Of a stretch of 51,868 nucleotides of DNA, positions 1 to 51,868 are shown piece after piece. Under the pieces are notes generated by a model that worked only from the letters and a program-made list of their open reading frames with translations, made no database searches and was not told the DNA's origin. The stretch lies in the IMG/VR virus record IMGVR_UViG_3300044815_000174, positions 1-51,868 of that record, one strand, 5' to 3'. Source of the stretch: a virus. Position 1 is the stretch's first letter. Every line of letters begins with the position of its first letter. The position numbers were made by a program, and so were the translations under genes.

Positions 1-127
1 GAAAGCGTTAAATCCGGCGCGAGATCCCAGATGGCCACTGGTGCGCGGAAGCCACGCCGCAAGAAAGCGGCAGCCGAACTCAAAGAAGCTCTGAACGAAT
101 TACCCCAACCTTTTGAGATGCAGGCTC
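1..127. repeat. 127-bp terminal direct repeat, left copy
   Basis: Bases 1-127 are identical to 51742-51868. Both copies lie inside the same open reading frame, which continues in frame across the junction, so the sequence is a circle of 51,741 bp. An overlap of exactly 127 bp is the usual signature of a de Bruijn assembler closing a circular contig with k=127. It is therefore probably an assembly overlap rather than a physical terminal repeat. Confidence 0.95.
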
Positions 128-444
128 TGGAAGATGAAACCGAGCGCGCCATCTTCGCTGATTTGCTGTTAACGGCGGGGATCAACGGGCAATCGCCGCC
201 TCTGGCTGAATGGGGAGTGAAGGTAAACGGCGAACCTATCAAACCTTCGCACGAGGTGTTGATGAGTATGCCGACAACAGCCGTGCGCGCTCTGTGGCTT
301 CATTGCCGGAGGACGGCAGACACCGTAAAAAAGCAGATGACCCGTCCGACAAGTCCCAGCCCGATGACGGGCGCGACTATCGGCGCTGGCTCGTCAACCA
401 GTACAAGCAAAAATACTTCAACGCCAGAAAGCCCGGCTTTGTAA
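1..444 (+). CDS. tail assembly chaperone, gpG-like (3' part)
   Basis: This is the continuation of the gene that starts at 51580; on the circle the protein is 201 aa. It lies between the tail-tube gene and the tape measure, where siphoviruses encode the paired chaperones that coat the tape measure during tail assembly. The reading frame is open at base 1 and ends at 444. A slippery A-AAA-AAG site at 327-333 lets some ribosomes move to the -1 frame and make a longer gpGT-type product, as in lambda G/T. The sequence shows little obvious homology, so the call rests on position, length and the frameshift architecture. Confidence 0.85.
   Translation, partial: ESVKSGARSQMATGARKPRRKKAAAELKEALNELPQPFEMQALEDETERAIFADLLLTAGINGQSPPLAEWGVKVNGEPIKPSHEVLMSMPTTAVRALWLHCRRTADTVKKQMTRPTSPSPMTGATIGAGSSTSTSKNTSTPESPAL
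327..371 (+). promoter_or_regulatory. programmed -1 ribosomal frameshift site with downstream stem
   Basis: AAAAAAG at 327-333 is phased as A-AAA-AAG relative to the upstream frame, the strongest heptamer class for bacterial -1 slippage. Seven bases later a perfect 6-bp GC-rich stem can form (CCCGTC 341-346 with GACGGG 366-371, 19-nt loop), at the spacing expected for a stimulatory structure. The frame entered is the long overlapping frame ending at 617. Confidence 0.9.
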
Positions 445-617
445 GCAAGCACAAAATTGCGAAGGCGCTCGGGGTGTCCGTCCCATCCCTGAAAGGAACT
501 GCCACGCATTATCTGGACGAGGCGTACACGATCCAACGCGCGGAATTTGAAGCGCGCCGTGAGATCGCCATTGAACTGAAAATACTTCCTCATCAAGTCA
601 TCCTGCCGGAATTTTAA
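333..617 (+). CDS. tail assembly chaperone T-extension, read by -1 frameshift
   Basis: This frame is open from about 210 to 617 but has no credible start of its own. It is entered from the upstream chaperone frame by slippage at 327-333, giving a fusion of about 259 aa (165 residues of G plus 94 of T). The T part is basic and helix-rich, with a WLVNQYKQKYF-like segment followed by a possible helix-turn-helix stretch. In the lambda family the T domain contacts the tape measure protein, whose gene starts 14 bp downstream. The extension needs the frameshift, so a standard caller would give either a wrong GTG/ATG start or no gene. Confidence 0.85.
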   Translation, partial: ADDPSDKSQPDDGRDYRRWLVNQYKQKYFNARKPGFVSKHKIAKALGVSVPSLKGTATHYLDEAYTIQRAEFEARREIAIELKILPHQVILPEF

Positions 618-630
618 GAGGCTTTGAATT

Positions 631-3600
631 TTGGAATTAGGCACACTCATCCAGTATTTCAAAGCTGACCTGTCGGATTTCGATAAAGGTCTCAATCGCG
701 CTGACCAACGCATGGCCTCCACCAAAAGCAGCTTCTCCAAAGTCCTCGACGACATCACCGGCGACATCAGCAGCAAGTTCGGAGTTGGCGGCAAATATGT
801 CAACAACTTCGTCAATGATCTTTCATCCGGCTCTGAAAAAAGCGCACAGGCGGCACAGAAACTCCGCGCCGAACTCAAAGGGCTGGAAGAACAAGCTCTC
901 AGAGTCAGGAACCGTTTTGCGGATTTTAGCCAGGGGTTAAACCTCAGCTTTGGCGGCAAGATTGATACAGGCTTCCTGAAACAATTTCGTGAGGCCGAGA
1001 ATGAAAGCGCCAAACTCAGTCTCTTAACCCAGCGGTTCGGAAAAGACGCTGCGGCAGCTTTCGCTCCAGTGGAAAAAGCTGCGTTTCAATTCTCCAAGTT
1101 AGAACGCGATGGCGGTCGCGCGCTCGAAATGCTCGAAGGTAAGTCAGCTAAATTAACAAAAGAGCTGGCATCAGTTGAGCAGGAAGTCGCGGCTGCGGGT
1201 GAGGGATTCGCTGCCTTTGCCGGGCCTGTGGGCGTGGCACTCGCAGTGGTCGCGGGTCTGACTGCCGCAACGGTGGGTCTCGGAGTCGGATTATTTGAGC
1301 TTTCAAAAGATACGGCTTCTTTCGGGGCGGGACTTAGTGACCTTTCACAAAAAAGCGGCCTCAGCGTAGAACTTCTTTCAACCTTAAAAGTCGCGGCCGA
1401 GCTGTCAGGCTCAAGTATTGAAGGTGCAAACACCGCGCTGGTCCGTTACCTCAAAGCCGTCTCCGATGTTAATCACGGCAATACGGAGCTTGAGAAAAAA
1501 TTCAAGCAAGTCGGGTTCACAGCCGCTGACCTCAAAAAAGCCTATTCCAGTCCTGACGCTGCCATCCAGCTTCTCATCACGCACATCGGCGATCTTGCAA
1601 ATTCAGAAGACCGCTTGAATGCCCTGACAAAAATTGGCGTGCGCAATGGTGAAGACCTGAACGGCATCCTCGGTCAGATGGGGAACAACCTGGCTGAGTT
1701 TCAGGCGAAGGCTGCGGCCCTTAGCTTGGTGATCACTCCAGAGCAGGCCGCACAAGCCGATAAATTCGATGACTCATTGGTCTTATTGCAACTGCAATTC
1801 AAAGCTCTGACCTACACCGTGGGGCGTGAGTTCATGCCGGAATTTCAAACCGACATGAACCTTGTCAGTCAGACGATGACTGAATTGCGCGACCCTGTCA
1901 GGACAACAGCCGGCATTGCTCGCCTCGCCTTTGAAAGCATCACGGACAAGATCAAAGAGGCTGTAGCTGAAGTCACCGTTTTCTATAACCTGTTGAAGCA
2001 GGCACCAGGCTTCGGGGATGGGTTTGCGTTCCTTGGCGCAGCACTCACACCACCTCCAGCGATCCGCAATGTTGACATTATCGGTCCATTCGGAGGTAAA
2101 CCAGGCGGAAGCAAATTAGGCGATAAAGAAGATACGTCTAAAGAAACGGCAGCCCAGCGTGCGACTCGACAAGCGTTACAGATCGCGCAGGTTGACCTGC
2201 AACAGCACGAACGTATCTATCGGGAGAAGACTGAGGATGAGCAGCGCGCATACCAGGAATCCCAACGCGCATTAAAAGACTATTCGACAAACCGGCTCTC
2301 GGCATTAAAAGACCTCCATGAGGCGGAGAAAGCCGTTTTCGCTAAAGAGCGAAATGAAATTGCTTCGAGCAATCTCGAAGCAGGTGAGAAGAAGGTCCGG
2401 CTTCGCAACCTCAAAGAAGACGAAGCGGCAGCGGCGAGCAACTACGAGCGAACAGCAACCCAGATTCAGCACGAGGAAGATAAAGCGCGCGAGGAGATGG
2501 CGAAGGCACACGCCGCCTCGTTACTTCAAATCGACGCCACTTTTTATGCTGCCCAGGAAGCACAGGATAGAAGCGCTGCCGAGCACAGAATACTGAGCTT
2601 TGCCGATGTTGAAAAACGACATTTTGATAATCAGATTAAATTGCTAGGTGAACAGGCTGAGGCTCTTGAGAAAGAGCGCGACAGGGCCGCAGTCGGCTCA
2701 CCTGGTCGTGCCAAAGCAGAAGACGCTCTCGCGCAAATCAACGAGCAGGAGAAAGCATTACAAGCGGGGCTGGGTGCAGCTCTAGCTAAGGCCCGCGCTG
2801 ACGACCTCGCCGAAACTCAGAGCTACGCCAACCGGTTGCGCGGCATATACGATCAAATCACCTCCAGCATTAACGAGCGAACGGCGATTGAAATTGGCGC
2901 GCTCGATGGTGACACTTTCAGGCGCAAGGAACAGATAGAGAAACAACGCAAGCTGGACCGTGATCTGGAGAATGAACGCTTCGGCGAGGCACTGCGCGGA
3001 CTGCGGCAGCGCGAAAAAGTTCTTGATGATGAGATCGCTGCGATCAAAGACTTCATGGTTGCGCGCGCGGAAGAATACAAAAAGGGAAACATCAGTCTCG
3101 CAGCCCTGAATAAAGAAACCGAAGGCGCGCAAAGAACTATTGATAAACGCTTGGCCGAAAAGAGGGCTCTTGATGCGGAGATTATCGAGCAGGAAAGGAC
3201 AACACAGGCCAGGCTCAACGACATTGACCGCAGAGCAGCAGAACAGCGTGCGGAACAGGCGCGCCAGATTGCTCAAGAGCTATCCAACACGTTAGCCGAT
3301 GCGATTGACGCAGGGATCGAGAAGGGTGCGGGAGCCGGGTTTAAGAGCCTGGCGCAAAGCGCGCTCGATACTATCCGCCAGATCGAACGGGAGTTGCTGA
3401 ACTCAGTAATCGCGGACATCTTCACAGGCAAAAAGCAAGGCAGTAATGCTGGCGGCATTGTCGGCGCGGCAACGAATAAATTGCTTGACCTGTTGGGTCT
3501 GGGGACGAAAAAGGGCGCGAAAGACGACCCCAATGCTGTTGCGACCGAACAGAACACAAATGCCACCGACGAGAATACTCAAGCCCTCAAAGCATTGACC

Positions 3601-4209
3601 GACAGAATCAGTTCATCCGCCTTTTCGGACCAGGAAAGCCCAAGCGACATTTCCACTGCGGTAAATAACGGTACGGCTCGCGTTGTCAGCGGTATCCGTT
3701 CACTGCAAAGCGTGATGGAAATGCTGATTCCGCATCAGCAGGGATTTTGGGGTGGGCTACTTAATGCCGTCGTTGGCGGAGCTATCGGTGGCGCAGTCGG
3801 GAGTATCGGCGCGGGTGGTGGTAGCGGAGGAACTCCGGCAACAGGTTCGTTTGCTTACGAGCCAGATGCCAATTTCGGCAACATCCCGTTTCTCGGAGCT
3901 TTCGGTGCGCGAACACCAGGTCACGCCAATGGCGGCGGTTTTGGTCCTAACGAAGAATTCTGGGTTGGCGAACAGGGTCCAGAAAAGGTGCGCACCGGCG
4001 ACGCGAGCGGAGTAGTCTTCAGCCATCCCAAGTCAAAGCAGGAATCTGAAGGGCAGAGCGTTAATTTCCATCCCAACTCAATCAACGTTCACGTCAACTT
4101 ACCCTCTGGCTATAACCCGAACGCTTTCCCGCAAAGAAATAGAAGGATGATTGCTGAGGCTGCTGCTGAAGGCCTCACGGATGCTTTGGAGCATAAGTAT
4201 GGCCGTTGA
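631..4209 (+). CDS. tail tape measure protein
   Basis: At 1192 aa this is the longest gene here and sits directly after the chaperones. It starts at TTG 631, with AAGAGG at 616-621 as ribosome binding site. The N-terminal third is helical; residues about 195-225 form a hydrophobic, Gly/Ala-rich membrane-like segment. Residues about 500-890 are charged coiled coil, and the C-terminal part is Gly/Pro/Asn rich. Tape measures set tail length, are ejected ahead of the DNA and often form the inner-membrane channel. By the common scale of about 0.15 nm per residue the tail would be roughly 170-180 nm; that figure is an inference from length. Confidence 0.95.
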   Translation: MELGTLIQYFKADLSDFDKGLNRADQRMASTKSSFSKVLDDITGDISSKFGVGGKYVNNFVNDLSSGSEKSAQAAQKLRAELKGLEEQALRVRNRFADFSQGLNLSFGGKIDTGFLKQFREAENESAKLSLLTQRFGKDAAAAFAPVEKAAFQFSKLERDGGRALEMLEGKSAKLTKELASVEQEVAAAGEGFAAFAGPVGVALAVVAGLTAATVGLGVGLFELSKDTASFGAGLSDLSQKSGLSVELLSTLKVAAELSGSSIEGANTALVRYLKAVSDVNHGNTELEKKFKQVGFTAADLKKAYSSPDAAIQLLITHIGDLANSEDRLNALTKIGVRNGEDLNGILGQMGNNLAEFQAKAAALSLVITPEQAAQADKFDDSLVLLQLQFKALTYTVGREFMPEFQTDMNLVSQTMTELRDPVRTTAGIARLAFESITDKIKEAVAEVTVFYNLLKQAPGFGDGFAFLGAALTPPPAIRNVDIIGPFGGKPGGSKLGDKEDTSKETAAQRATRQALQIAQVDLQQHERIYREKTEDEQRAYQESQRALKDYSTNRLSALKDLHEAEKAVFAKERNEIASSNLEAGEKKVRLRNLKEDEAAAASNYERTATQIQHEEDKAREEMAKAHAASLLQIDATFYAAQEAQDRSAAEHRILSFADVEKRHFDNQIKLLGEQAEALEKERDRAAVGSPGRAKAEDALAQINEQEKALQAGLGAALAKARADDLAETQSYANRLRGIYDQITSSINERTAIEIGALDGDTFRRKEQIEKQRKLDRDLENERFGEALRGLRQREKVLDDEIAAIKDFMVARAEEYKKGNISLAALNKETEGAQRTIDKRLAEKRALDAEIIEQERTTQARLNDIDRRAAEQRAEQARQIAQELSNTLADAIDAGIEKGAGAGFKSLAQSALDTIRQIERELLNSVIADIFTGKKQGSNAGGIVGAATNKLLDLLGLGTKKGAKDDPNAVATEQNTNATDENTQALKALTDRISSSAFSDQESPSDISTAVNNGTARVVSGIRSLQSVMEMLIPHQQGFWGGLLNAVVGGAIGGAVGSIGAGGGSGGTPATGSFAYEPDANFGNIPFLGAFGARTPGHANGGGFGPNEEFWVGEQGPEKVRTGDASGVVFSHPKSKQESEGQSVNFHPNSINVHVNLPSGYNPNAFPQRNRRMIAEAAAEGLTDALEHKYGR

Positions 4210-4888
4210 ATTTCATGAAATGTTGTTGAATGTGGAATATGCTCCCGGTTCGCAGGGTGGACCATCTTTCGCCAATGGTTTGCTTGGTGCTCCATCACGC
4301 GTGATTCAGGTGTCATCGAACAGCCTTAAAGATTTGTGGAAGGGCGGGATTGATTTCTCTTTGTTGAGGGACGATCAACTTGAGCGCCTGTACAGCTTCT
4401 TTCTCTGTCGCGGGGGCAATCGCTGCGGGTTTCGCCTCCTGCCTCCCAAATTCAACCAAGCTAAAAATAGCCTGCTGGCCGCCACGCTCGTAGATGTTGC
4501 CTCGCTGAAACTTTATGCAGAGTGGACGGACGGCTTCTACACCTATCGCAAGCGCATCGTGAAACCTGCCTGGGGAGCATCTGTCTTAACTCTCAACGGT
4601 GAATATGTAGGTCACAACAACGAGGCCGGAGTGTATCAGCGACCGGTCTTCGGTGGGGTGTCTTGGGGCGAAATCGAACCGGCGCTGGTCGTCAACCTCG
4701 ATTACACGGCGGGAATCATCACGCCTGTGGGCGGGACACTTCCGGCGGGCGAGTGGCGTTGGAGCGGAGAGATTCACCTGCCAGTAATCTTCACCAGCGG
4801 AGACTTCGAAGGCCGTTATGACGTCAGTTCTCAATGGGGCAACATCGGCATTCAGGAGCTGCTGCCGAAGAGTCTGGGTTTGAGCTAG
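4199..4888 (+). CDS. distal tail protein, DUF2460 family (GTA gp12-like)
   Basis: This 229-aa protein begins with MAVEFHEMLLNVEYAPGSQG, matching the FHEV(R)FP...A-GS-GGP opening of the DUF2460/TIGR02217 family, and has the family's LY-FF--R-G--GFR segment near residue 70. Members form the distal-tail hexamer joining tube and baseplate hub. The ATG at 4199 overlaps the tape measure stop by 11 bp; an upstream in-frame ATG at 4151 lies deep within the tape measure and is less likely. It is the first of four tail-tip genes in the canonical order DUF2460, BR0599-like, NlpC/P60, tip protein. Confidence 0.9.
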   Translation: MAVEFHEMLLNVEYAPGSQGGPSFANGLLGAPSRVIQVSSNSLKDLWKGGIDFSLLRDDQLERLYSFFLCRGGNRCGFRLLPPKFNQAKNSLLAATLVDVASLKLYAEWTDGFYTYRKRIVKPAWGASVLTLNGEYVGHNNEAGVYQRPVFGGVSWGEIEPALVVNLDYTAGIITPVGGTLPAGEWRWSGEIHLPVIFTSGDFEGRYDVSSQWGNIGIQELLPKSLGLS

Positions 4889-4891
4889 AGC

Positions 4892-5764
4892 ATGTCACTC
4901 ACGCCACAAATGATCGAGCACCTCGCGGGCAACCTGACGCTCTCGACGCTCTGGCGTATCACGCAGCGACGACCTGACGGAACGGCTGGCGAGATCATCC
5001 GCGTCTGCAATTACGACGAAGACATCGAGTTCCCTGTTGACTCCGGCGAGATTTACATCGCGCTGCCGCTGACACCTGCCGAGGTGCAGCGCAAAGTAGG
5101 TCTCTCTCCTAACAACGCGGAGATGCCAACACCTCTGGTTGACCCGTTCACGACGGCGAAGCTTTTGCGCGGGCAGTGGCGCGAAGCACGCGTCGAGAAG
5201 ATTGTTGTCAACTTCATGGATTTAAGCATGGGCATTGCCGAACGGGATGTCGGCTATCTCGGTGCCGTGACGATCAGGAACATGATCGCCATCCCTGAAC
5301 TGAAAAGCCTCGCGCAACTCCTCAGTCAAACAATTGGAGAGAAGACGAGCGAAAGATGCCGCTGGAAACGCGTGTACGGGCCGGGATGCAATGCACCCAA
5401 AGCGCCTTACACCTTCACTGGCACAGTGACAAGTGTGGCGGACCGGCAGCACTTCACGATCAGCGTGGGCGATAAGCCCAGCCCTTACTTCGTGCGTGGA
5501 GTTATCAAGTTCACCTCCGGCGCGAATGAAGGTCTGGAGGAAGAGGTGGTCGAGCACACCGCGGGCGCGCTGACACTCTTTCTGCCGATGCTCGATACGG
5601 TCGCTATTGGCGACGAGATCGAAATCGAAAAGGGCTGCGACCGGCGCTGGCAGACCTGCATCGGTTTTGAAAACCCTGACAACCCCTCCGGTACCAACCT
5701 CGAGAACATCAACTGCGAACCATTCCTGCCGGGAAAGGACAAGGTTTACACCTACCCGAAATAA
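4892..5764 (+). CDS. baseplate hub protein, phage_BR0599/DUF2163 family (GTA gp13-like)
   Basis: This 290-aa protein has the family layout: an N-terminal half with IYIALPLTPAEVQ and a central ERCRWKRVYGPGCN segment, then a C-terminal half ending CDRRWQTC-GFENPDNPSGTN...CEPFLPG. The paired cysteines and EPFLPG close are diagnostic of TIGR02218/DUF2163. In gene transfer agents the homologue is a hub component with iron- or metal-binding cysteines. It starts 3 bp after the DUF2460 stop and its TAA overlaps the next ATG by one base, so the tail-tip genes are translationally coupled. Confidence 0.9.
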   Translation: MSLTPQMIEHLAGNLTLSTLWRITQRRPDGTAGEIIRVCNYDEDIEFPVDSGEIYIALPLTPAEVQRKVGLSPNNAEMPTPLVDPFTTAKLLRGQWREARVEKIVVNFMDLSMGIAERDVGYLGAVTIRNMIAIPELKSLAQLLSQTIGEKTSERCRWKRVYGPGCNAPKAPYTFTGTVTSVADRQHFTISVGDKPSPYFVRGVIKFTSGANEGLEEEVVEHTAGALTLFLPMLDTVAIGDEIEIEKGCDRRWQTCIGFENPDNPSGTNLENINCEPFLPGKDKVYTYPK

Positions 5765-6198
5765 TGCCTGAAATCACACGAGAACAAATTGTTGAAGCCG
5801 CGCGCTCTTACATCGGCGTGCCTTACGTGGCAGGCGGGCAGTCGCGCGAAACCGGACTCAACTGCGCCGGGTTGATCGTCTGCGTCGCGCACGATCTTGG
5901 TCTCACAGATGTCGAGTTTCCGGGCAAGTCGAATTTCACTAAAGAAGATCCTTTGGATGAACTCTTCGGCGCGCACCTGGACAAACTTGATGACTGGAAA
6001 GAGGCGCAGGCTGGCGATGTCCTGAGCGTAGCCTACGAGAGCGATCCGCATCATTGCGGTTTCGTCTCAAAGGTCAATCAGTTCGGCGTGTATTTCATTC
6101 ACGCCACGCGAAATCACGGAATCATCGAGCATCGCCTGTATGGAAAATTGCTGCGCTCAATCGCCGCAGGTTACCGGGTGCGCGGGTTGAAAGACTGA
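5764..6198 (+). CDS. NlpC/P60 peptidase of the tail tip (GTA gp14-like)
   Basis: This 144-aa protein has the NlpC/P60 cysteine peptidase core: Y-GVPYVAGGQS at residues 17-27, catalytic Cys in NCAGLIVC (about residue 37), and a histidine motif in DPHHCGFVSK (about 98). It likely cuts peptidoglycan peptide crosslinks so the tail can cross the wall. Its position between the hub and tip proteins is the standard one. ATG overlaps the preceding stop by one base (TAATG) and its own TGA overlaps the next ATG. Confidence 0.9.
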   Translation: MPEITREQIVEAARSYIGVPYVAGGQSRETGLNCAGLIVCVAHDLGLTDVEFPGKSNFTKEDPLDELFGAHLDKLDDWKEAQAGDVLSVAYESDPHHCGFVSKVNQFGVYFIHATRNHGIIEHRLYGKLLRSIAAGYRVRGLKD

Positions 6199-8909
6199 TG
6201 AAACGCTGGCTCCGAATTTTAGTCTTTTATCTTTTCTTCGCCGCGGCGTTGGGGCTGGATCATGCCCTCGGTAACGACCGTCGAGTGCTGGCGATGGCTG
6301 ACCCCATCTCCGGTACCATCCTGCTAACAATCGCCGTCAGCGCAGCTTTAGCTGGCGGTCAATACATCCTCACGCGCGCTCTCGCCGGGCGGCCAAAACC
6401 TATCCAGCGCGGCAAGCTCGATGGCGGGCTGCAACTGCAAGACTCTGATTACGACCTCTTCATCAACGAAATCTACGGCGGCGACCCCGGCGATGGATTG
6501 GGCGGAGGCATCAAGGCGGCAGGCATCATTATTGACGCTTCTCCGATCCGTCCGGTTGTCACTACTACACATGAGTCAACAGGCGGCGGCAAAGGCGGGG
6601 GAGGTGGCGGCGGAGGAGGCGGTACTGTCGAGACTACTTCGTACTACATGGACCTTGATGTCATGGTCGGGCGCGGAGTTCTCAACTATAAGAAAATCTG
6701 GTTCGTCACCGGAACCGGCATGAAGCTCGTCTATGACATGACGACAAACTTTGTTGAGACAGGGGTGATTGACCCTGACTTCCCGCCGGAAGACGAGCAG
6801 CATTATTACCTGTTGCCTGATCCCCTGCTCGAAGACCCGAACCCGAAACTGCGCTACGGCCACGTTCCGGTGCCTGATGAGCATGGCACGATAGACGCTG
6901 AAATCGTCGGCTCCGGCTACGGCGGCATTCGCATCTATGAAGGCAATGACACGCAGCTTCCCGATCCTCTGTTTGAAGGTATCAACAATGCCAAATACGG
7001 CGCGCCCGCCGGAGCGGTCGCCTATCGCCATCGCTCGCACGTCGTCTTCGAGAACGTTGATGTCAGCAACGGCGTCCCGAACATTCTCTTTCTCGCAGAG
7101 AACAAGGAACTCAAAACGCTTGATCTGATTCTCGCTGATCGTGCCGAGCGCGTCGGCGTGCTGCCTGAAGATCTCAACTTCGCGGAACTCGACGTTAATG
7201 TGCGTGGCTGGATCGTGACGCAGGAGCAGGCCCCACGCTCGGACATGGAAGAGTTGTCTGAGATTTTCGATGTCAACTTCTTCGAGGATATTGATGGGAC
7301 GATCACGGGCGAAGAGCAGGATTACACAGTCGTTGCCACAATTGACGAAGATGACATCGGTGCTCGCGCGCAGGGTGATGAGGATAACGGAGGTGCGCCC
7401 CCTGATTTAGTCAATATTCGTCAGGGCGAGCAGACCGCCTTACCTACTCAGCACATTTTCGGGTTTTACGATCCGGTTAAAAACTACGACCCGAACAGCG
7501 CCACAGGTTACCGGCAGGTCACTAATTCCGAGAAGCGCGAGACGGTTCGACATTCCGTGGTGATGACCGTCGCCGAAGGGCAGATAGCAGCCAACCGCGA
7601 CATCGCGAAGGCATGGTCTGAAGCTGACGCTTTCACCTTCGATCTCTTTCCCAAATACGCTTACCTGCGACCCGGCCAGCGCGTCCTGGTTCCCAAAGAC
7701 GGCGAGCAGTACCTCGTCAAACTTACAGAAACATCCGGCTCGCTGCCAGGCCCGAGGCATTTCGCCGGAGTCTCACAGAAAGCCGTGCAGGTCAGCGCCG
7801 CAGCAACAATCGGAGCCGCAGCAACACCAAAGCCCGCCAACGTGCCGGCCAATACCGTCGCCACCTTCATTGATAACCCCCGCCTGCTGAGCCAGCAGAA
7901 TGCGCCCGGTTTTCTCGTCGCCGGGACACCCAAAGATGTGAACTCGGGCGAGTGGAAAACCGCGACTGTCTGGGTTGATAAAGGCGACGGCTTTAAGCGC
8001 CTCGCGGTGCTCGATGCGCCCGCCACGATGGGCCGCGCCGTCGGCGCGCTTCCTGATGTGCCCATTGGATTGAAAGGTGAATGGGATGATGTTTCAGAGG
8101 GCACGCTTGATCTCTTCTATGGCGAACTCGCCTCCGGGACTGACGACAATCCGATCCCAATGTACTGGGGCGATGAGGTTATCGAATACGTCAATGCTGT
8201 CAAAGACAACTCCGGCGATTATCCGAACCGCTGGACAATCTCGCGTCTGCATCGTCGGCTGAAAGGCACGGACGCGGCGAGTGCCACGCATCAAGATATG
8301 GAGCGGGCGGTGCTTCTCGACGACGCCGTGAAATTCATCAAAGTCGATCAATCTGAGCGGGACGTAGAGCGCACCTACAAAGTGACAACCAACGGCCTCT
8401 TCGTGGCGCAGGCTGTGGCCGACGCCGCGCCGATCATCTTCACATGGACGGGACAGACCTTGCCGTCGTTCACAGTGGCAGGGCCAAACCTTCATGTGCC
8501 GACTATCGGTGCAGCGCCCACGATCACCAAAGACGATGCGAGCGCAAACTGGATCGTCAACGCGCCCAAGCCGTCTTATTTCGGACTGCCCATCACCGGC
8601 CATGAAATAAGGCTCTATTCGGACTCGGCCTGCACAACGCTTGTGCGGACAATCGTCGGCAATCTCGAAGGGCGCACCTATGTGCCTCAAACCTCGGCTG
8701 ACGGTTACTTCAAATATCGCTGGCGTAATGATTCGCTCGAGGACCTTGGTGACGGAGCGGGCTGGAGCGTCTTCAGCGCAGCTTCCACTGTCGCCTATGG
8801 CACGAGCGCTCTTGCGCCTAACACGCTCGATTCAGGGCTGAGTGGCTACGACCCTGACCCTTACGATTCGGGCAATCCACACAAACGCATTTACACGGAC
8901 GTGTACTAA
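6198..8909 (+). CDS. tail tip / host-specificity protein (GTA gp15-like)
   Basis: This 903-aa protein follows the NlpC gene with an ATGA overlap. Near residues 125-150 it has a poly-glycine linker preceding TTSYYMDLDVMVGRG, typical of the tail-tip family that carries the Phage-tail_3 (PF13550) domain. That domain covers roughly residues 370-560 (regions around LNVRGWIVTQEQAPRSDMEELSEI). The last 150 residues look like a fibronectin-III-type beta module. An open frame extends upstream to 6054 but overlaps NlpC. Another possible start is the ATG at 6294. The first 30 residues from 6198 look like a membrane anchor or signal peptide, which is odd for a tail tip. Confidence 0.85.
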   Translation: MKRWLRILVFYLFFAAALGLDHALGNDRRVLAMADPISGTILLTIAVSAALAGGQYILTRALAGRPKPIQRGKLDGGLQLQDSDYDLFINEIYGGDPGDGLGGGIKAAGIIIDASPIRPVVTTTHESTGGGKGGGGGGGGGGTVETTSYYMDLDVMVGRGVLNYKKIWFVTGTGMKLVYDMTTNFVETGVIDPDFPPEDEQHYYLLPDPLLEDPNPKLRYGHVPVPDEHGTIDAEIVGSGYGGIRIYEGNDTQLPDPLFEGINNAKYGAPAGAVAYRHRSHVVFENVDVSNGVPNILFLAENKELKTLDLILADRAERVGVLPEDLNFAELDVNVRGWIVTQEQAPRSDMEELSEIFDVNFFEDIDGTITGEEQDYTVVATIDEDDIGARAQGDEDNGGAPPDLVNIRQGEQTALPTQHIFGFYDPVKNYDPNSATGYRQVTNSEKRETVRHSVVMTVAEGQIAANRDIAKAWSEADAFTFDLFPKYAYLRPGQRVLVPKDGEQYLVKLTETSGSLPGPRHFAGVSQKAVQVSAAATIGAAATPKPANVPANTVATFIDNPRLLSQQNAPGFLVAGTPKDVNSGEWKTATVWVDKGDGFKRLAVLDAPATMGRAVGALPDVPIGLKGEWDDVSEGTLDLFYGELASGTDDNPIPMYWGDEVIEYVNAVKDNSGDYPNRWTISRLHRRLKGTDAASATHQDMERAVLLDDAVKFIKVDQSERDVERTYKVTTNGLFVAQAVADAAPIIFTWTGQTLPSFTVAGPNLHVPTIGAAPTITKDDASANWIVNAPKPSYFGLPITGHEIRLYSDSACTTLVRTIVGNLEGRTYVPQTSADGYFKYRWRNDSLEDLGDGAGWSVFSAASTVAYGTSALAPNTLDSGLSGYDPDPYDSGNPHKRIYTDVY

Positions 8910-8926
8910 CCAATGAGGTGTATGAA

Positions 8927-11485
8927 ATGAAAAGATTTCTTTTGGTAACAATCTTCACCGTGCTGTGTGCCAGCATGGCTTGGGGACAATCAACGCCAGG
9001 CACTGTGCGCTTCCCGAATAATCTGGACGATCAGGATTCGCTGATTCGAGTCAAAGACAATTCACGTGCTCTGCTCACTGTGAGCATGACGACCGGCAGC
9101 GCGCAGGTAACGGTGGATAGCACCGCCAGCTTTGCGGCAACCGGGGTCTTACAGCTTGATAACGAGCAGATCGCTTATACGGCGAAAATCTCGACAGCAT
9201 TTACGGGATTGACGCGGGGTGCTTTTGGAACTACAGCCGCAACGCATACGATCAATACTTCGGTGCGCGGCGTGATCGCAGCGATTCATCATACGGTGCT
9301 GGCCGACGCACTGCGCGCTATTGAAGCGAAACTCGGCCTTGGTACAGGCGCCCCGCTTTCGAGTTACGTTCTCGTCGGCACGCCAAGTGGAAGCGTATGG
9401 CGACTGTTAACATCTTCGGACGTGCCGACCGCATTACCGAATCGCGTGCTGACGACTCCAATAATTAATGGCGGCACGATCAATGGCAGCGCAATCAATT
9501 CATCAACACTTGAAACGCCGATGATCAACAATCCGACGATCAACGGCGCGCTGACGCTGCCAGCGACAGTCAACGTCACGACGGTCAACGCGACGAACGG
9601 CAATTTTACCAACGTCACCGGCAACGGTGCCGGCCTCACAGGTGTCGTTGGTTCCGGCACTGTGCAGATGATCAACCCGACGAATACGACTTTGGGCGCG
9701 GACTCCGACAACAACGGCAGCGGCATCCTCGATTTGCAAATGCGTGGCGCGACCTCACAGCGCATCAATAACGACGGCAGCGTGACCTTCTTTACTCCCC
9801 TCACCGGAACGACGAGTTTCTTTTACGACAAGGGCGCGACCGTCTATGACGTGCGAGCTTTCGGCGCGACCCCCAACAACAGCACAGACTCCGACACGGT
9901 GGCGATTCAGGCAGCGATCACTGCGGCGAGCACGGCGGGCGGAGGCACTGTACTGCTCAAAGGCGGCATCTTCGATGTTACGAAAAGCACAACTATCTTG
10001 GACGAGAATCTGTGCCTGTATATGGGCAGCAACGTTCATTTGCAGATTGATACTTCTGCAACTCTGCGCGTCAAGTCAGGCCAGCTTACAGGCACGACGC
10101 CCTCTTCCTATTTGCACCTCTTAGTCGTCAACGGCGACCGGATGCTGATTGACGGCGGCGGGCGCATGACGGGAAACACCGCGGGTCAGACAGGTTATTC
10201 GGGAGGCTTCACGCAGAGCGGCTCCAACTTAATCACAGGCGGCGGAACCAACCTGACGATCAAAGACCTGACGATGGACGATAATTTCGGGAACCCCATC
10301 AATTTGCAAAACAGCGATGCCTCGCGGGGCCGAAACGTGCGTATCGAGAATATCAGTTGCGACAATGTTGGCGAGGGCATTCAGGTCACGCGCACGGACG
10401 GCGTGACCATCGCGCACATTTTTCAACGCAACACAAATAGCGTGCAGCAGGGAGATGCGGTTGAGGTGGGAAATTGCACAGACTTTGTGATTGACGATAT
10501 TCATTTTTCCAATATGACGGGTATTGATATTTTCTGCTCACAAAAGGGAACAGTCTCAAACTTCGTGGGACAGAATGTTTCACCCGGCATTGAGATTCAT
10601 GACTTCGGCATTGATAATGGTGGGCCATCAACGGATGTCGATGTGGTCAACGGCCTTATCATTGAGTCCAATGCCGGGGATGCGAACAACATTCAGGCGG
10701 TTGTGCTCGACAGCCAGGACGGCAGCCTGCGAAACATCAATCTCTCGAATGTCACGGTGCGCGGCAACTCTTCCACGTACGCCTTTCTTATCGGAAATAA
10801 TATTCCCAGTCTGGGACCCATCACCTTGTCGAATTGCAATTCGTTTGGCAGTGCGAAAGGGCTGAGTATCGGCACTGTAGATCATGTGACAGTGACGGGC
10901 GGGAACTTCAACGACGGCGTGAACACTGTTGGCAGCGGCACACCTCATGCAGCGCACGGCATCAGTTACGAAGGAGCGCTGCACGCAACTTCATCTTCTC
11001 AGACCGCGCAACTCAATCTTTCTGGCGTGACGGCGACAGGAAACAGCGGTTACGGGTTCTCCATGAACGATGGCGATAGTTCAAGCTACGACGCCTATGC
11101 CCCGTCAGGTTCGATCACGTCTTGTAATTTTCAGAATAATACGTTGGGCATGTTTTCGGCAGGGGACACGGCGAGTTTGTCACGACTATCAATCACGAAC
11201 AACACGCCTCGAGTATCACCTGTCTTCTACAATGGCAGTCCGATTGGACTTTGGAGCATCATGCAGCCCGTCAACGGCTCTGGCACCAACTCGACGATGA
11301 CGTCTCTGAGCAATCCCTCTTTCCAGCAACAGATAATTTTGCAATTCACAGAGGATAAGATTATTCCTGATTCCGCGCCTTTCGATCTCGCCGGATCGGG
11401 CAGTGTGCAGTTCCACGCCGACCAGTGGCTCTGCTTAGTGTGGGACGGGAGCGTCTGGCATGAATTGTGGAGGCGCACGACTTAA
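8927..11485 (+). CDS. tailspike/receptor-binding protein with pectate-lyase-like beta-helix
   Basis: This 852-aa protein starts at ATG 8927 behind GAGGTG (8914-8919); a GTG at 8918 is in frame but lies within that ribosome binding site. Residues 1-20 form a classical signal peptide ending AWGQ. Residues 20-130 form a beta-rich attachment region. Residues 165-230 are short repeats of the xxINGxTxN kind seen in tail fibres. From about residue 305 (VYDVRAFGA...DTVAIQAAI) a Pectate_lyase_3 right-handed beta-helix runs to about residue 770, ending in a small beta domain. It probably binds or degrades a surface polysaccharide. Sugar specificity cannot be read. Confidence 0.85.
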   Translation: MKRFLLVTIFTVLCASMAWGQSTPGTVRFPNNLDDQDSLIRVKDNSRALLTVSMTTGSAQVTVDSTASFAATGVLQLDNEQIAYTAKISTAFTGLTRGAFGTTAATHTINTSVRGVIAAIHHTVLADALRAIEAKLGLGTGAPLSSYVLVGTPSGSVWRLLTSSDVPTALPNRVLTTPIINGGTINGSAINSSTLETPMINNPTINGALTLPATVNVTTVNATNGNFTNVTGNGAGLTGVVGSGTVQMINPTNTTLGADSDNNGSGILDLQMRGATSQRINNDGSVTFFTPLTGTTSFFYDKGATVYDVRAFGATPNNSTDSDTVAIQAAITAASTAGGGTVLLKGGIFDVTKSTTILDENLCLYMGSNVHLQIDTSATLRVKSGQLTGTTPSSYLHLLVVNGDRMLIDGGGRMTGNTAGQTGYSGGFTQSGSNLITGGGTNLTIKDLTMDDNFGNPINLQNSDASRGRNVRIENISCDNVGEGIQVTRTDGVTIAHIFQRNTNSVQQGDAVEVGNCTDFVIDDIHFSNMTGIDIFCSQKGTVSNFVGQNVSPGIEIHDFGIDNGGPSTDVDVVNGLIIESNAGDANNIQAVVLDSQDGSLRNINLSNVTVRGNSSTYAFLIGNNIPSLGPITLSNCNSFGSAKGLSIGTVDHVTVTGGNFNDGVNTVGSGTPHAAHGISYEGALHATSSSQTAQLNLSGVTATGNSGYGFSMNDGDSSSYDAYAPSGSITSCNFQNNTLGMFSAGDTASLSRLSITNNTPRVSPVFYNGSPIGLWSIMQPVNGSGTNSTMTSLSNPSFQQQIILQFTEDKIIPDSAPFDLAGSGSVQFHADQWLCLVWDGSVWHELWRRTT

Positions 11486-11563
11486 CTCTTTTTGAATAAA
11501 ACTACTCTGTGATAGCATCTCACCTCAAGCAGGTTCTCCTTGCAGGAGTTTCTTGGGGGGCGT

Positions 11564-11608
11564 AAAAAGCCGAGATCGGGCGCTTGGGAGTGCCTGTCTC
11601 GGCTTTTT
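11564..11608. terminator. Rho-independent terminator, bidirectional
   Basis: A perfect 12-bp inverted repeat (AAAAAGCCGAGA 11564-11575, TCTCGGCTTTTT 11597-11608) is followed by TTTCTTTTT-like sequence. It lies about 80 bp after the tailspike stop and faces the leftward genes, so it can end the late rightward transcript and the leftward transcript from the 58-aa gene. Confidence 0.9.
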
Positions 11609-11680
11609 CTTTTTAGATAGACCTCCGGCTCAGCCTGCCGAAACACACTTTGATTAGAGATTAAATTTTATTGCTAGGCT

Positions 11681-11857
11681 TTACTCTCTGTCCAAGCGAT
11701 AGCTACGAAGGAGCGATTTAACAAGTGCAAAGCAAAGGGATGCCAGCCACTCTTCATTGCCGAAAAGATAATGAGACAGCACTTGTACGAATACGATTTG
11801 GACGCACTCGTTTTCAAAAAACGAACGCACTTCGTGTGAGGTCAAACTGTTGGCCAT
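11681..11857 (-). CDS. 58-aa protein, unknown function
   Basis: The ATG at 11857 is preceded by AGAGGG, five bases upstream. The protein begins MANSLTSHEVRSFFENE, has a hydrophobic central helix (QIVFVQVLSHYLFG) and ends in a basic helix. No family is recognised. A likely promoter lies on the same strand at 11988-12016, and the rho-independent terminator at 11564-11608 lies about 70 bp beyond the stop, so this looks like a short single-gene transcript. It is too short for a 60-aa ORF cutoff. Confidence 0.65.
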   Translation of the reverse strand: MANSLTSHEVRSFFENECVQIVFVQVLSHYLFGNEEWLASLCFALVKSLLRSYRLDRE

Positions 11858-11987
11858 GATAAGGCCCTCTTTTCTAAGAACGCCACTCGTTTTAATTGGA
11901 GTTTACTCGAGGATTAAACGCTGGTGTTCTGTGAGTATTTGTTGCGGGAGGTCAACATTTGAGGCAGTGAAGGCCTCAAGGTAACTT

Positions 11988-12016
11988 CATTATATCAATT
12001 TTTACCAGTGGAATGA
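11988..12016 (-). promoter_or_regulatory. putative promoter for the 58-aa gene
   Basis: On the minus strand a perfect TATAAT (11988-11993) lies 17 bp from a weak -35 (TTCATT, 12011-12016). The palindrome at 12031-12044 sits just upstream of the -35. Confidence 0.5.
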
Positions 12017-12030
12017 AAGAGGGGCAGAAA

Positions 12031-12044
12031 CTAAAACGTTTTAG
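12031..12044. repeat. dispersed palindrome, copy 1 (CTAAAACGTTTTAG)
   Basis: This is a perfect 14-bp palindrome lying one base beyond the stop codon of the Rep gene (12046) and upstream of the promoter for the 58-aa gene. Six related sites occur elsewhere (15432, 18037, 30400, 33820, 40270, 43001), all intergenic. Confidence 0.85.
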
Positions 12045-12045
12045 G

Positions 12046-13038
12046 TCACTTCCCTTCTCTTAACTTTGGATGGTTGCACTTTGCGACGCCGCCGCTCGTT
12101 CCGTTCGGATACCAGAAGCCGCTCCCCTGACAATCCGTGCACTGGCTCGCGTCAACAGCGGTCGTCGCTGTGACGGGCGAAAGAAACGCGGCAATGCTGG
12201 CGTCAGCTTCACCTGTGCGATAGATGGTTGTGGCATAGCCTCCTGGGTTCTTGATCCCCTGCCCTGTCGATTGAAGATGTCTCGCATACCGCTGGCATTC
12301 TTCCGGCGAAAATTTAGAACCCACACTCACACTCGCCGGAGGCGGAGGCTGCTCCTGTGTTTGTGTGTTTTCTTTTAATGTATTTCTTTTATTGTGTGCC
12401 TGTGGAAGCTGCCTGCTCTGTGGCGACTGGCTGCTTCGTCGCGGCTGGCTGCTCGGAGCGGACACCCTGAAATCAATTCCCTGCTTTTTACCGTAACCCA
12501 ATTCCATGCCCAGTTTTTCGATCAACCCTTTCGCCCGTAACTTGCCCAGAGTTTTCTTGACTGTGCTTTCAGACATCCCTGTTCGCTCGGCTAACTTGGG
12601 ATTACTGATGGAACAAATGGGTTTGTTGAATCCCCAGGACAGTCTGTAGAGCTGTAGATACACTGCTTGCTCAAAAGGGTCGAGTAATCTAAAAAGGTGA
12701 TCTACAAGCTGATGCGGCAATTCCAGATGTCCAACAACTTCAGGTAATGAGGCGAGTAGATTAACTGATATATGCCTGTCCTGTGGCGGCTGGCTGCTCT
12801 CTGGCACCTGGCTGCTCTCAGGAAGCTGGCTGCTCTCGCGCCCGCCATGTGGCAGGGCTAAAAGCTGGCTGCTCTCTGGCGACTGGCTGCTTTTTAACGG
12901 CTGGCTGCTCTCATAGACCTGGCTGCTCTGTGGCGGCTGGCTGGTATCTTCGAGGTGTTGTGTTTCAGATTGGACTTTTGACTGATCCTTTTCTTTCTCA
13001 TATTGAGCATTGACCAGTCGGGCGAATCTACTGCTCAT
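12046..13038 (-). CDS. winged-helix replication initiator-like protein with SSQ repeats
   Basis: The 330-aa protein has four parts. Residues 30-85 consist of SSQxxE-type repeats. Residues about 100-200 form a helix-turn-helix module (PFEQAVYLQLYRLSWGF ... KLAERTGMSESTVKKTLGKL), like Rep and DnaD-type initiators. A second short SSQ block follows. The end is a zinc-binding-like motif C-DC-G-GFWYPNG...KC-HP-L. It is encoded by the same transcript as the AAA+ ATPase upstream (4-bp overlap) and lies 1.7 kb from a set of iterons. The inferred role is origin binding for plasmid-type replication. A transcriptional regulator is the main alternative. Confidence 0.6.
   Translation of the reverse strand: MSSRFARLVNAQYEKEKDQSKVQSETQHLEDTSQPPQSSQVYESSQPLKSSQSPESSQLLALPHGGRESSQLPESSQVPESSQPPQDRHISVNLLASLPEVVGHLELPHQLVDHLFRLLDPFEQAVYLQLYRLSWGFNKPICSISNPKLAERTGMSESTVKKTLGKLRAKGLIEKLGMELGYGKKQGIDFRVSAPSSQPRRSSQSPQSRQLPQAHNKRNTLKENTQTQEQPPPPASVSVGSKFSPEECQRYARHLQSTGQGIKNPGGYATTIYRTGEADASIAAFLSPVTATTAVDASQCTDCQGSGFWYPNGTSGGVAKCNHPKLREGK
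12409..12456. repeat. 18-bp-spaced repeats inside rep-like gene, 3 copies
   Basis: CTG(G/C)CTGCT units start at 12409, 12427 and 12445, exactly 18 bp apart. On the coding (minus) strand they encode SSQ/SRQ tripeptides. Confidence 0.85.
12790..12948. repeat. 18-bp-spaced repeats inside rep-like gene, 8 copies
   Basis: CTGGCTGCTCTC-like units start at 12790, 12808, 12826, 12865, 12883, 12901, 12919 and 12937. All steps are 18 bp except one of 39. On the coding strand nearly every copy uses the same codons, AGC-AGC-CAG, although serine has six codons. That points to recent tandem expansion or selection on the DNA, for example as protein-binding iterons. Confidence 0.9.
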
Positions 13039-13838
13039 ATCGCTACCTCTGGGGCCGTGTCATCAATCATTTCTGATGTAACCTTGTTGCTTCCTTCCAT
13101 GTTCATCATTTGATAGGCCAAGGCGCAGATCTTCAGGATGTTCCGGGGAATACCTTTTGAATGGAAGTAGATGCGCTCCATCGCGCTCCGGTCGAATGGA
13201 TTCGGAATCGCCATAAACTTACAACGATGCACGATCATTTCAACCGTTTCGTCCTGCGTGAGCGGGTCAAGCACCGAGTAAGTTGAAATTCGAGAGTACA
13301 GCGCTTTGTTTTTCTGTGTATTGAGCTTGTCGCGCAACTCCAGTTGACCGGCGAGTGCGATCTGAATCAGCTTGTGTTGATGCGTCTCATAGTTAAGAAG
13401 GGCGCGAATCAGCTCGAGCTGGTGATTATTGAGAATTTGAGCTTCATCAATAAACAGAACGACATTTTTGCCGGTCTCATAAGTTGTTAAGAGCCATTCC
13501 TGAAGAGCATCCTGTTGAGCGATGAAACTGCGCAGCGGCTCGATCCCCAAATCGCTGCAAATATATTTCAGCATCGCAAAGATGGAAGGGAACTTTGGTG
13601 TCGGAATAAGGGTCGCGATGATGTTATCTTTCGCCGCATATTCGCTGTACAGAAAGCGTAAAACAGTTGACTTGCCCATGCCCACATCGCCTAAAGCCGC
13701 GCAGGTCAGTCCCTGGCGCTGATCGATTGTGAACTTGGCCTTGACCATCACAGCGCGTAGTGACGGAGTGATATACAAACTGTTTGGGTTCGGGGAAATA
13801 GAGAATGGAGTGTCTTCAATTATTGGAGGTGCTTTCAT
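13035..13838 (-). CDS. AAA+ ATPase, ExeA/TniB-like
   Basis: This 267-aa ATPase has Walker A GDVGMGKST at residues 50-58, Walker B VVLFIDEAQ at 126-134, a sensor-type Arg in the SRIS region and the C-terminal GIPRNILKICALA lid typical of ExeA-like ATPases. Relatives act as secretion ATPases, transposition target selectors (TniB/MuB) or helicase loaders. Here it is co-transcribed with a Rep-like protein next to iterons, so a helicase-loader role is the best inference. The stop overlaps the Rep start by 4 bp. The start is ATG 13838 and a good promoter lies 10 bp upstream. Confidence 0.75.
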   Translation of the reverse strand: MKAPPIIEDTPFSISPNPNSLYITPSLRAVMVKAKFTIDQRQGLTCAALGDVGMGKSTVLRFLYSEYAAKDNIIATLIPTPKFPSIFAMLKYICSDLGIEPLRSFIAQQDALQEWLLTTYETGKNVVLFIDEAQILNNHQLELIRALLNYETHQHKLIQIALAGQLELRDKLNTQKNKALYSRISTYSVLDPLTQDETVEMIVHRCKFMAIPNPFDRSAMERIYFHSKGIPRNILKICALAYQMMNMEGSNKVTSEMIDDTAPEVAI

Positions 13839-13846
13839 AAACGCTG

Positions 13847-13900
13847 CTTATATCAGATTTGAGCATTGCCGACAATTATAATTTCAATGATAGGCTATCA
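13847..13900 (-). promoter_or_regulatory. promoter and operator for the AAA+/Rep operon
   Basis: On the minus strand TTGTCG (13870-13875) and TATAAG (13847-13852) are separated by 17 bp. A 13-bp perfect dyad TGATAGGCTATCA (13888-13900) lies just upstream of the -35 and could be an operator. Confidence 0.6.
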
Positions 13901-14043
13901 AAACTCTGTTAATTCTCAAGTTTTTGAGAGGGCATTTCATGAACTGGAATTGGTTCACGTCTGTGATCGGTAGCAGGTATATGCTTTCACATAAAGCGTT
14001 TTGTCCCGCTATTAACCCAAAACTTTTTGGATGGGCGTTTTCA

Positions 14044-14100
14044 CGGCTATGTTACACGCGCACAATGCAAACCGGATAAGTGGTTTATCTTACATAGCCG
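14044..14100. other. nested inverted repeat in the origin-side intergenic region
   Basis: CGGCTATGT (14044-14052) and ACATAGCCG (14092-14100) form a perfect 9-bp stem. Within its 39-base interior AAACC and GGTTT pair again around GGATAAGT. A nested stem like this fits a small regulatory RNA or a protein-binding structure. The surrounding 13839-14770 stretch is AT-rich up to about 14500 and contains no convincing gene; a 46-codon frame at 13939-14079 was considered and left out. Confidence 0.5.
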
Positions 14101-14772
14101 GATAGCCTGCCACGCATTTCCGATAATGCATCTTTTCAGAAAACTCCAGCCTTGAATCGAAGGCTCAAATACCGATTTTGACTCTCTCGGAAGGGAAGGA
14201 CGCATCTGCCGATAAAGCACATCGCTCCCTGAGTTTAAGCCCGCTCGTCAGAGCCGAATGAGCGGTGACAAGATGGCGTTGACAAAACAGGCCAAAAGAG
14301 GGGTCTATTGACAAAGATAAGTTTCGCAAACAAAAGATTTAAGTGCTGTAAAAGTGGGTTGTCACAAGTCCCGTTTGCTTCTTAAAACTCGTAATATATA
14401 GGGACAAAAGCATTTGTGGCAGAGCAAGGGAGTCAATTTCTATTTCGTATCTTGCATAGTCGGCCAGTTTTTGCGTTGACAGGGAATTGACAGGTTTTCG
14501 AGCTTCGGTGAGAGTGGTGATGGCCCGTGGAAATTGCGGGCGTTGGCGGATGAAGGCTGGAGGCGGGCATCTGATAGGGTTGGGGTCGAGTCGGCGTGCG
14601 TGAGCGTTTGGCTGTCCGGCGGTCAGTTGAGGTGTTGCAACAGGTACAGCAGCAAATTAAACGGCAAGGCAGGGAATCATGGCTTGAGTGGCGGTTGTCC
14701 GAAGCGAATCGGTGCTGGAGGTGTCATGGGTGATAAGTGGAAGCCGAGGCGCAAAAGTTGAAATCGGAGTAA

Positions 14773-14900
14773 GGTCAAAAATTGACCGCGGGTAAAAGGT
14801 CAAAAAATGGACTGTCGGGGTATTTGAATCAGGTCAAAATTTGGGCTAACAGGTCAAAAGTTGGACTTTAGGGCTATTTGAGGGAGGTCAAAAATTGACC
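14773..14900. repeat. five 15-bp iterons, putative plasmid-type origin
   Basis: Copies of GGTCAAAAATTGGAC occur in one orientation at 14773, 14798, 14832, 14852 and 14886. The first and last are GGTCAAAAATTGACC, an odd-length near-perfect dyad. Two copies are preceded by GGG(G/C)TATTTGA at 14817 and 14871, so the unit is composite. A DnaA-box-like CTTATCCACC occurs on the minus strand near 14937-14946. With the Rep and AAA+ genes nearby this is the best candidate for a maintenance origin. Confidence 0.7.
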
Positions 14901-14909
14901 TGACCGTTG

Positions 14910-15293
14910 TTAATTGTTATGTGCCTGTGCGCGGCGGGTGGATAAGCCCGCCAATTCTTGCGGCGTTAGGGGTCGTGTCAGATGGAGTGCCGAAGCGGAT
15001 TGATAGGCTTGTGACTGATCTTCGACGCCGACGCCTTCAAGCATTGCAACGAGTTGCTCTGTGATGAGCTGCTGGGCGGCATCGGGAAGGTTCTCAATGG
15101 GCTGCGGTTGGTATCTCCGGTTCAAGACGGAAATGGAAGCGTGCCAGCTTGGATCGCCGCCGAACAGATTACAGGTCAGGACAGTGCCGAGGAATAATTT
15201 GCCAACGTGAACCTGCTTGGCGAAGCGGCGGTTGAGCATGTCGAATGGAGTAGCGACCGGAGAGTTGTATGCGATGCGTTGCTGGTCTTTCAT
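14910..15293 (-). CDS. hypothetical protein, 127 aa
   Basis: The ATG at 15293 is preceded by AGGAG at suitable spacing; an in-frame TTG at 15314 is less likely. The protein begins MKDQQRIAYNSPVATPF and contains a hydrophobic GKLFLGTVLTCNLFGG stretch followed by a helical C-terminal half ending in a basic tail. No domain is recognised. It is immediately next to the iterons and has its own promoter-like sequence, so a role in copy control or maintenance is possible but not shown. Confidence 0.6.
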   Translation of the reverse strand: MKDQQRIAYNSPVATPFDMLNRRFAKQVHVGKLFLGTVLTCNLFGGDPSWHASISVLNRRYQPQPIENLPDAAQQLITEQLVAMLEGVGVEDQSQAYQSASALHLTRPLTPQELAGLSTRRAQAHNN

Positions 15294-15351
15294 GGCAAAT
15301 AATCTCCTGTCCAAAGCAAAATGCCCAGCCGGTGTGAAACGGACAGTTCTC

Positions 15352-15381
15352 AGTATATGCGTTGTTTCATCTGTGATACAA
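15352..15381 (-). promoter_or_regulatory. putative promoter of the 127-aa gene
   Basis: On the minus strand TTGTAT (15376-15381) and TATACT (15352-15357) are 18 bp apart, about 60 bp upstream of the ATG at 15293. Confidence 0.5.
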
Positions 15382-15397
15382 GCGGCTCATAAAATTC

Positions 15398-15424
15398 GAG
15401 GAGCCGCAATTTCTGCGACTCCTC
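15398..15424 (-). terminator. Rho-independent terminator after the HAD-PRTase gene
   Basis: Read on the minus strand, GAGGAGTCGCA and TGCGGCTCCTC pair over 11 positions (one U-G) around a 5-base loop, followed by GAATTTTAT. The U-G pair is only stable in the minus-strand RNA, which fits termination of the leftward defence operon. Confidence 0.75.
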
Positions 15425-15431
15425 TTGGTGC

Positions 15432-15458
15432 GCCCACTTAAAACCGTTTTATGTGGGC
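15432..15458. repeat. dispersed palindrome, copy 2
   Basis: GCCCAC-T-TAAAAC / GTTTTA-T-GTGGGC forms an inverted repeat of 12 pairs with one mismatch. It contains the TAAAAC-GTTTTA core and lies between the HAD-PRTase stop (15494) and the terminator at 15398-15424. Confidence 0.8.
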
Positions 15459-15493
15459 AGTTGTTTTACTCACACTTGTGCGAGGGCCGTAGG

Positions 15494-16762
15494 TTACTGT
15501 CGTTTTTGCATGACAGGATAAGGTTCATTCGTGAGCCATTTAGTAAAGGACTTTTTCATTATTTGCAATGCATCTGAATTTCTACTAATTGGAATTGGTG
15601 TCAGTGAAAATAAATCGTTGAAGTCATAATCATTACTATGAAACGGTGTTATTTGATCGTCACCCTTCAACTCATGAAGGACATACGGCATTGGGTATTT
15701 ACCAATGGTTAATAATACTGTTTGGCGCACCCCCGCCTCCTTGAGCAAGTTTCTGGCCCACTCCAATGAGCTTCCGGTGGTAGTGAAATCATCAACCACC
15801 ACAATGGAACGGCCATCCAGCTTGCTTATGTAATCTGGGTGAAGGTGAACAGTGTTAGTTTGGTTAGTGTTTGGTATGTTGGGGACACGCCCCGCCCTCG
15901 TAGCCTTAGCCTTTTCAAGGCTGCTGTCAACCGCCTGCTTAGCGCGGAAAAGTAAATCCTCTTTGAAGTAGCCGTGGAAAATTTTCGAAACTGGTTTTAA
16001 GAAGTCTTTGAGAAGTGGGCTGATCTTGCCAGGCGTGCTGCTGGGATAAACTGCGAAATAAGAATTCCGAGATATTAAGCCCTCAAGATAGAGGCTTGTG
16101 ATTGCATGAAGCATCAACAGGTCCCGTGCGCCATACTTACCGACTTGGACTTTATTCTCATAGGTAAAAATGTCTTGTAATGTAAAAGACGGTGGGATAG
16201 TGGGCCTAGGGGTGTCAGTTTTGCTCGCTGGTAGTCTGGCATTGGACCCGAGCAAACTACGCACGTGCAGGTGTAACTCTGGAATATCCAATGAATATTC
16301 CCATCGTGGAGGGGTTAAAAGAAAATGCGTTATGAATCGCCAAATGGCTTCCGGCTCGTCGGTAGCTATCGCTGTGACCCCTTGCGGCAAAGCCGCGGCC
16401 CATTTTGCATGTATATAAATGGTTGGGGTATTGATAGCAGATCGCCAGTCTCGCGAATCGTCTCCTACCATTAAGAAATTGTTTTGGCTTACATTAAATC
16501 TCCGCGCAGTTTCATAAATCCATTCCGGTGATCCTTTACGTTTGCCTGTATCCTTTTCAGTGATAATTAGATCAGGACGGGGCAACCCCATCTGGTCGAA
16601 TTTCAAATTAAAATCTTGGGGATGTGTCGAGAAGACTATAAGCTTTAATCCATGAGATTTGATTTGCGTGAGAAGTTGCTGAAGACGAGCCAGAAGCTTT
16701 GGAGCGGGTTGGCTTAGCAACAGGCAGCTATAATCAAAGATGACACCAGTGAGGGTTGTCAC
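15494..16762 (-). CDS. shosT-like: HAD-like/phosphoribosyltransferase fusion, ShosT-like toxin or effector
   Basis: Residues 1-150 form a HAD-type domain with nucleophile D10 (VIFDYS), motif II VFST (43-46) and motif IV GDDSRD (100-105). The usual second aspartate of the DxD motif is replaced by serine. Residues 200-420 form a type I phosphoribosyltransferase with the PRPP loop VVVDDFTTTGSS (321-332). A DprA-like gene lies 16 bp upstream on the same transcript. A PRTase effector with a DprA partner is the composition of ShosTA, described as a toxin-antitoxin pair and later as an anti-phage system. Base composition looks more AT-rich than the flanking genes, suggesting acquired cargo. Activity is inferred. 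Confidence 0.75.
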   Translation of the reverse strand: MTTLTGVIFDYSCLLLSQPAPKLLARLQQLLTQIKSHGLKLIVFSTHPQDFNLKFDQMGLPRPDLIITEKDTGKRKGSPEWIYETARRFNVSQNNFLMVGDDSRDWRSAINTPTIYIHAKWAAALPQGVTAIATDEPEAIWRFITHFLLTPPRWEYSLDIPELHLHVRSLLGSNARLPASKTDTPRPTIPPSFTLQDIFTYENKVQVGKYGARDLLMLHAITSLYLEGLISRNSYFAVYPSSTPGKISPLLKDFLKPVSKIFHGYFKEDLLFRAKQAVDSSLEKAKATRAGRVPNIPNTNQTNTVHLHPDYISKLDGRSIVVVDDFTTTGSSLEWARNLLKEAGVRQTVLLTIGKYPMPYVLHELKGDDQITPFHSNDYDFNDLFSLTPIPISRNSDALQIMKKSFTKWLTNEPYPVMQKRQ

Positions 16763-16778
16763 TTATTTCTCCTTCGAC

Positions 16779-17978
16779 TTATGCAGCTTTGGATTTTGCC
16801 GCTTTCCTGATGGCTTTTACAAGATGTCGGATGTCGAGTTCCGAAGCTGTGCGGTAACTGATTTCCCTGACGACTTTTCTTTCAAGCGCGGCAAGTGCAT
16901 AAGTTTTTAGTTTGTGGGAGCGTGCCAGCTTGCGGAAAATCTGATCGAGTTGCTTTGAACCTTTCTGGCTAAAGATGTCGATAATTGTAGAACCGCCCGC
17001 TCGAAGATCGTCGAGAATACCGTTAGCACCTTTCCAGTTGATCCCAATTACTTCACGTTTATACTTGCGCGCCCAGCGAATGGTGTGAGCTGTGCCGCCC
17101 TGGAGATTTGCTTCAACGGGAATAACAATGCTGGCGAGCGCCGCTTGCAGGCGATTCCGTTCGACAAAGAATGCCTTTTGATAGTGCTCGGTAGGCAGGT
17201 ATTCAGTAACAACTGCACCGCCTTTATCAACTATCTGTTTCCTGAGATCAGCAGTGGCCATCGGAAAAGTGAAATCTATGCCGTGGCCAAGAAAGGCGAC
17301 GTTCTTAACGCCATCACCCAGGGATTCGCGATGTGCGGACTCGTCAATGCCTTCCGCAAGTCCAGAAACAAGCGTGATTGGATATGGTGAAAGAAGTCTG
17401 GTGACGTAAATGGCGGCAGTCTTGCCGCGCTCAGTGGGATTCCTGGTTCCGACTACAGCGACGACCGCTTTGTGATAGAGAACACTCGGATCGCCTTCGA
17501 CGAAAAGCCAGCGTGGGTAATCGGGGATTTTCCGCAAGCTGGCCGGCAGTTTCTTCAAGGGAATGATGGTCACTCCCTTTTGCTGTAATTCGTAAAGCTG
17601 CTCTCCGGCCTTTTCGAGAAGGATTTCCGAATCAGCTTGGATAGCAGTGAGAATTTTATCAGCGCTAGGCGTCTTGGCTGCTATCAGTGCTTGATGTACC
17701 CGCGGAGATGGCGCTTTCCAGACATTGCTTAAATTCCCCTTGAACTCATCAACAAGGGCTATCAAACCTTTACGACCCAGTCCAGCAATGCTGCTGAGCG
17801 CTAGAAGCGTGAATTCAAATGAAGTGGTTCCAGTGTCTGGTTTATGCCCTACTTCGAAAAGCTGATCATCAGAAATGGAGTCAATGTTCATCACACCGCC
17901 GCTGCCTGTCTCCTCGGCTGAACGGTCGCTCTCGTTGAGAATGTTGGTGTGGGCGGGCATGTGCATGGCCGAATTCAC
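16779..17978 (-). CDS. shosA-like: DprA/Smf-like protein, ShosA-like antitoxin
   Basis: The protein has the DprA Rossmann fold at residues 170-305: VVGTRNPTERG (175-185), SGLAEGIDESAH (205-216) and FFVERNR...EANLQGGT (270-297). An N-terminal helical region with an HhH-like SSIAGLGRKGL sequence and a C-terminal winged-helix-like tail flank it. Stand-alone DprA loads RecA on ssDNA during transformation. Linked to a HAD-PRTase gene it is better read as the ShosA component, which neutralises or controls ShosT. The GTG at 17978 gives 399 aa. An internal ATG at 17891 (MNIDSISDD) is an equally plausible start. Confidence 0.8.
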   Translation of the reverse strand: MNSAMHMPAHTNILNESDRSAEETGSGGVMNIDSISDDQLFEVGHKPDTGTTSFEFTLLALSSIAGLGRKGLIALVDEFKGNLSNVWKAPSPRVHQALIAAKTPSADKILTAIQADSEILLEKAGEQLYELQQKGVTIIPLKKLPASLRKIPDYPRWLFVEGDPSVLYHKAVVAVVGTRNPTERGKTAAIYVTRLLSPYPITLVSGLAEGIDESAHRESLGDGVKNVAFLGHGIDFTFPMATADLRKQIVDKGGAVVTEYLPTEHYQKAFFVERNRLQAALASIVIPVEANLQGGTAHTIRWARKYKREVIGINWKGANGILDDLRAGGSTIIDIFSQKGSKQLDQIFRKLARSHKLKTYALAALERKVVREISYRTASELDIRHLVKAIRKAAKSKAA

Positions 17979-18018
17979 TGGTTTAACGCCGCAAGGCGCT
18001 TGAGGTTATCAGAATTTA

Positions 18019-18040
18019 TATCCTAAAACAATTTAGGATA
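18019..18040. repeat. small inverted repeat abutting palindrome copy 3
   Basis: TATCCTAAA (18019-18027) and TTTAGGATA (18032-18040) pair perfectly around ACAA. The arms share the CCTAAA/TTTAGG half-sites of the dispersed palindrome, and the right arm overlaps the next hairpin by four bases, so the two structures are mutually exclusive. Confidence 0.7.
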
Positions 18041-18076
18041 GAGGCCACTTAAGAACCGTTTTAAGTGGCCTCTATC
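18037..18076. repeat. dispersed palindrome, copy 3, extended to a 16-bp stem
   Basis: GATAGAGGCCACTTAA (18037-18052) and TTAAGTGGCCTCTATC (18061-18076) are perfect complements around GAACCGTT. It lies in the gap between the ThiF stop (18103) and the DprA start, so it could end the PRTRC transcript or insulate the two leftward operons. Confidence 0.85.
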
Positions 18077-18102
18077 TTGTTAATGCTATTAATCGTCCGC
18101 AG

Positions 18103-19068
18103 TCACGCCGCGTTCGAGGCAGCAAATGCCGACGGCAAGCGTTGAACGTAAGAGACCGGCTTCTTAATGATGCGAGCGACTTCCTCCGGCGTCGCATACG
18201 ACGTCGGTTTGACCACGCCGGAGGTGTTATTGACCTCGCAGGCGAATCGCTTGAGGTTGCGCTTGAGCAGCAGGCTGGTCAGGAACTTGCTGGCTTCAAC
18301 CGCGATGCTCGCGTTGATGTCGAAGGATTGCTGATTTGCCATCAGCATCTCCGCGCACGAAAGATTGTTGTTAGCCAGTTCTTCAGGCTGGTCGTCGAGC
18401 AGGTCCGGATAGAGGTGTGCGGGACTTGGCAAAGCCGCACACACATTAGGCTCTGGGAAAGCTGCGGCCAGCGCGTGAATGGAATAGGCGGAACCTAAGA
18501 GCACGCGCCCCGAGTTCTGCACGTTGCCGCAGTCGAGCCACCAGTAAGAAGGCGGGAAGGGGAGCTGATCGTCATTGTGTGAAAGCGTCTCATTGAGCGC
18601 GCGCCGCCCTTCGGCGCCGTCCACGCAGCCGACAAGGATCGTGATGTCGGCATCGTTTAAGTATTTTTCGTCGTACTTATCAACGGCGTATGTGGTGTTG
18701 ACGCCCCAGGCGAAACCGTAGCGGCGGGCGAGCGCGAGCGCTTTGGGCTGTCCGACTTCGGCATCACAGAAGAGCTGGCGACCGATGTTGCCTTCTTCGA
18801 CGATGTCAGGATCGAGAAGCGTCAGGTGGCCCCGCTTGCCGAGGCCGTAGAGGACTCGCGTCAGACGCGCCGCGTGCATGGCCATAAAGGAGCCTGTGCC
18901 GCCGCAGCCCGCGATGGCGATCTCGAACGAATCGAATTGCGGCAGATGAATCGTGGCCGCGTTGAGCATACTCAAATCGAGTGCGGGCATGATCTCCGGT
19001 TTTGCAACTTGCGGTTGGCGTTCCTGGCGCTGATTGTTGTTTCTGAATTTTCTATGTTTCCTGGGCAT
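18103..19068 (-). CDS. PRTRC-system ThiF/E1-like adenylyltransferase
   Basis: This 321-aa protein has the E1/ThiF nucleotide loop AGCGGTGS at residues 53-60, the LLDPDIVEEGNIGRQLF segment (usually D-D-V--SNL-RQ in the family) near 83-100 and a Cys-containing VGCVDG strand near 146-150. E1-like enzymes adenylate the C-terminus of a ubiquitin-like protein. It is the last gene of a cluster ordered like the PRTRC set (ParB, E, C, F, B, A, ThiF), matching the PRTRC ThiF family. SD GGAGGA lies 5 bases before ATG 19068. The probable partner Ubl is at 21729-22223. Confidence 0.85.
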   Translation of the reverse strand: MPRKHRKFRNNNQRQERQPQVAKPEIMPALDLSMLNAATIHLPQFDSFEIAIAGCGGTGSFMAMHAARLTRVLYGLGKRGHLTLLDPDIVEEGNIGRQLFCDAEVGQPKALALARRYGFAWGVNTTYAVDKYDEKYLNDADITILVGCVDGAEGRRALNETLSHNDDQLPFPPSYWWLDCGNVQNSGRVLLGSAYSIHALAAAFPEPNVCAALPSPAHLYPDLLDDQPEELANNNLSCAEMLMANQQSFDINASIAVEASKFLTSLLLKRNLKRFACEVNNTSGVVKPTSYATPEEVARIIKKPVSYVQRLPSAFAASNAA

Positions 19069-19279
19069 GTTTGTCCTCCGTCTCGACCTTTGATTTAAGA
19101 AGCACTACCTGCTTCTCTATCAATGTTCTGAATCCGATGTTTTGCATGTGCTGGCCATCACTCGCCCTGACGCCATAAGACAGGATTCTATAAATCCGAT
19201 ATGTCAGGCCGCGCAGCATAAATTTATCGCCTTTTCGAAGCTCAGTTCCTTCGTCGATTATTTGTTCGTTCGCTGCCAT
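19052..19279 (-). CDS. small PRTRC-cluster protein, 75 aa, unknown
   Basis: The start at 19279 has GGAGG seven bases upstream, and the stop overlaps the ThiF gene by 17 bp. The protein is a compact beta-rich sequence with a KGDKFMLRGLTYRIYRILSYG core, resembling a small barrel, and has no recognised family. It sits between the JAB protease and E1 genes, so an accessory role in the same pathway is likely but unproven. Confidence 0.7.
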   Translation of the reverse strand: MAANEQIIDEGTELRKGDKFMLRGLTYRIYRILSYGVRASDGQHMQNIGFRTLIEKQVVLLKSKVETEDKHAQET

Positions 19280-19297
19280 TTCAATTCCTCCACTGAC

Positions 19298-19978
19298 TCA
19301 TTGTTTGCTGTCAATATCCACAGAAAGTGCATCGTTAAATTCTGCTGGTAGCTCGAAAAACTCATTCGCCCAGTAATCGAAAAAATAACCGAACACGCCA
19401 ACGCGCACGCGGATCGTCGGTGTATCGAAGATGGTCCCGATCACGGCATAAATCCTGAAACCCTGCGCTTCGTCCGTGTCATCATCTTCAGAGAAATCCG
19501 CGGGCATCGTGTGATGACTGTGCAGCTCGACGATGGCGCGCTCGGTTGATGTGCCTGCTCCGGTTTCAACGGGGACGACACTATTGTCTTCCGCTTTCTG
19601 GTCTGGAAATTCCAGGTGCCAGCCGTCCGTGAAATCGAGGATGGTCGTTGCGCCGGTGTAGGGTGTTGGCCGCTCATTCCACGACAAATGGAAAAGCGTC
19701 TCTTTAAGTTCAGGCACGCAGCGCGTGCGCGAGAGGGCGAGTATCCTTTGCAGGAAGCGCGCGGGGACTTTAGGAAACCCCCATGTGACGTAAGGCAGGA
19801 TGGGCGCCAGCCCACGCAGTTCGTAGAGCGCGATGGGAATGCACGCTTCAAGGCCGGGCCTGCGAGAGCGCACGAAAGTGCCATTGCCGCCGACGACCAC
19901 GTCTAGGAGAAGGGATTCGTCCACCGGCGGCAGGGGCTGGCCGGGTTGCGCGAAATGATGATCTGTTAGACGGAGCAT
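19298..19978 (-). CDS. PRTRC protein A, JAB/JAMM metalloprotease
   Basis: Starting at ATG 19978 (GAGG eight bases upstream) the protein is 226 aa; the open frame extends further upstream without a better site. Its C-terminal half contains ELHSHHTMPADFSEDDD. This matches the zinc-protease signature H-x-H-x7-S-x2-D exactly (H153, H155, S163, D166) and is preceded by Glu candidates. JAMM proteases remove or mature ubiquitin-like proteins. Together with the E1 and Ubl-like genes this completes a process/conjugate/deconjugate cycle. In PRTRC clusters protein A occupies this position next to ThiF. Confidence 0.8.
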   Translation of the reverse strand: MLRLTDHHFAQPGQPLPPVDESLLLDVVVGGNGTFVRSRRPGLEACIPIALYELRGLAPILPYVTWGFPKVPARFLQRILALSRTRCVPELKETLFHLSWNERPTPYTGATTILDFTDGWHLEFPDQKAEDNSVVPVETGAGTSTERAIVELHSHHTMPADFSEDDDTDEAQGFRIYAVIGTIFDTPTIRVRVGVFGYFFDYWANEFFELPAEFNDALSVDIDSKQ

Positions 19979-19988
19979 GGAAACTTCC

Positions 19989-20162
19989 TCAATGATCAGC
20001 ACCAGCAAAATTGTTAGAGGTCGCAATCTTTAAGCAGCGCTGACAGGTCACACGCTTGAATCGACGAGTCGAAGTCAGCTCACAGGAAGGCCATCGCTTT
20101 TGAATGTTGCATAAAGGCAAAGTGCCGTAAAAACGAAAATGCGTTTTCTTGTTGCCAGCCAT
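19989..20162 (-). CDS. 57-aa basic CxxC protein between PRTRC B and A
   Basis: The ATG at 20162 lies two bases after the PRTRC B stop (TGACAATG). The 57-residue frame runs to 19989, just before the ribosome binding site of protein A. It is basic and has four cysteines including TCQRC, suggesting a small zinc-binding fold. The tight packing on both sides supports it being a real, translationally coupled gene. No family is recognised and it is below common ORF cutoffs. Confidence 0.6.
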   Translation of the reverse strand: MAGNKKTHFRFYGTLPLCNIQKRWPSCELTSTRRFKRVTCQRCLKIATSNNFAGADH

Positions 20163-20164
20163 TG

Positions 20165-20884
20165 TCACGATAAATCTCCGCTCTCCAGCAGTCCCTTGAG
20201 TGCCTTATCCAGGGTGATCCCCGTATTGCTCACCTGGCGCTCTAAATCCTGCACCGGGTAATGAGCAGGCTCCGCGGCTCTCGCCATGTCCCTGAGCACG
20301 ACGCGCACGTCGTCCGTGCTGCGCTTCGATTTTCCGTCGCAGCGATGGTTGTTAAAGGGTGTGGTGATAAAGATGCGCCACGCCTGCTTGATCGCGGTGG
20401 CGGAGCAGCGCGGCGGCTGATGGGTGCCGAAGCAGATCAAGCCGCTCGGCTCAACGTTAGGCAGCGGCGCGTGATAGATTTCCCTGTAAGGGTCCAACTC
20501 CTCTGTCTTGACCGCCCACAGGAAATACTTGTTGCCAATCCCGAACATCACGAGACCCGGTAAAGGGACGCTGATCCTGACAACGCCGCCTTTGGCCTCC
20601 GGTGCATCGCTGACCATCTCCAGCGTGTGGCGCTGCGGCTCCATGTACATCACGGCCCAGTCGCCGCTTCGGCCCGTTCCCCAGTTGCGAATCTCGGGCG
20701 GAATCCAGCCCGACGAGACCGTGATCTTCGTGAACGCCTCGCGCACGGCGGCGGCCGAGAGCAACTTTTCATGCACGGCTCCGTCATGATCCCGAACTTT
20801 GAAAAGGAACTGTCCCGAGAGGATTTCAATTCGCGGGGCCGGAGCCACGTTGTTGTACGCGGGACGCATAATCTCTTCGCTCAT
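20165..20884 (-). CDS. PRTRC protein B, E2-like (Prok-E2_D type)
   Basis: The chosen start ATG 20884 has GGGAG ten bases upstream, giving 239 aa. The N-terminal half contains VRDHDGAVHEKLLSAAAVREAF and the central part PLPGLVMFGIGNKYFLWAV. The C-terminal half has NVEPSGLICFGTHQPP, a conserved-looking segment with a single cysteine in the position expected of the family's active-site region. PRTRC B proteins have been grouped with prokaryotic E2-like folds. Its place between the F-position gene and protein A is canonical. Whether it forms a thioester with the Ubl is not known. Confidence 0.7.
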   Translation of the reverse strand: MSEEIMRPAYNNVAPAPRIEILSGQFLFKVRDHDGAVHEKLLSAAAVREAFTKITVSSGWIPPEIRNWGTGRSGDWAVMYMEPQRHTLEMVSDAPEAKGGVVRISVPLPGLVMFGIGNKYFLWAVKTEELDPYREIYHAPLPNVEPSGLICFGTHQPPRCSATAIKQAWRIFITTPFNNHRCDGKSKRSTDDVRVVLRDMARAAEPAHYPVQDLERQVSNTGITLDKALKGLLESGDLS

Positions 20885-20888
20885 TGTC

Positions 20889-21725
20889 TTAAAACTCCCA
20901 TTCGCCTGATGATTGATTCCAGATTTCAATAACGCGAGCGATTTGCTCGGGATGTTGTTGGAGGTAAATGCTTTCCGCGAGCACCGCGGTCAGCATCTGT
21001 TTCGCTAACTTCCAGTGCTCGGCGAGCGCATCGATGTTTTCCTTGTTCCACTCGAATCTGAGGTCCAGATCCTCGTAAGTCGGACTGAGCGGATGCGCGT
21101 CGAGAAAGAGATTTCCTGACCTGTAGCACACGATTGCGAAGGCCTGCGGCAAAAGTCTGAAGGCTGGCTCATCCAGGCAAGCCTGCGTGAATCTTTCAAC
21201 ACTGACCTCTTCCCAGTGCCGCGGGCGCATCTCGAGCGGCAGGTTGTAGAGGCGCGCGAACTTCGGCCACCAGTCCCGTTTCAGAAATGTATTGCAGAGC
21301 GCGATGACGATTTGATAAGCCGTCGGCCAGCTTTCGAATGACGAGCCGTCGCCGATTGTCCAATCGATTTTCTGCATGCACCGGATGGGGATCACGGGGT
21401 AGATAAACTGCGGGTGCTTGTACAGGGGTCGCAAATCAATCGGGAATTTGCGCTTGTTGAGCAGGTGGTAAAACTCGAACTCGCGCTCGTGGGTGTAAAG
21501 CGGGCGCGCTGACCTGCGATAGGCTTCGGGAAAAACTTCTTCGTAGAGGAAGCTGATATTGATTCCGGCCTGCACCATCATGTCGTAGCCCTCGCGCCCG
21601 AGTTCGAGAAAGAGCGCCGCGCCCCGCGGCGTTGTCGCGCGCACGCGGCCCGCGAGGTAAATGGTCGCGCGCAGGGCGTCGAGCGGCTCGCCAAATAGTT
21701 CGGATGTGTTCACGACATCAGACAT
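20889..21725 (-). CDS. PRTRC cluster protein at the F position, unknown function
   Basis: This 278-aa protein lies between the C-like and B genes, which is where PRTRC protein F is encoded, with gaps of 3-4 bp on both sides. It is Trp/Tyr/Phe-rich and mostly helical, with no membrane segment and no recognisable catalytic motif. The family name is given on gene order only, because no diagnostic sequence motif could be confirmed. Confidence 0.6.
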   Translation of the reverse strand: MSDVVNTSELFGEPLDALRATIYLAGRVRATTPRGAALFLELGREGYDMMVQAGINISFLYEEVFPEAYRRSARPLYTHEREFEFYHLLNKRKFPIDLRPLYKHPQFIYPVIPIRCMQKIDWTIGDGSSFESWPTAYQIVIALCNTFLKRDWWPKFARLYNLPLEMRPRHWEEVSVERFTQACLDEPAFRLLPQAFAIVCYRSGNLFLDAHPLSPTYEDLDLRFEWNKENIDALAEHWKLAKQMLTAVLAESIYLQQHPEQIARVIEIWNQSSGEWEF

Positions 21726-21728
21726 GAT

Positions 21729-22223
21729 TCAGAATCCCACGGGCACTTCGTCGGAAGTGGTTGGAAGCGCGTGGCCGATCAGGAAAAGAGCGTCGGCCAC
21801 AGCCTGGCCTTCATTGTTCGATTCGGAGATGGCGCGCTCGACATCTCCGCGTCGTGCGGCTGCCTCGAAGAATTCTCTATCGCCCATCATCTCGGCGCGC
21901 ATGACATCCTCGGTGAGCGCGATGGCCGGGTTGACGTAAGGGGGTGCGGCACGGAGCGCGTCAATTAATTGTGACTGCTCAAGTGCCATGGGCCGCGTCT
22001 CCGGCTGCAACAATGCTTGCGTCAAGGCCACCTGTCCTTTCGGTGTCGCGCGCTTGGTGACGGTGATGACGGCGGGCGCGCCCTCCTCTTTGACGATCTC
22101 GATCTGCGCGTTCTCGATTGCCGGAAATTCCTGCGAGAGCAGATTCCTGACTGCTTCTTTACCCAGTGCGGCAATCTCGTCCGGGACGGTGATGCTCTTG
22201 CCTTCGATTTTTACGATAGCCAT
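21729..22223 (-). CDS. PRTRC protein C-like ubiquitin-fold protein with C-terminal extension
   Basis: Residues 1-60 read as a beta-grasp ubiquitin-like domain: two beta strands (MAIVKIEGKSITVP), a helix with a PDEIAALGKEAVRNLLSQEFP signature, then strands ending AVITVTKRATPKG. PRTRC C proteins share the pattern of a short -EVR--YA--YPEL- helix and a final (F)-R--GTKG. Those usually stop near this glycine, whereas here a helical, acidic extension of about 100 residues follows. AGGAG lies seven bases before ATG 22223. It is the likely substrate of the E1 (18103-19068) and JAB (19298-19978) proteins. The internal PKG could be a processing site. Confidence 0.7.
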   Translation of the reverse strand: MAIVKIEGKSITVPDEIAALGKEAVRNLLSQEFPAIENAQIEIVKEEGAPAVITVTKRATPKGQVALTQALLQPETRPMALEQSQLIDALRAAPPYVNPAIALTEDVMRAEMMGDREFFEAAARRGDVERAISESNNEGQAVADALFLIGHALPTTSDEVPVGF

Positions 22224-22255
22224 TTCGGTGCTCCTGATGTGGTGGTGGTTGGTGT

Positions 22256-24580
22256 TTAGACTTTGGCGCGGGATTTCTTCGACGAAGACTTGCTCGCCTT
22301 AACAGCGCTCTTTTTTGCCGCAGTCTTGGTTATGGTCTTATCCGCGCGCGCGGCGGGCTTCTTCTTCGTTGAGGGGCTGCTGCCGGCGGCGGCGGTGGCG
22401 TTGCTTGTTGCCTTGGCGAGCGTTTTCTTCTTCGCCTGTGCCTCTTCGAGCTGTGTCTTGACTAATTGCATGACCTCTTCCGGCAATGGTCTGAGGACAT
22501 CGGCGGAGACGACCGTGCGGAATGCGCTGTACGGATCATTGCCAATGCTGATAGTGACGCTGACTTTGTCTTCCAGCCCGGGTATCCAGATGTATGAGAT
22601 CGCCAGCTTCTCATTGCCGAGAAGCTCTTCGATGGGAGTCGGCTCCGGTTGAGTGGGCGTTTGATTCTCCGCCTGACTTCGCGCCGTCTCACGCGCTTTT
22701 TGTCCGGCTTCATATTCGTCCTGATATTCGACGGCATCAGCGATAGCCTCTGCCGAGGTTTTGAATGGCGGGCGGCTAACCCTCAGCGTGTCGTTGTCTG
22801 CACGAAAGCCGGCCGGCATTCCGACCGTTGCATGACGGCGCATCACCCATCCGGCATTTCTCATCGTGACGCCGAAGTAGCTTTCAGATTGGCTGGATAC
22901 TTCGGGTTCCATCGGCGCACTCTTCTGACTGCCTGTTTCTGGTGCCCCTTCTGTGCCCTCCTGCTGTTCTGCCACTGCTGCCGTAGTAGGTTCGGGATTG
23001 GCTTCATTAGCCGGGAGAGAAGTCCCGTCAGGCGCAATCGTTTCTGTCACAACCTCGACACCAGAGATTTGAACTTCGAGCGCATCATGTCCCGGTTGCA
23101 GTTCAACGCCAGCGAAAAGCGGCGTCTCTGGCTCCGCTGCCTTCGTTGCGACCGCGCGCACGATGCCATCGGAGCCGCGACGGCGGCCGTCGTCAGCCAA
23201 AACATTTTGGATCAGGGTTGCGCGCGCCGTCGCCGTCAGGTTTCTGACCAGGCGCACGAGGCTGATTTGGGTGCCGCTCACGGCTGCAAGCTCTTCATCG
23301 CTCGATTCACCGTCCGGGTCTTCGATTAGAACCGGCACAAGGCGTGTAAGCGAGCGGCGCACGTCGCTCAGGAAAGGCTGCGTCATGCCTCCGGCAATTC
23401 CTGTCAGCATCGAATCGGATTCCTTGAACCACTCTTCATCGGCGAGCAGGGTGACAGCCTTGAGGCGCTTATCGTCGTTGGTCAGCCTGAGGCCATGGTT
23501 CGCGTTGGCACGCAGGGCAAACAGAATGGCGTCGCGCAGTGTGCCTTTGTGAACCTCGACATCGAGGAGCGCACCAGCTTCCAGTGCCGCTGCGTGGCGA
23601 TGGTTGCCGTCAGCGACCCAATAGGTTTCGCCATCGAAGAAGACATCTGCGGGAGGGTAGGTGCGACCGGCTTTATAGCCCGCGACGAGTCCCTCGGCGT
23701 GGTCACGATCCAGGCCCTGCGCGCGCATCAGGAGAGATGGATGCGTCGTGAGCCGGTCGGGCGTCATCTGCTGCACGAGAATTCGTGAAGGCTGATCGGC
23801 GCCGAGATCGAAAAGGGAATCGGAACGCGCAGGGTTGGCTTCATCCAGCGTCGCAGCGCCGATGATCTCCACCTTTTCAGCCTCACTTAAAACGCTTTTA
23901 AGAGACGGGTTGATGATCTGGAGAATGTCGGAGTTGACACTGTATTCCCATGCGTCGGCTTCGATGCCCGTGCCGAGCCCCATTGCTTTGAAAGCCTCAA
24001 TATCTTCAACGCAGCATGAAGCGACGATAAGAGTGCCAAGCTCGAGAGCGTCACGATAGGCGATGGCCAGTTCGACGATGCCCTTCAGGTTGTCGGTGGT
24101 GAGCGTGCATTTGAATTCGTAGAGAGTGTCCCCAGCGACCAGATCGGCGATGCCTTCGCCGCTGTCGACATCGGTTCTAAAATGCACGCCTTTGGAAGTC
24201 AGCTCTTCGATGAAGTGACTCCGCAGGTCAACTTCGTGCGCTAGCTCTTTATGCTGTTGTCCGGCAGCGGAAAGCGAAACATGCGGTGCCTTGATCTGGT
24301 TGGCGATGTCTCCAATGCTGGAAAATCCCGATGTGGTTTGAGCGGGCTGCTCCAAAGCCTCATCCGGGCTTTGACCATTGATCTCTCGTTGAATGACGTG
24401 CGCGGCGGCAATTACCTTTGCCTCGGTTTCGAAAGGGCCACGCGCGTCGGACGCCTCATAGTTGCGCCATACGAACTCACCATCTTCAGGAACGACTGTC
24501 CAGCCGGACTCAGACAAAAGTGAGAAGAGCGCTCCGTCTTCGGGACTCAAACCTTTAATTAAATCGATAATGCTGCTCAT
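22256..24580 (-). CDS. nuclease-ParB fusion, PRTRC ParB/E-like
   Basis: The 774-aa protein combines several modules. Residues 110-180 look like a PD-(D/E)XK nuclease (GIADLVAGDTLYEFK, with D146, E155, K157). Residues 265-410 form a ParB/sulfiredoxin-type domain with VADGNHRHAA (323-331) and the following ANANHGLRLTNDDKR helix region. Residues 500-600 are an acidic linker. Residues 655-720 resemble the PRTRC E-type C-terminal domain, and the last 60 residues are a Lys/Ala-rich DNA-binding tail. PRTRC clusters encode ParB and E separately, so this appears to be a fusion. No ParA gene is present. AGGAG precedes ATG 24580. Confidence 0.75.
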   Translation of the reverse strand: MSSIIDLIKGLSPEDGALFSLLSESGWTVVPEDGEFVWRNYEASDARGPFETEAKVIAAAHVIQREINGQSPDEALEQPAQTTSGFSSIGDIANQIKAPHVSLSAAGQQHKELAHEVDLRSHFIEELTSKGVHFRTDVDSGEGIADLVAGDTLYEFKCTLTTDNLKGIVELAIAYRDALELGTLIVASCCVEDIEAFKAMGLGTGIEADAWEYSVNSDILQIINPSLKSVLSEAEKVEIIGAATLDEANPARSDSLFDLGADQPSRILVQQMTPDRLTTHPSLLMRAQGLDRDHAEGLVAGYKAGRTYPPADVFFDGETYWVADGNHRHAAALEAGALLDVEVHKGTLRDAILFALRANANHGLRLTNDDKRLKAVTLLADEEWFKESDSMLTGIAGGMTQPFLSDVRRSLTRLVPVLIEDPDGESSDEELAAVSGTQISLVRLVRNLTATARATLIQNVLADDGRRRGSDGIVRAVATKAAEPETPLFAGVELQPGHDALEVQISGVEVVTETIAPDGTSLPANEANPEPTTAAVAEQQEGTEGAPETGSQKSAPMEPEVSSQSESYFGVTMRNAGWVMRRHATVGMPAGFRADNDTLRVSRPPFKTSAEAIADAVEYQDEYEAGQKARETARSQAENQTPTQPEPTPIEELLGNEKLAISYIWIPGLEDKVSVTISIGNDPYSAFRTVVSADVLRPLPEEVMQLVKTQLEEAQAKKKTLAKATSNATAAAGSSPSTKKKPAARADKTITKTAAKKSAVKASKSSSKKSRAKV

Positions 24581-24617
24581 AAATTCTTGCTCCTGTGCGT
24601 TGGTTGATTTATTCGAT

Positions 24618-25079
24618 CTAGGCGAGGGCGATCACTTTGCAATTCGTCTTATCGCCGTTCTTGGTGCATTGCACGAGAATCTTCTTTTTGAAGGGATACT
24701 CACCCGGTTCCATGTTTCCTTTGACACCCAATTCATCTAGATATTCCGGGTAGATAGGCAGGCCAAACTTGGTGTACTTGCCGCCTTTGACGTTGAAGTG
24801 CTTGCCCTTTTTGTCGTGCGTCACCTCAAGGGTCTCGCCCATGACAGTTTCCGTCGTCGTGTTCGGATCGCTGGCTACGGGTGCAGTCGGCGTTACAGGG
24901 GTGGTCTGCACAGAAGTCCATCCGCCGGCGAGAGCCTTATTGATTGACTCGGAACTTTTGCGAAAGATTTCGCCCTTTTGAGTGAGATTGCCGGAAAGCT
25001 GGAAGGTATGGACCACACCCTGCCGATCTTGAAGCTGGAAGGACTCGCTGAAAAAGATGGGGGCTGTTTCATCACTCAT
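24618..25079 (-). CDS. hypothetical protein of the early leftward operon, 153 aa
   Basis: The start at 25079 has AAGGA nine bases upstream, and the preceding gene ends two bases before it. The N-terminal third (FFSESFQLQDRQGVVHTFQLSGNL) and the C-terminal third (KKGKHFNVKGGKYTKFGLPIYPEYL...LVQCTKNGDKTNCKVIALA) are beta-rich, separated by a Thr/Pro linker. It precedes the ParB-like gene in the same transcript and may belong with the PRTRC set. No family is recognised. Confidence 0.65.
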   Translation of the reverse strand: MSDETAPIFFSESFQLQDRQGVVHTFQLSGNLTQKGEIFRKSSESINKALAGGWTSVQTTPVTPTAPVASDPNTTTETVMGETLEVTHDKKGKHFNVKGGKYTKFGLPIYPEYLDELGVKGNMEPGEYPFKKKILVQCTKNGDKTNCKVIALA

Positions 25080-25081
25080 AA

Positions 25082-25309
25082 CTAAATTCCTTTGGCGAGA
25101 ATGAGTCGCGCCAGTTCTTCACTCGTCATAAAATTTCCAAGTGGCTGTGCGCGACGCCTCATGGCTTCAAGCTCTTCCGTGATGATCTGTTCAATGCGAA
25201 AGAGGTTTGCACCCAGATTGCGAAGTTCTTTCTCCCGCCGCGCGCGATACTCTGCTTCGTGGTCGCGGTGCGTCGCGTGTGCAAGCGCGTGTTTTGGTAG
25301 CGCGCTCAT
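25082..25309 (-). CDS. small charged helical protein, 75 aa
   Basis: Start ATG 25309 (AAGGAG upstream) overlaps the previous stop in an ATGA, so it is translationally coupled. The protein has a charged coiled-coil segment (HEAEYRARREKELRNLGANLFRIEQ, split here by description only) followed by a helical end. Function is unknown. Confidence 0.65.
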   Translation of the reverse strand: MSALPKHALAHATHRDHEAEYRARREKELRNLGANLFRIEQIITEELEAMRRRAQPLGNFMTSEELARLILAKGI

Positions 25310-25569
25310 GCCGTTCGTCTCTCCTTGCTGGCGGGGAGCGGTGTCCTCTCGGCCTGGTCGTCCACGTCGAGCGCCCATTCGATTTCATTCCCGATTCGGT
25401 GAAGGGTTAGCCCTGCGTCGGCAGGCATATGTGCCGTGCGTTGCATGGATTCGAGTGAGCTTTTGAGCCATGACATGCGCTGGCGAAGGACGGTGTTCTC
25501 GATTTCAAGGTCAGTGGCGGGGGCGAAGATGCGCCGGAAAATCAAAGTCAATCTTTGGAGATAAGTCAT
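25306..25569 (-). CDS. small helical protein, 87 aa
   Basis: It starts at ATG 25569, overlaps both neighbours by 4 bp and has the same strand and operon as the early genes. An N-terminal hydrophobic-basic helix (TYLQRLTLIFRRIFAP) is followed by a leucine-zipper-like stretch (IENTVLRQRMSWLKSSLESM) and an acidic end. Possible membrane-associated or DNA-binding coiled coil; no family recognised. Confidence 0.65.
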   Translation of the reverse strand: MTYLQRLTLIFRRIFAPATDLEIENTVLRQRMSWLKSSLESMQRTAHMPADAGLTLHRIGNEIEWALDVDDQAERTPLPASKERRTA

Positions 25570-25775
25570 CGTGTCCTCCTGTAAGTTTGGGGTTGCGTGC
25601 CTCTGACGAGATCGGCGGCATACTCAATGCGGGAGATGGCGGCGGTCATGGCTTCAAGGGCGGTGTGTGGGTCTGTTTCAAAGACCATCATGGCGCGGGC
25701 GATGTCGCTCCGAGCGTCATCTAATTCACCGCCGATTTGTTGGAGTGATGAAAAGGCTGTTTCTAATGCGCTCAT
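25566..25775 (-). CDS. small helical protein, 69 aa
   Basis: This is predicted entirely helical (SALETAFSSLQQIGGELDDARSDI...) and is coupled to both neighbours by 4-bp overlaps. No function is recognised. The chain of ATGA/GTGA overlaps from 26017 to 25309 shows that these genes are translated as a unit. Confidence 0.65.
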   Translation of the reverse strand: MSALETAFSSLQQIGGELDDARSDIARAMMVFETDPHTALEAMTAAISRIEYAADLVRGTQPQTYRRTR

Positions 25776-26017
25776 GCTGATCTCCGTTCTTTGCGTTCCT
25801 GCCAGCGGCGGCGGATGTCCGCGCGCTTGAGTCTCGTGATGGCTTCGTCAATAAGGGCTGAGGGGCGCGTGCTCAATCTGATCTGCGTCCAGACCTCATT
25901 GGTGAGAGCGAGCGCGAGTTCGCCGTCCGTCATGTTCTCCGCTTCGGTGCGGTCGTGAATGTGCTGCAAGAGATTTTCGAGAAATCCGTCTGGGTATTTT
26001 CTTACTTGTTCGCTCAC
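25772..26017 (-). CDS. small helical protein, 81 aa, GTG start
   Basis: GTG at 26017 has GGAGG eight bases upstream and overlaps the TGA of the SWIM-type gene, so it is preferred over the upstream ATG at 26032 or the longer frame to 26095. The protein has the sequence type of a small phage early protein with a helical MTDGELALALTNEVWTQI segment and an Arg-rich C-terminus. No family is recognised. Confidence 0.65.
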   Translation of the reverse strand: MSEQVRKYPDGFLENLLQHIHDRTEAENMTDGELALALTNEVWTQIRLSTRPSALIDEAITRLKRADIRRRWQERKERRSA

Positions 26018-26178
26018 GCTGCTTTCCTCCATTCCAGGTCTGAAACCGCTTCTAAATATCTTGACCACAAACGCGCGCTCGCCCGATGCCAGCACGCCTT
26101 TTGAAACTCGAATGCCTTACATCCACAATCACCGTTAGCGATATAGACCTCATCCGATGTGCTCGATTGAATGAGCAT
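26014..26178 (-). CDS. 54-aa SWIM-type zinc finger protein
   Basis: The frame from ATG 26178 to TGA 26014 encodes a protein with NGDCGCKAFEFQKACWHRAS. This is a clean SWIM zinc-finger pattern (C-x-C, 10 residues, C-x-H) such as those in Rad51-associated and transposase-linked proteins. Its TGA overlaps the GTG of the next gene. The sequence upstream in the same frame is open but lacks another start. It overlaps most of the 3' half of the frame at 26052-26330. It was missed by a 60-aa cutoff. Confidence 0.65.
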   Translation of the reverse strand: MLIQSSTSDEVYIANGDCGCKAFEFQKACWHRASARLWSRYLEAVSDLEWRKAA

Positions 26179-26330
26179 TGACCATCTCGCTTGCGGACGA
26201 TCAAGGATGTCAGCTTGTCCAGTTCGGCTTTCATCGCGCGCCGTGAGCCTGGGGCTGGCTTAGTTGTCCGCATCGGCTTTCTGCGGCGGTTGAAGCGGGT
26301 GCGCTTCATGTATGCGCGTCGGTTATTCAT
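26052..26330 (-). CDS. uncertain basic protein, possibly frameshifted into the SWIM gene
   Basis: Starting at ATG 26330 (GGAG upstream) the protein opens with an Arg-rich segment (MNNRRAYMKRTRFNRRRKPM) followed by KAELDKLTSLIVRKRDGQC, which resembles the start of NinG/HNH-type phage proteins. The part after residue 55 overlaps the SWIM frame and looks like out-of-frame translation. Either two genes overlap by 127 bp, or a single gene changes frame near 26180-26190 by a real shift or a sequencing error. The 5' half is more credible than the 3' half. Confidence 0.4.
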   Translation of the reverse strand: MNNRRAYMKRTRFNRRRKPMRTTKPAPGSRRAMKAELDKLTSLIVRKRDGQCSFNRAHRMRSISLTVIVDVRHSSFKRRAGIGRARVCGQDI

Positions 26331-26353
26331 TAATCGCTCCATTCCTTCCCGCT

Positions 26354-26566
26354 CTAATCAAAATCACCTTCAAGCCAAGCCGTCGCTGTTTCTCGGTTCG
26401 GGAAATTCTCCGTCCAAGCCTTTCCGGTTTCGTTATCTATCGTCGTGAAACTGCCGTCTGATTCAGGAAGAAGAAACAAGCCTGTTGGGAGGCGTGTCTC
26501 AATAATCAACATGGCTTCTTTTTCGCTGATTAAAGCCACCTTTCCAGCCTGAACATTTTCAGTCAT
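26354..26566 (-). CDS. hypothetical protein, 70 aa
   Basis: ATG 26566 overlaps the stop of the zinc-ribbon gene (TAATG), which fixes this start over an in-frame ATG at 26590. The protein is a small alpha/beta sequence (VALISEKEAMLIIETRLPTG...TTIDNETGKAWTENF) ending in an acidic helix TATAWLEGDFD. It resembles small phage proteins of unknown function. Confidence 0.65.
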   Translation of the reverse strand: MTENVQAGKVALISEKEAMLIIETRLPTGLFLLPESDGSFTTIDNETGKAWTENFPNRETATAWLEGDFD

Positions 26567-26685
26567 TAGTCGCTGAACTCCTCTTTGCATTCATGGCAGC
26601 GATAGGTGCTGACTTCCGCGATTGATTCAATGAGGGTGCAGGTCGTTACTTCGCAGCACTCAGGGCAGTAGGTTTCGACTTCCAT
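26566..26685 (-). CDS. 39-aa zinc-ribbon protein
   Basis: The frame from ATG 26685 to TAA 26566 encodes a 39-residue protein with CPEC and CHEC pairs spaced 21 residues apart, a minimal zinc ribbon. Both ends overlap neighbouring genes as TAATG. Such mini zinc ribbons are frequent in phage early operons; a specific role cannot be assigned. Confidence 0.65.
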   Translation of the reverse strand: MEVETYCPECCEVTTCTLIESIAEVSTYRCHECKEEFSD

Positions 26686-26990
26686 TACGCGGCCACCTCC
26701 GCCCCTCTTACGTCGGCGTAGATGTCGATTTCCCCTACCCACTCGTCTGTGCCGATTCCAAAATTGTCAGCGCGTTGGAGTAAAGCCTCTTGTCGCTCGC
26801 GCAGGCATTGATCGCAATGTCGCTTCTTAGGAATGTCTAAGCGGACGTTGTGGAAACGGGTGAGCGGCTTGGCGTGGTGTCCACACTCTAAAATCGTTTG
26901 CACACTCTCCACGTCGAACCCGCAAAACTTGGCTGGCGTACTCGTTGTGCCGATGACTTTTTTGAGTGGGGCTTTCTGTGTACGCTGCAT
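26685..26990 (-). CDS. first gene of the leftward early operon, 101 aa, Cys-rich
   Basis: It starts at ATG 26990, about 50 bp downstream of the consensus-like promoter at 27042-27069. The protein has FCGFDVESVQTILECGHHAK and RHCDQCLRERQEAL; the C-x(n)-CGHH...C--C arrangement suggests a zinc site. It is basic at the N-terminus. Being promoter-proximal in the operon leading to PRTRC, it may be a regulator, but no family is recognised. Confidence 0.7.
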   Translation of the reverse strand: MQRTQKAPLKKVIGTTSTPAKFCGFDVESVQTILECGHHAKPLTRFHNVRLDIPKKRHCDQCLRERQEALLQRADNFGIGTDEWVGEIDIYADVRGAEVAA

Positions 26991-27015
26991 TTGCTTGTCC
27001 TCTCGCTCGTGGTTT

Positions 27016-27069
27016 ATCTAGTAATCATCTAGACAAATAGGATTATAAACTTTATCTAGATAATGTCAA
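27016..27069 (-). promoter_or_regulatory. leftward early promoter with three TCTAGA operators
   Basis: On the minus strand TTGACA (27064-27069) and TATAAT (27042-27047) are both perfect consensus, 16 bp apart. A 12-bp palindrome TTATCTAGATAA (27052-27063) fills the spacer, and related sites lie at 27026-27035 (CATCTAGACA) and near 27016-27022 (TATCTAGT). The same promoter-operator core, CTCTTGACATTATCTAG, recurs at 29810-29826 driving the opposite strand. Repression would shut off the operon that includes the PRTRC cluster. Confidence 0.8.
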
Positions 27070-27125
27070 GAGGATTATGGTATAGTCCCGAAAAGTAATT
27101 CCTGAGACTTTATTTGGAGGGGCTG

Positions 27126-27491
27126 ATGAGTGAAGAGAAGAGGGAAGGCGGGCGGATAACTCTCGAACAGGCACAGCACTGTTTGATTGGGATTGCCGTG
27201 CGCTCTTTATTTGTAGTAGGCGAGCATCTGCACTGGCAGCACATGCTCAACGATAGTGCTATTAAAATCACTGAGCCGACGCCTGCCACGATAAGCCGAG
27301 AGCAGCTGCACGGCATCATTATGGATAGGATGAATGAGGAGTTCGGAGTCAAGGCGGAGCGCGTTGCCATCGTTGAGGCAACACAGTTGAGAGAACAGGC
27401 AGAGGCTTTAGAGCGTCGCGCAAAACAAGAGCCACCGCCACCACCACCAAAAGACATTGTATGGCCGAGCAGTCTTGTTAAGAGCGGTTAG
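27126..27491 (+). CDS. hypothetical protein, 121 aa
   Basis: ATG 27126 is preceded by GGAGG six bases upstream; an in-frame TTG at 27114 is part of that site. The protein is helical (LEQAQHCLIGIAVRSLFVVGEHLHWQ), has a central EQLHGIIMDRMNEEFG helix, a coiled coil (ATQLREQAEALERRAKQ) and a short poly-proline end. It is transcribed divergently from the leftward operon over shared operators and may be co-regulated with it. No family is recognised. Confidence 0.65.
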   Translation: MSEEKREGGRITLEQAQHCLIGIAVRSLFVVGEHLHWQHMLNDSAIKITEPTPATISREQLHGIIMDRMNEEFGVKAERVAIVEATQLREQAEALERRAKQEPPPPPPKDIVWPSSLVKSG

Positions 27492-28056
27492 CGTTTGGAA
27501 GTTCTGACTTGAGGCGGCTAATAGCTGTATCTATCGCGGTATGGAATCTCTGCCGTTTACAATAAAGAGTTTTACTGTAAACGATGTGATCTTCTCTGTT
27601 GCCTGCGATGGCCATTGTTCGTGTGACAGGGTAGCGCGTTTCATGCGGGCGCAGTTCATCAAGCGGAATGCAATAAGCAGTGAGGTCGAAGCCTGTATCA
27701 TTCTTTAGTTTTTCCAGAATGTCGTTGTGCTGAATGACAGTAGCTTGCTCGACATTGGCATTGGGTAGAAATCTTTTGATTGATTCGAGTTCGATAAGTG
27801 ATTGTTCGTATCTTTTTTGGAGGGGCGTGAGAACCGGCGATGCTTTGTTTTCAATTAGAGAACGGCGCACAAAGAGTTTATTGAACCACCTGTATGCGCC
27901 TTTTATAGCAAAGAGGGAAACAGCGGTGCCGCTAATGAAAAGACAGGCAATAAAGTATCTATAACCGAGGACTTCCTTATGGAAAAAATAAAAGTACGCA
28001 GACGTCACGCCTGCTGCCGATGCGAGGATACCCAGTGTAGTGAGGAGATTGCCCAT
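27478..28056 (-). CDS. two-TM membrane protein, 192 aa
   Basis: From ATG 28056 the protein has two hydrophobic segments (LLTTLGILASAAGVTSAYFYFF and YRYFIACLFISGTAVSLFAIKGAY) and then a soluble, charged domain of about 120 residues. A TTG start at 28083 is also possible. It lies in a group of envelope-associated genes (this one, the zinc-ribbon/TM protein and a lipoprotein) between the two early promoters. Such clusters in temperate phages often exclude superinfecting phages, but that is inference. Confidence 0.6.
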   Translation of the reverse strand: MGNLLTTLGILASAAGVTSAYFYFFHKEVLGYRYFIACLFISGTAVSLFAIKGAYRWFNKLFVRRSLIENKASPVLTPLQKRYEQSLIELESIKRFLPNANVEQATVIQHNDILEKLKNDTGFDLTAYCIPLDELRPHETRYPVTRTMAIAGNREDHIVYSKTLYCKRQRFHTAIDTAISRLKSELPNANRS

Positions 28057-28190
28057 GAAGTTGATGAGCCTACCCTTTTTCAAACCGCGTTCATATTCTT
28101 TATGTTTGGCTACTCCGTTGGGATATTTGTTTTTATGTGGCTAAATGGCAAGCTACCTTCCCTCTGGGCGCCTCTCTGGTGAGAAGTTAA

Positions 28191-28496
28191 TTAGCGCACG
28201 CGCCCCAAGCCGCTGAGTCCAATTCCAAGCACGAATAGCAGGACAAACATTGCTATGGCGATGATGAAGGGAACCAGCCACGCCAGAATCACGCCCAATG
28301 CAATCGTGCGCGACCACCCACCTCGATAGACTTCAACGGTCAGGTTGAACCGTTGAAAGTATTTGCCACAGTTCGGACAGTCTTCCGCGTTCCTGGAAAT
28401 CATCTTTCCACAGTCAGAGCAGGGCAAAAGATTCGCTCCGTATTGGACAGGCTGTGCCGGTGGCGTTGCGGGGCTGTTCAGGTCAAGCATGCTCAT
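28191..28496 (-). CDS. zinc-ribbon membrane protein, 101 aa
   Basis: Residues 26-43 carry a zinc ribbon (CSDCGKMISRNAEDCPNC), and residues about 65-92 form a long hydrophobic segment (IALGVILAWLVPFIIAIAMFVLLF). The start ATG 28496 sits behind AAAGGAACACCTCATC. The same leader AAAGGAACACCTCA precedes the lipoprotein gene at 29001, suggesting duplicated expression signals. Function is unknown. Confidence 0.65.
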   Translation of the reverse strand: MSMLDLNSPATPPAQPVQYGANLLPCSDCGKMISRNAEDCPNCGKYFQRFNLTVEVYRGGWSRTIALGVILAWLVPFIIAIAMFVLLFVLGIGLSGLGRVR

Positions 28497-28524
28497 GATG
28501 AGGTGTTCCTTTGTGGGAGGTTAA

Positions 28525-29001
28525 TTATTTCTTGCCCGCTTTTCTTTGAGGCGGCGCTGCGCTGGTTGGAGTCGTCGCCACGACGCGACAATCTTCCATC
28601 ATTACGCTTCCGATCTTCCCATTTCCTTTACATCGGAAGGTTGCTGTTTGGCCGTTTTGCAGGGATGCCAGCGATTGAACTTGATCGTCTTCAAACTCAC
28701 ATTGCACATAAAACATTACTGAACCTGTTCCACTGTCGAGCAGAACCCGCCCACCACTAATTAAACCTTTTGCAATGTGGTCAACCTTACCCGTTACATC
28801 AATGATACGGCCTTTGAAGGAATTGTCTGCGGCGACCTCATTGCTCTGATAGCTTTTGAATAAAGCTTCAGCCGTAACCTGCCTCTCCGCGCTTGCCGGC
28901 GCACTGCTGCTGCTTGTAGAAGTTCCGCCCTGAGAGCAAGCCAGCACAAAAAATAGCCACATCCCAAACACAAGAATCAGAGGGCTGTTTTTGATGTTCA
29001 T
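28525..29001 (-). CDS. lipoprotein with OB-fold (tRNA_anti-like) domain
   Basis: The N-terminus is a lipoprotein signal ending FVLAC (lipobox, Cys22), followed by a Ser/Thr linker. Residues 45-145 match the tRNA_anti-like OB-fold pattern (ALFKSYQSNEVAADNSFKGRIIDVTGKVD ... VQCEFEDDQ ... LQNGQTATFRCKGNGK ... LEDC-like end). Such lipoproteins are usually bacterial. On a phage it is a candidate lysogenic-conversion or superinfection-exclusion factor. It is transcribed just downstream of the UmuD-like gene. Confidence 0.7.
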   Translation of the reverse strand: MNIKNSPLILVFGMWLFFVLACSQGGTSTSSSSAPASAERQVTAEALFKSYQSNEVAADNSFKGRIIDVTGKVDHIAKGLISGGRVLLDSGTGSVMFYVQCEFEDDQVQSLASLQNGQTATFRCKGNGKIGSVMMEDCRVVATTPTSAAPPQRKAGKK

Positions 29002-29031
29002 GGCTGTGAGGTGTTCCTTTGGGTAAGGGGA

Positions 29032-29460
29032 TTATCGAACATCGTGAATGCAGTAGGTGACAACTCCCCACGCTTCACATCGCTGCTCTTTATGAATTTC
29101 TTTTGGCCGCATCCGTTTGTTACCCGGTATCAAGAACAGCCGCCCGCCGACTCGTGAGAACTTCTTGACTGTCAAAGCCCCGTCAACATCGACGACAACG
29201 ATGCTGCTAGAGTGCGGCTGTATTGCGCGATCTACAACAATCAAATCGCCAGAATGAATTTCATCATCTTCCATTGAATCTCCCGTTACAGTTAGGCCAT
29301 ACGTCGCATCGGGATTAACAATTAGCCGCTCGTTTAGGTCTATGTAGTCAGCTTCATCTATTGATTCGGCATGTCCGGCAGGCACGCTCCCTGCAAATAG
29401 AGGAATGTGTAAAGCGTCGGCTAACTGTTTTGGATTAAATACAATTTTAGCTGTAAGCAT
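29032..29460 (-). CDS. UmuD-like S24 self-cleaving peptidase
   Basis: This 142-aa protein matches UmuD-type S24 peptidases: an Ala-Gly pair in LFAGSVPAG near residues 22-29 as cleavage region, the catalytic serine in GDSM (S62) and the lysine in LTVKKF (about K99). It lacks the helix-turn-helix of LexA/CI repressors. No UmuC-type polymerase is present. It starts 3 bases after the stop of the ribbon-helix-helix gene. A plausible role is to link RecA activation (SOS) to the phage switch, for example by partnering with the small regulator beside it. Confidence 0.8.
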   Translation of the reverse strand: MLTAKIVFNPKQLADALHIPLFAGSVPAGHAESIDEADYIDLNERLIVNPDATYGLTVTGDSMEDDEIHSGDLIVVDRAIQPHSSSIVVVDVDGALTVKKFSRVGGRLFLIPGNKRMRPKEIHKEQRCEAWGVVTYCIHDVR

Positions 29461-29462
29461 TG

Positions 29463-29756
29463 CTATGCCGCACCTCGCTTCTTATTCTCAGTCTGTACTT
29501 GCCCGCCATTGTGCATAACGCGCCGCTCCTTCTTCTTGCGCTTGCTACGATCAAGAATTCTCTTTTCCTCAAGAGGAAAGAGCTTTTCAAATCCCTCGGC
29601 GTCCTGTTCCTTAGCCTCACGTATTTGATTCCTGATGAATTGATAAGCAAGCGCCGTTGCGTTTCGGTTCCCCTTAATAGACGCCGCCACATGGAACTCA
29701 ATAAGCTCCGTCAGGGTCACTGGAACAGTAAATAGTTTTGGTTTCTCTTTCACCAT
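29463..29756 (-). CDS. ribbon-helix-helix-like regulator, 97 aa
   Basis: The first about 45 residues (KLFTVPVTLTELIEFHVAAS...NRNATALAYQFIRNQI) resemble an Arc/MetJ-type strand-helix-helix DNA-binding fold. The rest is highly basic. The ATG at 29756 is at the edge of a TCTAGC operator-like site and has almost no leader. Longer starts reach back through the divergent promoter and are unlikely. As it is divergent from another small regulator over TCTAGA sites, it is a good candidate for the phage repressor. Confidence 0.65.
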   Translation of the reverse strand: MVKEKPKLFTVPVTLTELIEFHVAASIKGNRNATALAYQFIRNQIREAKEQDAEGFEKLFPLEEKRILDRSKRKKKERRVMHNGGQVQTENKKRGAA

Positions 29757-29757
29757 A

Positions 29758-29866
29758 GTATCTAGCATATATCTAGATGTTGCTTTTGGATATACCATAA
29801 CGAAAAATCCTCTTGACATTATCTAGTGAATCTTTTAGAGTGCTTTATCTAGATAGCTTCTAGACG
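29758..29866 (+). promoter_or_regulatory. divergent switch region: rightward promoter and five TCTAGA operators
   Basis: TTGACA (29813-29818) with a poorer -10 (TAGAGT, 29836-29841) reads right toward 29875. Operator-like sites lie at 29758-29766, 29769-29780 (ATATCTAGATGT), 29819-29830, 29845-29856 (TTATCTAGATAG) and 29857-29866. The bases CTCTTGACATTATCTAG match the leftward promoter at 27 kb. Sites on both sides of the promoter and over the -10/+1 region fit a repressor/antirepressor switch. Confidence 0.75.
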
Positions 29867-29874
29867 GAGGGAAC

Positions 29875-30066
29875 ATGCACAAGAAAAAAGACAAAGTGAT
29901 TTTCGTTCTAGCCGATGGCGAGTTTCATGCGCGCGTAAATGCGGCTGCCGAAATCGCCACAGAGGGGAACATTTCCCGACTCACGCGGGAGGCGCTGAAC
30001 GAAAAGATTGAGCGCCTTGCTGAACTTCATCCGCAACATCGGAAGCGCCTCGCGCAGGCCGCCTAA
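29875..30066 (+). CDS. Cro-like small regulator, ribbon-helix-helix type, 63 aa
   Basis: GGAGG lies four bases before ATG 29875. A beta-strand-like KVIFVLADGEF is followed by two helices (HARVNAAAEIATEG...ISRLTREALNEKIERL), a ribbon-helix-helix-like arrangement. It is the first gene of the rightward transcript opposite the 97-aa regulator. The pair probably act on the same TCTAGA operators, one as repressor and one as its antagonist; which is which cannot be told. Confidence 0.6.
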   Translation: MHKKKDKVIFVLADGEFHARVNAAAEIATEGNISRLTREALNEKIERLAELHPQHRKRLAQAA

Positions 30067-30073
30067 CCCCTAA

Positions 30074-30322
30074 ATGCAAACCACAACCAGAGAAGCGCAC
30101 AGATATAAAAAGAGCCTCGATAAGTTAACGGCTCAGGTTTGCAAATATCTTGCGCGGCTGGATGAGTTGATGAAACAGCCATCGTCAAACGAGCGCGGTC
30201 AGGAAGTCGCGAAGCTATCGAACGCGCTTGATATGGCAAATGACGCGGCGATGCACCTTGACCTCAACATGTCATTTCAGCAAATCAACAATCGTAAGAA
30301 GAAGGCTGCTCGAAAATCTTGA
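30074..30322 (+). CDS. hypothetical helical protein, 82 aa
   Basis: It starts eight bases after the previous stop, and the short spacing suggests co-translation. The protein is helical and basic (YKKSLDKLTAQVCKYLARLDEL...), ending NNRKKKAARKS. No family is recognised. Confidence 0.6.
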   Translation: MQTTTREAHRYKKSLDKLTAQVCKYLARLDELMKQPSSNERGQEVAKLSNALDMANDAAMHLDLNMSFQQINNRKKKAARKS

Positions 30323-30399
30323 TGCAACCCACTTCCCCTAAAGAAACCACAGGGCTAACACACGCGACAAAGCGGAATCTTCCCCTTCGCAAAGCCCGT

Positions 30400-30415
30400 C
30401 CTAAAACGTTTTAGG
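30400..30415. repeat. dispersed palindrome, copy 4 (CCTAAAACGTTTTAGG)
   Basis: A perfect 16-bp palindrome located between the short rightward operon (ends 30322) and the structured non-coding region that follows. Confidence 0.9.
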
Positions 30416-30439
30416 TGAACCGGAAGCATTGCCTGAATC

Positions 30440-31260
30440 AAGATTTGTCACAGTGCATGGTCGGCACTCTGAAAGCGCGGATAACAAGACCTGTCGGTGA
30501 GCCGCATCGGACTTGCGATGCTGGCAATGAGTCCGGCGAAAAGTGCGACACCGCGACGTAGGTAAAGACGATAACTAAACCTGTGTTAGCCGAGCATCCT
30601 CAACATGTCCTTCGTGACTAGAGGCAATCGGCGCAATTTTCGATCTTTCAAAAGTTATCACGCGCCTGTAAGCAATCGGCTATATGCCAGATTGTTAGAG
30701 CTTCGGCTCTCCGGTGCAGCCGCCCACCAGAGCGGAGTCCGGCGCGGTGAAGTTTCGCCGTCAGTAACCAGCGCGGGGCGAACAAATGCGGCGGAGATGC
30801 TGGCAGTCATCATTTACTGCTCACCTTTGCAACGTCCATCTCGGGATGGGTAGCGGCTGTAAGCCGGACGAGAGTAACCGGCAACCTTTGATCTTTGACG
30901 ACATACCACAATAAGGGTTCGACGGTGAGCGAGTGTCGCGTTGCAAGAGGCACATACTCACCGGCGGGCTGGCTAAGACCGAAGCAAAGGGTTCGCGCCT
31001 GAGCTTTGGAAACTGACCAGCGCGCCGACTGAATCCGCATACGAGCAACGTCTGGAACTACCCGACTATAAATGCATAGTCGGACAGCCCAACCAGCGTT
31101 ACAGAGCGGGGCTTGCTTTCATGCACGCTGAACGGGCGCGAATAAATGCGGCATGTAGCCCTGCTCCTTAATCTCCGAATGCGGCGCAAGCCTGATGCGA
31201 GTTATCAAAACAACCTTTCAGTTTGTTTACAGCTTGATCGCCTGCGCAGGCGCGCTGTGG
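30440..31260 (+). ncRNA. candidate large structured non-coding RNA
   Basis: About 1 kb (30323-31352) has no convincing gene but many strong stems on the plus strand. These include AGTGC/GCACT (30452-30468), a two-part stem with CGGACT/AGTCCG (30508-30535), a UUCG-tetraloop hairpin (30697-30710) and CCGACTAT/ATAGTCGG (31062-31083). There is also a 10-bp helix (31104-31113 with 31157-31166) enclosing CATGC/GCATG, and CGCCTGCGCAGGCG (31239-31252). A 15-nt sequence GCGAAYAAATGCGGC occurs at 30778 and 31138. Frames of 60-80 codons in it look random. Size and setting recall the GOLLD/ROOL class of ornate phage RNAs, but identity is not established. Strand is inferred and ends are approximate. Confidence 0.55.
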
Positions 31261-31352
31261 CTCTGCCTATACCACGACGACCAACTCTGACAGCGCACAC
31301 TTTAATGATTTCAACTTTCAATCTCTAGTCCAAATTCAAAGGTATTTTTGGA

Positions 31353-31832
31353 GTGTCAAAACAGAAGCGACCACACCGGCCATTGACTCAGCAAACCAAA
31401 GACGCCCTTGAAGGGATCGTCAAACCGGTAGCTGACGAGATGGGCTTTGAAGACGGCTCATATCTTTACAAGATTCTCTCCGACACCGGCTCGGCCTGCG
31501 ACCATTACGCACACTTCAAACCACTGTTTCGCAGCGTCGCGCGAGTCTCATTAAGCCGCGCGCGAATCTGGCTGAACGACCTCAACGCCATATTTCAAAG
31601 GGAAGCAGAGAAGCAATCCAAAGAGTCGAACTTTCAGGCGCAGAGCAGTCGAGCGTTAGAGATGCTGGCGAAGGCCAATTCGATTTTAGCGGACAAGAGG
31701 ATTGAGACACTGACGCGGGATGAACAGAAAGCAATGAGCGGAGCTTTTAGAGAGGCATCGCAGGCCGCCGAGATGGCGAGCATTCTGGTTGAAGATTCGA
31801 TGAAGAGGGAAGCGGAGATGGCGCTTCAATGA
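31353..31832 (+). CDS. hypothetical protein, 159 aa, possible early regulator
   Basis: This has a GTG start at 31353 with AAAGG ten bases upstream. Basic N-terminal region, then helical segments including EDGSYLYKILSDTGSACDHYAHFKPLFRSV and LNDLNAIFQREAEKQSK, and a helical, acidic C-terminus. It is the first gene after the structured region. The arrangement vaguely recalls CII-type regulators, but no motif proves that. Confidence 0.6.
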   Translation: MSKQKRPHRPLTQQTKDALEGIVKPVADEMGFEDGSYLYKILSDTGSACDHYAHFKPLFRSVARVSLSRARIWLNDLNAIFQREAEKQSKESNFQAQSSRALEMLAKANSILADKRIETLTRDEQKAMSGAFREASQAAEMASILVEDSMKREAEMALQ

Positions 31833-31904
31833 GGTTGGCGGGCTTTCGCGCTTGGCTTATCACATTCTCCCGATCTGATGTCTGAGTGCCAAGCCCGCCG
31901 ACGG

Positions 31905-32084
31905 TTAGAGGATAAAGCTGATGATCGAAGAGGCGAAAGTAAATCCGGCATCTTCGATGTCGCCCATCACATTGGAAACAGGCGGCGGTGCGAATCCGGC
32001 ATCTTCGATGTCACCGGCAAAAGCCGTCACCGGCAGCGACAAGATGACGGCCAGAAGCAAGAGCGTCAGAAACTTTTTCATCAT
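31905..32084 (-). CDS. secreted 59-aa microprotein with duplicated GDIEDAGF motif
   Basis: On the minus strand an ATG at 32084 (or 32081) follows AAGGAGG, a near-perfect ribosome binding site. Residues 1-23 form a strong signal peptide ending AFA. The mature part contains GDIEDAGF twice, separated by about nine residues, and ends in a short hydrophobic helix. The DNA of the two copies is a direct repeat (31953 and 32001 regions), and frames on the other strand here are shadows. It is opposite to all its neighbours and too short for normal ORF calling. Function is unknown. Confidence 0.75.
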   Translation of the reverse strand: MMKKFLTLLLLAVILSLPVTAFAGDIEDAGFAPPPVSNVMGDIEDAGFTFASSIISFIL

Positions 32085-32128
32085 GGACCTCCTTTCACTC
32101 GAAGTTAGACGAACCTTTTCACTTTAAC

Positions 32129-32785
32129 ATGTCACGAAACTTAGCGGAGACAAAAAACAAGGCCCTGGCGCACGCGCTCAATGATGCGATTGGGCTGCGC
32201 GCGGAAGGCCGCCCGCGCGAGGCGTTAGTTCTCCTTGATTCGCACGCCGCAGAGTTCGAGCGTGGCGACGATCTCTACCGCGCCAAGTATCACAACGGCC
32301 GGGCGCTCAGTCTCAAAGCTTTGAAGCAATACAACGAAGCGTTCCGAGAGTTTGAATTAGCAAAACATTTTTATGGTCTGGCGGGCGACATTCCCCGCGT
32401 TGGTTTATCCGAAAGTAATATCTCAAATCTCTATCTCCAAAATAGTAATACCCGGCTCGCGAAAGATCATCTCTTCAACGCAATTTCCATTTTCCAAACT
32501 TACAAAGAGACGGTTTTTCTCTCACAGGCTCACGAGAATCTGGCGCGAATCTTCTACATCGAGGGCGATTACAGGCAGTCTGCCAGAGCCGCGTGGTTGG
32601 CCTACAACGCGCTCTTAGACGAAGCCTATGAGGTCATCGCGCCGAGAGCCAGAGAAGAGGCCAGAAAGACTCTGGACTGTGCGCTCGACGCTGTTGACGG
32701 GCTAACCACTCAAGACATTCAACGAACTCGCGAGCGAAACGTGTGGGAGCGTCTGCTCGCGTGGCTGCACCTTAAACGGGTGTAG
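32129..32785 (+). CDS. TPR-repeat protein, 218 aa
   Basis: The helical sequence contains TPR-like pairs (ALSLKALKQYNEAFREFELAKHFYGLAGD, SNISNLYLQNSNTRLAKDHLFNAISIFQ, SQAHENLARIFYIEGDYRQSARAAWLAYNALL, each shown only in part). Such solenoids mediate protein contacts. It is a phage early-region gene with no obvious enzymatic domain. A role in host takeover or regulation is speculative. Confidence 0.75.
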   Translation: MSRNLAETKNKALAHALNDAIGLRAEGRPREALVLLDSHAAEFERGDDLYRAKYHNGRALSLKALKQYNEAFREFELAKHFYGLAGDIPRVGLSESNISNLYLQNSNTRLAKDHLFNAISIFQTYKETVFLSQAHENLARIFYIEGDYRQSARAAWLAYNALLDEAYEVIAPRAREEARKTLDCALDAVDGLTTQDIQRTRERNVWERLLAWLHLKRV

Positions 32786-32942
32786 CGGGCAAGTGGCGGT
32801 GCGTGCGGGGTGAGGACGCAAGCACCGTCACTGCCTTACTCCAAGGCGAGCGGCGGGCGCGCCGGTTGTGGACTCCAAGCGAGGGGGCGGAGTTGACACA
32901 CTCAGAGAGGGGTGATCAGTCCCAAGTCCCAGACGGGTGAAG

Positions 32943-33341
32943 ATGAAGCTCACGACTCAAGAGTTGAGCGATGCTGCGTTAGAGCTTCTGATCGAACTCG
33001 AAAGCTCGCGCCTCGAAGTCGTGCTCATCCCCGCGCCGGAACAACGACACTCCTGCCATTCGGTGCGAGCAGTTCAGGAGTCGAATGCCGAGTGGTACCA
33101 GAAAATGTGCAAGCGCCACCTCAGACGCCGTAAACGTTATTCAAAGCCCGACACCCTCATCAACCGAGCACACACGATCAAGGCCCTGGAGCGAGTCATG
33201 GAAGGTCGAATTGACAGCCTGTACGCCGAACGGTTGATGCCCTTCATCAAGGAAAAGGCACAGGAAATGCGGGGGGGGCGCTTCGATTCTTATTCCGAGC
33301 AGCGCGTCGAGTCGGCGAGTTGTTCACCAGTTGGAGGTTAG
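32943..33341 (+). CDS. hypothetical protein, 132 aa
   Basis: ATG 32943 is preferred to GTG 32937. The N-terminal part is helical (TTQELSDAALELLIELESSRLEVVL), followed by a basic helix-rich middle with two cysteines and one pair of neighbouring histidines. No domain is recognised. It is part of a run of small rightward genes (31.3-37.6 kb) and ends 3 bp before the next start. Confidence 0.6.
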   Translation: MKLTTQELSDAALELLIELESSRLEVVLIPAPEQRHSCHSVRAVQESNAEWYQKMCKRHLRRRKRYSKPDTLINRAHTIKALERVMEGRIDSLYAERLMPFIKEKAQEMRGGRFDSYSEQRVESASCSPVGG

Positions 33342-33344
33342 CGC

Positions 33345-33563
33345 ATGAGTGAAGTCGAATCGGAAATACGACGCAAACATAACCAGTTGAGCGCAGACCT
33401 GGCCGCGCGTATCCGTGAATTCCAGGAAGAGACCGGGTGCGCGGTTCTCAGGATCGCTGTGCAAAACGGCGGTGACAAGGCGGGCATCCCGCGCCTCATC
33501 GGCGTTGCCGTCGAGATCGAGGTTGACGCGCTTGATGAGCAGCGCGCAGTTGAAAGTGAGTGA
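33345..33563 (+). CDS. hypothetical protein, 72 aa
   Basis: ATG 33345 follows GGAGG at good spacing. The sequence is alpha/beta with [26 protein letters not shown] and a C-terminal [13 protein letters not shown] strand pair. Similar small proteins occur next to phage cold-shock genes, but no function is known. Confidence 0.65.
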
Positions 33564-33573
33564 AAGGAAAATT

Positions 33574-33789
33574 ATGGCAGAGAGAATCAGAGGCAAAGTG
33601 AAGTGGTTCGATGGAGAGCGCGGGTTCGGGTTCATCCTGGGAGCCAAAGGCAGCAAAGACATCTTCGTCCATTACAGCGCGATCCAGACCGAGGGGTTCA
33701 AGGCGCTATACGAAGGCGAAGAGGTTGAATTTGAAGTCAGCCAGACGCCCAAAGGTCTGCAAGCCGAGAACGTCGAGCGGCTGTCATAG
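33574..33789 (+). CDS. cold-shock protein, CspA family
   Basis: The 71-aa protein has the complete cold-shock domain: KGKVKWF-type opening ([16 protein letters not shown], with RNP1 GFGFI) and RNP2 [12 protein letters not shown] lies about six bases before ATG 33574. A longer upstream frame to 33415 overlaps the previous gene and is not used. CspA-type proteins melt RNA structure and act as transcription antiterminators; here it lies 2.3 kb after a highly structured RNA region. Confidence 0.95.
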
Positions 33790-33819
33790 CCAATTCACCA
33801 GCTCTAAATTTTACACACA

Positions 33820-33842
33820 CCACTTAAAAACGTTTTAAGTGG
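33820..33842. repeat. dispersed palindrome, copy 5
   Basis: CCACTTAAAA (33820-33829) and TTTTAAGTGG (33833-33842) are perfect 10-bp arms around ACG. Preceded by an ACACAC tract, as at copy 6. It lies 31 bp after the cold-shock stop. Confidence 0.9.
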
Positions 33843-33847
33843 TTCGA

Positions 33848-33888
33848 CTGGAAGCGTCTTGATCCGCGGTGCCGAGAGGCGCTTCCAG
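33848..33888. other. long-loop hairpin upstream of the Gln-rich gene
   Basis: CTGGAAGCG (33848-33856) and CGCTTCCAG (33880-33888) form a perfect 9-bp stem just after palindrome copy 5, in the leader of the 54-aa gene. No U-tract follows, so it is unlikely to be a terminator. Confidence 0.5.
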
Positions 33889-33937
33889 CAAAACTTCATC
33901 GGCATCGCTTTAACGACATGAAAGGACATTCAGACCC

Positions 33938-34102
33938 ATGGAAGAGCGAAATAACGCACCACAGCAGCAGCAACAGCAGGGCGACCAGCCGCAGGAGCCG
34001 GGTAACGCGGCGCAGCAGCCGCAGGAGACCTCGCAGCAGGAAGTGAAGACGCAAACCGCAGAGGTCTCGGAAACGACGACGAAGCCGACTGAGGCCGACT
34101 AA
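33938..34102 (+). CDS. 54-aa Gln/Glu-rich disordered protein
   Basis: ATG 33938 has AAAGGA upstream. The protein is almost entirely Gln, Glu, Pro and Thr (opening MEERNNAPQQQQQQGD), so it is predicted disordered. It is followed within 8 bp by a very strong hairpin (34110-34154). Its function is unknown. The translation is short, but the start, spacing and reading frame match a real gene. Confidence 0.6.
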   Translation: MEERNNAPQQQQQQGDQPQEPGNAAQQPQETSQQEVKTQTAEVSETTTKPTEAD

Positions 34103-34109
34103 GACGGGG

Positions 34110-34154
34110 CGTTGGCGGGAGTTCGTGCTCGAGTTGCACGAACTCCCGCCAACG
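34110..34154 (+). terminator. perfect 19-bp hairpin, terminator or translational valve
   Basis: 34110-34128 and 34136-34154 are perfect 19-bp complements (CGTTGGCGGGAGTTCGTGC and its complement) around TCGAGTT, so this is one of the strongest stems in the window. Only AATTTA follows, not a U-tract. Its right arm ends five bases before the ATG at 34160, where a ribosome binding site should be. It may block ribosomes, protect an RNA end, or terminate with help from a factor. Confidence 0.6.
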
Positions 34155-34159
34155 AATTT

Positions 34160-34396
34160 ATGGCCGAACTATCTACCCATCGCGGCGAGCGAATTGATGA
34201 GACCCACTACGCTGTTCAGTTATGGGACCACCAGCAGCTTACCCAGGCGACGCTCTTTTATCAATTCCGCCAAATTCCATCTTCGGTCAGGCGGGATTGC
34301 AAGTCGTTCGCATTTACCGGGCGTGTTTGGCGCGACGAAGAAAATTGCCGAATGGCAGAAGTGGCTATTGAGATGCGCCCAGATGATGAGGATTGA
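34160..34396 (+). CDS. hypothetical protein, 78 aa
   Basis: It starts at ATG 34160 just after the hairpin; the frame continues upstream into the hairpin but that part is not credible protein. The sequence (ETHYAVQLWDHQQLTQATLFYQFRQI ... FTGRVWRDEENCRMAEVAIEM) looks like a folded alpha/beta protein. No ribosome binding site is visible, so expression may depend on opening the hairpin or on coupling. It ends 3 bp before the next ATG. Confidence 0.6.
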   Translation: MAELSTHRGERIDETHYAVQLWDHQQLTQATLFYQFRQIPSSVRRDCKSFAFTGRVWRDEENCRMAEVAIEMRPDDED

Positions 34397-34399
34397 AGG

Positions 34400-34888
34400 A
34401 TGAAGATCACAATGCCCTGCGGCAAATGTGCGGCAGCCGTCGAGATTGAGTGCCCGCCCGCCGGGGAAGCCTTCACGGTTCTTTGCCTGCCCTGCGTCGC
34501 TACGCTCCAGCAATCATCCCTCAAGGAGGAGATCGAACGCCTGCGCGCGGCGATCATCAAGCATCGCTCTCAAAAGGCCGACGACAGGTGCGTCGAGGAC
34601 GATGATGAGCTTTATGCCGCGCTCGGCGACGGTATCAAGTGTGACCGCAGAGTCGGCGATAAGTTCCAGATGTTGCGCAACTGCGCCCGCTTCATCGAGC
34701 AGCGCTGCACAGGCGGTGGATGGCTCTCCTATGCGGAACTGGAAACCCGGTGGAATGAAGCGTACGAGGAGATCAGCGCCGCTCATAAAGCCCTGGATGA
34801 ATTCGGCATTAAGCGCGCGTATCCATCAGAACGTGAGTTCCCGGTCGCGAACCGTATCAGGCTTCTCGCTCTAGGCAGACATGAGTAA
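34400..34888 (+). CDS. zinc-ribbon coiled-coil protein, 162 aa
   Basis: Two cysteine pairs, CGKC (7-10) and CLPC (29-32), form a zinc ribbon. This is followed by a coiled coil (LKEEIERLRAAIIKHRSQKAD) and a helical C-terminal half. SD GAAGG precedes ATG 34400. It overlaps the AbrB-like gene by 8 bp. No enzymatic role is recognised. Confidence 0.65.
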   Translation: MKITMPCGKCAAAVEIECPPAGEAFTVLCLPCVATLQQSSLKEEIERLRAAIIKHRSQKADDRCVEDDDELYAALGDGIKCDRRVGDKFQMLRNCARFIEQRCTGGGWLSYAELETRWNEAYEEISAAHKALDEFGIKRAYPSEREFPVANRIRLLALGRHE

Positions 34889-35210
34889 ACGGCTTATTAA
34901 AATCTTTACGGCCCGCTCGACCTTTGGCGGGCGTTGTCGTGGCCATGGCTCGCGGGCCATGGTCCCGGCCCCTGTCAGGGACCGGCTCGGAGCCAAGCCT
35001 GGCGACACGCTCGTCTTCGAAGAAGGATGCGAGCGAAGCGTCATGCTGGCTTCACTGAGAGGGACTTATTTCGTCGTCAGAGTCGAGCGCGCTGAAGAGG
35101 CGAAGATTGATGTCGAGAGCGCGGTCACGGTAGAGAGCGGTGTAGTTGAGGACGATAGCTTGCCTGAGTCGTTCATCGAGAGTGTGAAACGAAAGCTAGA
35201 GGGGAAATAA
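34881..35210 (+). CDS. SpoVT/AbrB-like swapped-hairpin protein, 109 aa
   Basis: Residues 24-50 carry the AbrB/MazE signature RAMVPAPVRDRLGAKPGDTLVFE (pattern: V P x x V R x x L G x K P G D x L x F E). This is the DNA-binding swapped hairpin found in transition-state regulators and antitoxins. It is followed by an acidic C-terminal tail. Probable transcription regulator of the rightward region; no partner toxin gene is recognised beside it. Confidence 0.7.
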   Translation: MSKRLIKIFTARSTFGGRCRGHGSRAMVPAPVRDRLGAKPGDTLVFEEGCERSVMLASLRGTYFVVRVERAEEAKIDVESAVTVESGVVEDDSLPESFIESVKRKLEGK

Positions 35211-35267
35211 TCCACCGGTCCATTTCCTATGTTGTGTCTGATAACGGCAGTTACGTCCGCCTTAATC

Positions 35268-35972
35268 ATGCGTGAAAAATTGCAATCTCTTTCCGGCCTC
35301 CCGGCACGTTCGAACGTCTTCTCGCACATGACTGAAGCTGCCACTGAAAATTTTACTCTGCTTGAGACAGTCCGCCGCGAACGAGCGGCAGCACGCCTGC
35401 GCGATGAAGAGCGTACCGGCTCAAAGGTCCGCTACGGCTATTCATCAGGGCGTTGTCAGCCGCTGTCCATCACGACCGAGCAAGGCAGTATCTCCTTCGG
35501 CATCCTGTGCGGGGGACGCGCCCCGCGTAAGCGCTGCCAGGTCTGCAAGCAGAAATGGTCGCAGGCGCAGTGCGATTACCCGCTCCCGAACCCATGTAAG
35601 AAATGCAGCGGCAAGGGGCAGCTTGAATCCGAGAGTGATCAATTCAACTCAACGGATTATTACAACTGCGAGCATTGCGCCGGAACGGGGCGCGCGATGT
35701 GCAATCGCCATCTCTGCGCTGATTGTCGTGGCCACCTTGAGCCTGACGAGGATTACTGCCCCGAGCACCGGGTGAGCGCCGGATTGCCTCCGCTCATCAG
35801 GCGCGAGCCGTGCGCGTGGACGATGCAGCCGCCGCGCATTATCAACCGGAAATGTTTGCGCGAGAGTTGCGCCGTCGTCATTAACGCCGACGACCATGTG
35901 TTGTTCTTTCCGAGACGGAGCCGGGCGATGTGCAAACAGTGCGGCCGGGAATATGAAAGGGTCGCGCAGTAA
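35268..35972 (+). CDS. DnaJ-type zinc-finger protein, 234 aa
   Basis: It contains DnaJ-like CxxCxGxG modules (CKKCSGKGQL, CEHCAGTGRA) plus further pairs (CQVC, CADCRGHL, CKQCGRE), so several zinc sites. The start is not certain: ATG 35229, 35268 and 35328 are in frame. The 35268 start gives MREKLQSLSGLPAR, closely matching the 19-aa leader gene at 35982, which supports it. Possible role in replication or transcription; no J-domain is present. Confidence 0.65.
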   Translation: MREKLQSLSGLPARSNVFSHMTEAATENFTLLETVRRERAAARLRDEERTGSKVRYGYSSGRCQPLSITTEQGSISFGILCGGRAPRKRCQVCKQKWSQAQCDYPLPNPCKKCSGKGQLESESDQFNSTDYYNCEHCAGTGRAMCNRHLCADCRGHLEPDEDYCPEHRVSAGLPPLIRREPCAWTMQPPRIINRKCLRESCAVVINADDHVLFFPRRSRAMCKQCGREYERVAQ

Positions 35973-35981
35973 GGAGCCTCG

Positions 35982-36041
35982 ATGCGCGAGAAACTCGAAG
36001 CTCAGTCCGGCGTGAGTGTGCGAATTGGAGAAAAGAAATGA
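35982..36041 (+). CDS. 19-aa leader peptide, duplicate of an upstream N-terminus
   Basis: Behind AAGGAG, ATG 35982 encodes MREKLEAQSGVSVRIGEKK and stops with a TGA that overlaps the ATG of the next gene (36038). Its first 14 residues mirror the N-terminus of the DnaJ-like protein (MREKLQSLSGLPAR). It is either a translational-coupling leader derived by duplication or a remnant of a second copy. Confidence 0.55.
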   Translation: MREKLEAQSGVSVRIGEKK

Positions 36042-36310
36042 TTGAAAAATGCAAATGGCATAAGAGCGAGAAACCGATTGAAGACGGAGAAACAGTAGGC
36101 TGCCCTAACTGCGGCACGATGCTCTCAACGAAGGATTGCGAGGGTTGTGGCAAAGAGTTTCTTGATTGGGAAGATAGAAGCTTCGACGACATCATCGCCG
36201 GCCCCTACGCGACGGCGAGCGGCGACCTGGCTTGTATGCGCTGCGGCCCGCGCGACGATGGGCGACGTGAAGAAGCCGAAGATCAAGAGGCTGTTTATTA
36301 CGGTTGGTAG
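36038..36310 (+). CDS. zinc-ribbon protein, 90 aa
   Basis: Cysteine pairs CPNC, CEGC and a CMRCG near the end make a multi-zinc-ribbon protein (GCPNCGTMLSTKDCEGCGKEF). The start overlaps the leader peptide stop (ATGA). It lies directly upstream of the replication initiator and may be coregulated. Function is unknown. Confidence 0.65.
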   Translation: MIEKCKWHKSEKPIEDGETVGCPNCGTMLSTKDCEGCGKEFLDWEDRSFDDIIAGPYATASGDLACMRCGPRDDGRREEAEDQEAVYYGW

Positions 36311-36338
36311 AAGCAGTTGAAGGTAAAGAGGAAACTAA

Positions 36339-37319
36339 ATGACCAGACCCGCATCTCTCCTAATCGATGAACCACCCTTACAGGTGCTGCCGACGCTCGC
36401 CGAGCGCATTGGCCTTAATGAATCCATCGTGCTCCAGCAGGTTCACTACTGGCTGCGCAACTCCAAAAACGTGATCGACGGCCAGAAATGGACATTCGAC
36501 ACCTATGAGGACTGGCAGCAGAAAAACTTCAAATTCTGGAGCGTCAAGACCGTTCAACGCGCTTTCCTCTCCCTCGAAGAGCGTGGTCTTTTGATCTCCA
36601 TGCAGCCCGATAAGCGCGACCGCCGGAAGTGGTATACCATCGATTACGACCTCCTCGAAAAGTTGTCTTCAGACACACACACACCGGACGACCGCTTCGC
36701 TTCGGGCTCTCCGCCAACAGGACAAAATGACCTCTTGCAAGAGGACAACTTGTCATTATCAGACGGGACAACTTGTCCTCTTGCATCAGGACATGTTGAC
36801 CTCTTGGGAGATGACAACTTGTCCTCACCATCAGGTCAACATGTCCCGTTGTATAAAAACCCGGAGACTTCCTCTGAGAATCCCGGAGAACTCACACACA
36901 CCGCAGCGCGCTCTTCGCCCGGCGGCAACGGGAATAGAAACGGTCAACAGGCGTGTGTGTGTGAAACTCCGCATCGTTCCAAAATCTGCGACGAGGAGCG
37001 GATCCGCATTGCCAGCAACCTGCCGGGTGTTATTACCCCTGAATTTTACGCCATGACGCCTGACGCGCGCAGGGGCACCTTCGATGCCGTGTACCTCAAA
37101 CACCAGCGCCAACTCGCCAAGCCAGGGGCGACCAGCACGGTAGAGCGAGACACTTCCATCTGCCCTGACTGTCACGGCCATGGGTTCGTCTACCCCGGCG
37201 GCGATACGCCGGAGGGCCGGAAGCTGGGGACGAAAAAATGCCAGCATCCTCGCCTGGAATCATCGCCGAATGCCCTCCCCAACTCCACAAGCGAGGTGAC
37301 AGCTTCCAATGGCCGGTAG
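36339..37319 (+). CDS. phage replication initiator, O/DnaD-like, with internal origin
   Basis: Residues 1-115 form a winged-helix domain common in phage replication proteins (LLIDEPPLQVLPTLAERIGLNE, VLQQVHYWL, W-VKTVQRAF-SLEERGLL, KWYTIDY). The middle third is encoded by six DNA repeats spaced 23 bp (36719-36848). The C-terminus has the zinc motif CPDCHGHGFVYPGG...KCQHPRL. The same C-terminal motif ends the minus-strand Rep (12046-13038), so the two proteins share a module. By analogy with lambda O, the initiator would bind its own gene. AGAGG precedes ATG 36339. Confidence 0.75.
   Translation: MTRPASLLIDEPPLQVLPTLAERIGLNESIVLQQVHYWLRNSKNVIDGQKWTFDTYEDWQQKNFKFWSVKTVQRAFLSLEERGLLISMQPDKRDRRKWYTIDYDLLEKLSSDTHTPDDRFASGSPPTGQNDLLQEDNLSLSDGTTCPLASGHVDLLGDDNLSSPSGQHVPLYKNPETSSENPGELTHTAARSSPGGNGNRNGQQACVCETPHRSKICDEERIRIASNLPGVITPEFYAMTPDARRGTFDAVYLKHQRQLAKPGATSTVERDTSICPDCHGHGFVYPGGDTPEGRKLGTKKCQHPRLESSPNALPNSTSEVTASNGR
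36719..36848. repeat. six iterons in the initiator gene, putative lytic origin
   Basis: Imperfect 16-bp dyads, consensus RGGACAACTTGTCCTC, begin at 36719, 36742, 36765, 36788, 36811 and 36833. The centre-to-centre spacing is 23, 23, 23, 23 and 22 bp. Because 23 is not a multiple of three, the repeats fall in changing frames and cannot be a protein repeat; they must be selected as DNA. This is the layout of the lambda origin inside gene O. Confidence 0.9.
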
Positions 37320-37593
37320 AAAAAGACAGGGACTTGTCGCCTCCGGCCTCTGCCGCACCTGTGGAAAGGCGCGCGGGGCCGATGGCACGACGATCTACTG
37401 CCGCCCATGCGCCAACGAGCGTAGCGCAGCCCAGGCCGCGCGCAATGCTGCCAGGAAAGAAGACCACAGGCTGAGAGGGCTGTGCCTCACCTGCCCCACT
37501 CGCCTGACCTCGCGCAATGATCCGCTCTGCCCTGCCTGCCGGAGAAGAAAACGCCGTCGAGACCTCCGTTACGATGCAAAATCAAGCCCTTGA
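37309..37593 (+). CDS. zinc-ribbon DNA-binding-like protein, 94 aa
   Basis: ATG 37309 overlaps the initiator stop by 11 bp. Cysteine pairs CRTC, CRPC, CLTC and CPAC with many arginines suggest a treble-clef or tandem zinc ribbon that binds nucleic acid. It is the last gene before the lysis promoter at 37598 and could be the activator of late transcription, but nothing proves that. Confidence 0.65.
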   Translation: MAGRKRQGLVASGLCRTCGKARGADGTTIYCRPCANERSAAQAARNAARKEDHRLRGLCLTCPTRLTSRNDPLCPACRRRKRRRDLRYDAKSSP

Positions 37594-37597
37594 ATTT

Positions 37598-37652
37598 CCG
37601 ACGTTGCGCCCGACGTTGCGCCCGCTTCCCGCTTCCCGCTCTCCCGCATAAT
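37598..37652 (+). promoter_or_regulatory. late promoter 1, tandem 12-mers plus CATAAT
   Basis: CCGACGTTGCGC occurs twice in tandem (37598-37609, 37610-37621), followed by exactly 25 bp and CATAAT (37647-37652), a -10-like box with no -35. It lies 34 bp before the endolysin ATG. The same arrangement, base for base in the repeat and in the 25-bp spacing, is at 43081-43135. The 12-mers probably bind an activator. Confidence 0.75.
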
Positions 37653-37685
37653 GAGAACACGCCGAACTTGGCTTACCTGCTAATT

Positions 37686-38459
37686 ATGAACCTATCGCTT
37701 CAACAACTCTCCGACATCATGCCGCTCCTGCGTGCCGAGGACGCGGAGCGGTACCTGCCATTCATCAATCAAGCCTGTGAAGAATTCCAGATCAACACGG
37801 TCGCGCGCGTCACGGCGTTCATCGCGCAACTTGCACATGAATCGGGTGAACTCCACTACTTCGAGGAAATCTGGGGACCGACGCAGACGCAGAAAGGTTA
37901 TGAGCACCGTACCCATGATCTCGGCAACACACAGCCGGGTGATGGCCGTCGTTACAAAGGGCGTGGGCCGATTCAATTAACCGGGCGTGCCAACTATGCG
38001 CGGGTCGGCGATGCTCTCAAGTTGCCGCTTGTGGCACAGCCCGAACTCGCTGCCGTCCCGGCCAACGGCTTCCGTATCGCCGGCCACTTCTGGAAAGAAA
38101 AGGGCTTGAATGCGCTCGCCGACGCGGGGGACTTCAAGACCATTACCAGGCGAATTAATGGCGGATTAAACGGCTATGAAGATCGCTGCAAATACTTCGA
38201 GCGCGCGAAAAAAGCATTTGCTCCGAAGCCTTTGCGTCCCGTGCTCAGGCAGGGCGCCGCCGGGCCTGACGTAAAAGATTTGCAGAATGCGCTGGTGCAG
38301 CTTGGCTATTTACCGCCGAGCGCAGTAAGCGCCAGATTTGGCTCCGATACGGTTTTCGCCGTGCAGGCATTTCAGAAGGCCGCGCACCTCACGGCAGATG
38401 CGATTGTTGGACCGGCGACATGGACGGCGCTCAATAACGCTATCGCGAAAAGGGGATGA
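37686..38459 (+). CDS. endolysin, GH19 chitinase-like with peptidoglycan-binding domain
   Basis: Residues 1-180 form a GH19-type lytic domain: FIAQLAHESGELHYFEEIWG with the catalytic Glu, and YKGRGPIQLTGRANYARVG. Residues 195-255 form a PG_binding_1 domain (LRQGAAGPDVKDLQNALVQLGYL ... AVQAFQKAAHLTADAIVGPATW). A frame extends upstream to 37590 but crosses the promoter. ATG 37686 is used. It likely cleaves the glycan backbone of peptidoglycan and has no signal peptide, so release needs the holin at 38456. Confidence 0.9.
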   Translation: MNLSLQQLSDIMPLLRAEDAERYLPFINQACEEFQINTVARVTAFIAQLAHESGELHYFEEIWGPTQTQKGYEHRTHDLGNTQPGDGRRYKGRGPIQLTGRANYARVGDALKLPLVAQPELAAVPANGFRIAGHFWKEKGLNALADAGDFKTITRRINGGLNGYEDRCKYFERAKKAFAPKPLRPVLRQGAAGPDVKDLQNALVQLGYLPPSAVSARFGSDTVFAVQAFQKAAHLTADAIVGPATWTALNNAIAKRG

Positions 38460-38692
38460 TTATGGAGTCTTCGTCAGGGGCTATCAAAGATAAGTTCTTA
38501 GCGGGTGTCGGCGTGGCCCTCCTGCTTGCCTGTTACATGGTTCTGGCCTTCTACGGTCTTGATACGAAGTTTATTGAAGGCGGGACGCTGATCATGATTG
38601 GCGTCTTCGCCGGGCTGTTGAAGCAGTCGCCATCGCCACAGCAGAACATCAACGCTGATACGCACGAAATGAATATCAGCAGCAAACCTTAA
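38456..38692 (+). CDS. holin-like protein, 78 aa
   Basis: It overlaps the endolysin stop (ATGA) and has two hydrophobic segments (FLAGVGVALLLACYMVLAFYG and EGGTLIMIGVFAGLL) with a short charged N-terminus and a polar tail. Gene order, size and topology fit a class II-like holin that forms the membrane lesions. No family signature is visible, so the call is by context. Confidence 0.65.
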   Translation: MIMESSSGAIKDKFLAGVGVALLLACYMVLAFYGLDTKFIEGGTLIMIGVFAGLLKQSPSPQQNINADTHEMNISSKP

Positions 38693-38713
38693 CCCATCAC
38701 CATCAGAGGGATT

Positions 38714-39391
38714 ATGAAAATTCGATTCAATCAAATCATCGCAACCATCACGATGCAGGCGCTCTGCATCGCCCTGCTGGCCGCCTGCGGTGCCAGCGAA
38801 GTGCAGCGCATCGTGTCCAAAGCCGATTACGTTGCACAGACCGTGCAGTCACTCGACCCTGCCGGACAACTCCTCGCTGAACGTCTGATCACGATAGATG
38901 AGGCCGAGTTCGCCCGCGAGAAGATGAGCGGCTTTATGAATGTCTTCACTCCCTTTGACACTGAGCTGACCGCCATTGTCAAAGCCAATCCGAACGCGAA
39001 TCTCGCATCAATCGCGCCCGCTTTCGCAAATGTGCTGATCCGCTTCAACGAGTTCGCGACCGTAAAATTCAAAGACCCGAAAGCTCAACTTCGATATGAG
39101 CAAATTCTTGGAGCCGCCCGGATCGGCATGACCTTCATCGCCGCCTTCTTCGCCTCGAAGCTCGCACAGGCTGAAAAATTCTTGAAGCGGCAGATGCCTT
39201 CATTTATGGAGCGTGCCCAGGCCAGACTCGCAGGCGTGCCTTACGACAAAGCGCGTCTTAGTCATGCCAGGGAGATTAGCCGTGCCGGTGGCAATGACGC
39301 GGGCGCGCGTGCCGTCTGTGATTACTTCCAGATTCAATACGACGAGCGAGGGCTGGTTTTGCTCCGCGCTTACGGCGCACAGGGCGCTTAA
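38714..39391 (+). CDS. lipoprotein of the lysis cassette, possible outer spanin
   Basis: The N-terminus is a lipoprotein signal with lipobox LLAAC (about residue 25). A helical domain follows, with a hydrophobic segment GMTFIAAFFASKLAQ near residue 140. In a diderm phage a lipoprotein next to a membrane-anchored coiled coil suggests an outer/inner spanin pair that fuses the membranes at lysis. At 225 aa it is longer than typical o-spanins, and the internal hydrophobic segment is unusual, so an exclusion role is an alternative. Confidence 0.55.
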   Translation: MKIRFNQIIATITMQALCIALLAACGASEVQRIVSKADYVAQTVQSLDPAGQLLAERLITIDEAEFAREKMSGFMNVFTPFDTELTAIVKANPNANLASIAPAFANVLIRFNEFATVKFKDPKAQLRYEQILGAARIGMTFIAAFFASKLAQAEKFLKRQMPSFMERAQARLAGVPYDKARLSHAREISRAGGNDAGARAVCDYFQIQYDERGLVLLRAYGAQGA

Positions 39392-39421
39392 TTCTTCCGC
39401 TGCTCTGACAGGATATCTCTT

Positions 39422-39853
39422 ATGGCTTTGATTCCAGACTTAACCGCCATCGGCGAGACTCTCACGAAGATCGCCCTCATCTTCACCTTCATCGGTGCTG
39501 CCGCCTATGGCCTGTACAAAGGAGTCAAGACTGCCAAAGAGCGTGGCGCCAAAGATGAGCGTGAACGTCAGGCATTCATCACCAGTGAAGTCGAGCGCCA
39601 GGTCACAGCACACGCCAAGTCCTATGAAGAACGCATCGCCATTCTCAAGGAAGCGCTGGCCGCCGTGCAGATCGTCGCCGACTTCACCGGCAAACGCCTC
39701 GCTTATCAGGAAGAGGAACTCCGAGAGCATAAAAATGAGATCGGCGAATTGCGCTCGGAGATCAAGCGCCTGAGCGGCGAACACGCTGCCGCAGTCAGCC
39801 GCGCCTTCGAGTTACAGGGGCAGTTGGATTCGATTAAGAAGGAGCGTGCATGA
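39422..39853 (+). CDS. inner-spanin-like membrane coiled-coil protein, 143 aa
   Basis: Residues 12-32 are a single TM segment (TKIALIFTFIGAAAYGLYKG) followed by about 100 residues of charged coiled coil (KDERERQAFITSEVERQV, then a heptad-like EEELREHKNEIGELRSEIKRL). This is the topology of an i-spanin (Rz). It pairs with the lipoprotein gene just upstream. Alternatively it is a holin-associated or tail-measuring accessory. The stop overlaps the next start (ATGA). Confidence 0.6.
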   Translation: MALIPDLTAIGETLTKIALIFTFIGAAAYGLYKGVKTAKERGAKDERERQAFITSEVERQVTAHAKSYEERIAILKEALAAVQIVADFTGKRLAYQEEELREHKNEIGELRSEIKRLSGEHAAAVSRAFELQGQLDSIKKERA

Positions 39854-40254
39854 GCAAGGCACGAGTCCTGGTTGCGGATGACGACGAAAGCATTCGCGAA
39901 TTGCTCTGCCTGCGGCTCGCTCGTGAGGGCTATGAGGTCGTTGGCGTGCGCGACGGCATTGCGGTGCTGAGAGCGGTGCAGGAGGCGCGCGCGGCTAAAC
40001 CCTTCCAGTTCGCGATTCTGGATTGCGCGATGCCCTTGATGGACGGCCCGACCTGCGCGGAGACCATCAGGAAACTCGAAGCCCTCAAGCCCCAGTATTG
40101 CAAGCTGCGGATCGCTTTCTTCTCCGCCTATATCGACGGCATAGATTGCGAGGAACTCAAACAAAGAGGCGACGCGGATTTATGTCTGGAAAAAGGCTCC
40201 GGTACGACTGACTCAATCGACAGGCTCTTGAATTGGCTCGACGGCAGAGGCTAG
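39850..40254 (+). CDS. stand-alone response-regulator receiver (CheY-like), 134 aa
   Basis: The protein is a complete receiver domain: acidic DDD (10-12), phospho-acceptor D58 in FAILDCAMPLMDG, conserved Ser in FFSAY (S92) and a Lys in CLEKG (K115) where most receivers have KP. No output domain is attached. It sits between the spanin-like gene and terminase with an ATGA overlap, so it is expressed with the late lysis/packaging genes. Its partner kinase must be host-encoded if it is phosphorylated. A single-domain receiver in this position is unusual in phages. Confidence 0.85.
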   Translation: MSKARVLVADDDESIRELLCLRLAREGYEVVGVRDGIAVLRAVQEARAAKPFQFAILDCAMPLMDGPTCAETIRKLEALKPQYCKLRIAFFSAYIDGIDCEELKQRGDADLCLEKGSGTTDSIDRLLNWLDGRG

Positions 40255-40269
40255 AACTTTTCACACACA

Positions 40270-40290
40270 CACCTAAAACGGTTTTATGTG
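40270..40290. repeat. dispersed palindrome, copy 6
   Basis: CACCTAAAAC-G-GTTTTATGTG forms a 21-bp inverted repeat with one mismatch, preceded by an ACACAC tract. It lies 15 bp after the receiver-domain stop and 22 bp before the terminase small subunit ATG. Confidence 0.85.
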
Positions 40291-40311
40291 GAGATCATCG
40301 GCGGTAAGTAA

Positions 40312-40899
40312 ATGAGTGAGAAAGAATCAAAAGAACCCAAGGCGCTCACAGGCAAGCAGAAAATCTTCGTCGAAGCCTACATCGGCGAAGCGAGATTCAA
40401 TGCCACCGAAGCCGCTCGCATCGCCGGACTCAGGCACCCCAACAAGCAAGGCCCGCGCGAGTTGGTAAAAGTTGGTATTAAGCAGGCGATTGCTGCCCGA
40501 CTCGATGAAGCGGCCATGTCGGCCAATGAGGTGTTGTTCAGGCTGACTGAGATCGCCAGAGGCGACGCTGATGACTTTCTCGATGAGCAGGGCAGGTTCG
40601 ATCTGCAAAGAATCCGAGAGCGCAAAAAGACGGGGTTGATCAAGAAGATCAAACAGAAGAATACCTCGAAAAAGGTGGATAAATACGAGACCGAAGGCGA
40701 TGAGCCGGAAACCATTGAAACTTCACTCGTCTACCAGGAAATTGAGTTTGAACTGTACAGCGCGCCCGAGGCTTTAGCTCTCCTCGGCAAGCATCACAAG
40801 CTCTTTACCGAGAAGCACGAACATAGCTTTGATTTGAGCAACCTGTCGGATGAAGAATTGATAAAGCTTGCAGAACTTCGCGCAAAACTCAATACCTAG
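40312..40899 (+). CDS. terminase small subunit
   Basis: This 195-aa protein has an N-terminal DNA-binding helix-turn-helix typical of the family (LTGKQKIFVEAYIGEARFNATEAARIAGLR) and a C-terminal domain with ALALLGKHHKLFTEKHEH, also a family hallmark. It recognises the packaging site and feeds DNA to the large subunit. The stop lies 32 bp after the start of the large subunit gene, so the two are coupled. Confidence 0.9.
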   Translation: MSEKESKEPKALTGKQKIFVEAYIGEARFNATEAARIAGLRHPNKQGPRELVKVGIKQAIAARLDEAAMSANEVLFRLTEIARGDADDFLDEQGRFDLQRIRERKKTGLIKKIKQKNTSKKVDKYETEGDEPETIETSLVYQEIEFELYSAPEALALLGKHHKLFTEKHEHSFDLSNLSDEELIKLAELRAKLNT

Positions 40900-42295
40900 C
40901 CTCTCTGCAATCAATGCTGAGTTGGCGCGCCGCGGGCTTATTCAGTTCGGCGGGACGCCCACCTTTCGCGGCGCCAACCTCGCGATCCAGTCCTGCCGTC
41001 TCCTGGAATTCATGCTCGCCGGTCCTGCCGAAACCGGTAAAACATGGGCCACGCTCTGGCTGCTTGATTCCCTCTTGCGCGAAACCCCCAAAGCCAACGC
41101 CGGACTGCTGCGTAAAGTCGCCGCGGACATCGGCCCCACGGTGCTTGTCACATACCGTCGCATCATTGAGCAAAGCCGTAGCGGGGCAGTTCCCTTCGGC
41201 GGTGAAAAGCCTGAATGGTACCAGTACCCAAACGGCGCGCGTCTCTACATCGGCGGCATGGACCGACCGGGCAAGGTGCTTTCCGGCGAGCGCGATTTTG
41301 TTTACATCAATCAGGCCGAAGAACTAGCGCTCGATGACTGGGAGTTTCTTTCGACGCGCGTGACGGGCCGAGGCGCTGTAACGGAGACGCCAATACTCTT
41401 TGGCGATTGCAACCCCGGCCCCGAGGATCACTGGATTCTGAAACGCGAGTTGCTCAAAGTCTTTCACTCGAAGCATGTTGATAACCCAACGCTGTATGAC
41501 GAAGACGGAAACCTGACAGCGCAGGGCGTGAAGACCATGACGAAACTCAACGCCCTGACCGGCGTGCGCCGCTCGAGGTTGCGCGACGGCAAGTGGGTTG
41601 GTGCAGAAGGCTTGTTCTTTGAAGAGTGGGATGATGAATTGCACATCTGCGAGCCGTTTAAGATACCCGGTGATTGGCCGGTGTGGGGGGCGTTCGATTA
41701 CGGCTTCTCGCATCCGACGGCGTTTGGATTTTTGACTGAAAGCAACGACGGCAAAATCTTTCTCGTCGGCGAGCATGTCCGGCAGGGCTGGCTGCCGCCC
41801 GCGCACTGCAAGGCCATCAGGCGACTGGCAGAGCGCTGCGGTATTTCGATGCACCGCGTTAAGAGAATCGTCGCGGGGCATGATTGCTTCGCCAACAAAG
41901 GCGATGCCAAGGCCAAAACCATCGCGCAGCAGTACGCTGAAGCACGCGACCCTGAGACCGATGAGCCGATTGGCTTGAAGTTCGAGAAAGCAACGCTGGA
42001 CCGCGTGACCGGCGCGCAGGAATTGCTCACACGCCTGGGCAACGCCGAAGTCGGAATCAAACCCCGCCTCAAAATCTTCTCGACGTGCACACGCACGATC
42101 AGGACGATGACACGGGTGGTCAAAGACCCTGACGATGCGGAAGATGTGTTGAAAGTCAATGCCGACGTCAACGGGGACGGTGGCGATGATGAGTATGACA
42201 TGCTCAGGTACGGCGTGATGGTTAAGCACCGCCCGCCGCCAACGCCACCGGCTGCCGCAGGTGCGCGCAAGGCTGCCAATATCAGAATGCTTTAA
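40868..42295 (+). CDS. terminase large subunit
   Basis: The 475-aa protein has Walker A-like AGPAETGKTW near residues 51-60 and Walker B-like DFVYINQAEE near 143-152. The RNase H-type nuclease domain carries the acidic WGAFDYGFSHPTAFGF strand near 275-290 and a C-terminal acidic DEYDMLRYG segment. It uses ATP to package DNA into proheads and cuts concatemers. The start is TTG 40868, overlapping the small subunit gene. A good in-frame ATG is not found until 41011, which would delete part of the ATPase fold. Confidence 0.9.
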   Translation: MQNFAQNSIPSLSAINAELARRGLIQFGGTPTFRGANLAIQSCRLLEFMLAGPAETGKTWATLWLLDSLLRETPKANAGLLRKVAADIGPTVLVTYRRIIEQSRSGAVPFGGEKPEWYQYPNGARLYIGGMDRPGKVLSGERDFVYINQAEELALDDWEFLSTRVTGRGAVTETPILFGDCNPGPEDHWILKRELLKVFHSKHVDNPTLYDEDGNLTAQGVKTMTKLNALTGVRRSRLRDGKWVGAEGLFFEEWDDELHICEPFKIPGDWPVWGAFDYGFSHPTAFGFLTESNDGKIFLVGEHVRQGWLPPAHCKAIRRLAERCGISMHRVKRIVAGHDCFANKGDAKAKTIAQQYAEARDPETDEPIGLKFEKATLDRVTGAQELLTRLGNAEVGIKPRLKIFSTCTRTIRTMTRVVKDPDDAEDVLKVNADVNGDGGDDEYDMLRYGVMVKHRPPPTPPAAAGARKAANIRML

Positions 42296-42313
42296 TCGAG
42301 CGAAGGAGAAAAG

Positions 42314-42889
42314 ATGTCGAAACCTACTTATAAAGAAGCCATTAATACCCCAGGTGTGGAGCGTGCTGTGGCCGCGTCGCTTTTGAGCGGCAAGGATAAG
42401 GATGGCAATGATTTCAAGTTGCCCGTCGAGATGGTTGAGGGCGGCGGCGTGACGCAGGTGGAAGGCTTCCCTGAAAACGAAGAAGTCGTTGCACTCACCA
42501 GTGCAACTGATACAACGGGCGGGCGCACGTCCGCGGACATTGTGAATAAGTACGGGCGAGGCATTGCGCTACTGGTTGAAGTTACAGCAGGGAACGGTGG
42601 GGACGATGTTGGCGACGGCGATTTCGCATTGCAAGCTGAATTTGGGATAGAGGCCAAGAACGGGTCAGGCTACTCTAATTTTGCCTATGCTATCAGACCA
42701 ATCACAACAACGGGCGAGTATCCCCAAAGATTCCTCTTTTTCTTTCATCCCGAACTTTCTGCTTCGCCTTATGCCGATGGCGTTGAGCAGACGCCGGTGC
42801 TGAGAACCTATCGCGTGAAAACTTCTTGTGCGACGGACGGGGCAGGCAACAACCTGACCTACTCTATTCGCGTTGTTCATCTTCTCTAA
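42314..42889 (+). CDS. unknown protein between terminase and portal, 191 aa
   Basis: GGAG precedes ATG 42314. The N-terminal third is helical-basic (KEAINTPGVERAVAASLL), and the remainder is Gly/Thr-rich and beta-strand-like (GRGIALLVEVTAG, FALQAEFGIEA, YSNFAYAIRPI), suggesting a structural or surface protein. Most siphoviruses have portal directly after terminase. Palindrome copy 7 and late promoter 2 follow it, so it ends the lysis/terminase transcript. No family is recognised. Confidence 0.6.
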   Translation: MSKPTYKEAINTPGVERAVAASLLSGKDKDGNDFKLPVEMVEGGGVTQVEGFPENEEVVALTSATDTTGGRTSADIVNKYGRGIALLVEVTAGNGGDDVGDGDFALQAEFGIEAKNGSGYSNFAYAIRPITTTGEYPQRFLFFFHPELSASPYADGVEQTPVLRTYRVKTSCATDGAGNNLTYSIRVVHLL

Positions 42890-43000
42890 GGGCGCGAGTA
42901 TCCGTTTAGTTGATAGGCTTGCGAGTTTGAGACGCGGCGGATTGTAAGGCGAAATTCAGAGTAGAGGCAGGAAAAATCCATTCTCATTTGAAACACGTCC

Positions 43001-43018
43001 ACCTAAAATGTTTTAGGT
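43001..43018. repeat. dispersed palindrome, copy 7 (ACCTAAAATGTTTTAGGT)
   Basis: Perfect 8-bp arms around TG. It separates the terminase-side transcript from late promoter 2, 62 bp upstream of the first CCGACGTTGCGC. The rest of the 42890-43197 gap holds no gene. Confidence 0.9.
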
Positions 43019-43080
43019 CGGCTTGCTTCTGTTTACACCCTTCCCCTCCTTCATCCCACTATTTTAACCACCTGAAATTT

Positions 43081-43135
43081 CCGACGTTGCGCCCGACGTT
43101 GCGCTCCCAAACGCGGCTCCCAACCACTGCATAAT
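43081..43135 (+). promoter_or_regulatory. late promoter 2, tandem 12-mers plus CATAAT
   Basis: Two tandem CCGACGTTGCGC units (43081-43092, 43093-43104), 25 bp, then CATAAT (43130-43135), followed 62 bp later by the portal start. The repeat, the preceding TTT and the 25-bp spacing are identical to promoter 1 at 37598. The sequences between the repeat and the -10 differ. Conserved spacing with diverged filler indicates a functional promoter. Confidence 0.75.
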
Positions 43136-43197
43136 GCAATCTACCGAACGCGGCCATTGATAGCGCGTTCAAACTCGAACCAACGGATTGCAAACTA

Positions 43198-44643
43198 TTG
43201 TCCACCCCGTTTCCATCTTCTAACCAACCCGCCCGCCCGACGTACTCTCCCGATAAGGAGTACGTCGCGGCGAGCGGCTTCTTCTCGACGAAAGTCGGGA
43301 CGGCGCTCGCCTCGCTCTTTAGCGACGATGCGGAACTTGCGCTGGGGATCGGGGGATACGAACGTCTCCTGACTGACCCCGAAATCCACAAGGACATTAC
43401 CTTGCTCGTTGATGCGATCCTCGGCGACGGCGTGCAACTCTTCCCAAATTTCACGGATGAAAAGAGCGATGCGCCGAAAGCGAAACTCGCGGCGGAACTC
43501 TCCGACTTTTGCCACCTCAATCTGTTCGAGACTCCGCAACGTCCTTTGCGCGAAACACTGAATGAGGCGGTGAAGTTCGCGCTCGTCACGGGGCACAAAG
43601 TGGTCGAGCAGACATACCGCGACTATACGGACGAGACGGGTCGCCCGCGCCTCGTCCTGGATAAGCTCAAATGCAAGCCGCGCTACACCGCACAGTTTGT
43701 TGTTGATTCGTTTCTGAACATCCTTGGCCTTGAGGTCTGGACGGGCGCCAACCGTCAACTCGTGCCGCGCGAGAAATTCTTCATTCCGACGTTTGATCGT
43801 AAAGATGAAGACCCGCGCGGGACCGCGCCCGCCATGCGCGCCATCTACAACTGGTGGCTTGCCAAGCGCACCGGCCTCCCCATCTTCGTCAAGCGCATCG
43901 AGAAAAAGGCCGTCCCCTCAATGGCCGGATTCACGGCTCCTGATGAGGGCAATACGGACGTGACCGATTCGCAAGGTAACGCGGTCAATCAAACACCGCA
44001 GGAGGCAATGGCCAACACCCTGTCCGACCTCGACAGCATGACGGCGGCAGCGTTCGCCTACGGAGCCAAGGTTGAGGTTTTAGATGCCGCCGGAAATGGC
44101 GACGAGTTCAAGTCCTTCTTTGAAATCTGCGACCGACAGATCACGCGCGCCATCCTCTTGCAGGATCTCGCGACCAATGAAGGACAGCACGGGACGCGCG
44201 CCCAGAGCGTGACCCACATGGATATTTTGTCGCTCCGCATCTGGAATCTCAAAAACACCGTTGCCGACTGTCTTCGCAACGACGTGTGTAAGCAGGTTGT
44301 CGGAATCAATTACGGCCCCGATAAGGTTTCACTGACCCCTGCCGTGAGCATGGGCGACACAGATCGCCGAGACTGGGCGACGGATGCGGCGGCGGCTGCT
44401 CTGCTCGGGCCTTACGTGCCCGACTCGATCTTTGCGGCAATGTGCCAGCAGTTGGGATTGCCGATGCCCGACGAAGGCGAGGAATGGCCCACACGCGCGA
44501 AGTCAAACAGCAACTCAGTTAATGGTCAGCCAGGAGAAGGCACTGTGACTTCTCTGGCTGAAGCAATGGCGCTTCACCGGAATCTGGCGTCTGCGCTACG
44601 CGCTGCCAGAAGCTTGCGGGCATCGTTCAAGGAGGCTGCATGA
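43198..44643 (+). CDS. portal protein, Mu gp29/DUF935-like
   Basis: The 481-aa protein contains SLFSDDAELALGIGGYERLLTDPEI (start of the DUF935-like region), ETLNEAVKFALVTGHKVVEQTY, FDRKDEDPRGTAPAMRAIYNWWLAKR and FFEICDRQITRAILLQDLATNEGQHGTRAQ, which follow the order and spacing of gp29-type portals. It forms the dodecameric channel for DNA entry. The frame opens at TTG 43198 without a clear ribosome binding site. No ATG occurs in the first 100 codons, so the true start may be nearby. Confidence 0.85.
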   Translation: MSTPFPSSNQPARPTYSPDKEYVAASGFFSTKVGTALASLFSDDAELALGIGGYERLLTDPEIHKDITLLVDAILGDGVQLFPNFTDEKSDAPKAKLAAELSDFCHLNLFETPQRPLRETLNEAVKFALVTGHKVVEQTYRDYTDETGRPRLVLDKLKCKPRYTAQFVVDSFLNILGLEVWTGANRQLVPREKFFIPTFDRKDEDPRGTAPAMRAIYNWWLAKRTGLPIFVKRIEKKAVPSMAGFTAPDEGNTDVTDSQGNAVNQTPQEAMANTLSDLDSMTAAAFAYGAKVEVLDAAGNGDEFKSFFEICDRQITRAILLQDLATNEGQHGTRAQSVTHMDILSLRIWNLKNTVADCLRNDVCKQVVGINYGPDKVSLTPAVSMGDTDRRDWATDAAAAALLGPYVPDSIFAAMCQQLGLPMPDEGEEWPTRAKSNSNSVNGQPGEGTVTSLAEAMALHRNLASALRAARSLRASFKEAA

Positions 44644-46118
44644 GCGCGAGCTTTGACAAAGAGCGTTGTGAGAAGCGTAACCGGCAGGCGGCACTTCGCT
44701 TCGGCATTGAGACGGCGCACATCAATTTTCTAAACGCGGCGAATGAGAACGCTCCGATAGAGTTCAGGAATTATGGCGGGACTTTGCCGGAAACAGTTGA
44801 TGAGGCCTTGAAGCTTATCAACTCCCTGCTTCCCGAAAATGCAGAGCCGCTGGCAGCAACGGACGTGTACATCCACTACGTCGAAGCCGCCAACAACGAT
44901 TTGATTCGCGACCGCTTCTGTTTTCTGAGCCGGAACACCCTGCGTCTGGTGGCGCGCGACGCAGCAGCGGGCGCGGCCTTTATGAACACGCACCGCACGG
45001 GCGGAATGTCCACCGACGCGGAGTTTCCTTTTGGTAAGACTTTTGCGGGGCTGTATCAGGAAGGCCGCGATGCACAGGGCAATTTGGTCCAGCGCGCGCA
45101 CCTCGGTCTGTACATGCTGCGCAACATCAAGCCAAACGGAGACAACGGGCCATCCACCGATGATCTCGATAAGAAGATTCGCGGCGGCACGCTCTTCGAT
45201 GTCAGCGTGGGCTTGAAAGAAGGAACGCGTATTTGCGACGTGTGCGAGAAGGATTTGACTGAGTCCGATTGCCCGCACGTTCCAGGTACGCACTACGCAA
45301 TGGATGACGCCGAGATTGCTGCACAACTGGCGCTCGGCGTTCCTGAAGGCCGCGCCACTTACACTTATGAAAATGGGCGGTTGAGCGAAATTTCCGGCGT
45401 TTTCGACGGGGCGGTGCGCGGCGCGGGATTTCGGAAAGCCATGTCACTCGCCACGAAGCTCAAAGGCGAAAATCTGAAACAGGCGCGCGATGTTTACTCC
45501 GGCCTGCTGTCGAAGAAAGACGAGGAATTGATGAACGAAACGATCCTTGAGCGCGTCGCCGAATTTCTGACCGAAAGGTTTCCCAGCGTGTTCGGTGACA
45601 AGAGCACGTCAACTAACCCGCCCGCGCCTGAAGCAGGCACAAAACCAGATGCGACGCCTGTCCGCACTGAGGAGAATTCCGAGATGTCTACAAACAATTT
45701 TGATGTCGAGAAACTGCGGCGCGATTCGGAAGAGTTGGCTGCACTCAAAACGCAGCAGCGGAAGCAGGCGTCAAAGGACTTTGCGACCGAGCAGGTGGCA
45801 AAGAATAGAACGCTCTTGCCCTTCGGCCACGACAAGCTGCAATCGCTGCATGAACAGCTTTCAATTGACGATTCTCTGAATCCGCTGTCGCAGGGTTCGC
45901 GAGTTGAGGAGTTGAAAGCTCTCTTTGCTGCGATTCCAGGACACAACCTGACCAGTGAGCGGGCCGCTGGCAAATTGCCTGAGGGCTCCACTGTGCTCAA
46001 TAACGACCCGCCAAACGCAGAGGAAACGGAAATCAAGCGTAGCGAAGATTCCGCGCGCAAGTTCGCCGAGCAGCGCAACGCGACCGGCCCTCGTGCCGCC
46101 GCTCCATCCAACAAATAA
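44640..46118 (+). CDS. head maturation protease-scaffold fusion
   Basis: The start overlaps the portal stop by 4 bp (ATGA). Residues about 85-270 look like the protease/morphogenesis domain: NTHRTGGMSTDAEFPFGKTFAGLY, GLYMLRNIKPNG, GGTLFDVSVGLKEG, a CDVCEKDL...CPHVPG zinc-like insert, and ISGVFDGAVRGAGFRKAM. Residues 310-350 are a linker. The last 145 residues are charged and helical like scaffolds. In Mu and lambda the protease and scaffold share one frame with an internal start. Here the internal ATG at 45684 is separately listed. No active-site residues were confirmed. Confidence 0.65.
   Translation: MSASFDKERCEKRNRQAALRFGIETAHINFLNAANENAPIEFRNYGGTLPETVDEALKLINSLLPENAEPLAATDVYIHYVEAANNDLIRDRFCFLSRNTLRLVARDAAAGAAFMNTHRTGGMSTDAEFPFGKTFAGLYQEGRDAQGNLVQRAHLGLYMLRNIKPNGDNGPSTDDLDKKIRGGTLFDVSVGLKEGTRICDVCEKDLTESDCPHVPGTHYAMDDAEIAAQLALGVPEGRATYTYENGRLSEISGVFDGAVRGAGFRKAMSLATKLKGENLKQARDVYSGLLSKKDEELMNETILERVAEFLTERFPSVFGDKSTSTNPPAPEAGTKPDATPVRTEENSEMSTNNFDVEKLRRDSEELAALKTQQRKQASKDFATEQVAKNRTLLPFGHDKLQSLHEQLSIDDSLNPLSQGSRVEELKALFAAIPGHNLTSERAAGKLPEGSTVLNNDPPNAEETEIKRSEDSARKFAEQRNATGPRAAAPSNK
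45684..46118 (+). CDS. nested scaffold protein, internal start
   Basis: ATG 45684 is in frame with the preceding gene and has GAGGAG nine bases upstream, ahead of the scaffold-like C-terminal domain (MSTNNFDVEKLRRDSEELAALKTQQRK...). This is the Nu3 and Mu-Z-type arrangement, giving a free scaffold (144 aa) as well as the protease-scaffold fusion. Confidence 0.6.
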   Translation: MSTNNFDVEKLRRDSEELAALKTQQRKQASKDFATEQVAKNRTLLPFGHDKLQSLHEQLSIDDSLNPLSQGSRVEELKALFAAIPGHNLTSERAAGKLPEGSTVLNNDPPNAEETEIKRSEDSARKFAEQRNATGPRAAAPSNK

Positions 46119-46166
46119 CTCGCTAACCCGCCGTTTTTAGGTGGCTGTCAGTAGCAGGAGGCACAC

Positions 46167-46961
46167 ATGAGTACTTACGGACGAAGAGTTCTCGCCACAT
46201 CGGGGCGCGCAGTCAGAGCTGCGGCGAGCATGCACGCGCACTGGAAAACCGGCGGCGTTACGCTGGCCTGGGCCATCATCGCCGCCGCCCTCGCGGATTA
46301 CAAGCTCGCCGACGGCACGCCCGTCAAACTGGGACAAAAGGCTTTGCGCTTCGGTCAAATCCTTTGCCTCATCACACAGCATGAGGTCGAAACACTAACG
46401 GTCAATGGCGCGCCCACCGGGGGCACATTCTCGATCAACTACGTTGACGAGGAAGCCGTGTCTCACGAGACGGCGGCCATCGCTTACAACGCTTCCGCAG
46501 CCGCGCTCGAAGCCGCGCTCGAAGCCGTTGGGGCCGGGGTCTCGGTCACGAAGGCTTCCAACGTCTTCACCGTTACCTTCGACGACCCGCGCAATATAGC
46601 TTCGCTGGCCCTTCAGGACAACAACCTGACCGGCGGCACGTCACCCACAGTCGCCGTCGCTACGACCACGCAGGGGACATCCGACCTCGGCAAGTATGGT
46701 CCTTACGATCCGGCGGCCAGCGACGGGCGACAGACGCTCACCCGCGGCGAATGTTTCATCCTAAATGAAACCGTTTTGGAGACTGGTCTCGCGGGCACCA
46801 TTGACCCCGGCGTCACTGATCATCCGGCGGTCTTCGATGGTGGCCCGACCTGGAAAGCGCGCGTGCTGATGACAACGGGCACACACTCGCTCGCCGCCGG
46901 CCCCACGGTCGGGGAATTTGAAGCCGCCTTCCCCCGCGTTGAATACGTGCAGAACAAATAA
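46167..46961 (+). CDS. head decoration protein with inserted beta domain
   Basis: The first about 70 residues (GGVTLAWAIIAAALADYKLADGTPVKLGQKALRFGQILC) and the last 80 (YGPYDPAASDGRQTLTRGECFILNETVL, MTTGTHSLAAGPT) look like a lambda gpD-type decoration protein. Between them a domain of about 100 residues (VETLTVNGAPTGGTFSINYVDEE...SAAALEAALEAV) matches the domain inserted in the tail-tube protein at 50275-51573. It sits just before the capsid gene, where decoration proteins are encoded. AGGAGG precedes ATG 46167. Confidence 0.75.
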   Translation: MSTYGRRVLATSGRAVRAAASMHAHWKTGGVTLAWAIIAAALADYKLADGTPVKLGQKALRFGQILCLITQHEVETLTVNGAPTGGTFSINYVDEEAVSHETAAIAYNASAAALEAALEAVGAGVSVTKASNVFTVTFDDPRNIASLALQDNNLTGGTSPTVAVATTTQGTSDLGKYGPYDPAASDGRQTLTRGECFILNETVLETGLAGTIDPGVTDHPAVFDGGPTWKARVLMTTGTHSLAAGPTVGEFEAAFPRVEYVQNK

Positions 46962-47003
46962 AAGCGCGGCTCGAAAACCCGCTCGCATAAGGAGACTCTT
47001 ATT

Positions 47004-48152
47004 ATGGAACCGCTTCAAATTCTTAACGCCACGCGCATCACTCGCAAGATTCAGGCTTTGCAGGATATTCGCACTATCTCGCCGCAGTTAACGATGCTGA
47101 GCCGCACGCCCATCGTGTCCGCCGATGAAAACGAGTTGATGGTCTCATTTATTGGCAATCCCATCATGGCCGATCTCGTCGCTGACGATCAGAAGGCGGC
47201 TATCTATTCCGTCGGCAAGTTCCGCACGGAAACAAACGGCGCGCCCAACATCAAGCTCGGACAGATGTTGACCCAGGGACAAATCAAGCAATTGCGGGCG
47301 ATGGGCCAGAGTCCGGCGCGTTTTACCGCCTACGACAACACCGAAAACACGATCCTCGACCAGTTGCTGGGCGGCGTGCGGATGCGGATGGAGAGCATCT
47401 GCTGGGCGCGCGCGATGGACGGTTTCAGCTATCGCAAGCTCGGCATCATCATGGACAACGTGTCATGGGGAATGCCGAGCGACCTCAAAGTGACGCTCGA
47501 AGTTCCCATCACAGACCATGTGAACTGCAAGATCGTTACCTATATCAGCAACCTCCGGCGCCTCGCGCAGATCCGGTACGGCATCGTTTACGACCGCATC
47601 TCAATGTCGCTCGCCGCATTCAACGAGATGACCGCGTGCGAAGAGTTTCAGACCAAAGCGCGCACGTTCCTGGCGCCGAACGTCTCGTACATCAATCTGA
47701 ATATTGAGAACACAGAAGAAATGGTCGCGCTCGCACGCCGTGTCCTCGGTTTCGCAGAGATTGAGTTGCAGGACTGGCGCGCCTGGACCGAAGACGAACA
47801 CGGTGACTTGACGTCTGACCCCTTCTTGCCAATCAACAAATTTGTCTTCTCTGCGCGCATGAATGACAACAACGCGATGGTCGCTGATTTCTCGAACGGC
47901 GTGCCCACCGAAGTTGATGTCTCGAACGCTGGCATTCAGAACGGCATCATCGGCGCGCTTCCGGAAGATACTTACGGACCCGTCGCCTATGCCGAAGGCG
48001 GCTTGAATCCTCCGCAGCTCACCTACTGGGGTGTAGCGCGCGGCTGGGCCCGCAAGCACCTGAAGCAGGAAACCGCGGTGATGACCGTCGCCCCGACGCA
48101 TGGTGACGACGCCATCGAGGAGACTGTGCCGCTGGCCGAGCCGGAGTTCTAA
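47004..48152 (+). CDS. major capsid protein, HK97-fold, capsid E family
   Basis: This 382-aa protein follows decoration in the standard order and matches the phage major capsid protein E family (PF03864): an N-terminal arm, then the P-domain region, and a C-terminal portion with the SDPFLPINKFVFSARMNDN-type segment. AAGGAG lies eight bases before ATG 47004. The long open frame on the opposite strand is a shadow. Confidence 0.9.
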   Translation: MEPLQILNATRITRKIQALQDIRTISPQLTMLSRTPIVSADENELMVSFIGNPIMADLVADDQKAAIYSVGKFRTETNGAPNIKLGQMLTQGQIKQLRAMGQSPARFTAYDNTENTILDQLLGGVRMRMESICWARAMDGFSYRKLGIIMDNVSWGMPSDLKVTLEVPITDHVNCKIVTYISNLRRLAQIRYGIVYDRISMSLAAFNEMTACEEFQTKARTFLAPNVSYINLNIENTEEMVALARRVLGFAEIELQDWRAWTEDEHGDLTSDPFLPINKFVFSARMNDNNAMVADFSNGVPTEVDVSNAGIQNGIIGALPEDTYGPVAYAEGGLNPPQLTYWGVARGWARKHLKQETAVMTVAPTHGDDAIEETVPLAEPEF

Positions 48153-48177
48153 GAACGCGTAAGGTTCTAACGCAAAA

Positions 48178-48204
48178 GGGGCGCGTCGAGAGACCGCGCG
48201 CCCC
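48178..48204 (+). terminator. hairpin after the major capsid gene, partial terminator
   Basis: GGGGCGCG (48178-48185) and CGCGCCCC (48197-48204) form a strong GC stem around an 11-base loop, 25 bp after the capsid stop. No U-tract follows, so it likely attenuates or stabilises mRNA, keeping capsid levels above those of downstream connector genes. Confidence 0.6.
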
Positions 48205-48227
48205 ATAACATTTGAGGAGGAGAAAGC

Positions 48228-48734
48228 ATGTCGGCAAAAGAAAGACGGGTGCATCTGGAACAGGCCATCGCAGAGGGAGGCATGATTATGACGGCGCGCG
48301 GCAAGCTGACGCGCGAGGTGCCGAGCAGCTCTACGCTCGCGCGCACGCCGGAGGAAAGACGTGCGGCGAAGGAAGATTTGGAGCGGCGCGCATTGGCGCT
48401 GCAACAGGAAGCGCGGCGGATGGAAGACGACGAGGACGATGTCTTTGTTGATCGCTGGTCCGGCGAGCGCGTGCAGCAGCGGGAAGGCACGTTTGGTGAG
48501 CGTGCCCTGCAAGACGAGGGTGGTGAGCGTACCTTCCGCAATGAAGGCGAAGGCAATCTGTCGCCGCTTGGCGACAGCAGCCAGGGGGGCGCGCAACAGG
48601 GTGGCTCTGGCGATGCCGAGCTCTCGACACTGCCCTACGCTGAGTTGAGAAAGCGCGCCAAAGAAGCAGGCGTCGCCAACTATCACTCGATGAAAACGGA
48701 TGAATTGATCGCCGCCATTCAAGAGAAGCTGTGA
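48228..48734 (+). CDS. head protein with C-terminal SAP/HeH-like domain
   Basis: GGAGG lies seven bases before ATG 48228. A charged helical N-terminal half (EERRAAKEDLERRALALQQEARRM) is followed by a Gly/Gln-rich linker. A C-terminal 35-residue domain (LPYAELRKRAKEAGVANYHSMKTDELIAAIQEKL, summarised here by position 133-168) has the SAP or Rho-N helix-extended-helix pattern seen in phage head proteins. The stop overlaps the next GTG start. Confidence 0.7.
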   Translation: MSAKERRVHLEQAIAEGGMIMTARGKLTREVPSSSTLARTPEERRAAKEDLERRALALQQEARRMEDDEDDVFVDRWSGERVQQREGTFGERALQDEGGERTFRNEGEGNLSPLGDSSQGGAQQGGSGDAELSTLPYAELRKRAKEAGVANYHSMKTDELIAAIQEKL

Positions 48735-49057
48735 ACCGTGCGGACGCTAAAACCTGGCTCGCGCGTGAGACTGCTGCCTCTTGCGCGCCCGTCATCACAG
48801 ACCCAGAGCTTGATTCGCTACTCAGCCAAGTGGCGGTTGTCAAAAACAATGCGGAGTATTTCGACAAACGGGCGGTTTATGTGGCGGCCGAACTTGGGTG
48901 GGGATGGAAGGCTTCTGCGTCAGCAGAGTATTACGGCGCGGAGAGCGACATCCATCGCCACGCCGTTGAGCGGCAGAAGTTTTATTCGACCAGGGTAGCA
49001 TCGGGAGGCGCGGTTGCGCGTATCGCCGATACGGATGCCGTGAGGAGTTTGCTTTGA
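48731..49057 (+). CDS. head-tail connector, gp6-like, 108 aa
   Basis: GTG 48731 overlaps the previous stop (GTGA). The short, helical protein (RADAKTWLARETAASCAPVITDPELDSLLSQVAVV ... WKASASAEYY) fits the first connector ring of head-tail joining proteins by length and position directly after the capsid-side genes. The amino-acid signature is weak. Confidence 0.65.
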   Translation: MNRADAKTWLARETAASCAPVITDPELDSLLSQVAVVKNNAEYFDKRAVYVAAELGWGWKASASAEYYGAESDIHRHAVERQKFYSTRVASGGAVARIADTDAVRSLL

Positions 49058-49452
49058 GTTGCGCTTCGGGGATCGTGGAGGCTCGCGCGAATAAACTAGC
49101 GAGAGAGCGCGCGCGAATGCTAACCAGGCTCCTTGACCGGGCGACGATCACTCGACCAGGTTCGCCTGCCGGAGACGGCTCCGGTGGGTATACAGAAGCT
49201 GGACCAGAAACGGTGGCGACAGATGTACCCTGTTCCTATAAGTCAACATCGGGGAAAGAGGTCAACATTGCTGACTCAATAAGAGCGCTTGGGCAATACG
49301 TCATCACCTTCCCTTTCGACACCAACGTCAGCGAGGAGGATACGGTCACAGTAGCAGCCAGAGATTCAAAACAGGAAAAGGTTTTCGCAGTCTCGGCCGT
49401 CCTCCAAAGCAGTGATGAAATCAGCCTTCAGGTCTTGGCGACCACGAGTTAA
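49054..49452 (+). CDS. head closure/stopper-like protein, 132 aa
   Basis: The start is uncertain: TTG 49054 overlaps the previous stop (TTGA), while GTG 49073 is out of the frame and ATG 49117 is further in. The C-terminal part is a beta-barrel-like sequence (VPCSYKSTSGKEVNIADSIRALGQYVITFPFDTNV ... DTVTVAARDSKQEKVFAVSAV) typical of head-closure proteins. Position between connector and gp10-like gene supports it. Confidence 0.6.
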   Translation: MSCASGIVEARANKLARERARMLTRLLDRATITRPGSPAGDGSGGYTEAGPETVATDVPCSYKSTSGKEVNIADSIRALGQYVITFPFDTNVSEEDTVTVAARDSKQEKVFAVSAVLQSSDEISLQVLATTS

Positions 49453-49458
49453 GGCAAG

Positions 49459-49806
49459 ATGCCTGATCAAGTAATTCTGATAAGCAACACCGAAAACGTC
49501 AGGATAGCCGTCCACAATGCGGCTGCCAGCCTTATTAACCACGTCGCACATGCGACGAAGGATGAGGCGATTGAGAACGCGCCGGAGGCTACCGGCAATC
49601 TGAAAAGCTTGATTGAAGTAACTAAAGAGGCAACGCCGGAAAAGCCTGATGTTCGACTGGAATCGGGAGCCGCTTACTCGGAAGAAGTTAACTTCGGGCA
49701 TCACACCGTGAGCGGAAGTTTTGTTCCTGCAAACCCGTTCTTTACCAAGGCAATCGAGAGTGCGTCGCAAAAGGCCGGCGAAGTGATTCAGGAGCTTGGC
49801 TTGTGA
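49459..49806 (+). CDS. HK97 gp10-like neck protein, 115 aa
   Basis: The region DEAIENAPEATGNLKSLIEV, then AAYSEEVNFGHHTVSGSFVPANPFFTKAI, is the classic gp10-family pattern (A..-AP--TG-L--S... YA--VE-G---------PFL-PA). It joins head and tail. The stop overlaps the GTG of the next gene. Confidence 0.8.
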   Translation: MPDQVILISNTENVRIAVHNAAASLINHVAHATKDEAIENAPEATGNLKSLIEVTKEATPEKPDVRLESGAAYSEEVNFGHHTVSGSFVPANPFFTKAIESASQKAGEVIQELGL

Positions 49807-50258
49807 ACAACCTCCTCGACTTAGTGGCAATGTCAATGTTCTTTCCCAAGCGCTTGAGTGAAGGCGCGGCTATTGTGGCGTTGATAGCAGACCGCGTATA
49901 TGAAGAAAATATTCCACCCAGTACTAAAACCTTCGACCCATACCCCTGCATCCTGTTCAGTTATCAGGGCGGCGGAGACACGCTAACACTGAATGCCCGG
50001 CGCGTCATGTCAAGACCTCTCTACCTAGTACAACTGGTGATGAAAAGCAGTGCCCTGAGTGCCACAGAAAAAATCGCGCTCAAGGAAATGGACGATCTTT
50101 TACAGGGCAGCAGAAATTATCTTCATGAAGACATTCCAGGGTTTTATTTCAATGCGTGGAGAGAGCGCCCGAATCCGCGTTCAAGCGTTGATACCAACGT
50201 CGGAACATTCAAATACCGAGGCGGGTTATATCGGTTGGAAGTGATACCTACAGCATAA
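49803..50258 (+). CDS. tail terminator-like protein, 151 aa
   Basis: GTG 49803 overlaps the gp10-like stop. The alpha/beta sequence (AAIVALIADRVYEENIPPSTKTFDPYPCILFSYQGGG ... YLVQLVMKSSALSATEKIALKEMDDLL) fits the tail terminator (gpU/DUF3168-type) fold and position, immediately before the tail tube. These proteins cap the tail tube at the set length. Confidence 0.75.
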   Translation: MNNLLDLVAMSMFFPKRLSEGAAIVALIADRVYEENIPPSTKTFDPYPCILFSYQGGGDTLTLNARRVMSRPLYLVQLVMKSSALSATEKIALKEMDDLLQGSRNYLHEDIPGFYFNAWRERPNPRSSVDTNVGTFKYRGGLYRLEVIPTA

Positions 50259-50274
50259 GAGGAGTTGAGACAAA

Positions 50275-51573
50275 ATGGCTGCTAACGCGAAAGTTAATCA
50301 AGTTGCTTTGGTCGGTGTGCAGGCTGCGGCGGACACGCCCGTCACACCGGATAAAAAGTTTTCCGGCATCAATATAGATTTTGAAGAGATGCTGGAAACC
50401 AACTTTTATCGCCCGGCAGGCTCGAAGGTCAATAAGACGGGCGTGCTCAATGGTGTCTCCTCGAAAGGAACATTCAACGGCGCTCATTCCTACATCGAAA
50501 GCCTCTACTTTTTTGAATCCTATGTCGGTTCTTCTGGACCGGACACCCTCGCGGGCGGTGGCAAGAAATGGCGTTATAAGCCCACCATTGGCGACGTTGA
50601 CCCGTACCGACTCTTCACGATTCAGAAAGGCTCGATCCAGCGCGGGCGCGAAGTCAATGATGTACTCTTCAATTCGATTCAGATCGCGCTTTCACGTCAG
50701 GGCGCCACTATCAGCGGCAACATCATCGGCAAAAAGGTGTCGCCAGGAGCCACGATGAATCTGGACCGCAATGAGGTTCAGGAAATCGCAAAGACGGGCA
50801 CGCCGACGGCGGGCACGTTTACGCTCACATACGCAGGTCAAACCACCACCCCCATCCCGTATAACGCGACCGCCGCCGCAATTAAGAGTGCGCTCGAAGC
50901 TCTTTCCAACATCGCCGTGGGCGACATTTCCGTGAGCGGAGGGCCGCTGCCAACGACCGCCGTCAGAGTCGCCTTCAAGGGCAGCTTGACTGCCCTTAAT
51001 GTCGTAGCGATGACCGTGACCCCAACCATCACGGGCGGTAGTTTTGCCGTGAATCCAATCACGCAAGGAAATGCAGGTGCCAGCGATCTTGATTCGGTGC
51101 CCATCTCCGGCAGCCAGCTCAACGTCTATCTCGATGATGCTTTCGCTGACCTCGGCAACACCCAGCTTCTGGACAACTTCTCGGTTCAAATCAACTTACC
51201 GGAAAAGTACAAAACTAAGCGCGTGATGAATCGCTCGCTTGAGTCGTGGAAAGAGCCGGTCGAGCAGGAGATGGAACCAACCCTCGTCATTACGATGGAA
51301 GCCAACGGTTACAGCGATGCGCTCTATGCGACCGCCAAGTCAGAGGGTTTGCCGACACAGTATCTGCGCGTGGACGCGCTGGGCATCGTAATCCCCGGCG
51401 CAACGGATCATTTCGAATGGGTTTTCGACGTGCCTTTGAAGTTGCAAGGCGCGACCGAGAACGGTGATTCGGATGGCGTTGACTCCTACACCTTCACCTT
51501 TCAAATCGTCGAAGACGATGACATGGGGTCGTTCTTCGATACTTACTTCGTAAACGATCTGCCGAGCCTGTAA
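50275..51573 (+). CDS. major tail tube protein with inserted beta domain
   Basis: The 432-aa protein has tail-tube-like N- and C-terminal parts (NQVALVGVQAAADTPVTPDKKFSG; SQLNVYLDDAFADLGNTQLLDNFSVQINL; DGVDSYTFTFQIVEDD). Between residues about 160 and 265 it carries a domain (AGTFTLTYAGQTTTPIPYNATAAAIKSAL ... VRVAFKG) that also interrupts the decoration protein at 46167-46961. The domain is probably surface exposed on the tail and capsid. AGGAG precedes ATG 50275. Confidence 0.85.
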   Translation: MAANAKVNQVALVGVQAAADTPVTPDKKFSGINIDFEEMLETNFYRPAGSKVNKTGVLNGVSSKGTFNGAHSYIESLYFFESYVGSSGPDTLAGGGKKWRYKPTIGDVDPYRLFTIQKGSIQRGREVNDVLFNSIQIALSRQGATISGNIIGKKVSPGATMNLDRNEVQEIAKTGTPTAGTFTLTYAGQTTTPIPYNATAAAIKSALEALSNIAVGDISVSGGPLPTTAVRVAFKGSLTALNVVAMTVTPTITGGSFAVNPITQGNAGASDLDSVPISGSQLNVYLDDAFADLGNTQLLDNFSVQINLPEKYKTKRVMNRSLESWKEPVEQEMEPTLVITMEANGYSDALYATAKSEGLPTQYLRVDALGIVIPGATDHFEWVFDVPLKLQGATENGDSDGVDSYTFTFQIVEDDDMGSFFDTYFVNDLPSL

Positions 51574-51579
51574 ATCAAC

Positions 51580-51868
51580 ATGGAACTTTCAAGACTCATC
51601 CGCGCACCGGAGTTTCTGGACAACCTCGTCGTCGAGCCTTTCAAGCTGGGCGAAGAAAGCGTGGATATCACCGTCAACATTGATGCCTTCACTTCCGAGT
51701 TTTGGCGTCGCGCTTCCGCGCAGATGAAGAAGCGCTATCTGGAAAGCGTTAAATCCGGCGCGAGATCCCAGATGGCCACTGGTGCGCGGAAGCCACGCCG
51801 CAAGAAAGCGGCAGCCGAACTCAAAGAAGCTCTGAACGAATTACCCCAACCTTTTGAGATGCAGGCTC
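51580..51868 (+). CDS. tail assembly chaperone, gpG-like (5' part)
   Basis: ATG 51580 begins MELSRLIRAPEFLDNLVVEP and continues in frame through the 127-bp overlap into position 1-444. It is the first tail chaperone after the tail-tube gene. The fragment ends here only because the circular sequence was opened inside the gene. Confidence 0.85.
   Translation, partial: MELSRLIRAPEFLDNLVVEPFKLGEESVDITVNIDAFTSEFWRRASAQMKKRYLESVKSGARSQMATGARKPRRKKAAAELKEALNELPQPFEMQA
51742..51868. repeat. 127-bp terminal direct repeat, right copy
   Basis: Identical to 1-127; see that entry. Trimming either copy gives the 51,741-bp circle. Confidence 0.95.

What the first reader, a model, noticed from the sequence alone, without database searches (positions are those of the whole stretch)
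18103..24580. A complete ubiquitin-like conjugation set (PRTRC) carried by a phage
Six genes follow the order of the plasmid-associated PRTRC clusters: nuclease-ParB, Ubl-like C, F-position gene, E2-like B, JAB protease A and ThiF/E1. The JAB signature H-x-H-x7-S-x2-D is exact at residues 153-166, and the E1 has AGCGGTGS. PRTRC clusters are known mostly from plasmids and integrative elements, and their function is undescribed. Here they share one leftward early transcript with small regulators, controlled by TCTAGA operators. The phage could tag its own or a rival phage's proteins, or use tagging in partition and maintenance.
Basis: partly seen in the sequence, partly recalled or inferred. Interest (0 to 1): 0.9.

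Follow-up and report, generated by a model that had tools for sequence, protein, structure and literature searches.

The report
Phage-borne PRTRC ubiquitin-like conjugation cassette
A bacterial virus carries a full ubiquitin-style protein-tagging kit (tag, activating enzyme, carrier enzyme, tag-processing protease) of a kind known mostly from plasmids, and comparing it with about 120 relatives shows where the tag precursor must be cut and that sets without the protease already make the tag pre-cut.

Summary
The window is a complete tailed-phage genome (127-bp terminal repeat). On its minus strand it encodes, in PRTRC order, a ParB-like fusion, Ubl C, helical F, E2-like B, JAMM protease A and E1/ThiF. 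Catalytic residues are intact. The four TIGRFAM matches all score below the PRTRC equivalog cut-offs, so this is a divergent clade, not a textbook PRTRC. It is recurrent in viruses: 58 viral loci hold E1+E2 and 46 also Ubl+JAMM; the isolated Burkholderia phage BgVeeders33 carries a set.

New evidence: the 164-aa "Ubl" is a precursor. The Ubl ends at an almost invariant Lys-Gly (G63; Gly in 110 of 111), followed by an unconserved junction and a helical tail. All 16 sets lacking the JAMM gene make a Ubl stopping exactly there, against 13 of 107 with it (Fisher 1.4e-12; not significant on tree-independent pairs). In Planktothrix, loss of the JAMM gene coincides with a stop codon directly after the Gly. 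So A most likely matures the Ubl, which E1 activates and E2 conjugates.

The target is unknown. ParB and replication neighbours favour element maintenance; rival-tagging is untested. The operator is TATCTAG, not TCTAGA.

The parts
22256..24580 (-). 774-aa ParB-like fusion: DUF2188-like N-terminus (below cut-off), D...ExK-like motif (nuclease-like, untested), ParB-like core (about 258-470), beta-rich C-terminal domain, Lys/Ala-rich tail
   Evidence: PHROG 1033 1.8e-11; profile comparison with ParB 95%, E 3.5e-8; homologues in L002, L016, L017, L020, L040, L068, L092
22035..22223 (-). PRTRC C ubiquitin-like domain, residues 1-63, ending ...VTKRATPKG63 (G63 codon 22035-22037)
   Evidence: hhalign to canonical PRTRC C 96.2%, E 2.1e-9; AF2 bb-a-bb; Gly in 110/111, Lys in 109/111 loci
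21729..22034 (-). C-terminal extension of the Ubl precursor: residues 64-164, helical domain ending VPVGF; a separate gene in L002, L005, L010, L015, L017 and others
20889..21725 (-). F-position protein, 278 aa, all-helical, function unknown
   Evidence: collinear homologues; AF2 model pLDDT 87.5; no PDB fold match
20165..20884 (-). PRTRC B, E2-like, candidate catalytic Cys151 (codon 20432-20434)
   Evidence: PF14460 1.8e-22, TIGR03737 2e-13; Cys invariant in 132/132 loci
19298..20026 (-). PRTRC A, JAB/JAMM metalloprotease; H169, H171, S179, D182 and E109 (242-aa numbering)
   Evidence: TIGR03735 3.1e-13 and PF14464 2.1e-6; JAMM His, His, Ser, Asp intact in all 55 viral rows
19052..19279 (-). 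75-aa ORF between A and E1, no family match
18103..19068 (-). PRTRC ThiF/E1-like adenylyltransferase; AGCGGTGS; candidate catalytic Cys238 (codon 18355-18357)
   Evidence: TIGR03736 2.5e-39, PF00899 2.9e-12; Cys present in 131 of 132 rows, the other truncated
27042..27069 (-). perfect sigma-70 promoter (TTGACA-16-TATAAT) reading leftward toward the cassette, overlapped by operator-like TATCTAGATA
27015..27062 (.). operator-like TATCTAG repeats at the leftward promoter (a second cluster at 29759-29855, a single copy at 24737)
   Evidence: 9 copies found, 1.31 expected

Best explanation
The phage encodes a self-contained PRTRC-type (Iyer operon type 6d) ubiquitin-like conjugation pathway. Protein C is made as a precursor; the JAMM protease A cuts it after Gly63 and frees a 63-residue Ubl ending ...TPKG plus a ~101-residue helical tail protein. 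E1 adenylates the new C-terminal glycine and takes it as a thioester (candidate Cys238); E2-like B accepts it on Cys151 and conjugates it to amino groups of target proteins; A may also reverse the linkage. F (helical) and the ParB-like protein are the likeliest adaptor and DNA-bound partner. Shown here: homology, gene order, intact catalytic residues, near-invariant KG terminus, and association of JAMM loss with a pre-trimmed Ubl. Inferred: every chemical step. Guess, about 0.35: the targets are replication or partition proteins of the element or host, because ParB genes and replication genes are the recurrent neighbours.
For: HMM and profile matches for E1, A, B, C. Intact catalytic residues in all viral rows. 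Positional entropy falls to 0.07 bit at Gly and 0.15 bit at Lys, then jumps to 3.6 bits at the next position, the mark of a mature C-terminus. 16 of 16 JAMM-less sets have an extension-free Ubl against 13 of 107 with JAMM. Absence of PRTRC A was checked over whole records or genomes, with positive controls. In Planktothrix (no A) the Ubl reads ...TCTAAAGGA|TGA, where close Oscillatoria/Microcoleus relatives (with A) read ...TCTAAAGGA|GTAAAATAA, and a short B-E1 gap keeps apparent ends of A. Ubl and tail are separate genes in L002, L005, L015, L010 and others. Precedent: CBASS Cap3 (a JAB) cuts after the single C-terminal Gly/Ala of cGAS, which is conserved only where Cap2/Cap3 are present (PMC10097602). 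Iyer et al. 2006 predicted JAB processing of such Ubls (PMC1779556).
Against: No biochemistry exists for PRTRC in the papers found. On independent tree pairs the JAMM/extension link is 4.3 concordant to 0 discordant but not significant (median p 0.125). Thirteen JAMM-bearing sets have a Ubl with no extension, so processing is not A's only job there. Several JAMM-less viral contigs (L060, L064, L065) may be fragments. Foldseek on the whole C model found no significant match, so the beta-grasp fold rests on secondary-structure order and homology. A single terminal Gly would also suit a sulphur carrier. ParB was detected upstream in only 28 of 45 viral loci.
Confidence: 0.76

Rival explanations
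1. Sulphur-carrier system: C is a ThiS/MoaD-like carrier, E1 forms a thiocarboxylate, and A only trims the carrier.
For: E1 also matches ThiF/MoeB models; JAB-trimmed sulphur carriers are known (CysO/Mec+, from general knowledge). Iyer et al. note JAB in sulphur operons.
Against: An E2-like protein with an invariant Cys (132/132) is unnecessary for sulphur transfer. No rhodanese or sulphur-metabolism family was listed among the recurrent neighbours in viral loci. The best solved E1 match to the profile is the protein-conjugating UBA5 (1.5e-6), though ThiF is close behind at 4e-6.
Confidence: 0.1
2. Anti-phage or anti-rival weapon: the prophage conjugates the Ubl to proteins of superinfecting phages, as Bil or CBASS Cap2/3 do, for host or lysogen defence.
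For: A ShosTA-like pair lies 125 bp downstream on the same strand (ShosA 1.7e-67, ShosT 2e-29); an Oscillatoria plasmid set adjoins CBASS-like genes. Related bacterial Ubl systems are defensive.
Against: Among 124 downstream neighbours in other viral loci no defence family recurs (at most two members matched any, mostly reverse transcriptases), whereas replication and recombination genes appear. No specific defence model matched A, B or F.
Confidence: 0.25
3. A is purely a deconjugase; JAMM loss and Ubl trimming coincide because both reflect genome reduction or gene fission, not processing.
For: Thirteen JAMM-bearing sets have extension-free Ubls; the tree-independent test is not significant.
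Against: 16/16 versus 13/107; trimmed Ubls stop exactly at the conserved Gly, not at random; the Planktothrix change removes only two residues. Genes with only 1-6 extra residues also come with A.
Confidence: 0.15
4. The cassette is not phage DNA: a plasmid segment joined by misassembly or recently inserted.
For: Closest plasmid homologues are on cyanobacterial plasmids (45% E1 identity); PRTRC moves often (at least 21 virus/non-virus changes on the tree).
Against: Terminal repeat with structural genes on both sides; the window and six other viral rows form a supported clade (99), several with GpA-type terminases on the same contig.
Confidence: 0.03

Closest known systems
PRTRC system (TIGR03734-TIGR03742), plasmids of Proteobacteria and Deinococcus
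   Same: gene order C-F-B-A-ThiF after a ParB gene; homologous C, B, A, E1; terminal KG of C
   Different: all scores below equivalog cut-offs; no separate E found; C fused to a helical tail; carried by a phage
Iyer et al. 2006 operon type 6d (PMC1779556)
   Same: Ubl with conserved C-terminal glycine, helical protein, E2-like with Cys, JAB, E1-like
   Different: that survey lists bacterial genomes for this type; here on phages, with the Ubl as a precursor fused to a tail
CBASS Cap2/Cap3 (PMC10097602)
   Same: E1+E2+JAB; single C-terminal Gly/Ala used for conjugation; JAB cuts after it
   Different: cGAS itself is the tag and E1-E2 are one chain; here a dedicated Ubl and separate enzymes, no cyclase
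Bil (BilABCD) and Bub operons
   Same: dedicated Ubl plus E1, E2, JAB (general knowledge)
   Different: BilA has two Ubl domains; different E1 architecture; BubCD matches the E1 profile only at 1.6e-4
Eukaryotic ubiquitin-ribosomal protein fusions (general knowledge)
   Same: Ubl fused to an unrelated protein that is released by a Ubl protease
   Different: analogy only, no shared ancestry of the tail claimed

Membership tests
PRTRC (TIGRFAM equivalogs) | score above curated cut-off for ThiF, A, B, C | tested here: not met
   135/144.75, 49.7/101.8, 50.3/131.45, 12.8/45.95 bits
PRTRC (as homologous cassette) | homologues of C, B, A, ThiF in the canonical order next to ParB | tested here: met
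PRTRC (as homologous cassette) | protein E | tested here: not met
   C-terminal domain of the ParB-like protein versus canonical E: 3.7%
PRTRC (as homologous cassette) | protein F | tested here: inconclusive
   collinear; canonical-type F of BgVeeders33 and L009 match only at 1e-5 to 1e-8 an iterated profile whose seed held them
Iyer type 6d Ubl operon | Ubl with highly conserved C-terminal glycine | tested here: met
   Gly in 110/111; here followed by an extension
Iyer type 6d Ubl operon | E2-like with invariant Cys | tested here: met
   Cys 132/132
Iyer type 6d Ubl operon | absolutely conserved downstream His in E2 | tested here: inconclusive
   window has FNNH but no downstream His reaches 90% in the 132-row alignment; column correspondence not proven
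Ubiquitin-like conjugation (function) | E1/E2 thioesters and Ubl-target adducts | not testable with these tools
   needs biochemistry
Tailed phage | terminase, portal, capsid, tail genes on a complete record | tested here: met

The most novel reading that the evidence does not exclude
Phages carry a pro-ubiquitin-like gene with two products: the JAMM protease cuts it after a near-invariant Lys-Gly to give the conjugatable tag and, separately, a conserved helical partner ending in Gly-Phe that works in the same pathway. Elements that lose the protease compensate by splitting or truncating the gene exactly at the glycine. The pathway acts on the element's own replication or partition complex through the adjacent ParB-like protein.
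Probability: 0.35. Interest if true: 0.88.

Novelty: new variant of a known kind. Interest (0 to 1): 0.72.

Why it matters
PRTRC cassettes sit on hundreds of plasmids (360 plasmid records matched one canonical-type E1), yet no paper found here assigns them a function. A phage-borne, catalytically intact version with a defined cleavage site and a natural loss experiment turns 'uncharacterised cassette' into specific tests: cut after G63, thioester at Cys238 and Cys151, and protease needed only when the Ubl has a tail. It also shows that ubiquitin-like conjugation sets are carried repeatedly by tailed phages themselves, not only by hosts as anti-phage defence.

Tried and rejected
Foldseek of the C precursor and of F against the PDB: no significant match. 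PRTRC E in the C-terminus of the ParB-like protein: not supported by hhalign. TCTAGA as operator: at chance frequency. Pelobacter pPRO1 first looked JAMM-less; A was found across the record origin and it was recoded as JAMM-bearing (its Ubl ends KA). L069: a JAB elsewhere on the contig is a lambda gpK-like tail protein next to an I-like gene, not PRTRC A. Defence-island test of downstream genes in viral loci: no recurrent defence family; the output names only the top 25 families and no control set was run, so it is coarse. Salmonella phage Arash and crAss-like phages: E1-like genes matched but no Ubl C was found in the Arash stretch, so they were left out. A viral scan with the canonical E1 alignment failed for lack of conserved stretches.
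Full report
1. What is there. The window is a whole virus record with a 127-bp direct terminal repeat, i.e. a closed assembly, and has terminase, portal, major head, tape-measure, major tail and endolysin genes. Minus-strand genes from 24580 down to 18103 encode: a 774-aa ParB-like fusion; a 164-aa C protein; a 278-aa helical F-position protein; a 239-aa E2-like B; a JAMM protease A; a 75-aa unknown; and an E1/ThiF. The C match is weak by single-sequence HMM (about 0.09) but strong profile to profile (96.2%, E 2.1e-9), aligning K62-G63 to the terminal KG of canonical C. AlphaFold2 gives strands 2-6 and 9-13, helix 22-29, strands 40-44 and 52-56, then a low-confidence link and helices. Foldseek on this two-domain model was not informative.

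2. Catalytic state. In an alignment of 132 loci the E2 cysteine is present in all 132 and the E1 SC cysteine in all but one truncated row. JAMM His, His, Ser, Asp are present in all but three truncated rows of 126; every viral row is intact. Assigning C238 as the E1 catalytic cysteine is by its position in the conserved SCAE motif and is an inference.

3. Distribution. E1 homologues were sought in viral and genome contigs, phages and plasmids. Of the viral loci (window and BgVeeders33 included), 58 carry E1+E2, 46 also C and A, 38 also a recognisable F. Of 33 records checked, 27 have a clear terminase or portal match and one more a weak one. The window's clade has seven viral rows; several use a GpA-type terminase while the window's terminase matches PHROG 2, so the cassette moves independently of the structural module. 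The best genome matches were from Acidobacteriota, Cyanobacteriota and Chloroflexota; the host of this phage is not known, an Acidobacteriota host being a guess. The virus/non-virus state changes at least 21 times on the E1 tree. The isolated Burkholderia phage BgVeeders33 has C-F-B-A-ThiF plus a tyrosine-recombinase-like gene.

4. The Ubl is a precursor. Aligning the Ubl of 111 loci at its C-terminus gives Lys 109/111 and Gly 110/111, with entropy 0.07 bit at Gly and 3.60 bits one position later. In L002, L015, the Planktothrix plasmid and others the open reading frame stops directly after Gly and the helical tail is its own gene, ending VPVGF, IPTGF or similar; in the window and most relatives they are fused.

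5. JAMM and the extension. Sets without A: 16 of 16 have no extension. Sets with A: 94 of 107 have one, of 1 to 125 residues (Fisher 1.4e-12). That test ignores relatedness. The tree shows at least 8 changes of JAMM state; independent pairs give on average 4.3 concordant, 0 opposed, 1.7 without difference, median p 0.125, so this corrected test alone does not reach significance. JAMM absence was checked over whole plasmids, genomes or viral contigs, with positive controls. The cleanest case is Planktothrix versus Oscillatoria/Microcoleus, whose E1 rows are joined by very short branches: with A the Ubl ends KG-VK, KG-VR or KG-AR; without A it ends KG-stop, and a gap of about 130 bp between B and E1 keeps sequence resembling both ends of A.

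6. Mechanism. Best reading: A matures C after Gly63, E1 activates, B conjugates. Iyer et al. predicted JAB processing for such operons, and CBASS Cap3 provides experimental precedent with a single terminal Gly or Ala, which also makes the Ala ending of the Pelobacter Ubl unremarkable. E1's nearest solved relatives by profile are UBA5, MccB, ThiF, UBA6 and, further off, BubCD.

7. What it does for the phage. A ParB-type protein was found upstream in 28 of 45 testable viral loci, with only four ParB hits elsewhere in those loci. Downstream neighbours include DnaA_N-like, DnaB, beta clamp, dUTPase and resolvases; no defence family recurs. In the window itself a ShosTA-like pair follows. I favour element maintenance (about 0.35) over defence (about 0.25), with the rest open.

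8. Regulation. A perfect leftward sigma-70 promoter at 27069-27042 and a rightward one at 29813-29841 both carry TTGACATTATCTAG; TATCTAG occurs 9 times against 1.31 expected. That this promoter drives the cassette is inferred from strand and gene order.

9. Membership and novelty. The set is homologous and mostly collinear with PRTRC but fails the curated equivalog cut-offs, and a separate E was not found; I call it a PRTRC-type cassette of a divergent clade. In the papers searched none was found that describes PRTRC on phages or demonstrates a function for it; I read only a few of them and the library is incomplete, so this is not proof of priority.

Noticed in passing
15494-17978 (-): ShosTA-like pair: DprA-like ShosA (PADLOC 1.7e-67) and HAD plus phosphoribosyltransferase ShosT (2e-29), 125 bp downstream of E1 on the same strand.
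   Followed up: partly
L007 (Salmonella phage Arash, 177-179 kb): E2-like, JAB and E1-like genes in a row, two of them annotated 'structural protein'; no Ubl C found in the stretch examined.
   Followed up: partly
L010 9946-13525: An Oscillatoria plasmid PRTRC set directly adjoins a DncV-like cyclase and a SAVED-domain gene (CBASS-like).
   Followed up: no
L002 6136-6723: A phage metallopeptidase gene (PF18894, 1.3e-15) sits between the Ubl and its split-off tail gene in a set that lacks the JAMM protease.
   Followed up: no
L051, L052, L162: Matching sets in two viral records and a Herpetosiphon genome, so probably a prophage in an isolate; the Ubl junction there reads GTK-A instead of GTK-G.
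   Followed up: no
window 13035-13838 (-): Transposition-type ATPase (PHROG 296, DNA transposition protein, 3.6e-20) next to a replication-initiator-like gene.
   Followed up: no
C-terminal tail of C in many loci: The helical tail ends in Gly-Phe (57 loci) or Gly-Trp, conserved whether fused or separate; role unknown.
   Followed up: partly
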